32,730 nucleotides of DNA from Verrucomicrobiota bacterium (lineage in GTDB: Bacteria; Auribacterota; JABMQX01; JAFGEW01), in NCBI GenBank assembly GCA_016931415.1, contig JAFGEW010000006.1, positions 92,310-125,039 of the forward strand, given 5' to 3'. Shown here in pieces: positions 1-32,730 of the stretch. The notes below the pieces were generated by a model, which was not told where the DNA came from, made no database searches, and saw nothing but the letters and a program-made list of their open reading frames with translations. Numbering within the stretch: the first letter of the stretch is position 1; each line of letters opens with the position of its first letter. Made by a program: the position numbers and the translations under genes.

Positions 1-2
1 CC

Positions 3-281
3 GGCCAGGTCTGGATGCAGATCGTCAGTGCACCTGATGCGCCGACCGACAGCCCGAGGCAGGCGGCCCAGGACGCCGAGCACCGCACGGCGCTTTGGAG
101 GGCCGTTGACGGGTTGCCCTCCGAGCTGCGGGTAACCCTGGAATTGCAGGCTTTGCACGGGCTCAAGTACCGCGAGGTGGCCGAGGTGCTCGGCATCCCG
201 CTCGGCACCGTGCAGTCCCGCATCCACAACGCGATCAAGCTGCTCCGAAAGGCGTTCCGAGACGAAGCCGTCATCGCCTGA
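3..281 (+). CDS. ECF-type RNA polymerase sigma factor, C-terminal part (5' truncated by window)
   Basis: The reading frame is open from the first bases, so the N-terminal region 2 lies outside the window. About 92 residues are visible. The C-terminal half has the region 4 helix-turn-helix pattern of sigma-70 family proteins: LPSELRVTLELQALHGLKY, then REVAEVLGIPLGTVQSRIH, ending in a basic helix. Region 4 recognises the -35 element. The next gene is a membrane protein of anti-sigma type, which is the usual partner of an ECF sigma factor. The class and target promoters cannot be read from this fragment. Its position directly ahead of a secretion operon suggests it controls that operon and probably itself. 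Confidence 0.88.
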   Translation, partial: GQVWMQIVSAPDAPTDSPRQAAQDAEHRTALWRAVDGLPSELRVTLELQALHGLKYREVAEVLGIPLGTVQSRIHNAIKLLRKAFRDEAVIA

Positions 282-355
282 ACACGAGCGATGATCCCCG
301 TTTCAGCGCGGCTTTGGTCCGGACGCCTTCCTTCCGAAGATACTGCCAGGTCCAG

Positions 356-384
356 GCGTGGGCAAGCCGTCCCACGCGAGGAGG
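356..384 (+). promoter_or_regulatory. Hairpin abutting the Shine-Dalgarno of the anti-sigma gene
   Basis: A perfect 7-bp inverted repeat, GCGTGGG (356-362) and CCCACGC (371-377), encloses an 8-base loop. The Shine-Dalgarno GAGGAGG follows at once (378-384), nine bases before ATG 394. The stem and ribosome site are seen directly. An effect on translation is inference. The rest of the 112-base gap after the sigma gene shows no recognisable promoter. Confidence 0.4.
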
Positions 385-393
385 CGACAGAAC

Positions 394-1107
394 ATGAAGC
401 CGAACGACAAACAGACAAACACCGATGATCTGCTGATCGACTACGCGCTTGGCGAGATTGACCCCAAGGACAAAGTGCGGGTCGAGCTGATGCTTGCCCA
501 GAATCCCGAACTGATGCGCGAGGCCCGGGCGCTCAAGCGAATGGCTTCGCACATGGGGGTCTCGATGATCACCCCATCGCCGCAGCTCACAAGTCGCGTT
601 CGTCACGCCGCTTACGAGGCCCGCGCGCGGCGCGGCGGCTGGCGGTTCATAGGGGACGCACTGCGGCGGCCGATGACGGCGGCGGTGGCCGGACTCGTGG
701 TGGCGGCGCTGGTGATCGCGCTGGTCGGCCCGTCGGTGTGGCGCACGTCGGACCAAGGGACCACCACGAGCCCGGTTGGAGACGCGGGCTCCATGCCGGA
801 GGACCTGAGGACCTTCCTCAGAGCGAACCAGCAGCAACTGCAAAAGCTGCGACGCGGCGAGGCACTGGACTCGGAGCGGTTCTCGATCGCGGCCGGCAAC
901 GCCATGGTGCTTGCGGAGAAGGCGACGGACTCGCAACGTGCTGTGCTGGTGGATATTGAGGTAATCTGGAGGCATGGCCATGACCGCGTCAACTCCGTCG
1001 GATATTTGTCCGATGATATCGTTATGGAGTTGAAGAACTTAGCAGCTCAGAAGCAGCTCATCGATCGGATCGAGCAGCTTCTGGATGCCGTGGCAAAGGG
1101 GGAGTAG
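394..1107 (+). CDS. Membrane-anchored anti-sigma factor-like protein
   Basis: A 237-residue protein. ATG 394 was chosen because it has a strong Shine-Dalgarno (GAGGAGG) at 378-384; an upstream in-frame GTG at 358 lies inside a hairpin. Residues about 10-60 (LLIDYALGEIDPKDKVRVEL, then AQNPELMREARAL) match the helical anti-sigma domain layout of RskA/zf-HC2-type proteins, but no zinc-binding His/Cys cluster is present. One transmembrane helix lies near residues 96-116 (AAVAGLVVAALVIALVG). The C-terminal half, presumably periplasmic, is helical and charged, with no recognised sensor fold. Directly downstream of an ECF sigma factor, it should hold that sigma at the membrane until signalled. The stop is only 3 bases from the first T2SS gene. 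Confidence 0.7.
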   Translation: MKPNDKQTNTDDLLIDYALGEIDPKDKVRVELMLAQNPELMREARALKRMASHMGVSMITPSPQLTSRVRHAAYEARARRGGWRFIGDALRRPMTAAVAGLVVAALVIALVGPSVWRTSDQGTTTSPVGDAGSMPEDLRTFLRANQQQLQKLRRGEALDSERFSIAAGNAMVLAEKATDSQRAVLVDIEVIWRHGHDRVNSVGYLSDDIVMELKNLAAQKQLIDRIEQLLDAVAKGE

Positions 1108-1110
1108 ACA

Positions 1111-1683
1111 ATGTGGCGCATCTGCCGTCTTCTCACGAGGCGGCGCCTCATCTTGGCCAATCTCGCCCTGGGAGTGGCCTTCGTGCTGGTGGCCGTTGAT
1201 GCGGCTTGCCCGCTGGTCAAACGGCCGAGCAGCATCGTTGAGGCGGCGGATCGGCCTGCGGAGGCCGCCTCATCGCTGGTCCGTGCGCCCGTCCGGGTCG
1301 CCATGCTTGATGACTACACTCGTATAATGACGATCAACGACATCTTTGCGCGCAAGGCGCTCTGGCCTCCGCCTCCGCCGCCCCCGCCTCCGCCCCAGCC
1401 GCCGAAGGATCCGAACTGGACGCTTGTCGGGCTATGGGAAGTTCAGGATGGCGTATGGCGCGCGGCGATCTTCGACAGGGCAATCCGGCCCAGGGGGCAG
1501 GATGTGACCGTGGGGGAAGGCGCACGGCTTCGCGCGCGCGACTACGGGGTGATCATCACTGAGGTCACCAGAGATTCTGTCCGCTTCGAGATTCACCCAG
1601 ACGCGCACACGTTCGTCTACCAGCGGACTCTGACGTGGAGCGGTATCCGGGCTGTGGACAACGGACCGGAGGCAAGGAGGTAG
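1111..1683 (+). CDS. GspC-like inner-membrane protein without PDZ domain (copy 1)
   Basis: A 190-residue protein with one N-terminal membrane segment (about residues 13-32, LILANLALGVAFVLVAVDAA). A short linker with a NDIFARK motif follows, then a run of ten prolines (bases 1366-1395) and a beta-rich periplasmic domain. It is a paralogue of the next gene: both share a basic N-terminus RxLT(R/K)R before the membrane helix, WTxVG, VITEVTxDxVRxEI and a closing WSG. This copy stops just after WSG, where the next protein continues into a PDZ domain. GspC links the secretin to the inner-membrane platform, so this is probably a short GspC variant. The Shine-Dalgarno overlaps the stop of the anti-sigma gene. 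The proline run should need EF-P for efficient translation. Confidence 0.62.
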   Translation: MWRICRLLTRRRLILANLALGVAFVLVAVDAACPLVKRPSSIVEAADRPAEAASSLVRAPVRVAMLDDYTRIMTINDIFARKALWPPPPPPPPPPQPPKDPNWTLVGLWEVQDGVWRAAIFDRAIRPRGQDVTVGEGARLRARDYGVIITEVTRDSVRFEIHPDAHTFVYQRTLTWSGIRAVDNGPEARR

Positions 1684-1686
1684 GCA

Positions 1687-2661
1687 ATGCGGATTCTGAC
1701 CAAGCGCAATCTCATGCTGGGCAACATGGCGCTCGGGTTCATCTTTCTGCTCGTGGCGTTCTTTGCTGTCCGTCCGCTGTTCCAGGCGGGCGGCGCCATC
1801 GACGTGGTGACGGTTGGCGGAGGCGGTCCGCCGCGCACCGGCAGCGGCATGGAGGCCGAGCGTGAGCGCTACGAGGCGATGAAGTCGCAGTACCCGCAGG
1901 TCATTGGGGTCAACAACATCTTTGTGCCAAAGGTGCCGAAGCCGGCGGTGGTCGTTGTGGCGAAGAAGCTGGATCCGCTGGTGCCGCCGCCGTGGACGTT
2001 CGTTGGCGCTTATAGCCCCGACGGAGAAGGCAAGACGTGGATCGCGTATATCCGGGAGGGAGCGGCTCGAAACCCGCGCGATCCGCGCCCGACGACGGCC
2101 GAAGATATCCGAGTCGAGGTCGGGCAACGTTTCCCCAAGTACATGGTGGTGATCACCGAGGTGACCGCCGACTACGTGCGCTATGAGATCCGCGATGACG
2201 AGAACTTCCGGTCCGAGGAGCACTTCGTGCCGGTGGAAGCGGCCAAGCGCGCCACGAAGCTCGACAAGGACTGGAGCGGGATCATCGTTCCGGCCTCCGC
2301 GAACAGCTACGTCGTGGATATGATTGTATTCGAGAAGGAGCTCAAGATCCTGGCAGGCCCGGAGGGCGACTGGGTGATGACGCTGGTCAACAGCGTCGAA
2401 GCCGAGCAATACCGGCCCGGGGCTGAAGACGCTCCGCTTCAGGGCTACCGCGTGCTCGCGTTCAAGCCGGAGAGCCCGCTCAACGAGCTCGGTCTCGAGC
2501 GTCAGGACGTCATCATCGGCCTGGGCGGCAAACCAATCACCGATCCGGACCACGGGCTCGAGATGCTGCGCGAGGCGCTCGCTGGCAATGAGATCAAGCT
2601 TCACGTGACTCGCTCGGGGAGGGACAGGTATATTCAAATCAAACTGAACCGGTTTGAGTGA
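1687..2661 (+). CDS. gspC: GspC-like T2SS inner-membrane protein with C-terminal PDZ
   Basis: A 324-residue protein starting at ATG 1687 behind AAGGAGG. It has one N-terminal transmembrane helix (about residues 11-30, LGNMALGFIFLLVAFFAV), a glycine-rich linker, the motif VIGVNNIFVPK, and a homology-region-like beta domain (WTFVGAY to DWSG). A C-terminal PDZ domain covers about residues 245-320 (GYRVLAFKPESPLNELGL, then QDVIIGLGGKPITDPDHG). This order of membrane helix, HR-like domain and PDZ is that of GspC, which recruits substrates and couples secretin to platform. It follows its shorter paralogue by 3 bases and precedes gspD. Confidence 0.78.
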   Translation: MRILTKRNLMLGNMALGFIFLLVAFFAVRPLFQAGGAIDVVTVGGGGPPRTGSGMEAERERYEAMKSQYPQVIGVNNIFVPKVPKPAVVVVAKKLDPLVPPPWTFVGAYSPDGEGKTWIAYIREGAARNPRDPRPTTAEDIRVEVGQRFPKYMVVITEVTADYVRYEIRDDENFRSEEHFVPVEAAKRATKLDKDWSGIIVPASANSYVVDMIVFEKELKILAGPEGDWVMTLVNSVEAEQYRPGAEDAPLQGYRVLAFKPESPLNELGLERQDVIIGLGGKPITDPDHGLEMLREALAGNEIKLHVTRSGRDRYIQIKLNRFE

Positions 2662-2717
2662 GCCGCGCCCGCGGAGCGGGTGGATGCTGGAAACATGAGG
2701 TCTGGGGAGAGACTCTG

Positions 2718-4952
2718 ATGCTGGAAGTGCCACGACTGGGGAGCCGGAGGGAGACGATGCCGACGCGCGGTGTGTCTCCGTGGGCAGTGTTCTGCGTCGC
2801 CGTCATTGGCTTCGTCTTGTTAGGCGGAGCGGCGGTGTTCGCGCAGGACGTCGGGCCCGATGACGAGCAACTGGAGGAGGAGACGCCGGAGGAGCCAACC
2901 GCGCCGGTTACGCCGGACGCGCCGGACACGCCGGTCGCGCCGGACACGCCGGTCGCGCCGGACGAGGGCACGGAGCCCAAGCGGGAGTTGTACAACATTG
3001 GCAACTTCACGAACGCGCAGATTCCGACCGTGATCGAGACGGTGGCCGGGCATCTCAAAGTGAACTTCCTTCTTCCGGATCAGTTGCAGGGGACCGTCAC
3101 GCTCAAGTGCAAGCGGCTGCTGCCCAAGGACGAGGCGCTCGACATTCTGCGGGCGATCCTCGACGAGGAAGGGTACTACATCATCGAGTCGCCCTATTTC
3201 CTCAAGGTCGTCCAGAAGGGCCCGCTCACCGCCTCGCAACCGACCGAGGATCTGGTTATCCTCCGGGGTGACGTCGAATTGGGCGAGAGCGACCGGCCGG
3301 TGACGGCCATTCTGGTGCTGAACTATATCGAAGCCCAGGAGGTCTTCCAGGTCCTGAGCCAGCTCCGGGACCGGACAGCGCTGCTGGCGCTGCTGCCGCG
3401 TACCAACGCGATCATCGTCAAAGACACCGAGGCGCGGGTGAGCTACCTCATGAAGATCGTCGAGGCGCTCGATGTGCCTGGGACCAAGGGCACGGTGACG
3501 GTCAAGCGGGTCGAGTACGCCGACGCCGGCGAACTGGCCGATACGCTCACAGAGGTGCTCGGCGGCCAGGGGCCCAGCCCGATCAATGTGGGTGCCGAGA
3601 TGGTCGAGGGCGGGATGCCCATGGTTCCGGGCGCGGTGCTTACCCGGCTGTCAGAGGGGATCAAGATCATCCCTGATCGGCGGCTCAACTCGCTGATCAT
3701 CGTCGCTTCGGAACGCGAGACCGAGCAGGTGCTCGGTCTGATCGCCAAGTTGGATGTCCCACCCCCCGTGGACATCTACCCGATCCACATCTACCAGTGC
3801 AACAACCAGGAGGCCGAGAAGCTGGCCAGCATGCTGACGGATTTCGCGGGCAAGCGGCCGCCGATCGAGGGCGGACAAGCGGGCCAGCCCGCGCGTGGCC
3901 AAGGCCAGGAGCCGGAGGTGTTCTTCATCGCCGACAAGGCGACGAACAAGATCCTTGTGGCCGCCTCCCCCATTGACTGGGACATCTATAAAAACGTGCT
4001 CGCAGAACTCGACCAGCCACAGCCGCAGGTGCTCGTCGAGGTTTGGATCGTCGAGGTAAGCTCGGACGACCAGTTCAGCCTCGGCGTGGACTGGCAGACG
4101 CGCGGGCCGCGGTTCGACACGCGCCTCGGACCGAGCGTGCAGGAAGCCGGGATCGCTTCGAGCACGGGTACGGGGCTGGGCGACGTGTTTTCGGGCGAAG
4201 GGTTCAACCGCGGATTCAACCTGGCGATGCGCAGCTTCAGCAACACGCGCATCACGATCGGCGGCAAGACCTATATAGTCCCCGACATCGACGCCTACCT
4301 CAAGGCGCTGTCGGAGACGACCAAAGTCCGCGTGCTCTCGTCACCCAAGCTGCTGACGCTCAACTACGAGGAGTCCAAGGTTGACGTGACCAACCAGATC
4401 TCGATCTCGAACTCGACGGTCACAGGGGCCGGTGACACACGCGACGTGGTCGAAACCTTCAGCCGTGAGAGAGTCGGCATCCAGCTCACGTTCACGCCGC
4501 AAATCAACGCCGACGACTACGTGATCATGACAGTGAACTTGACGGTGTCGAGCGTTGTCGGTGCCGACATCACCGAGGCCGGCACGCGACCGGTGATCGC
4601 CGAGCGTGTGACGAGCAACAAGGTCCGGGTCGAGGACGGCCAGACAATCATTATGAGCGGGCTGCGGCGCCACGACACGACCAAGTCGGTTGTGCGCGTG
4701 CCGGTGCTCGGGCGGATTCCGATCGTCGGACTGCTGTTCCGCAGCACGAGCACGATCGACCTGCAGACCAACCTGATGATCTTCATCACACCACACATCG
4801 TTATCGACACGCCGGACATGATGGCGGCCACCGAGGCGATGCAGAGCCAGGATCTCGAGCGTGAGCGGAGCCGCTTCACGATCGACCCCAAGGAGTGGCG
4901 CAAGATCCAGCAGCGGCACCAGCGCGAGGCGGGCAACGGCGGCGTCTGGTGA
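2718..4952 (+). CDS. gspD: Type II secretion secretin GspD
   Basis: A 744-residue protein from ATG 2718 (GGGGAGAG ahead). An in-frame GTG at 2658 overlapping the previous stop is less likely. ATG 2757 would give a textbook signal peptide (hydrophobic WAVFCVAVIGFVLLGGAAVF, then AQ) and is a good alternative. After the signal comes an acidic, proline-rich repeat segment, then N0 (NIGNFTNAQIPTVIETVAGH), N1-N3 modules, and the secretin barrel. The barrel is recognised by VRVLSSPKLLTLNYEESKV, GIQLTFTPQI, VEDGQTIIMSGL and VPVLGRIPIVGLLF, ending NLMIFITPHIV. It forms the outer-membrane channel. No pilotin gene is evident nearby. Confidence 0.95.
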   Translation: MLEVPRLGSRRETMPTRGVSPWAVFCVAVIGFVLLGGAAVFAQDVGPDDEQLEEETPEEPTAPVTPDAPDTPVAPDTPVAPDEGTEPKRELYNIGNFTNAQIPTVIETVAGHLKVNFLLPDQLQGTVTLKCKRLLPKDEALDILRAILDEEGYYIIESPYFLKVVQKGPLTASQPTEDLVILRGDVELGESDRPVTAILVLNYIEAQEVFQVLSQLRDRTALLALLPRTNAIIVKDTEARVSYLMKIVEALDVPGTKGTVTVKRVEYADAGELADTLTEVLGGQGPSPINVGAEMVEGGMPMVPGAVLTRLSEGIKIIPDRRLNSLIIVASERETEQVLGLIAKLDVPPPVDIYPIHIYQCNNQEAEKLASMLTDFAGKRPPIEGGQAGQPARGQGQEPEVFFIADKATNKILVAASPIDWDIYKNVLAELDQPQPQVLVEVWIVEVSSDDQFSLGVDWQTRGPRFDTRLGPSVQEAGIASSTGTGLGDVFSGEGFNRGFNLAMRSFSNTRITIGGKTYIVPDIDAYLKALSETTKVRVLSSPKLLTLNYEESKVDVTNQISISNSTVTGAGDTRDVVETFSRERVGIQLTFTPQINADDYVIMTVNLTVSSVVGADITEAGTRPVIAERVTSNKVRVEDGQTIIMSGLRRHDTTKSVVRVPVLGRIPIVGLLFRSTSTIDLQTNLMIFITPHIVIDTPDMMAATEAMQSQDLERERSRFTIDPKEWRKIQQRHQREAGNGGVW
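2903..2963 (+). repeat. 18-bp tandem repeat in gspD encoding a Pro/Asp/Thr linker
   Basis: Two identical adjacent 18-base units (2921-2938 and 2939-2956, GCCGGACACGCCGGTCGC) are preceded by a 15/18 match (2903-2920) and followed by a 7-base partial unit. They encode repeats of APDTPV just after the signal peptide of the secretin. Such repeats can change copy number by slippage. The unit is a multiple of three, so the frame would be kept. Confidence 0.85.
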
Positions 4953-4988
4953 CCTTGCGGCACGGCGCGGCTTTACGAGAGAGGCGAT

Positions 4989-6704
4989 ATGACACGACGA
5001 CTCATCGGCGAGATCCTCGTTTCGAACGAGGCGTGCACACAGACCCAGATCGACGAGTGCATCGCGGTGCTCAAGTCGCAGGGCAACAGCCGCCGGCTTG
5101 GCGAGATCCTCGTCGAGCGCGGCCACATCACTGAGGACGACCTGCTCGAGGCGCTCGGGCTGCAGCTCGGCGTCCCGTTCGTGCGCGAGATCCAGGAGGA
5201 CATCGTCGACAAGGACTTGCTCTCGAAAGTGCCGATCAACTTCGCCAAGAAGCACCGGGTCATGCCGCTCTACACCGACGACGGGACCGTGACGGTGGCC
5301 GTGGCCGATCCGATGAACATGCAGGCGCTCGACGACATCGCGCTGCTGCTGCACAAAGACGTCGAGATCATGATCAGCCGGCCCTCGAGCATCATCGAAG
5401 CGATCAACGCCTGCTACCACCAGAGTGCGCGCGCGGCGCAGAACGTCGTCGAGCGCATGCAGGAGGAGGAAGAAGAGCGCGGCGAGGTCTACACAATCGA
5501 GGAGGCGTCTGAGGATCTGCTCGAGATCTCGGACAAGGCGCCGATCATCAAGCTCGTCAACGTCATTATTCTCCAGGCGCTCAAGGAGCGGGCGAGCGAC
5601 ATCCACTTCGAGGCCTACGAGCGCGACCTCGTCGTGCGGTACCGCATCGACGGGGTGCTCTACAAGCGGATCACGCCGCCGAAGCACTATCATGCGGCGA
5701 TCGTGTCGCGTATCAAGATCATGGCCAAGCTCAACATCGCCGAGAAGCGCCTGCCTCAGGACGGCAAGATCTCCATCCGGGTGGCGAACCGCGAGGTGGA
5801 CATCCGCGTCTCGGTCATTCCGACGATCTTCGGCGAGCGCGTCGTGCTCCGCCTGCTGGACCGGAGTTCGGTGTTCATCGAGCTCGAGGAGCTCGGGGTC
5901 ATCGAGGACGTTTTCGAGCGCTTCACCAAGCTCATCAAGCTCTCGCACGGCATCATCCTGGTGACCGGGCCGACGGGCTCGGGCAAGACGACCACGCTCT
6001 ATGCGGCGCTGAGCCGCATCAATGCCGAGACGGTCAACATCATCACCGTCGAGGACCCGGTCGAGTACCAGCTTCCCGGCATCGCGCAGATCCAGGTCAA
6101 GCCGAAGATCAACCTGACGTTCGCCAACGGGCTGCGCTCGATTCTACGCCAGGACCCGGACGTGGTGATGGTCGGCGAGATCCGCGACTACGAGACGGCC
6201 GAGATCGCCACGCACGCTTCGCTCACGGGTCACCTCGTGTTCTCGACGCTGCACACGAACGATTCGGCCGGGGCGATCACGCGGCTCATCGACATGGGCA
6301 TCGAGCCGTACCTCGTGTCGTCGTCGGTGATCGCGATCGCCGCGCAGCGGCTCGTGCGCCGGATCTGCCCGCACTGCAAAGCGCCGCTCGAAGTCGACGA
6401 GGTCCAGCTCAGGGAGATCGGGTTGACGCCCGCACTGCTGCCGGACGGGCATGTCTTCCGCGGCGCGGGCTGCAACAAGTGTCTCGGCAGCGGCTACATG
6501 GGCCGGACGGCGATCTTCGAGCTCCTCGTCATGGACAGCCAGGCGCGGCGGCTCACGCTCGAGCGGGTGGACTCCGGCACGATCAAGGAGAAAGCCGTCG
6601 AGCGCGGCATGCGCACGCTGCGCGCGGACGGGGCGCGCAAGGTGGCGTTGGGGGAGACGACGATCGACGAAGTGCTCCGCGTCACCCAGGAAGACATTCT
6701 CTAG
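4989..6704 (+). CDS. gspE: Type II secretion ATPase GspE
   Basis: A 571-residue protein, normal length for GspE/PilB. The N-terminal MshEN-like domain (about 1-150) carries the RRLGEILVERGHITEDDL type repeat. The ATPase core has Walker A GPTGSGKTTT (about residue 327), then an Asp box and Walker B DPDVVMVGEIRD (residues 389-400). A His box follows in THASLTGHLVFSTLHTND. A four-cysteine zinc site (C460-x2-C463 and C495-x2-C498) is intact and typical of GspE/PilB. It powers pseudopilus assembly from the cytoplasmic face. It sits 36 bases after gspD, with a GAGAGAGG ribosome site before ATG 4989. Confidence 0.96.
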   Translation: MTRRLIGEILVSNEACTQTQIDECIAVLKSQGNSRRLGEILVERGHITEDDLLEALGLQLGVPFVREIQEDIVDKDLLSKVPINFAKKHRVMPLYTDDGTVTVAVADPMNMQALDDIALLLHKDVEIMISRPSSIIEAINACYHQSARAAQNVVERMQEEEEERGEVYTIEEASEDLLEISDKAPIIKLVNVIILQALKERASDIHFEAYERDLVVRYRIDGVLYKRITPPKHYHAAIVSRIKIMAKLNIAEKRLPQDGKISIRVANREVDIRVSVIPTIFGERVVLRLLDRSSVFIELEELGVIEDVFERFTKLIKLSHGIILVTGPTGSGKTTTLYAALSRINAETVNIITVEDPVEYQLPGIAQIQVKPKINLTFANGLRSILRQDPDVVMVGEIRDYETAEIATHASLTGHLVFSTLHTNDSAGAITRLIDMGIEPYLVSSSVIAIAAQRLVRRICPHCKAPLEVDEVQLREIGLTPALLPDGHVFRGAGCNKCLGSGYMGRTAIFELLVMDSQARRLTLERVDSGTIKEKAVERGMRTLRADGARKVALGETTIDEVLRVTQEDIL

Positions 6705-6734
6705 CGACGACACGACAGCGGGGAACCGGGAGCC

Positions 6735-7958
6735 ATGCCGGTCTATGAGTACAAGGCTTACGACGCCGCGGGTGCGGCGGTCTCGGGCATCATCGACGCC
6801 GATACGCCCAAGGACGCGCGCGCCAAACTGCGGCGCCAGAATGTGTTCGTCACGAAGGTCGAGGAGGCCGGCGAAGGCGTCTCACTCACGAGCGAGGTGA
6901 AGGTCTCGCGGCTGTGGCGGCGGGTCCGGCGCCAGGACGTGGTGGTCATGACGCGCCAGCTCGCCACGCTCGTGCGTTCGGGCATGCCGCTGATCCAGGC
7001 GCTCACGGCAATCAGCGAGCAGCTCGAAGGCTACCCGATGCAGCGCATCGTCTACAGCGTTCGCGAGCAGGTCAACGCGGGCGAGCCGCTGGCCGATGCG
7101 CTCGAGCAGCACCCGAAGCTGTTCAACGAGCTCTACGTCAACCTGGTGCGCGCGGGCGAGGCAGCCGGCGTGCTCGAGACGGTGCTCGTGCGGCTGGCCG
7201 ACTACATGGAGGCGGTGCAGAAGCAGCGCTCGAAGGTGCTCTCGAGCATGATCTACCCGGCGCTCATGGTGGTGGTCGGCTCGGGCGTGTTGCTGTTCCT
7301 CATGACATTTGTCGTGCCGCGGCTGACGCAGATCTTCACTGAGATGGGCCAGAACCTGCCGGTGGCGACGCAGATCCTCATCGCGATCAGCGGGTTCCTC
7401 GGGAGCTGGCGGTTTCTTGTGCTCATCGCGGTGGTGGTGGCGCTCGTGGTCATCGTGCGGTTCAACACGCGCACGGGCCGGGGCCGCCTCCTGCTGGACC
7501 GGCTGAGACTGCGGGTGCCGGTGGCGGGGTCGCTGGCGCGCAAGATCGCCGTGTCGCGCTTTGCGCGGACGTTCGGTACGCTGCTCGCGGGAGGGATCCA
7601 GGTGCTCAAGGCGCTCGAGATCGTCCAGGGCGTTATCGGCAATGCCGTGATCAGCCAGGCGATCTCCGAGGCGCGCGAGCGCATCGGCGAGGGGGCCTCG
7701 ATCAGCGACGAGCTTCGCAGGAGCCAGGAGTTCCCACCGATCGTGGTGCACATGGTCGCCGTGGGCGAGGCGAGCGGCAGCCTCGAGGAGATGCTGCTCA
7801 ACGTGGCCGACACCTACGACAACGAGGTTGAGATCGCCACGAACAGCCTCATCGCGCTCATCGAGCCGCTCATGATTGTGCTTATGGGGCTGATCGTCGG
7901 TTTCATCGTGCTGTCGATTCTACTGCCCATATTCGAGATGAACCGGTTTGCCCGCTAG
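6735..7958 (+). CDS. gspF: Type II secretion platform protein GspF
   Basis: A 407-residue polytopic membrane protein. It begins MPVYEYKAYDAAGAAVSGII, the usual GspF/PilC start. Two related cytoplasmic four-helix domains (about 70-195 and 270-400) are visible, each with the LARxFGTLLxxGxxxLxAL type pattern. Three membrane segments lie near residues 170-200, 215-245 and 370-400 (IVLMGLIVGFIVLSILLPIF). GspF is the inner-membrane rotor or platform acting with GspE and GspL/M. It lies 30 bases downstream of gspE with its own ribosome site (GGGAG). Confidence 0.95.
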   Translation: MPVYEYKAYDAAGAAVSGIIDADTPKDARAKLRRQNVFVTKVEEAGEGVSLTSEVKVSRLWRRVRRQDVVVMTRQLATLVRSGMPLIQALTAISEQLEGYPMQRIVYSVREQVNAGEPLADALEQHPKLFNELYVNLVRAGEAAGVLETVLVRLADYMEAVQKQRSKVLSSMIYPALMVVVGSGVLLFLMTFVVPRLTQIFTEMGQNLPVATQILIAISGFLGSWRFLVLIAVVVALVVIVRFNTRTGRGRLLLDRLRLRVPVAGSLARKIAVSRFARTFGTLLAGGIQVLKALEIVQGVIGNAVISQAISEARERIGEGASISDELRRSQEFPPIVVHMVAVGEASGSLEEMLLNVADTYDNEVEIATNSLIALIEPLMIVLMGLIVGFIVLSILLPIFEMNRFAR

Positions 7959-8008
7959 GGGCCGCCGCGGACGGCGGCTGGGCGGGAGAGACGACAAGGA
8001 GTTGGAGA

Positions 8009-8467
8009 ATGTCACAGAGCAGACCGTTCCAGATGCGGGCACGCCAGGGTTTCACGCTCATCGAGCTGCTCGTGGTGATTGCCATTCTCGGCATCCTGGC
8101 TGGCGTGGTGAGCTTCAGCGTCTTCCGGGAGGTTGACAAGGCGCGCGTGACGGCGGCTGAGCAGCAGATCGCGCAGATCAAGGTGGCCATGCAGAAGTAC
8201 TGCCTGGACGTTGGCTCGCCTCCGTCCAACGACGTGGGGCTGCAAGCGCTGATCGAGCGGCCCAGCGAAGAGAACCAGGCCAAGTTGTGGGGCGGGCCGT
8301 ACCTGGAGACGGACGAGATCCCGCTCGACCCGTGGAGACGCCCATACATCTATCGCACGACGGACAGCGAGGCGGTGCCGTTCGAGGTTATCTCCTACGG
8401 CAAGGACGGCGTCGAGGGCGGCGAGGGTACGAACGCCGATATCTCGAGTCGCAAGCTCGGCCGCTAA
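8009..8467 (+). CDS. gspG: Major pseudopilin GspG
   Basis: A 152-residue protein with a 14-residue basic leader, then cleavage between G14 and F15. It is followed by FTLIELLVVIAILGILAGVV with the conserved Glu at +5. The C-terminus has the T2SS pseudopilin signatures DPWRRPYIYR and a Ca-binding loop with GGEGTNADISS. GspG polymerises into the pseudopilus after processing by a prepilin peptidase, which is not encoded in this window. It is preceded by AAGGAG and is the first of five pseudopilin genes in the usual G-H-I-J-K order. Confidence 0.96.
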   Translation: MSQSRPFQMRARQGFTLIELLVVIAILGILAGVVSFSVFREVDKARVTAAEQQIAQIKVAMQKYCLDVGSPPSNDVGLQALIERPSEENQAKLWGGPYLETDEIPLDPWRRPYIYRTTDSEAVPFEVISYGKDGVEGGEGTNADISSRKLGR

Positions 8468-8523
8468 CAGCTTCTGTCAGAGCAACCCGCGGCCCGAGGG
8501 CAAGGACTCCGGGTCAGGCTTGG

Positions 8524-9129
8524 ATGAGCACACACACGCACAGAGCCGGTTTCACCCTGATCGAGTTGATCGTGGTCATGGCGATCATGGCGACGGTTGT
8601 GGGCATCGGCCTGCCCCGCCTGCTGACGTGGCACAGCCACGGCAACCTGGGTGCCGAGTCGCGGCGGCTCGCCGGCATGATCCTGTACGCGCGCGCCGAG
8701 GCGGCGCGACAACAGCGGCCCTTCTACGTCACCATGGACTTGGGGACGCACGCCTACTGGATCGAGGTGCGGCGCGACCCGGGCGAGATCGAGGACCCCG
8801 GCTACTTCGTCTCGGGCTGGGACCTCGCAGAAGACGAATACCAGGAGTACGAGAACGACTACGTGGGCCGGCAGGAGCTGCGCCGGCGGCTCATGTTCGA
8901 TTTCGTTGAGGGCGCCGACGGAGGAAAGGACAACTTCGGCAAGGCACGGCTCGAGTTCCGGCCCGACGGCACGAGCGATACGGCAGCCATCTACTTCATC
9001 GCCGACGACGGGCGACAGGCGACCGTCATCGTCAACGGGCAGACAGGTCAAGTGGAAGTCTACGACTACTTCGAGGCGCTCGAACCGTTGCCGGAGCTCC
9101 GTGAGCAGTATGACCTCGATGACGAATAG
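8524..9129 (+). CDS. gspH: Minor pseudopilin GspH
   Basis: A 201-residue protein. The start at ATG 8524 gives MSTHTHRAG and then FTLIELIVVMAIMATVVGIG, with cleavage after G9 and Glu at +5. The same frame is open further upstream but overlaps gspG and lacks a pilin leader, so the internal ATG was chosen. The ribosome site is weak. The rest is beta-rich, with LEFRPDGTSDTAAIYF resembling the GspH C-terminal fold (FxPxGxx). It belongs to the pseudopilus tip or minor-pilin set. Confidence 0.86.
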   Translation: MSTHTHRAGFTLIELIVVMAIMATVVGIGLPRLLTWHSHGNLGAESRRLAGMILYARAEAARQQRPFYVTMDLGTHAYWIEVRRDPGEIEDPGYFVSGWDLAEDEYQEYENDYVGRQELRRRLMFDFVEGADGGKDNFGKARLEFRPDGTSDTAAIYFIADDGRQATVIVNGQTGQVEVYDYFEALEPLPELREQYDLDDE

Positions 9130-9691
9130 ACGAACGCGAATGCGACGGATAGACCGTGCGGCGGCCACCTGGCCCGAGCGCCGCGGGTTCACGCTGCTCG
9201 AGGTGCTCGTCGCGATGGCGATCACCTCACTGACGCTTGTGACGATGCTCGCCACGATCGGCGTCGGCCAGCGCAACGTTGCGCTCGCCCGGCTCCAATC
9301 GCTCGGTGCGATGCTGGCGCGCGAGAAGCTCGCCAAGGTGTTTGTGGGCGACTACCCGGTACTCGACCCCAAGGAGGCGGTCAACGCCGGGCGCGAGAAC
9401 GCGCCGAAGGTATGGATCGACGAGGGGGAGTTCATCGAGGAAACCCCATCATGGGAGGAACCGCCCGACGCGTGGCGGGGCGATTTCTACTGGCAGACGA
9501 TTATCGAGGAGCCGGTTGACGCCGAGATGGAAGGACTGCTCGTGCTCACCGTGCGCGTGTATTCGAAGCGGTTCCGCGCGCGCCGCGATCAGCGCGAATG
9601 GGTTGACTACATTGATGAGGATTACCGGTTGCTCGTCGAGGTGGTCACCTACAAGGCGGCCCACTACTACGCCGAGGGGGACGCAAAGTGA
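9110..9691 (+). CDS. gspI: Minor pseudopilin GspI
   Basis: A 193-residue protein if started at ATG 9110, overlapping the end of gspH by 20 bases. ATG 9119 and ATG 9140 are in-frame alternatives and none has a strong ribosome site. From 9110 the leader is 26 residues, with cleavage G26/F27 and then FTLLEVLVAMAITSLTLVTM, Glu at +5. FTLLEVLVAMAI is the form typical of GspI. It probably forms the tip complex with GspJ and GspK. The middle part is rich in acidic residues and tryptophan. Confidence 0.84.
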   Translation: MTSMTNRRTRMRRIDRAAATWPERRGFTLLEVLVAMAITSLTLVTMLATIGVGQRNVALARLQSLGAMLAREKLAKVFVGDYPVLDPKEAVNAGRENAPKVWIDEGEFIEETPSWEEPPDAWRGDFYWQTIIEEPVDAEMEGLLVLTVRVYSKRFRARRDQREWVDYIDEDYRLLVEVVTYKAAHYYAEGDAK

Positions 9692-10446
9692 CACGGCCGC
9701 CGCGACAGGTCCGGGCGAGCATACGCGGCTTGACGCTCATCGAGCTGCTCGTGGCGTTGACGATCCTGGCCATCCTGCTCTCATCGGTTTACGGGACGTT
9801 CATATCGGCCATGAACGCGATCCGTCGCGCGCGCACCGATGATGGGATCTACCAGGTGGCTCGGACCGTCATGGATCGCATCAGCATGGACCTCGAGATG
9901 ACCTATTACCAGCCTGGTCCAGACCGGCCCGGCCAGCCAACGCAGCTCTTCATCGGGCTCGACCGCAGCGAGGGTGACTACGCCCGCGACCGGCTCGACT
10001 TCTTGGCGGCGTGTCACATCCTGGCGCGAGACGGCCGCCCCGAGACCGATGTGGTCGAGATAAGCTACTACATTGACGACACGCTCTACGACCGCCCGCT
10101 GCTTGTGCGGCGCGAGGACCCGTTACCCGACTTCGACCTGCGCCATGGCGGTACGTTGCGCGTGCTGGCCGAGAACGTTGTCTCGCTCAACTTCCGCTAC
10201 CGCGAGCGGAGCCCCGAGCCGAACACACGAAGCCGGCCCGCGGACGCCGCGGCCAGAGCCGAGGAGGCCCAAAAGGCCGAGCAGGAGTTGGAGTGGTTCG
10301 ATGCGTGGAACGCCGATACGAACGAGAATCCATCGAAGAGCCTGCCAGAGCTCGTTGAAGTGACCTTCGTGTTGCGCGACAAGGATGGGGCCGAGTACAC
10401 GTTCTCAACAACGGTGCAACTGCACCCGTACTACTCATGGCAATAG
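9688..10446 (+). CDS. gspJ: Minor pseudopilin GspJ
   Basis: A 252-residue protein starting at GTG 9688, which overlaps the gspI stop (GTGA), so translation is likely coupled. The leader is 14 residues, with cleavage G14/L15 and then LTLIELLVALTILAILLSSV, Glu at +5. The long beta-rich body and the final strand (LVEVTFVLRDKDGAEY) fit GspJ. The last roughly 20 codons have a diverged second copy just beyond the stop that now forms the start of gspK. A Glu/Ala-rich insertion near residues 188-205 is predicted to be helical. Confidence 0.88.
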   Translation: MTRPPRQVRASIRGLTLIELLVALTILAILLSSVYGTFISAMNAIRRARTDDGIYQVARTVMDRISMDLEMTYYQPGPDRPGQPTQLFIGLDRSEGDYARDRLDFLAACHILARDGRPETDVVEISYYIDDTLYDRPLLVRREDPLPDFDLRHGGTLRVLAENVVSLNFRYRERSPEPNTRSRPADAAARAEEAQKAEQELEWFDAWNADTNENPSKSLPELVEVTFVLRDKDGAEYTFSTTVQLHPYYSWQ

Positions 10447-10502
10447 TGTTGCGCGACAAGGGCGGAATCGAGCACATGACTTCAGCAACGATACAACTGC
10501 AC
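10369..10502 (+). repeat. 77-bp-period near-duplication joining gspJ 3' end and gspK 5' end
   Basis: Bases 10369-10425 and 10446-10502 align without gaps at 44 of 57 positions by eye; the first 16 bases (GTGTTGCGCGACAAGG) are identical. The period is 77, not a multiple of three. Copy 1 is read in the gspJ frame and copy 2 in the gspK frame, yet both give the same peptide type: VLRDKDGAEYTFSTTVQLH against VLRDKGGIEHMTSATIQLH. Identity fades after the shared CTGCAC. Confidence 0.85.
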
Positions 10503-11651
10503 GTGCAGTGCCTGTGGAAGACCCGTTGGCGAGACCACTGCAGTACGCGTAGCCGAAGCGGTATCGCATTGATTGTTGTGCTGGCGATCGTGGCGATCCT
10601 GAGCGTAGTCGTGCTCGAGTTCGCATCCTCGATCCGCGTCGAGATGTACGTGAGCGCCAACTACGACGCGCACACCCAAGCGCTCTACGCGGCTAAGGCA
10701 GGGCTTGAGTACGCGATCTACGTGCTACGCACCGACGAGGACATGAACAAGGACTGGCTCGGCGACGCGTGGGCCAAACCGCTCGAGCTCACCATCGGCG
10801 CCCCGGACCGCGCGCCAGAACCCGAAAGCGTGGACGGCAGCGACGAGTACACATTGTACACGCCGCCGGCGCGCGAGCGCGACGCGAGGGTCGTCGAAGC
10901 CCGCATCGGCGGCACGGCGCGTGTGAGCATTACCGACGAGGAGCGGAAGATCGGCCTCTACTCAGTACACGGCTCGCAAGTGTCCGGGATCGTGCGGGAG
11001 ACACTCGAACGGCTTCTTGATGAGCTCCATGTGCCGGGCGCGGCCTACAACGCCTCCGACATCGTCGAGCAGATAGTCGACTGGACCGACCAAGACGACG
11101 AAGGCGTGTGGGAGTACACCTACGAAGGGCTCGAGGACCCCTACGTGCCGACAAACCGGGCGTTCAGGAGCGTCGCTGAGCTGCGCCTGCTTGCCGACAT
11201 GAGTGACGCGCTCCTCTACGGTACGGTGCCGTTTCCTGAGGACCAAGAGGAGCGCGATGTCTACGAGAATGGGCTCCAGAGCGACTGGTCATACGGGTTG
11301 ATCAACTTCGTCCACGCCCAGTCGATTGGCTTGATCAACATCAATACGGCGCCGCGTGAAGTGCTGACCGCGTTGTTCGATGACTCGTATGCTGCTGAGG
11401 AGATCATCGACTGGCGGCGTGAGCAAGGCGGGTTCAGCAACACGGACGACGTTCTGGCGATCGTTCAGGAGGCGACGGGGAACGATCCAACGGTGACACG
11501 TGCCCTTCCGCTAACGGTGCGGAGCCTGTTCTTTCGGATCACCTCGGTGGGCGAGTACCACAACGTGCGGGTCAAGATCACGGCGATCGTGTACTGCAGC
11601 ACGCGCGGTGATGTCTCCGTGCAGTACTACCGGGTCGAGACCGTGCAGTGA
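10437..11651 (+). CDS. gspK: Minor pseudopilin GspK
   Basis: A 404-residue protein, the largest pseudopilin as expected for GspK. From ATG 10437 (overlapping the gspJ stop by 10 bases) the leader would be 42 residues, longer than usual, with cleavage in SRSG/IALIVVLAIVAIL. Later starts at ATG 10476 or GTG 10503 would give 29- or 20-residue leaders and may be the real ones. As in known GspK proteins, Glu at +5 is absent. The body has the GspK features LYAAKAGLEYAI, ITDEERKIGLYSVHG, VDWTDQDD and ININTAPREVLTALF (helix-hairpin-helix-like). Its N-terminal 24 residues derive from a copy of the gspJ tail. Confidence 0.87.
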   Translation: MAIVLRDKGGIEHMTSATIQLHVQCLWKTRWRDHCSTRSRSGIALIVVLAIVAILSVVVLEFASSIRVEMYVSANYDAHTQALYAAKAGLEYAIYVLRTDEDMNKDWLGDAWAKPLELTIGAPDRAPEPESVDGSDEYTLYTPPARERDARVVEARIGGTARVSITDEERKIGLYSVHGSQVSGIVRETLERLLDELHVPGAAYNASDIVEQIVDWTDQDDEGVWEYTYEGLEDPYVPTNRAFRSVAELRLLADMSDALLYGTVPFPEDQEERDVYENGLQSDWSYGLINFVHAQSIGLININTAPREVLTALFDDSYAAEEIIDWRREQGGFSNTDDVLAIVQEATGNDPTVTRALPLTVRSLFFRITSVGEYHNVRVKITAIVYCSTRGDVSVQYYRVETVQ

Positions 11652-11741
11652 GGGTTGCGCGAGCAGTATCAGACATGCAATAGTCCGACGGTGTCGGGCC
11701 ACTGCGTCGGGCGGTCGCCCGGCGCGAATCAAGGAGAGATC

Positions 11742-13451
11742 GTGGCGGGCAGCACGCGTGAGATGACAGTGGCGGGCCGGGGCATCGGCATCGATGTCGG
11801 CTCGTATTCGGTCAAAGTGGCCGTCGTGCGGCGGCAGCTCAACCGGCTCGTGCTCGAGCAGGTCGTCGAGCGGCCGATTGCGCGTGAGGGTGCCGGGCGG
11901 CCCGCCGCGGCGGTGTTGGCCGAAGCGGTCGCCTCGGCGATGGACGAGGTGCGCGTCGGCCGGGCGATTGTGACCGTGGGCGTGCCGACGCAGCTTGCCA
12001 CGGTGCGCAATCTCGACGTGCCGTTCGATGACGAAGAGCGCATCCGCCAGGTCGTCAAGGCTGAGGTCGAACCGCACCTGCCGTTTTCTGCTGAGGAGAT
12101 CGTCGTTGATTTTGCCCCCACCGGCGTTGGGCGAGAGGCTCCGGCCGTCGAGGAGGGTGCCGCGGCTCCGATGCCGACGCCGACCAACCTGCTCATTACC
12201 GCCGTGCAGAAGCGCGTCGTAGGCGAGCTGCTCGGCGCGGTGGGTTCCGAGACGCTGGATCCCGAGGTGGTCGATGTCGAGTACATGGGTGCGCTCTCGG
12301 CCGTGCTCAGACTCGCACCCGAGACGATCGAGGGCGGCGAGCTCGTTGTCGATGTGGGCGCGGTGAAGACGTCGGTCATCTACGCCCAGAAGGGCCGGCC
12401 GCTTGCCGTGCGTTCGATCAACTTCGGCGGCGACACGCTTACCCAGGCAATCGCTGATGCCACAGGCGCGCCATTCGCCGACGCCGAGCGTGACAAACCA
12501 TCGCACCCCATCGTGGCCGAGGGCGAAGGCGCGCTGTCGGGCGCGGCGCAGGCTATCAACAACGCACTGCTCGGGCTGCGCCGGGGGCTTGACCAGACGT
12601 TGCGGTTTTTCGCGAGCCCGTTTGGCGAGGCCGCCTACGAGCGTGTCGTGCTTACAGGCGGCGGCGCTTCAATGCCAGGTCTGCAGGCGTGGCTTGCCGC
12701 GACGCTCGGACGCGAGGTTCGCGTGCTCGATGGGCTCGGGGCCATGCGCAGTGGTGTGGGCGATGAGGTGGCCGTGGCGCGCTTCGCCACCGCGATCGGG
12801 CTGGCGCTGCGGGGCGTTGGCGAGAGTGTTGCCCTGCACAACTTCCGTCAGGAAGAGCTTGGCTACGCCAATCCGCTCAAACGACTCATCAAGTACATCG
12901 CCCCGGCGGTGGCGCTGATTATCGCCATCATCCTGGCGGGCGTCGCTGCGTCGTTCATCTCGAACAAGACGACAACCGAAGAGGCGGAGCGATATCAGGC
13001 AATGATGCGCGATGAGCTGCGCAAGATCCTCGGTCCAGACGCGCCGCTCGTCTCACTCGAGGACGCCCAACAGGTGGTCAACGTGCGGACGCTGGAGCTT
13101 CAGGAACTTGCCGGCGAGAACCCGCGGTCGGTGCTCGACGTGATCTACGAGCTATCACGGGTCTGCTATGGGGGGGTGCTGCCGCCGGACGATCTGGAGT
13201 TGCCGCAGGATCCCGAGAAGGCGGCCGAGATGTTTCTCGCACGCTCGAAACCGTGGGAGATTCAGATCAGCAAGTTTCAGATGGCCAGCGGGCGCGTCGA
13301 CATCGAGGGCACGGCGGCGAGCTACAGCGCTGTGAACCAGCTCAAGCTCGCCCTCGAGAAGTCGCCGCTGTTCTCCGACGTCCAGGTCCGTGATTCGCGC
13401 CTCGACAAGGGACGCCAGACTCTCAAGATCACCATGCGGCTTGAAGGATAG
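11742..13451 (+). CDS. gspL: PilM/GspL-like actin-fold protein with membrane anchor and periplasmic domain
   Basis: A 569-residue protein from GTG 11742 (AAGGAG five bases ahead). The frame is open upstream to 11655, but that segment is not protein-like. The N-terminal part is an actin/PilM-like ATPase fold: GIDVGSYSVKVAVV (phosphate-1 loop), VDVGAVKTSVIY (phosphate-2) and VVLTGGGASMPGL (adenosine). A membrane helix lies near residues 384-408 (APAVALIIAIILAGVAAS), followed by a coiled segment and a small alpha/beta periplasmic domain. This is GspL architecture with an N-terminus closer to PilM, so it links GspE to the platform. The downstream gene is its likely GspM partner. pilM is an alternative name. 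Confidence 0.8.
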   Translation: MAGSTREMTVAGRGIGIDVGSYSVKVAVVRRQLNRLVLEQVVERPIAREGAGRPAAAVLAEAVASAMDEVRVGRAIVTVGVPTQLATVRNLDVPFDDEERIRQVVKAEVEPHLPFSAEEIVVDFAPTGVGREAPAVEEGAAAPMPTPTNLLITAVQKRVVGELLGAVGSETLDPEVVDVEYMGALSAVLRLAPETIEGGELVVDVGAVKTSVIYAQKGRPLAVRSINFGGDTLTQAIADATGAPFADAERDKPSHPIVAEGEGALSGAAQAINNALLGLRRGLDQTLRFFASPFGEAAYERVVLTGGGASMPGLQAWLAATLGREVRVLDGLGAMRSGVGDEVAVARFATAIGLALRGVGESVALHNFRQEELGYANPLKRLIKYIAPAVALIIAIILAGVAASFISNKTTTEEAERYQAMMRDELRKILGPDAPLVSLEDAQQVVNVRTLELQELAGENPRSVLDVIYELSRVCYGGVLPPDDLELPQDPEKAAEMFLARSKPWEIQISKFQMASGRVDIEGTAASYSAVNQLKLALEKSPLFSDVQVRDSRLDKGRQTLKITMRLEG

Positions 13452-13462
13452 AGGCGGCACCG

Positions 13463-14002
13463 ATGAGATGGCAACTCACACCGCAGGAACGGCTGCTCGC
13501 GGCGCTCGGGGCGCTTGTCGTCGTGCTGCTGCTGGGCTACGCGATCATCAGCGGGCAACTGAACGCGATGACGAGCGAGGCCGCACGCAAGCGAGACACG
13601 GCGAAGTCGCACTACCAGGAGGCCGTCAATCTCGTCAGCGACTACGAGCGCAAGGGGCGGCTTATCGAGGAGCGCAAGGAGCGCATCCAGGAGACGAGCG
13701 ATTTCGATCTCCCGACGTTCGTCACGGACATCGCAGCCAGAATGCGCCCGCGGTTTGAGCCGAAGGCGGTTGGTCGCGCCACCAGTATTCCGCTCGCGCA
13801 GGGCAAGTACCTGCTGACGCGCATCAAGTACACGTACGCCGACAAGTCGATCGACGATATCGTGAACTACCTCTACGGCATCGAGGACCCCGTGGAGGGG
13901 GTGATCATCTCCAACGTGCTGATCCAGACGGCGAACGAGGTGGGCGACAAGTTCAACATGGTGATCATGCTCTCGGTGGTCACCCAGGCCGCGCCCGAGT
14001 AG
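13463..14002 (+). CDS. gspM: GspM/PilO-like T2SS platform protein
   Basis: A 179-residue bitopic protein with a short basic cytoplasmic start (MRWQLTPQERLL) and one membrane helix at about residues 10-30 (AALGALVVVLLLGYAIIS). A periplasmic coiled-coil stretch (about 35-75) follows, then a C-terminal ferredoxin-like alpha/beta domain (YADKSIDDIVNYLYGIED, then VEGVIISNVLIQT). Topology, size and position after gspL fit GspM or PilO. It is the last gene of the + strand cluster and ends 12 bases from the convergent DUF362 gene. The family assignment rests on architecture and context rather than strong motifs. Confidence 0.68.
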   Translation: MRWQLTPQERLLAALGALVVVLLLGYAIISGQLNAMTSEAARKRDTAKSHYQEAVNLVSDYERKGRLIEERKERIQETSDFDLPTFVTDIAARMRPRFEPKAVGRATSIPLAQGKYLLTRIKYTYADKSIDDIVNYLYGIEDPVEGVIISNVLIQTANEVGDKFNMVIMLSVVTQAAPE

Positions 14003-14014
14003 GCGCCGGGCCCG

Positions 14015-14971
14015 TTACGCGTCGAGCATTACGACACGGCCGGCCGTGTCGAGGCGGCCGAGCCCCATCTCATCGGCGAACTTGACGAAGCGCACCCGGT
14101 CGAAGTCCATCGCGAAGACCTCTTTTGTGACCCAGGCATCCGCAGCGACGATGTCGCGTGCCGCGACGACGAGGTCGCGGCGTTCGAGGTCGTGGGAGCT
14201 GCCGCCGGTGGGGCCGCTCCGCATCATGGGGCGTGTGGCGTCGATGACCGTGAGGTCGCACGGCAGCGCCGAGAGCCAGTCGGCGAGCTTCTGGTGGATA
14301 TCCGAATGCCACGTGCCGCGGTTGCCGCCGGCGACGCCCATGAGGTTCTTGATCGCCAGGGTGACGTGCGTCGAGCCGTGTACCTTGGCCACGGGCGTGT
14401 TGATGATCACGTCGGCTTCGATGAAGTCGCGGTAGACGGGCCAGCGTGTGAGCGCCTTGCCGCGTGGCACGTCGAGGTCGATGTAGCCGTTGTCGCGCAT
14501 GAAAATCACGTCGGCCCCGGCGGCTTGAGCCGCTGCCTTGATGCCGCTTGTGTCATAGGTGCTGACCGCCGGATGGCAGGGACGGTCGAAGACCTTAACC
14601 TGCTTCGCGCCGGCCTCGCGCGCCATGGACACCAGTGCGGCGACAACGTCCGGATGCGTGCACGCGCCGAGCTCGGGACGCGAGATCCAGGCGATGTTCG
14701 GCTTGACCACGACCACATCACCCGACTTGACCACCGCACCCATGCCGCCGAGCGCCTCGACGGCCTTGCGCGTGGCCGCGCCGTAGTCGGTGCCTCTGAC
14801 GACCGCGACTTTGTCGGCCAATCCGCCCGTGCGTTGCGTGCGGCCCTGGCTTTCAACGTCCGGCGAACCCTTCTTGCCCAAGCAGCCGCCGACGCCGCCC
14901 AAGGCGCACAGGCCGAGACCGAGCGCCCCGGTGCTCCGAATGAACTCGCGACGCGATATTCCTCGGCTCAT
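14015..14971 (-). CDS. DUF362-family protein with Tat signal and possible lipobox
   Basis: A 318-residue protein. The N-terminus MSRGISRREFIRSTGA carries a twin-arginine motif (R7-R8), then a hydrophobic stretch and ALGGVGGC, a possible lipobox with C30, so it is probably exported folded and may be lipid-anchored. The body matches DUF362: VVVKPNIAW, a Cys-His pair (GACTHPD), then VINTPVAKVHGSTHVTLAIK and KNLMGVAGGNRGTWH. No CxxCxxC ferredoxin cluster, which some DUF362 proteins carry, is visible. Its start overlaps the stop of the upstream lipoprotein gene (ATGA), with GAGGA as ribosome site. The biochemical role of the family is not established here; Tat export hints at a bound cofactor. Confidence 0.82.
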   Translation of the reverse strand: MSRGISRREFIRSTGALGLGLCALGGVGGCLGKKGSPDVESQGRTQRTGGLADKVAVVRGTDYGAATRKAVEALGGMGAVVKSGDVVVVKPNIAWISRPELGACTHPDVVAALVSMAREAGAKQVKVFDRPCHPAVSTYDTSGIKAAAQAAGADVIFMRDNGYIDLDVPRGKALTRWPVYRDFIEADVIINTPVAKVHGSTHVTLAIKNLMGVAGGNRGTWHSDIHQKLADWLSALPCDLTVIDATRPMMRSGPTGGSSHDLERRDLVVAARDIVAADAWVTKEVFAMDFDRVRFVKFADEMGLGRLDTAGRVVMLDA

Positions 14972-16005
14972 AACGTGTCCTCGCGTTGGGCCGCCCGTCG
15001 GAGGCGCGTGACGAGGTCGGCGAGCAGGGCGTCGACGCGCGCCTCGTCCTCGATGTCCCAGGCGCCGTAGAGCACGCCATCGGTGCAGCCGAGCATGAGG
15101 ATCGGCTTCCCGTCCTGGGACACGCTAAGCAGCGCGTCCGGTCCAGCCGACATCCCGGCGACCTGGAACGGTTCCTGGGCGAGCAGCGTGCCGGCTTCCC
15201 GGAAGATGCGCGGCGCGTCGTCGGGTGTGGGGTAGGTGATCGCGAAGAGCGCATTGCGTCCGACATGCGTGCCGGCCTCGGTGATGACCGTGTCGTAATG
15301 GGCGGCCACGCCGAACGTCTCGGCGCGCAACCCCAGCACGTTCTCATAGGTGATGTAGAACAGGTTGCCCTGCGTCATTGGGGTACGGAAGTACCGTACG
15401 CTGCCGGCGACGGCGCCCTCGGGTAGCAGGCCGAGGATGGCCGGAGTGCTGCGTGGTGCCTCAATCCGCGCCGCGACGGCTTCGGCGAGCTCAACCATGC
15501 CGGTGCGCACGTCGAACGCCTCACCGTACATCGCGTGCTGGGACACGACGAAATACGGGCCCTTGGCCAGGTACAGGTAGTCGCCGTGAAGCGTGGCGTC
15601 CACCTCGCGGGCGATGACAAGGTGCTCGGCATTGACGTCGTTGTGCAGGCTGGCGATGCCGCAGGCGTCGTCGGGCGAGCCCATCTTGTAGACCGCGAGC
15701 TGGATGAGGCTCTTGCCTCTCCGGTACATGCCGAAGGCAGCCTCCTTGAACTCGAACTGGAAGAACGCATCGGCCGCGCCGTCGATTCGTTCATAAAGCT
15801 CGCGGCCGACGTAGCGGTTGGGTGGAGACGTCAGAATCCACCCCTTCGGCTCGTTACTCGCCGGCAGCAGCGCGAGCGTTGTGCCTTCGGCCGGGGCGGT
15901 CGTTCTGTCGCGTGGCTTCTCGCGCTGCGTGGCCTTGGTGCACCCGCAGCCAGCGACCAGGCAGGCGATCGAAATCAGTGTGATGAAAGGCGCGCTGCGG
16001 CGCAT
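14968..16005 (-). CDS. Lipoprotein of DUF6599 type
   Basis: A 345-residue protein. The signal peptide MRRSAPFITLISIACLVAGC ends in a good lipobox (LVAGC, C20). The mature part has the run GRELYERIDGAADAFFQFEF followed by YRRGKSLIQLAVYKMGSPDDA, which resembles the DUF6599 family of exported proteins. I recall this family from memory and cannot test it here. No catalytic motif is visible. It is translationally coupled to the DUF362 protein (4-base overlap), so the two probably work together in the envelope. Confidence 0.66.
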   Translation of the reverse strand: MRRSAPFITLISIACLVAGCGCTKATQREKPRDRTTAPAEGTTLALLPASNEPKGWILTSPPNRYVGRELYERIDGAADAFFQFEFKEAAFGMYRRGKSLIQLAVYKMGSPDDACGIASLHNDVNAEHLVIAREVDATLHGDYLYLAKGPYFVVSQHAMYGEAFDVRTGMVELAEAVAARIEAPRSTPAILGLLPEGAVAGSVRYFRTPMTQGNLFYITYENVLGLRAETFGVAAHYDTVITEAGTHVGRNALFAITYPTPDDAPRIFREAGTLLAQEPFQVAGMSAGPDALLSVSQDGKPILMLGCTDGVLYGAWDIEDEARVDALLADLVTRLRRAAQREDTL

Positions 16006-16035
16006 ACGTTTTGCCGTCCTGAAAGCGTTGACACA

Positions 16036-16064
16036 ATCTTACCACGAACGGGCGCACTTGTCTC
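16036..16064 (-). promoter_or_regulatory. Possible sigma-70-like promoter for the DUF6599-DUF362 pair
   Basis: On the minus strand, GAGACA (16064-16059) and TAAGAT (16041-16036) are separated by 17 bases. Each matches the sigma-70 consensus at four of six positions. Transcription would start about 25 bases before ATG 16005. This is a weak match in a 125-base gap and is inferred only. Confidence 0.28.
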
Positions 16065-16130
16065 GCAGAAACGATGCCGCCCAAGCACGACAGGCGCGGT
16101 CATGATGGGATGGCAGAGGGAAGCAGGCGA

Positions 16131-16784
16131 TCAATTCTGCCGGCCGTACTTCTTCATGTAACGATTGTGGGCGCGGGCGATTTCCTCGGGTGGGATCTCG
16201 GCGAGGCCGCCTTTGTCGAGCTGTTCGGCGAGGGCCACGGTCCGGGCGACGTCCTCGACCATCACGGCGGCCTTGAGCGCGGCTTCCGGTGTCGGGCCGA
16301 CGGTGAACACGCCGTGGTTCTTCAGAAGAATTGCCGGCGAGTCGCCGATCGAGCGGACAAGCTCTTCACCGATCTGTTCACCGCCGATCTCGCAGTAGGC
16401 GCCGACGGGCACGGGACCGCCAAACTCGTCGGCGATGGCGGTGAGCACCGGCGGGATGGGCCGCGCGGCGGCGGCGAACGCGGTGGCATAGGTCGAATGC
16501 GTATGCGCGATACCGCCGACGTGCCGCATTCGGCGGTAGACGACCAGGTGCGACGCGGAGTCAACGGATGCCTTGAACGGCCCCTCGACCTGCCGGCCGT
16601 CGAGGTCGACCAGCGCGATGGCGTCGGGTGTCAGCTCGTCGAACGCGACGCCGCTCGGCTTGATGGCGACGAGCCCCTTGTCGCGCTCTATGCCGCTCAC
16701 GTTGCCGCTGGTCCAGACGACGAGGCCCCACCGAAGCAGTTGGCGGTTGAGCTCGCAGATCTCGGCTTTGAGCTTCTCGAGCAT
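16131..16784 (-). CDS. araD: Class II aldolase family, L-ribulose-5-phosphate 4-epimerase (AraD)-like
   Basis: A 217-residue protein of usual family length. Visible signatures are a phosphate-binding SGNVSG (27-31), KPSGVAFDELTPDA, VDLDGRQVEG and the zinc ligands H94 and H96 in GIAHTHSTYATAFA. D119 in TAIADEFGG, H157 in LLKNHGVFTVG and a terminal KKYGRQ with Y213 follow. The Asp and terminal Tyr match the catalytic pair of AraD epimerases, which interconvert L-ribulose-5-P and D-xylulose-5-P. L-fuculose-1-P aldolase remains the main alternative. A GGAGGG ribosome site precedes the start. Neighbours (alanine racemase, lipoproteins) do not form a pentose operon, so the physiological substrate is uncertain. 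Confidence 0.72.
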   Translation of the reverse strand: MLEKLKAEICELNRQLLRWGLVVWTSGNVSGIERDKGLVAIKPSGVAFDELTPDAIALVDLDGRQVEGPFKASVDSASHLVVYRRMRHVGGIAHTHSTYATAFAAAARPIPPVLTAIADEFGGPVPVGAYCEIGGEQIGEELVRSIGDSPAILLKNHGVFTVGPTPEAALKAAVMVEDVARTVALAEQLDKGGLAEIPPEEIARAHNRYMKKYGRQN

Positions 16785-16855
16785 ACGAGGCCCTCCGATG
16801 GCGCCGGGTCAAGTCGGGTCGATTGTAACCGACGAAGGAACCGTGCGCCAGCGCT

Positions 16856-18016
16856 TCAAGGGTGCTCGATGTAGCGGCGAATGACGCGTTTGCTGATCGA
16901 GCAGGTGACGATATAGGGGATGGTACCGATCTGGGCGGCGAGCTCGGCGACGGTGATCGCCTCGCCGCCCTGGCGGCCGATGAGGACCGCCTCACCGCCG
17001 ACGCGGGTCTCGGGAATGCTCGTCACGTCCACCATGGTCTGGTCCATGGTAACCGTGCCCAGGATGCGCGCGCGACGGCCGGCGATGAGCACCTCGCCGC
17101 GGTTCGACAGCTCGCGCGAGTAGCCGTCGCCGTAGCCGATGGCGAGCGTGGCGACTCGGATCGGCCCGGGCGCCGTGAACGTGCGGCCATAGCTGATCGT
17201 GCGGCCGGGTCCGACGTCCTTGACAAAGACGACGCGCGTCTTGAGCGCGAGTACGGGCCGCACGTCGAGGTGGTGCTGCTCGGCCAGATGCGCCGACGGG
17301 TGGTGGCCGTACAGCACGAGACCGGGCCGGACCATGTTGAAGCGGCTCTCGGGCAGGTGGGCGATGGCGCTCGAGTTGGCTGCATGGCGCAGCGCGACGT
17401 GCACACCGCGCGCCTCGATCGCGGCCAGCACGGCATTGAACACGTCAAGCTGCTCGTGGCTGAATGCCTGGTCTTCCTCGTCGGCCGAGGGGAAGTGTGT
17501 CGCCACGCCCTCGAGCCGCAGGTTGGGCAGCGCGGCGATGCGCTCGATCTCGTTGACGCAGCCCTCGTGCCACAGGCCGATGCGGCCCATGCCGGTGTCG
17601 ATCTTGACGTGGACGTCGAGCGTGACACCCGCCGCGGCGGCCCGGGCGCTGTAGGCGGCGGCCTCGTCCCACGAGCAGACGAGCGGTACGAAACCGTTGG
17701 CGATCACCGCGTCCATTTCGTCGGGCAGGTTGGCGCCGAGCGTCATGATGCGCACGGGCCGGCCCGTGTGGTTCAGCGTCTCGCTGACCTGGAGCGCCTC
17801 GACCACGTTGGCCACGCCGAGGAAGTCGACGCCCTCCTCGACGAGCGTGCGGCTGATCCGCTCGTACCCGTGGCCGTAGGCGTCGGCCTTGACCGTGGCG
17901 AGGAGGCGCGTTGCGGTGCCGACAAGCGTCCGCACCGTGCGCACGTTGTGGCGCAGGGCGTCGAGATCGATCTCAGCCCAGGTCCGCACGAGACGCCCAT
18001 CGGCTGTCGCGCTCAT
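16856..18016 (-). CDS. alr: Alanine racemase
   Basis: A 386-residue fold-type III PLP enzyme that interconverts L- and D-alanine for peptidoglycan. The PLP lysine is K43 in ATVKADAYGHG. The opposing catalytic tyrosine is Y276 in GRTISYGRTF. AIGYGDGYSR and TVTMDQTMVDV are also family signatures. The start at ATG 18016 (MSATADGRLVRTWAEIDLDA) was chosen because the upstream open frame overlaps the preceding gene. Its ATG overlaps that gene's TGA, and no separate ribosome site is visible, so translation should be coupled. Confidence 0.95.
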   Translation of the reverse strand: MSATADGRLVRTWAEIDLDALRHNVRTVRTLVGTATRLLATVKADAYGHGYERISRTLVEEGVDFLGVANVVEALQVSETLNHTGRPVRIMTLGANLPDEMDAVIANGFVPLVCSWDEAAAYSARAAAAGVTLDVHVKIDTGMGRIGLWHEGCVNEIERIAALPNLRLEGVATHFPSADEEDQAFSHEQLDVFNAVLAAIEARGVHVALRHAANSSAIAHLPESRFNMVRPGLVLYGHHPSAHLAEQHHLDVRPVLALKTRVVFVKDVGPGRTISYGRTFTAPGPIRVATLAIGYGDGYSRELSNRGEVLIAGRRARILGTVTMDQTMVDVTSIPETRVGGEAVLIGRQGGEAITVAELAAQIGTIPYIVTCSISKRVIRRYIEHP

Positions 18017-18798
18017 TGGGCGCGCAAGTTCAGGTACACTTTCTGGAGCAGCCATAGGTTCTCTTCGTCGAACTGGCGCATGTCGCCGTAGGTGTAGGAG
18101 CGTTGCGGCTCGTTGTTCATGTAGGCGATCAGCCCGTTGTTGCTGAAGCACGAGGTGGCGTAGCGCACGAGCTCGTTGACGAGCAGCCGGAAGTTCTCGT
18201 CCGAGCGTTCCGTAATCGCCGGGCCGATGCAGGCGTAGTTGAACCCGTTGTGCGCGATGCGCCAGTGGCCCTCGGCCGGTGTGCGCCCGAACACGTCGAG
18301 CACGTACATGGCTGACTGTCTTACCTCGCTTTTGGGCGGATCCTGCATGGCGCGCCGGATGGCGCCTCCCATGCCGTACCCGGCGACGGCGGTGTCCCCG
18401 AAGCCCTCGGCGCCCAGCAGGAAGCGTTCGCGCTGCTGCTCGCTGATGTGGCCGAGACTCAGAAGTACGACATGCTCCCACGGCACGGGCGAGACGCGGC
18501 CGTAGAGGTCCATTGGGCCGAACAGGTTGGGTGCCAGAGCGACGCCGTTGATCGGCCGCGCGTCGGGCGGCACGACCATCTCGTCCATGGCCATGGTGAA
18601 ACAGCCGACGCCGATGGCGTTGAGCTCGTCGGCGATGCGCGTCGCCTCGTCGCACTGGAGGTTCTTGGCCAGGATGCCGGTGCAGGAGCGCACCGCGCGC
18701 GTGGCGTCGGCATAGAGTAAGTCGCCGGCCTTGGCGAGGATCCGGGCCGTTCTCTCAAGTTCGAGCGGCTGGAGCTCGTTGAGCAGGATCGCGTACAT
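18013..18798 (-). CDS. Unrecognised 261-residue protein coupled to alanine racemase
   Basis: Not recognised. It starts at ATG 18798 with an excellent GGGAGGT ribosome site seven bases ahead. The first roughly 74 residues (MYAILLNELQPLELERTARI, then ADATRAVRSCTGILAKNLQC and DEATRIADELNAIGVGCF) have an alternating strand/helix pattern. It looks like the small ClpS/ribosomal-L7/L12-like half-domains seen in some bacterial proteins of unknown function; that likeness is inference. The remainder is soluble, with no signal peptide or membrane helix. It holds two conserved-looking patches: PWEHVVLLSLGHISEQQRER and a C-terminal NGLIAYMNNEPQ. Its stop overlaps alr, which argues for a linked role or at least co-expression. 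Confidence 0.75.
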   Translation of the reverse strand: MYAILLNELQPLELERTARILAKAGDLLYADATRAVRSCTGILAKNLQCDEATRIADELNAIGVGCFTMAMDEMVVPPDARPINGVALAPNLFGPMDLYGRVSPVPWEHVVLLSLGHISEQQRERFLLGAEGFGDTAVAGYGMGGAIRRAMQDPPKSEVRQSAMYVLDVFGRTPAEGHWRIAHNGFNYACIGPAITERSDENFRLLVNELVRYATSCFSNNGLIAYMNNEPQRSYTYGDMRQFDEENLWLLQKVYLNLRAQ

Positions 18799-18933
18799 GA
18801 CGCACACCTCCCTTTGCACCAATCCTAGCAGGGGCGGCGCCACGACGAAAAGGCAAAGTTCTTGCCGTGGCATGCGCCGGGACGCTATGAGTGTCCGCGT
18901 CTGCAGGCTTGTCGTCACTCTGGGGAGCGCAGC

Positions 18934-19455
18934 GTGGGCGCCAGGACAAACATCGTGCTGTTCGGCTTCATGGGCACGGGCAAGACGTGCGTTGGCCAAG
19001 CCGTGGCCGAACGGCTTGGGATGACCTACGTCGATCTCGATGACCTGATCGAGGCGCGCGAGGGCACGACGATCTCGGCGATCTTCGCCACCAAACGCGA
19101 GCCGTACTTCCGCCGCATCGAGGCTGAAGTGGCCAACGAGGCGGCCAAGTTCGAACGGCACGTGATCGCCACAGGCGGCGGGGTGGTGCTCCATGCGGAC
19201 AACGTCCGCGTGCTCGAAGCGACCGGTGTGGGCATCTGCCTCAACGCCTCGGCCGAGGTGATCTACGAACGGGTGAAGGAGCAGACACACCGTCCGCTGT
19301 TGGCCGTCAATGACCCACTGGCCAGAATCCGCACGCTGCTGGCGCACCGGGCACCTTTCTACGCCAGAGTCAGCCACCAGATCGATACCACCGGCAGCCC
19401 TGTCGAGGCGGTCGTGGATGAGGTCGTGGCGATCTGGCAGCGGGAGTCGCAGTGA
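18934..19455 (+). CDS. aroK: Shikimate kinase
   Basis: A 173-residue protein. GTG 18934 was chosen for its GGGGAG site six bases ahead; the frame extends upstream to 18862 without protein-like sequence. It has Walker A GFMGTGKT (11-18), the shikimate-binding Asp in YVDLDDLIE, R60/E63 in PYFRRIE, the GGG triad in ATGGGVV (81-83), the lid arginine in HRPLL, and R..FY in HRAPFYARV. It phosphorylates shikimate in aromatic amino-acid synthesis. It stands alone, divergent from the gene pair upstream of alr; the 135-base gap must hold promoters for both sides. Confidence 0.93.
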   Translation: MGARTNIVLFGFMGTGKTCVGQAVAERLGMTYVDLDDLIEAREGTTISAIFATKREPYFRRIEAEVANEAAKFERHVIATGGGVVLHADNVRVLEATGVGICLNASAEVIYERVKEQTHRPLLAVNDPLARIRTLLAHRAPFYARVSHQIDTTGSPVEAVVDEVVAIWQRESQ

Positions 19456-19720
19456 CGCGAGCACGCTCTGTCCGATCCCACGGTTGGATTCGTCTGGTGA
19501 ACGAGAGGGAGCGGCGAGAACATGGCTGCGGTGCGTGGGCGGGTGAGCGCCTCCTGGAGCTTCGGTTTCGCCCTTTCCGTGAGGCATCGTTTGTGCTATG
19601 TGTGTGGCAGCACGCGGATAGAGGCTCGGCACCCCACGAGGAGGGCGGGTCAGCGCAGTCCTGAATGCAACCCGCGCTGGGACTTGCGCGTTTGAGAAGT
19701 GGATCCTGAAGGGGACCGCA

Positions 19721-21214
19721 ATGGGTATGCGAAGGACCCTGTTCTGCGTCGTTGTGTGCTTGTGCTGTGGCTCGGTTGCATCGGCGTACACGCTCCGGCA
19801 CGACGCGAGTGGCCGGACACTGCGCTGGCCTGGTTCACTGCTGCCGATTGAGTACCGGGTCGGCTTCAGCGGCTCGGTCGGGCAGGACGAGGTGCTCACG
19901 GGCGCCGTGGTGCGTGCGCTCGAGTCGTGGAACCGTGTGTCCGGCTCCTATCTGCAGTTCCGCTACGCAGGCCGTACGCGGGTTGACCGGGCCGCGCCCG
20001 ACGGTGTGAACTGCGTCATCTGGGTCACGAGCGGCTGGCGGCACCGCCCGGACGCCATTGCCTACGCGACGCCCAGGAAGGATGCCTCGGGCCGCATCGT
20101 CGAAACCGATATCGAGATCAACGCTCAACATGTCGCCTGGTCCACTCAAGGCGTCCTCAACGCATTCGACGTGCAGAACGCGGTCACGCACGAGGGCGGC
20201 CACGCGGCCGGCTTGGCGCACTCGCTCGACTCGACCGGGGCGACGATGTTCCCGATCATCAAGCTCGGCGAGGTGTTCAAGCGCTCGCTCGACGGCGACG
20301 ACATAGACGCCATCCAGGCGCTCTATCCCATTGTCGGCAGCGAACTGGTGGTCTACGAGCCGGCGGTGGAGGCCGACGCCCTGCGCCCGCTGCGCACGGG
20401 GCTGTTGCGCGAGGGTGCAGGAGACACGCCGGCGATCACGTTGCGCGCGGACGCGGATGGCGACGGGATCAGCGAGTTCGGCCTGTTCCGCAGGGGCCCG
20501 CAGCCGAGCTTCAGTATGGTCAGTCTGGCCGAAGACGTTGAGCAGCCAGCCTTGGTCGCCTACGACGAGTGGGAGGTGCCGTCGGGCGAGGTCGAGGACG
20601 CCACGGCCATCGACATCGACGGCGACGGCCTCGATGAGCTTCTTGTGCTCAAGGCCGGTGTTGAGCAGGCAGCCCGAGAAGTAGTCGTCTACGACATGCT
20701 TGCCTGGGGCGACCTGAACGAGGCACAGGCGCGGCCGCCCGTGGCGCGCGACGCTTGGCGCATCCCGGAGGGTGGTCCTGTGCTCGCCGTCTTCACCGTG
20801 CGCCGTCCCAGCGGCTCGAGCCTCGCGGTGGTCCGGGCCACGGCCGAGGGTGTGCTGGAGCTGGTGCTCTCGACGCCGCCGCGCCGCGGCGATTCAACCG
20901 AGCAAGACGCCGCACGCGGTACAAGCGAGACCGTGTTCCTGCCGCGCGGCTTTACGTCTACCGATATTGATGCCGCTGACTTGAATGGCGACGGCATCGA
21001 CGAGATTGTCGTGCTCGACCAGACCGGCGAGCAGGCCACGGTGCGCATCTACGCGCTCGCGCTCGATGCGCGGGCACCCGTGCTGATGCTCGCGCTGCGG
21101 CACACGTTGCCGGTGCCTTTGGCCGACGGGGAGCGGGCGTTGGGGCTCGTAGGCGTCGATCTCGACGGCACGGGCGTCGATCGCCTTGGCATCGTGCACG
21201 GCGAGACGCGGTAA
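19721..21214 (+). CDS. Secreted matrixin-type zinc metalloprotease with FG-GAP/EF-hand-like repeats
   Basis: A 497-residue protein with a Sec signal peptide (MRRTLFCVVVCLCCGSVASA, then YTLRH). Residues 157-167 are HEGGHAAGLAH, the HExxHxxGxxH zinc motif of metzincins, followed by a Met-turn candidate in GATMFPI. The region before it resembles matrixin pro-domainless catalytic domains (LPIEYRVGFSG, RIVETDIEINAQH). The C-terminal half has repeated acidic loops of the FG-GAP/dockerin kind: DADGDGISEFGLF, DIDGDGLDELLVL, DLNGDGIDEIVVL and DLDGTGVDRLGIV, likely Ca-binding beta-propeller blades. An exported protease of this sort is a plausible T2SS substrate, but nothing in the sequence proves it. 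Confidence 0.82.
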   Translation: MGMRRTLFCVVVCLCCGSVASAYTLRHDASGRTLRWPGSLLPIEYRVGFSGSVGQDEVLTGAVVRALESWNRVSGSYLQFRYAGRTRVDRAAPDGVNCVIWVTSGWRHRPDAIAYATPRKDASGRIVETDIEINAQHVAWSTQGVLNAFDVQNAVTHEGGHAAGLAHSLDSTGATMFPIIKLGEVFKRSLDGDDIDAIQALYPIVGSELVVYEPAVEADALRPLRTGLLREGAGDTPAITLRADADGDGISEFGLFRRGPQPSFSMVSLAEDVEQPALVAYDEWEVPSGEVEDATAIDIDGDGLDELLVLKAGVEQAAREVVVYDMLAWGDLNEAQARPPVARDAWRIPEGGPVLAVFTVRRPSGSSLAVVRATAEGVLELVLSTPPRRGDSTEQDAARGTSETVFLPRGFTSTDIDAADLNGDGIDEIVVLDQTGEQATVRIYALALDARAPVLMLALRHTLPVPLADGERALGLVGVDLDGTGVDRLGIVHGETR

Positions 21215-21242
21215 CCGGTCGCCTTTTTACCGACGGACACTG

Positions 21243-21270
21243 CGGAACCCTCTTGGGGTTCCGTTTTTTT
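21243..21270 (+). terminator. Intrinsic terminator after the metalloprotease gene
   Basis: Perfect 8-bp stem CGGAACCC (21243-21250) and GGGTTCCG (21256-21263) with a 5-base loop, followed directly by seven T residues. It lies 28 bases after the stop at 21214. The opposite strand has no adjoining T run, so it serves the + strand only. Confidence 0.93.
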
Positions 21271-21427
21271 ATGCGTCCGTGTCACTACCCGTTGGGGCCG
21301 AGAACCAGGAAACACATAGCCCCGGGGCGTAGGGGTCTGCTGAAAGACCGATCGCAAGACGAATGCAGGGAGGATCTGCTCGAAGGGGCGACAGATGGGC
21401 AACGTAATTGTGGTCGGCAGCAGCCTG

Positions 21428-21877
21428 CTAGAGCTCGGCGATGGTGTTTATGACTTGCTCGGGGGTGGCGGCGGCCAGGAGGCGTGTGGTTGCATCGGGT
21501 ACGCGCATGATGCGCGAGATCTGGCTGAGCAGTTGGAGGTAGGTCTCCGGCTTGTTGCTCGGGCCGATGACGAGGAAGATGAAGCGGACGAGCTCACCGT
21601 CGAGGGCGTCCCAGTCGATGCCCTCCCTGAGCACGGCGATGCCGATCGAGAAGTCGTCCACCTCATCGGAGCGGCAGTGGGGCACGGCCAGCCCGCGGCC
21701 GATGCCGGTGGAGCGGTCGGCCTCGCGTTCGAACACGGCGCGGCGCACTTCATCGAAGCAGGCGATGCCCTCGGCAGAGCAGCAAGCGCTGACCATGGCG
21801 TCGAGCGCCGCTTCCTTGGTACGTGATTGGAGGCGAAAGAACACCGCTTCCGGTCTGATGAAATCCGCTAGATGCAA
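21428..21877 (-). CDS. PTS EIIA (fructose/nitrogen type) domain protein
   Basis: A 149-residue single-domain protein. The best start is TTG 21877 (MHLADFIRPEAVFF) with AAGGG upstream; the frame runs further back but into the LysM gene and out of homology. The phospho-accepting histidine is H67 in STGIGRGLAVPHCRS, the PTS EIIA-2/PtsN signature. The rest (AVLREGIDWDALDGELVRFI, then FLVIGPSNKPETYLQLLSQI) matches the same fold. No EI, HPr or permease is nearby, so a regulatory role like PtsN is more likely than sugar uptake. It is the last gene of the Tol-Pal run, 55 bases after the LysM gene. Confidence 0.85.
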   Translation of the reverse strand: MHLADFIRPEAVFFRLQSRTKEAALDAMVSACCSAEGIACFDEVRRAVFEREADRSTGIGRGLAVPHCRSDEVDDFSIGIAVLREGIDWDALDGELVRFIFLVIGPSNKPETYLQLLSQISRIMRVPDATTRLLAAATPEQVINTIAEL

Positions 21878-21932
21878 CCCGCGACCCTTTCGGGGGGTGT
21901 CACACAGGTGTGCCGCGCGCGACCACCTCGTC

Positions 21933-22547
21933 TCAGTCCCTGATTGGGATGAAGAGCGTGTCGCCGGGCCGGATGATGCTGTTGGCGTCCAGGCCATTGG
22001 CCTTGAGAATGGCCTCGACCGTTGTGCCGTACTTTTCGCGGAACGTCGAGGCGATCTTCCAGACCGTGTCGCCGTCCTTGATCACATACTCGAAGCCCTT
22101 CTCGGTGCGCATGCCTTCCGAGACGGCTCCGTTGGACGGACCGCTCGAAGTGCCCGAGATCTTCTTGAGCTGGTCGACCAGCCAGTCCATCTTTTTATTG
22201 AGCGCGTTCCTGTCGGCGACCCGCCGTTCCTCGAGCTTGTTGATCTCGCCGGCGAGCTCCTGCTTGGCGGCGGCCACGCGGTCGGCCGACTTGCCGTCAA
22301 GCTGGCTGATCGAGCTCTCGAGCGCAGCGAGCTCGGTACGCATCATGTCGTTGGAGCGCCTGATCTCGGCATCGAGCGCCTCGAGGTCCTGCTCGAGCCG
22401 CCTGATGTCGCCGCGCATCGCGCTGATCTCGGTGGTCGTCGCGGTCTCGGCCTTCCGGCGCTGGGAGTTGCTGAGGTCGCAGCCGACCGCCACGACGAGA
22501 ACCGCCGCAGCGGCGAGAACAAGCGCGCCTCGTGTCATCGGTCTCAT
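21933..22547 (-). CDS. Coiled-coil LysM lipoprotein in the CpoB/YbgF position
   Basis: A 204-residue protein from ATG 22547 (GGGGAGAG site five bases ahead). The signal peptide MRPMTRGALVLAAAAVLVVA is followed by VGC, a permissible lipobox (C23). Residues about 30-130 form a charged heptad-like coiled coil (AMRGDIRRLEQDLEALDAEI, then ALESSISQLDGKSADRV). The C-terminus (about 150-204) is a LysM domain (YVIKDGDTVWKIAS, then GLDANSIIRPGDTLFIPI) that should bind peptidoglycan. It follows pal by about 130 bases, where CpoB/YbgF normally sits; CpoB also has an N-terminal coiled coil, but TPR repeats in place of LysM. It may be a functional counterpart that ties the Tol complex to the wall. Confidence 0.85.
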   Translation of the reverse strand: MRPMTRGALVLAAAAVLVVAVGCDLSNSQRRKAETATTTEISAMRGDIRRLEQDLEALDAEIRRSNDMMRTELAALESSISQLDGKSADRVAAAKQELAGEINKLEERRVADRNALNKKMDWLVDQLKKISGTSSGPSNGAVSEGMRTEKGFEYVIKDGDTVWKIASTFREKYGTTVEAILKANGLDANSIIRPGDTLFIPIRD

Positions 22548-22679
22548 TGTTCTCTCCCCCTGTTCTGAAACATCCACTCGGCAGGGGCAAAGTCGCGCGA
22601 GATCGGACAACCCGGCAGGGCCAGCCCGGAACCCGCCCGGGCCGGCCTGCACCGGACTGATCTCATCGTGGCCGTGCGA

Positions 22680-23213
22680 CTACTCGCGGTCGTAGAGCCC
22701 GAACTCGACACGGCGGTTGAGCTCACGCTGCGCGTCGGTGTTGGGCGCCGCAGGCTCTTCCTCTCCCTTGCTCAGGGTGCGGACGCGGCCCGCATCGATG
22801 CCGAGCGCGACGAGGTAGACACGCACGCTCTCGGCGCGGCGCTCGCCGAGGCTGAAGTTGTACTCGTTCGTGCCAAGATCACAGCAATGGCCCGTGGCGC
22901 GCACGAAGCGCTTCGGGTTCGCCTTGAGGTCATCGGCGATCGCCTCGAGCACGGGCTGGAACTCGGCCCGGATCGTGCTCTTGTCGAGCTCGAAGTAGAC
23001 CGTCTTGTAGATCGACGCCGTCTCGCCGCCCATCTCGGCGGGCTCAATCCAGGCGTCATTGCTGATGATGAAGTCCTCGGAGATCTCGATCTCGCCGACG
23101 TTCTCGTACGGCATCCCGTCCGTCTCAGTCGTCTTCTTGCGGCAGCCGATGAGGCTAAACGCAAGACAGCCGACGAGCAGCACCTGGAGCAACACCGTGA
23201 TTCTGTTCCGCAT
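22680..23213 (-). CDS. pal: Peptidoglycan-associated lipoprotein Pal
   Basis: A 177-residue protein from ATG 23213 (GGAGGA at optimal distance; ATG 23219 is too close). The signal peptide ends LAFSLIGC, a perfect lipobox (C24). The C-terminal OmpA-like domain holds YFELDKSTIRAEFQPVLEAI, the characteristic GHCCDLGTNEYNFSLGERRA, and NRRVEF at the end. This domain binds diaminopimelate-containing peptidoglycan and TolB. The order tolB-pal is the canonical one. An unusual double Cys (GHCC) replaces the common GHxD start of the loop. Confidence 0.95.
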   Translation of the reverse strand: MRNRITVLLQVLLVGCLAFSLIGCRKKTTETDGMPYENVGEIEISEDFIISNDAWIEPAEMGGETASIYKTVYFELDKSTIRAEFQPVLEAIADDLKANPKRFVRATGHCCDLGTNEYNFSLGERRAESVRVYLVALGIDAGRVRTLSKGEEEPAAPNTDAQRELNRRVEFGLYDRE

Positions 23214-23364
23214 GGCCATGGTCCTCCGCAGCAAATCGTCCGACGGTTCTCATTCCCTCAGTATCTTCGCGGAAGCGAGCGCCGCCTCCACCGGTCTCGT
23301 ACTCTAGCACAACCCGTCGAGAGTGCAATGCAATTCTCGTGCCGTGCGTTCCCTTTCGCCGGGC

Positions 23365-24663
23365 CTAATAGCCGGTAGGCGACCAAGCCGGGTACGACTC
23401 GTTGCCCGGGAACCTCGTGATCTGCACGGGCTTCGGGTCGAACACGTCGAGCATATAGAGGTCCATCGCGCCCGAGCGCGGCTCGCGCACGTAGATGATG
23501 TGCCGTCCGTCGGGGGCGAAGTTCGGGTCCTCGTGGTTGGCCGCGTCGAACGTGAGCTGCTTGACCTTGCCGGTCTTCAGGTCGACGACGAAGATCTGCC
23601 GACGGCCCTGAGTCTTGGCGCTGAACGCGATGAGGTCACCGTGCTTGGCCGAGGGCGCCCAGTCGAGCGAGGTCATCTCGCGGTAGCCCGTGAGCAGCCG
23701 GCGCTGACCGGTGCCGTCGGCGTTCATGACGTAGAGCTGCGGCCCGCCCTCGACGTTGGAAACGTAGGCGATGCGCTGCCCGTCGTGCGACCAGACCGGG
23801 CAGGTCGAGAGCCGGCCGACACTGCGCGTGAGCCGGGTCAGGTTCCTGCCGTCGGTGTCCATCGTGTAGACGTCGGGCGTGCCGCTGCGGCTCAGGACGA
23901 GGGCGATCTTCTTCCCGTCGGGAGACACCGCCGCGGCGTAGTTCAGGCCGGGGTAGGTGGCCACGGCGACGCGCTGACCGCGCCGGATGTCGATGCGGTA
24001 CAGGTCTGGATCGCCTTTGTGCATCGAGGTGTAGTAAATGGCTTTGCCGTCGGGCGCCCAGTCGGGCGAGACCGCCACACCCTTGTCCTTGGTGACGCGC
24101 CGCAGGTTGTGGCCGTCATAGTCGATCAGGTACAGGTCCTTGCCGCCGTCCGGGTTCTCCTTGATGAACGCGATCTGCGTCCGCGCGATGCCCTCGACAC
24201 CGACCAGGGTCTTGAGTATCTCTTCGCTGAGCGCGTGGACGAGGCGGCGGCGTCCCTCGGCCGAGCCCTTGACCCGGCGGCTGAGCAGCACGCGGCCCGA
24301 GCCGGTATCCTGGACCTGGACCTGGACGGTGAGCGAATCGCCGGCGCGGCGGTAGTCGGTCTGGAACAGCAGCGTTGCCCCCAGCCCGCGCCAGTACTCG
24401 AGCTTGGCTGACTGTGTGTTGGCCGGGTCGTCGATGACCCTGTAGTAGCCGCAGTTGTCCATGTCGAAACGCAGCGCGCTTGTCAACTCGCGGCTCAGCT
24501 CCGCCTTGACGCGCTGCCCGTCCTCGGTGAAATCGAGCAGGGCGATCTTGGCCTTATCGTGGGGGCCCTTCGTGACGATGATCAGATCGCGGGCGCCGTG
24601 GACAAAGCCCGGCAAGCAGACGAGCACCGCCAGGCACAGGGTCGAAAGCAGTCTGGTTCGCAT
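23365..24663 (-). CDS. tolB: Tol-Pal system beta-propeller protein TolB
   Basis: A 432-residue periplasmic protein with a Sec signal peptide (LLSTLCLAVLVCLPGFVHGA). The N-terminal domain (about 25-165) has the TolB D1 pattern IALLDF and FQTDYRRAGDSLTVQVQVQD. A six-bladed propeller (about 170-430) follows with repeats such as SPDWAPDGKAIYYTS, AAVSPDGKKIALVLS and CPVWSHDGQRIAYVS, ending SYPAWSPTGY. TolB transfers between Pal and TolA during outer-membrane constriction. It lies 25 bases after tolA. Confidence 0.95.
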   Translation of the reverse strand: MRTRLLSTLCLAVLVCLPGFVHGARDLIIVTKGPHDKAKIALLDFTEDGQRVKAELSRELTSALRFDMDNCGYYRVIDDPANTQSAKLEYWRGLGATLLFQTDYRRAGDSLTVQVQVQDTGSGRVLLSRRVKGSAEGRRRLVHALSEEILKTLVGVEGIARTQIAFIKENPDGGKDLYLIDYDGHNLRRVTKDKGVAVSPDWAPDGKAIYYTSMHKGDPDLYRIDIRRGQRVAVATYPGLNYAAAVSPDGKKIALVLSRSGTPDVYTMDTDGRNLTRLTRSVGRLSTCPVWSHDGQRIAYVSNVEGGPQLYVMNADGTGQRRLLTGYREMTSLDWAPSAKHGDLIAFSAKTQGRRQIFVVDLKTGKVKQLTFDAANHEDPNFAPDGRHIIYVREPRSGAMDLYMLDVFDPKPVQITRFPGNESYPAWSPTGY

Positions 24664-24688
24664 TCCGTTCTCCGTGTCCGCTCTGGGG

Positions 24689-25345
24689 TTAGCCTTCCGG
24701 GAGATTGAAGAGGATGCCGAAGGTTTGCTGCGCGCCTTTGATCTCGGGTGGGAACGCCGGAAGCGGGTTAGACAGGTCGATCGCCTCGACCACCGTGCGG
24801 TCGAACTCGGCGTTGCCGGAAGCGCGCGTGATTCTGTGGCTCAGAATCCGGCCGGTACGCTCGACGACGATCTGGACCTCTGTGCTCGGCCGGGGCCGTC
24901 CGAGTGCGCCAAGCGGGGGCGGGGTCCAGTTTCGGTAGCAGGCCGTGTGGATAAGAGCCTTGTATGTACCGCCCCCGGGCGGCAGGTCGTCGCCACCACC
25001 GTCGGGGACGGGCTCGGGCTCGTACGGCTTGGGGGTCTCGCTCTTGACCTCGGGGACATTGCTGAAATCGATCTGCTTGTTTGGGTCGTAGGTGACCTCC
25101 TCGGGGATCCGGCGTTCGACGATCTTCGGATCCTTCTCCGGCGTGGGCTTCGGTTGCTCCTGTTCTTCCTGGGCGCCCTGGCCTTCGTCCGGGCCGGGCG
25201 CGAGAGTCTGGAGCAGATTGACCTCGACCGGCTTCGGTCGCAGGAATCGCTGCGCAAGCAGGACGCCGGCGACGAGGAGCACGATGACCAGCCCGACGTG
25301 GATGCCGAGTGAGAGCAGAAACGACTGTCTCGGCGTCATGGTCAT
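24689..25345 (-). CDS. tolA: TolA/TonB-type energy transducer
   Basis: A 218-residue protein with an N-terminal membrane helix that carries the Ser-x3-His motif (S12, H16 in LSLGIHVGLV) used to couple to TolQ/R. A Pro/Glu/Lys-rich periplasmic linker (about 35-120) follows, then a TonB/TolA C-terminal domain (YRNWTPPPLGALG, STEVQIVVERTGRI, ASGNAEFDRTVVEAI). The linker is short and TonB-like rather than the long alanine-rich helix of enteric TolA. ATG 25345 overlaps the tolR stop (ATGA). ATG 25339 is an alternative start. Context with tolB and pal supports TolA function. Confidence 0.86.
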   Translation of the reverse strand: MTMTPRQSFLLSLGIHVGLVIVLLVAGVLLAQRFLRPKPVEVNLLQTLAPGPDEGQGAQEEQEQPKPTPEKDPKIVERRIPEEVTYDPNKQIDFSNVPEVKSETPKPYEPEPVPDGGGDDLPPGGGTYKALIHTACYRNWTPPPLGALGRPRPSTEVQIVVERTGRILSHRITRASGNAEFDRTVVEAIDLSNPLPAFPPEIKGAQQTFGILFNLPEG

Positions 25346-25746
25346 CGGTCCACCTTCACCTCAGTTGCCAGGCCGATACGCTTCACGCCAGCAGCGCGAA
25401 CAGCGTCGAGTACATTCATAAGGTCCTGATACGAGATCCCTGCATCGCCTTTGACGTTGACAGCGACATGAGGGTTCAAGCTCAGGACACGCACGAGCGC
25501 GTCGAGCTGGACCGGCTGCTCGTTCACGTAGAGACTCCTGTCGCGCGCGATCTCCACGGTCATCTGCGCCGGGTCGCTCAGCTCTTTGATGCCTGCCTCG
25601 GGGAGCTGGAGCCGCAGGCTGTGCTCGAGCACGGGCGTGATGATCATGAAGACCAGGAGGATCGTGAGCATCACGTCGACCATGTTTGTGACGTTGATCG
25701 TCGCGTTGAGTTCGGGTCTGGGGCGTTTGCTTCTCGACCGGCGCAT
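25342..25746 (-). CDS. tolR: TolR/ExbD-family biopolymer transport protein
   Basis: A 134-residue protein with one membrane helix near residues 22-41. It carries the proton-path aspartate D24 in NMVDVMLTILLVFMII, which is the ExbD/TolR signature. The periplasmic domain (LQLPEAGIKEL to MNVLDAVRAAGVKRIGLAT) is the usual ferredoxin-like fold that binds peptidoglycan in TolR. It sits between tolQ and tolA and overlaps tolA by four bases. No clear ribosome site precedes it, so it may depend on tolQ translation. Confidence 0.93.
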   Translation of the reverse strand: MRRSRSKRPRPELNATINVTNMVDVMLTILLVFMIITPVLEHSLRLQLPEAGIKELSDPAQMTVEIARDRSLYVNEQPVQLDALVRVLSLNPHVAVNVKGDAGISYQDLMNVLDAVRAAGVKRIGLATEVKVDR

Positions 25747-25779
25747 CGGCGTTCGTCCATCAGTCGGCGGCGCGACGGG

Positions 25780-26460
25780 TCACGAGGGTTCGACGTAGCG
25801 GCGCTCGATGTCTTCGAGCACTTCACTGGCAAAGTTTTCCATCTCGGTCTCGAAGCGGCGGATAATCGTCGTCATCCAGTTGTACATCACAAGCGACGGG
25901 ATCGCCACGAGCAGGCCGACGACCGTCGTGCTCAGCGCGGTCCAGATGCCGGAGCTGATGGTCGCGATCCCGGTCGACATCTCCATCTGGACCTTCTTGA
26001 AGGCGATCAGGACGCCCCAGACCGTACCGAGCAGCCCGATGAGCGGACACGCGCTCGCGGCCGTCGCGAGCAGGTTGAGGCCGCGCTCGAGCTTGAGCGT
26101 CTCGTCGCTGATCGCGCGGTCCAGGCGCTTCTCGATCGCCTCGACCGTCGAGAGGGGCACCTTGACGTGCGGATTCTTGCCGCGCCGCTCAACCTCCTCG
26201 TGGAGCGAGTCGAGCGCGCAATCGGCGATCTCAAAGAACGGGCACTCGTCGAGGTAGATCTCCTGGTCGATAAGCTGGAGCGGCTCTTTGCTGAACTTGC
26301 GGTACGTGCTTTGGAACGAGCGCGAGGCGATCTGCGCCTGGCGGAACGCGAGGTACTTGCGCAGGATGACCGACCAGGCAAAGACCGAGAACGCAAACAG
26401 CACGATCAGGATCAGCTTGCCGAACAGATCGGAGTATTTGAAGGATTCGAGAATGGGCAT
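25780..26460 (-). CDS. tolQ: TolQ/ExbB-family proton channel protein
   Basis: A 226-residue protein with three membrane segments: about 13-32 (LILIVLFAFSVFAWSVIL), about 130-150 (ASACPLIGLLGTVWGVLIAF) and about 160-185 (IWTALSTTVVGLLVAIPSLV). The last two contain the MotA/TolQ/ExbB signatures, including LLGTVWG and ALSTTVVGLLVAIPS. It forms the pentameric channel that surrounds the TolR dimer and uses the proton gradient. It is the first gene of the Tol-Pal run; no convincing ribosome site or promoter could be picked out upstream. Confidence 0.94.
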   Translation of the reverse strand: MPILESFKYSDLFGKLILIVLFAFSVFAWSVILRKYLAFRQAQIASRSFQSTYRKFSKEPLQLIDQEIYLDECPFFEIADCALDSLHEEVERRGKNPHVKVPLSTVEAIEKRLDRAISDETLKLERGLNLLATAASACPLIGLLGTVWGVLIAFKKVQMEMSTGIATISSGIWTALSTTVVGLLVAIPSLVMYNWMTTIIRRFETEMENFASEVLEDIERRYVEPS

Positions 26461-26648
26461 AAGCTATCTATATTCACAGCGCCTCAAGCGCCGACACTCT
26501 TACTCCTGCCCCGCGGGACACCATAGGCAACGCACGCCGGGCCGTCAAGGGCGTTTTCAGCTCGGGGGACGATTCGGCGCCAAAGCCAGCGGCATGGGCG
26601 GCCCTGTTCCTGCTGCTGAGACGCTGCGTGCGGGACGTCGCCTCAACA

Positions 26649-27860
26649 CTACGTGGCCTCGTCGAGGCAACGCCAAGTGTTCCGCAGCTCGACGAAGCCC
26701 TCGGCCTTCGAGTCGCTGACGACCCAGAAGGTCCAGGCGTGGTCGAGGCGGTGGAAGTGGGTCTGGTGGTCGGGGCTGTGGAGGGCGAGCGACAGGAAGA
26801 ACTTACCGCGCAGGAGGTTAAGCGGCTCGATCGTCAGCTCGACGCCGCCCGTACCATCGATAGTTCCGAGACTGGTCCCGGTGATCGCTGTGTTCGAGCC
26901 ATAGCAGAGCTTGCCCTGGAAGTCGGCCACGCTGAAACCGAACACGGGGTCGGCGATTGGCTCGTGCGCCTCGTAGCGGATGCGCACACGCATGGTCTCG
27001 CCCGAACGGAACCGTTCGGCGGGCGCGCCGGTGGCGTCGACGATCTGCACGTCGGTGATCTCGGCGGCGCGCGTGCCCCACTCTCGGCGGTAGACGTCGT
27101 CCTGCTGCTGGAGGCCGAGTCGCTTGTACTCCTCGACGACGGCTTGGGGCTCGCCGAGCTCGAGCACGCGGCCCTCGCCGAGCAGCATGACGCGTGAGCA
27201 GGTCTTGCTGACCGTGTCGAGGTCGTGGCTGACCACGACGATCGTCTTGCCCGCGCGCTGGAACTCGGCGATCTTGCCGAGGCACTTCTTCCTGAACGCC
27301 TCGTCGCCGACGGCAAGCACCTCATCGACGAGCAGCACGTCGGGATCGACCTCGACGGCGACGGCGAACCCGAGCCGCACATACATGCCCGACGAGTAGT
27401 GCTTGACCGGGCTGTCGATGAACTCGGCCAAGCCGGCGAAGCGCACGATGTCGTCGAACTTCGCGTTGATGGTCGCCTTGGGCAGGCCGAGGATCGACGC
27501 GTTGAGGTAGACGTTCTCGCGGCCCGTCAGGTCGGGATGGAAGCCGGCGCCAAGCTCGAGCAGGCTCGAGATGCGGCCCGCGACGTCGATCCGCCCCTCG
27601 GTGGGCCGGATCGTGCCGGCGAGCACGCCGAGCAAGGTTGATTTGCCCGCGCCGTTGGCGCCGATAATGCCGAACGTCTCGCCCTTGCGGATGCTGAGGT
27701 TGACGTCCTTGAGTGCCCAGAGGTCGTTGCGCACGCCGCGCCCGCGCAGGACGCCGAGCAACGTGCCTTTGAGCGTGCGGTCGCGCTCCTTGCGCAGGCG
27801 GAAGCACTTGCCGAGTTTCTCGACGACGATCGCCTGGTTGTTCTCCGATGCATGCGTCAT
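26649..27860 (-). CDS. wzt: Polysaccharide ABC exporter ATPase, Wzt type with C-terminal carbohydrate-binding-like domain
   Basis: A 403-residue protein. The ATPase part (about 10-245) has Walker A GANGAGKST (67-75), a Q-loop region ELGAGFHPDLTGRENV typical of O-antigen and teichoic-acid exporters, signature YSSGMYVRLGFAVA, Walker B DVLLVDEVLAVGD and switch VVSHD. Residues about 260-403 form a beta-rich Wzt C-terminal domain (FRSGETMRVRIRYEAHEP, then GKFFLSLALHSPD). In Wzt this domain recognises the modified non-reducing end of the glycan. The start overlaps the permease stop by one base (TGATG). No glycosyltransferases are adjacent. Confidence 0.9.
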   Translation of the reverse strand: MTHASENNQAIVVEKLGKCFRLRKERDRTLKGTLLGVLRGRGVRNDLWALKDVNLSIRKGETFGIIGANGAGKSTLLGVLAGTIRPTEGRIDVAGRISSLLELGAGFHPDLTGRENVYLNASILGLPKATINAKFDDIVRFAGLAEFIDSPVKHYSSGMYVRLGFAVAVEVDPDVLLVDEVLAVGDEAFRKKCLGKIAEFQRAGKTIVVVSHDLDTVSKTCSRVMLLGEGRVLELGEPQAVVEEYKRLGLQQQDDVYRREWGTRAAEITDVQIVDATGAPAERFRSGETMRVRIRYEAHEPIADPVFGFSVADFQGKLCYGSNTAITGTSLGTIDGTGGVELTIEPLNLLRGKFFLSLALHSPDHQTHFHRLDHAWTFWVVSDSKAEGFVELRNTWRCLDEAT

Positions 27861-28672
27861 CAGAGCTGGTCCGCGAAGTGTGGTTCGAGACGGCTGAAGA
27901 GCCATAAGCCGATGCCGAGCACGACGAGGCAGAGCGCGAGCGACGGGACAAACGTCCACTCGGGCGGCCACGGCTGCCCGGTGCCAAGGAACGCGCGCCG
28001 TACGAGTGTCACGAGCGACGCCAGCGGATTCATCATGTACCAGCGGGACAGGGTTGTCGCAACGCCGTCGTGACGCACCATCTCGACCGGGTAGATGATG
28101 GGCGACATGAAGAACAACGCCATGAGCACCACCGACGTGACGTGTTCGATATCGCGGAAGTAGACGTTAAGGGCGCTCACGATGAGCGCGACGCCGAACA
28201 CGAGCGCAAACTGGAGCACGAGCGCCACGGGCAGCAGCCAGAACCAGCTCAGGTCGAGCCAGACATCGGTACTCGTGCTCGTGGTCGAGATGACAATGAC
28301 CAAGCCGAGTAGGACGGCGAGCGAGAGCAGGTAATTGACCGCATTGGCCAAGCACATCGAGAACGGCATGAGCACACGCGGGAAGTAGACCTTCTTGACC
28401 AGGTTGGCGTGGCCCGCCAGAGCGCCCGCGGCGTCGCCCGTGCACATGACGACGAACTGCCAGAAGATCACGCCGGTGAGCATGATCCGGATGTCGACCT
28501 TGATCTTGGCCACGATGCCGATGAACACGTAGTAGATCAGCATCATGAGCAAGGGGTTGATGAGCGTCCACATGAAGCCAAGTGCCGAGCCCTTGTAGCG
28601 CACCTTGAGCGTGCGCACGGCAAGGTTGACGACGAGCTCGCGTCGCTTGAGCGCTGTAGCCAGATCGAGCAC
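27860..28672 (-). CDS. wzm: Polysaccharide ABC exporter permease, Wzm/ABC-2 type
   Basis: A 270-residue membrane protein. GTG 28672 was chosen for its strong GGGAGG site nine bases ahead and the usual family start (LVVNLAVRTLKVRYKGSALG). A much longer open frame would run into the divergent AraC gene and is not protein-like. Six hydrophobic segments are visible, with the ABC-2 features YKGSALGFMWTLINPLLMML, YFPRVLMPFSM, NVYFRDIEHVTSVVLMALFF and SPIIYPVEMV. With Wzt it should carry lipid-linked polysaccharide across the inner membrane. Confidence 0.93.
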   Translation of the reverse strand: MLDLATALKRRELVVNLAVRTLKVRYKGSALGFMWTLINPLLMMLIYYVFIGIVAKIKVDIRIMLTGVIFWQFVVMCTGDAAGALAGHANLVKKVYFPRVLMPFSMCLANAVNYLLSLAVLLGLVIVISTTSTSTDVWLDLSWFWLLPVALVLQFALVFGVALIVSALNVYFRDIEHVTSVVLMALFFMSPIIYPVEMVRHDGVATTLSRWYMMNPLASLVTLVRRAFLGTGQPWPPEWTFVPSLALCLVVLGIGLWLFSRLEPHFADQL

Positions 28673-28891
28673 GGCCGGCGGCCTCCCTGGGCGTGGTTGC
28701 TTGATCCGTGATCGTAACGGCCCGGCCGAAGGGAAGTCAACGCTGAGGTCGATTGCCCCCAGGCGAAGCGGCATTGGCGCTGGCCGGGCGAGCGAGGGAA
28801 TGGCTGCGGTTTTTGATTGCGCGATGGTCGCGGGGATGCTAGCTTGGACGATATTATTATGACCGGAAGTCCAGCAGGATGGTCCTTGCCT

Positions 28892-29848
28892 ATGGCGCGC
28901 GACTGGAAACGTGAGGTAATGGATGCGCGGCGAACGCCGTTCCCCGAGTACCCGCGCATAATCGCGCTCATCGAGACGGTGGCTGAGGGCGCCACGGGTA
29001 GCGAGCACCACAGCCACCCGTGGGCCGAGATGAACATCCTGCTCGAGGGGCGGGGCGTTTGGTGTGCCGGGGACGACGAGTTCGAGGTCAAGCAGGGCGA
29101 TGCCTTCCTGCTTCTGCCCGGTACGCTTCATCACACCAAGTGGCCCGAGGGAACGGGATTCCGCGCTGGGACGATCGATTTCGAGATCGGGCCGACGCCC
29201 GAGGTCAGCACCCAGTCATCCGAATCGCGAGATCCGAACGCGCCGGGAGTCGGCGGGATGAAGACCTGGCTGCTCGAGGCGCTGATTGACCGGCCGTATC
29301 GCCGCGTCTCGTGGGACGCTTTCCCCGAGTGGTGGCAGCGATTCTGCGACGAGCAGGAAGCGCCCGCGGGGCGCTTCCGGGCGCTGCGTGTCGAGTCGGG
29401 CCTCCAGGAGGTGCTCGCCCGGTTCGCCGACCCGGACATCGAGCAACCCGACTGGCGGATGGCCGAGCGGCGTGGTCTCGATCGCGCGATGCGCTACATG
29501 GTGCGCAAGATGGCCGAGGGGCCGGTGACCGTGGCCGAGATGGCGCGCGTGGCCGGCATGTCGCGCTCCAAGTTCGCCGACCAGTTCCGCGAAGTGCTCG
29601 GCACGCCGCCGCATGCCTACGCGACCGCGCTGCGGATCTGGATGGCCGAGGCTGGCCTCGCCGGCAGCAACGCGAGCGCCGTCTCGATCTCCGAATCGCT
29701 TGGCTTCTCGTCGCCGCAGCATTTCTCGCGCGTGTTCAAGGCGACCACGGGCCTCACGCCGCAGGAATACCGTTCCCGGTGGGGCGCACCTTGGGTGCGC
29801 CATATGGGCGCCAAGCGCGGCCGAAAGCCGAAGGAAGCGCGACCGTAA
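28892..29848 (+). CDS. AraC-family regulator with cupin sensor and basic C-terminal tail (copy 1)
   Basis: A 318-residue protein. ATG 28892 was chosen because its first 18 residues align without gaps with the second copy (both have Met-Asp at 10-11, then PFPEYP). The N-terminal cupin-like domain has HHSHPWAEMNILLEGRGVW and GDAFLLLPGTLHHTKW, typical of sugar-sensing AraC proteins. The C-terminal double helix-turn-helix spans VTVAEMARVAGMSRSKFADQ and SLGFSSPQHFSRVFKATTGL. The protein ends in KRGRKPKEARP, a basic stretch resembling an AT-hook that the second copy lacks. It is divergent from the wzm/wzt pair, so the gap between may hold both promoters. Confidence 0.9.
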   Translation: MARDWKREVMDARRTPFPEYPRIIALIETVAEGATGSEHHSHPWAEMNILLEGRGVWCAGDDEFEVKQGDAFLLLPGTLHHTKWPEGTGFRAGTIDFEIGPTPEVSTQSSESRDPNAPGVGGMKTWLLEALIDRPYRRVSWDAFPEWWQRFCDEQEAPAGRFRALRVESGLQEVLARFADPDIEQPDWRMAERRGLDRAMRYMVRKMAEGPVTVAEMARVAGMSRSKFADQFREVLGTPPHAYATALRIWMAEAGLAGSNASAVSISESLGFSSPQHFSRVFKATTGLTPQEYRSRWGAPWVRHMGAKRGRKPKEARP

Positions 29849-29881
29849 TCGCTCCTCAGACTCCCGGCAACAGCCACCACC

Positions 29882-29901
29882 TGCGGCCCACACGGGCCGC
29901 A
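29882..29901 (+). terminator. Hairpin after AraC copy 1, possible terminator without T tract
   Basis: Perfect 8-bp stem TGCGGCCC / GGGCCGCA with a four-base loop ACAC, 33 bases after the stop of the first AraC gene. No T run follows, so it is at best a weak or Rho-assisted terminator, or an RNA-stabilising 3' hairpin. Confidence 0.4.
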
Positions 29902-30265
29902 TCCTGCCACGCCATCGTCACGTCGGCAACGGAGCCGCGCACAGCCACCCGCTCCTCGCGCCATGTCCGGCGACGACGAGCGAGGTCGTGGTCCGGGTCG
30001 ACGGCAAGAGACTCCTCACGTGATGTTCAGAGCAGCCGGAGGCACACGGCAAACTGGCTGTTCCTCCAACCGAGGCCGGCCGTCGTGCACGGCCGTGTCG
30101 GCGCTCAGCCCATCCTCTTCCAGACTGCCCGGATGGGGAGTGTGAGCATGCGCGTGTCACGCCTTCGGCGGTCTCCACGCCGAGAGCCTCGCGTTCGAGT
30201 GCGTGTCCGAGACGGCGCGCTCGCATGGTGCGGCTGGCCTCGTCGGGCGGACAGCACGGAGGCAG

Positions 30266-30303
30266 AAAAAAGGGCCGGAGTACCCGGGGAGAGCACTCCG
30301 GCC
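30266..30303 (-). terminator. Terminator-shaped hairpin on the minus strand, without a visible gene
   Basis: GGCCGGAGT (30273-30281) and ACTCCGGCC (30295-30303) form a perfect 9-bp stem with a 13-base loop. Read on the minus strand the stem is followed after one base by six T residues (complement of A 30266-30271), the form of an intrinsic terminator. No minus-strand gene ends here, so it may end antisense transcripts, or the hairpin may serve the + strand in another way. Confidence 0.5.
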
Positions 30304-30323
30304 GGCAAAGCAGCTAAGCTCCG

Positions 30324-30361
30324 TGGCTCGCGGCCTTCTCTCGAAGGCCTCTGCTAAGCCA
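30324..30361 (+). ncRNA. Candidate structured RNA element upstream of AraC copy 2
   Basis: An outer 5-bp pairing TGGCT (30324-30328) / AGCCA (30357-30361) encloses a perfect 7-bp hairpin GGCCTTC-TCTC-GAAGGCC (30332-30349). GCTAAGC occurs twice as a direct repeat (30313-30319 and 30353-30359). Together with the 9-bp hairpin just upstream this suggests folded RNA. I could not match it to a riboswitch class by eye, and it lies upstream of the likely promoter of the second AraC gene. Confidence 0.3.
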
Positions 30362-30451
30362 GAATGGAGGAAAGGGTTGTGTCCATTGTCTACCATATTC
30401 GTCTGTGTCGATCAATAGCATTATGTCCAAAAATCGTGCTCTGGCTTCAGA

Positions 30452-30460
30452 TGATATAAC
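30452..30460 (+). promoter_or_regulatory. Possible extended -10 promoter for AraC copy 2
   Basis: TGATATAAC is an extended -10 element (TGn plus TATAAC, five of six matches) in the AT-rich gap. No good -35 lies 16-18 bases upstream, which is tolerated by extended -10 promoters. The leader to ATG 30542 would be about 75 bases. Confidence 0.38.
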
Positions 30461-30541
30461 AATTTCTGCTTGCACATCCGTCTGGTGTGTGCTATGGGGA
30501 GACTTGCACAATCCTTTGGACTGCCGTCAGCGGAGGCGCCG

Positions 30542-31474
30542 ATGACACGACGAGACCAACGCGAGCTCATGGACGTTCGCCACGTCCCGTTCCCCGAGTA
30601 CCCGAACGTGATCGGCATCTTTGAGGGGATGTTCGACGGCCCGCGCCGCAGCGAGCGGCACAGCCATCCGTGGGCCGAGATCAACATCCTCGTCGAGGGC
30701 CATGGCATCTGGAACGTCAACGACATCGAGCACGAGGTCGGCGTCGGCGATGGCTTCCTCGTCATGCCGGGTACACCGCACTACGCCAAGTGGCCGGCTA
30801 ACCAGACGTTCCGCACCGGCTCGGTGAACTTCCAGGTCGGCACGACGGGCCGCGTGCCACTTCATCTCAAGGACAACCACCGGGGCCATCCAAGCGACAT
30901 TGCCGGCTCGCCGCGAGACGAACTCGGGAGTTGGCTCCTCGACGCGCTGTCGCGTAAGCCCTACCACCGGCTCAAGTGGCGGGGGCTGCCCGAATGGTGG
31001 CAGCGTCTCAGTGATGAGCAGGAAGCCGCGCGCGGTCCGTACCGGGCGTTGCGTATCGAGTCGGCCATGCTCGAGCTGCTTTCCCGGTTCGTCGACCCGA
31101 CTATCAGCGCGCCCGAGTGGGAGCAGGTCGAGCGGCGCGGCATCGAGCGGGCGTTGCGCCACATCAGCATGCGTATGACCGATGGGCCGGTCAGCGTCGG
31201 CGAGCTGGCGCGCGTCGCCGGCATGTCGCGCTCGAAGTTCGCCGAGCTCTTCCATCGCTCGCTCGGCATGCCGCCGCACGCCTACGCCACGGCACTGCGT
31301 ATCTGGATGGCGCAGTCGGGCCTCGCCGGCAGCCGCGTGAGTGCCGCAACCATCGCCGCCTCGCTCGGTTTCTCGTCGCCGCAGCACTTCTCACGCGCCT
31401 TCAAGGCGGCCACTGGCCTCACCCCGCAAGAGTATCGCCGCCGCTACGCCGCTTCGTGGATCAAGGAGGAGTAG
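30542..31474 (+). CDS. AraC-family regulator with cupin sensor (copy 2)
   Basis: A 310-residue protein from ATG 30542 with GGAGG five bases ahead. It parallels the upstream AraC gene throughout: a cupin-like sensor with RHSHPWAEINILVEGHGIW and GDGFLVMPGTPHYAKW, LPEWWQRLSDEQEAARGPYR in the middle, and a double helix-turn-helix with ELARVAGMSRSKFAELF and SLGFSSPQHFSRAFKAATGL. The two differ most in the linker after the cupin, where this copy has an added stretch (HLKDNHRGHPSDIAG), and at the C-terminus, where it ends KEE without the basic tail. It lies upstream of an L-fucose isomerase-family gene in the same direction and may control it. Confidence 0.91.
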   Translation: MTRRDQRELMDVRHVPFPEYPNVIGIFEGMFDGPRRSERHSHPWAEINILVEGHGIWNVNDIEHEVGVGDGFLVMPGTPHYAKWPANQTFRTGSVNFQVGTTGRVPLHLKDNHRGHPSDIAGSPRDELGSWLLDALSRKPYHRLKWRGLPEWWQRLSDEQEAARGPYRALRIESAMLELLSRFVDPTISAPEWEQVERRGIERALRHISMRMTDGPVSVGELARVAGMSRSKFAELFHRSLGMPPHAYATALRIWMAQSGLAGSRVSAATIAASLGFSSPQHFSRAFKAATGLTPQEYRRRYAASWIKEE

Positions 31475-31554
31475 CGGCGCGCTGACGGCTTGCTCTTCGC
31501 AAGTCGCGGCCTGCTCTGTCCGCTGATCCGGGCGGAAAGGGCCTGTCCGTGCTG

Positions 31555-31583
31555 TTGACTCCTCGGCCATCGGCGCGTATCCT
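31555..31583 (+). promoter_or_regulatory. Sigma-70-like promoter for the L-fucose isomerase-family gene
   Basis: TTGACT (31555-31560, five of six) and TATCCT (31578-31583, four of six) are separated by exactly 17 bases. Transcription would begin near 31590, giving a leader of about 83 bases before ATG 31673. The position between AraC copy 2 and the isomerase gene suits a separately regulated promoter. Confidence 0.6.
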
Positions 31584-31627
31584 TGCGCTGCGCGAAGCGA
31601 GCGTGAACGGCACGTGGACAGCACGAG

Positions 31628-31664
31628 GTCGGACCCCGCCGTAGGCGGTGCGGCCGACGGGAGG
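31628..31664 (+). promoter_or_regulatory. Leader hairpin abutting the isomerase Shine-Dalgarno
   Basis: Nested pairings GTCGG (31628-31632) / CCGAC (31654-31658) and CCGCC (31636-31640) / GGCGG (31644-31648) form a hairpin in the leader. The Shine-Dalgarno GGGAGG begins at the next base (31659-31664), eight bases before ATG 31673. The pairing is visible; control of translation is inference. Confidence 0.4.
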
Positions 31665-31672
31665 ATGAAGCG

Positions 31673-32730
31673 ATGACCAAGCCCAATCACCTGGAGAAGA
31701 TCAAGGTCGGGATCCTGACCTTCGGCGACGGGCGCGATTTCATGCAGAAGCCGCTGACGACGGTGAACGACAAGTTCACCAAAGAGCTGGCGGCGCGGCT
31801 CACCAAGGACGGCTTCGAGGTGGTCGTCGGGCGCAAGGTGCTCTGGAAGAACTCGATTGCCGAGGCCGAGGGCCGGCGCCTGATGGCGCAGGGCTGCCAC
31901 GCGGTGATCTTCAACTTCGCCGTTTGGGCGTGGCCCCAGTACGCGCGCGTGGCGGCGCAGTTCTGCCCGCAGCCGATCCTCATGTTCTCGAACGTCAACC
32001 CGCAGTATCCGGGGCTGGTCGGGATGCTGGCCAACGCGGGCAGCCTCGATCAGGTAGGCATCAAGTTCTACAAGACGTTCGGCGACATCCACGACAAGGA
32101 TACCTACGCGCAGGTCAAGAGCCGGCTCCTGGCGATCGCGGCGTTCAACCGGCTCAAGGGGCTAACCTACGGCCTGTTCGGCGGCCGCTCGCTCGGCATC
32201 GACACCGCGGTGGCGGATCCCGCGCTCTGGATGAAGAAATTCGGTGTCGACGTCGATCACGTTGATCAGATGGAGCTTGTGCGCCGCGCCGAGGAGCACG
32301 TGCGCAAAGGTACGCAGGTCGAGCCGGCGTTCAAGTACCTCACCAAGCGCGTCAAGAAGATCCACTGGACCGCGCCGAACGCCGCGTTTCGGCTCACCGA
32401 GGAGCTTCTGCGTAAGCAGATCGGCATGTACTACGCCGCCTACGACCTGTGCAGCGAGTTCGGCTACAGCTTCTGCGGCATCAAGGGCCAGCGCGAGCTG
32501 ACCGAGCACTACGTGACCGCCGACGTGGCCGAGGCGTTTCTCAACGACCCGTACCATCCCGACGGCACGCCGAAGGAGCCGATCGTCTGCTCGACCGAGG
32601 CCGACATGGACGCGGCGCTCACGATGAAGGTTCTCAACCTGTTGAGCGGTGAGCCGGCGCTCTTCGCCGACATCCGCCACTACCACGCGGACCTCGACGC
32701 ATGGGACCTGTGCAACTCGGGCGAGCACGC
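31673..32730 (+). CDS. L-fucose isomerase-family protein (3' truncated by window)
   Basis: The first 352 codons are present and the frame is open to the window end. ATG 31673 follows GGGAGG by eight bases. The start VGILTFGDGRDFMQKPLT and the sections GCHAVIFNFAVWAWPQYARV, PILMFSNVNPQYPG, GLTYGLFGGRSLGIDTAVAD and GYSFCGIKGQRELTEHY are characteristic of the FucI/AraA-like isomerase family. PIVCSTEADMDAALTMKVLN is also of this kind. These are cytoplasmic Mn-dependent enzymes that convert aldoses to ketoses. Many members outside true FucI have unknown substrates, so the sugar is not settled. The two AraC regulators upstream fit sugar control. The C-terminal barrel and part of the metal site lie beyond the window. 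Confidence 0.85.
   Translation, partial: MTKPNHLEKIKVGILTFGDGRDFMQKPLTTVNDKFTKELAARLTKDGFEVVVGRKVLWKNSIAEAEGRRLMAQGCHAVIFNFAVWAWPQYARVAAQFCPQPILMFSNVNPQYPGLVGMLANAGSLDQVGIKFYKTFGDIHDKDTYAQVKSRLLAIAAFNRLKGLTYGLFGGRSLGIDTAVADPALWMKKFGVDVDHVDQMELVRRAEEHVRKGTQVEPAFKYLTKRVKKIHWTAPNAAFRLTEELLRKQIGMYYAAYDLCSEFGYSFCGIKGQRELTEHYVTADVAEAFLNDPYHPDGTPKEPIVCSTEADMDAALTMKVLNLLSGEPALFADIRHYHADLDAWDLCNSGEH

Follow-up and report, generated by a model that had tools for sequence, protein, structure and literature searches.

An old tandem duplication of about 77 bases is present at the junction of gspJ and gspK in the window, the whole stretch of 32,730 nucleotides analysed here. The second copy, which precedes the conserved part of gspK, is probably the relic of an ordinary, near-neutral and lineage-specific event.

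The gspJ-gspK junction and its repeat

The window contained a type II secretion operon with the genes of a PDZ protein, a GspD-type secretin and GspE, followed by gspF, gspG, gspH, gspI, gspJ and gspK, the last six of which were named from their position and prepilin motifs. The identity of GspJ was based on its position, its prepilin motif, its C-terminal tail and a sub-cut-off match to T2SSJ (24.6 bits, just under the cut-off of 28); the N_methyl profile scored above its cut-off, and TIGR01711 gave a weak match only. GspK matched the NCBIfam model T2SS_GspK (NF037980) with 146.1 bits against a cut-off of 130, the model beginning at residue 41, and both T2SSK_1st and T2SSK were above their cut-offs. 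The protein shared with the type II secretion minor pseudopilin GspK the curated-cut-off family match, the class III signal (Gly and a hydrophobic stretch) and the usual operon neighbours, but it differed from most of the relatives examined in a possible longer leader of 20, 29 or 42 residues. Directly 3' of gspK, a protein of 598 residues (11655-13451) joined PilM and PilN domains; this fusion occupied the place expected for GspL and is probably a GspL equivalent. The features of the junction are as follows.

9688..10446, + strand: gspJ, 252 aa, prepilin motif RG/LTLIELLVALT (operon position, N_methyl, tail similarity)
10369..10425, + strand: copy 1, the native GspJ C-terminus VLRDKDGAEYTFSTTVQLH (repeat match; resembles the GspJ tails of L077, L035, L045 and L078)
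10426..10445, + strand: spacer that completes the 77-base unit; it contains the gspK ATG (10437-10439) and ends with the TA of the gspJ stop (weak match, 8/17)
10437..11651, + strand: gspK open frame, 404 aa from ATG 10437 (NCBIfam T2SS_GspK, T2SSK_1st, T2SSK)
10444..10446, + strand: gspJ stop TAG, across the copy boundary 10445/10446 (sequence)
10446..10502, + strand: copy 2, VLRDKGGIEHMTSATIQLH in the gspK frame, the decayed duplicate of the GspJ tail (repeat match, shuffles, codon analysis)
10476..10478, + strand: candidate start ATG of gspK within copy 2, where copy 1 has ACG; preceded by the Shine-Dalgarno-like AAGGGCGGA at 10458-10466 and giving a leader of 29 residues (Shine-Dalgarno energy -6.1)
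10503..10505, + strand: candidate gspK start GTG just past copy 2, with a leader of 20 residues (no Shine-Dalgarno match)
10560..10562, + strand: codon of Gly42, after which prepilin cleavage is predicted, SRSG/IALIVVLAIVAIL (translation motif; family model from residue 41)

Ungapped comparison of 10369-10425 with 10446-10502 revealed 44 identical bases of 57 at a period of 77, and our recount agreed with the first-pass annotation, which had described these two segments. The pair scored 31 (+1/-1, ungapped). Dinucleotide shuffling of the 300-base region reached no more than 14 in 300 trials, and 200 codon-permuted gspJ/gspK junctions gave no more than 15. Chance similarity was rejected on these values, and the comparison with shuffled sequence that had been proposed as a check thus came out in favour of the repeat. 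Similarity above chance was found at a single fixed offset (77), as in a tandem-duplication relic. Local alignment matched 10369-10442 with 10446-10519 at 52 of 74 columns. The extension past the 57-base core was weak, with 8 of 17 bases matching over its 17 columns. With it, the match covered 74 bases of the 77-base period, which would fit an old tandem duplication. The ATG at 10437-10439 lay between the copies as had been described, whereas the gspJ stop, which had been placed there too, straddled the boundary between them. A perfect 12-base palindrome, CTGCACGTGCAG, had its midpoint where copy 2 ends (10497-10508) and is a candidate feature only.

The differences were unevenly distributed along the 57-base pair: the first 16 and the last 9 bases were identical, and all 13 mismatches were central. 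A mismatch-free start of 16 bases had a chance of about 0.007. Constraint on the terminal AAGG of this clean start, a short tract of conversion, or chance could each account for it. The overall divergence also bears on a possible assembly artefact, in which two strain variants of the junction were joined in series. The genome was fragmented (134 contigs, contamination 4.48), which would favour such an error, but copies with 77% identity differ more than an ordinary strain bubble would allow, and the gspJ and gspK frames were both intact, making an artefact exceedingly improbable.

The GspJ tails of relatives followed the pattern LP-x-AV-x-VT-x-x-L and then TF-x-T-x-V, as in L077 (IPRAVKVMFTLTESGGREKVFTTVV) and L035 (LPKAIEITLSIQN...LIFSTMV). 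The GspJ tail of the window, LPELVEVTFVLRDKDGAEYTFSTTVQLH, aligned with them; since it fitted their pattern, copy 1 represents the ancestral tail of GspJ, from which copy 2 is derived. The segment LPELVEVTF, which preceded the repeat in GspJ, was absent ahead of copy 2. Comparison of the tails supports copying out of the 3' end of gspJ into the sequence ahead of gspK.

Codon analysis of the copied peptide

Copy 2 lay in the gspK frame, and the residues listed earlier as shared between the copies (VLRDK, G, E, S, T and QLH) were correct, amounting to 12 of 19. The first-pass annotation had taken this kept peptide as a sign that copy 2 was translated, and had proposed a comparison of synonymous and nonsynonymous changes between the copies. 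That comparison left translation unsupported: among the 19 codons compared, one of the eight changed codons was synonymous, and the 13 base changes were spread evenly over codon positions 1, 2 and 3 (5, 4 and 4). Random placement of 13 changes kept a mean of 10.5 of the 19 residues, and 12 or more were kept in 23% of the simulations. The retention was therefore that expected from a DNA identity of 44/57, and the argument for translation failed, as retention was at the level of chance and no codon-position bias accompanied it. Neither the codon positions nor the residue simulation gave a signal of purifying selection on the copy 2 peptide, with low power at 19 codons, and selection on the copied peptide was left unsupported as an explanation. 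The simulations also showed that 59% of the sequences with 13 random changes contained no stop, and the frame of copy 2 was open because it began as coding sequence. More generally, a peptide kept in a new frame is poor proof of translation where DNA identity alone suffices.

Start codon and leader of gspK

Prepilins carry hydrophilic leaders of varying length that end in Gly and are cleaved off by prepilin peptidase (PMC4471445; PMC10191384). GspK of the window carried the class III signal of a Gly followed by a hydrophobic stretch, SRSG/IALIVVLAIVAIL, and a Peptidase_A24 gene for a prepilin peptidase was found in the same genome (71.7 bits). Copy 2 was located entirely upstream of the predicted cleavage at Gly42, and the basic, leader-like stretch KTRWRDHCSTRSRSG was outside the strong repeat. 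Because of this position, mature GspK should be identical whichever start is used; judged from the motif, any translated part of copy 2 should be trimmed off, and the predicted mature GspK contains no copy 2 residues. The suggestion that a secretion-tip protein had gained a new N-terminus from its operon neighbour was thus not borne out, as copy 2 precedes the predicted cleavage in a prepilin.

Three start codons were compared for gspK. The Shine-Dalgarno energy was -6.1 kcal/mol for ATG 10476, close to that of gspF (-6.2) and weaker than those of gspE, gspG and gspJ, and it was 0.0 for both ATG 10437 and GTG 10503, ahead of which the energy scan detected no Shine-Dalgarno sequence. About one fifth of the positions in the region scored as well as ATG 10476. 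The start at ATG 10437 would give a leader of 42 residues and lies near the gspJ stop, an overlapping layout that suits translational coupling. Published prepilin leaders have 6 to 26 residues (PMC4471445), and very long ones have been noted (PMC10191384); the likely GspK leaders of the relatives examined were mostly of 5-22 residues, with a few of about 29-32. ATG 10437 was the least supported of the three starts, and ATG 10476 and GTG 10503 were level on the data.

These results bear on two accounts in which copy 2 has a function. In the first, the duplication gave gspK its start, AAGGGCGGA in copy 2 serving as the ribosome-binding site and ATG 10476 and the codons after it as the beginning of the leader. 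ATG 10476 was the sole ATG candidate with a Shine-Dalgarno match, and the unchanged part of copy 2 was the stretch ending in AAGG. Against this, the score was matched at so many positions of the region, the gspI candidate with the shortest leader in the same operon also had no Shine-Dalgarno match, and AAGG was 14 bases from ATG 10476, at the far limit of useful spacing. We consider this account unlikely. That a slipped copy of the gspJ tail was recruited as both the ribosome-binding site and the leader start of gspK, so that a single 77-base duplication yielded both the stop codon of gspJ and the start signal of gspK, is likewise doubtful. In the second account, the strong form of the earlier proposal, translation begins at ATG 10437 and runs through copy 2, whose peptide is maintained by selection as a functional leader of 42 residues. 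The open frame and the overlap of this ATG with the gspJ stop agree with it, but residue retention was no more than DNA identity predicts and showed no codon-position bias, the ATG had no Shine-Dalgarno match, the leader would exceed those of the relatives, and it would be cleaved away; we regard it as very improbable. Of the earlier interpretation, the duplication and its direction stood, whereas an extended leader of 42 residues applies only if ATG 10437 is used, and its other branch, a relic ahead of a later start, is at least as likely.

The duplication relic and its genomic background

In the relic account, which we prefer, this lineage would have duplicated a unit of about 77 bases in tandem where gspJ and gspK meet, and copy 1 would have stayed the working C-terminus of GspJ. 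If the unit was 10369-10445, the boundary 10445/10446 would have created the present gspJ stop (TA/G), and the former gspJ end would then have lain beyond copy 2. Freed from coding GspJ, copy 2 may have decayed at a near-neutral rate and become the stretch that separates the gspJ stop from the conserved portion of gspK. It would be untranslated with a start at GTG 10503, and partly or wholly leader with a start at ATG 10476 or ATG 10437; prepilin peptidase would in every case cut after Gly42 and produce a mature GspK devoid of copy 2. The weakest step concerns the reading frame. From copy 2 the old gspJ frame continued into gspK with no stop, which requires the loss of an ancestral stop or of a frame difference, presumably in the decayed part. 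This uninterrupted frame counts against a relic. So does the clean 16-base start of copy 2, since plain neutral decay would not be expected to leave one, and the state before the duplication was judged from relatives of other families or phyla. Read as a relic, the junction is a clear, if minor, illustration that a tandem duplication between operon genes can move a stop codon and lengthen the next frame with neither protein harmed; in a prepilin, the added sequence falls in the disposable leader.

On the evidence of relatives from other families, the duplication appears to be specific to this lineage. No DNA match to the junction was found in 43 other genomes of the phylum, and no gspJ-tail repeat was found at 29 other gspK upstream regions, in 15 of which gspJ was identified; all relatives compared belonged to other families or phyla, the class having one other genome, from another family, with weak partial matches. 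The sole elevated self-score among the upstream regions came from L005, where an unrelated AT-rich repeat had a period of 32. A contig scan with a GspK query returned no loci, and a GspE-based scan returned 80 loci from distant groups. A dispersed repeat was rejected, as a DNA search found no second site of the junction in its own genome or phylum, and a structured RNA was rejected because there was no Rfam match and folding was no better than that of shuffles (z -0.41). In the literature searched on overlap evolution and slippage, nothing specific to the gspJ-gspK case came up.

A survey covering 358 kb of the genome detected 41 near-tandem repeats (period 20-300, score of at least 20). The period was not divisible by three in ten of them, most of which lay between likely genes, and the gspJ-gspK pair was the clearest of those ten with both copies in genes identified by homology. 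Short tandem duplications of such periods were common in the genome, which agrees with the relic account. In L141, the 3' tail of a gene together with its stop (KVRELPEAHRRKPAEEKKNS and the stop codon) was recently duplicated at 7216-7358 and 7473-7615, with a period of 257 and 97% identity, indicating that gene-tail duplication has occurred elsewhere in this genome. The gspJ-gspK repeat resembled the known kind of short tandem duplication at gene boundaries (slippage or short-homology type), which leaves a gene-tail relic and to which the L141 case is similar, in its adjacent direct copies, its fixed period, and one working tail with one copy downstream. It differed in that copy 2 was in an open frame joined to the next gene and the copies were far more decayed.

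Other repeats were also observed. An imperfect repeat close to the beginning of the secretin gene (2862-2937) had a period of 27, 71% identity and a score of 32, and another at 23712-23791, with a period of 135 and 64% identity, was in a likely coding frame with no Pfam match. One motif, CAATCGCCCCTGACGGGGCT, recurred in intergenic arrays with periods of 70-73 at L149:17188-17499, L140:17350-17511 and L139:11165-11254; since these arrays are spread across several contigs of the genome, they look like a dispersed palindromic repeat family.
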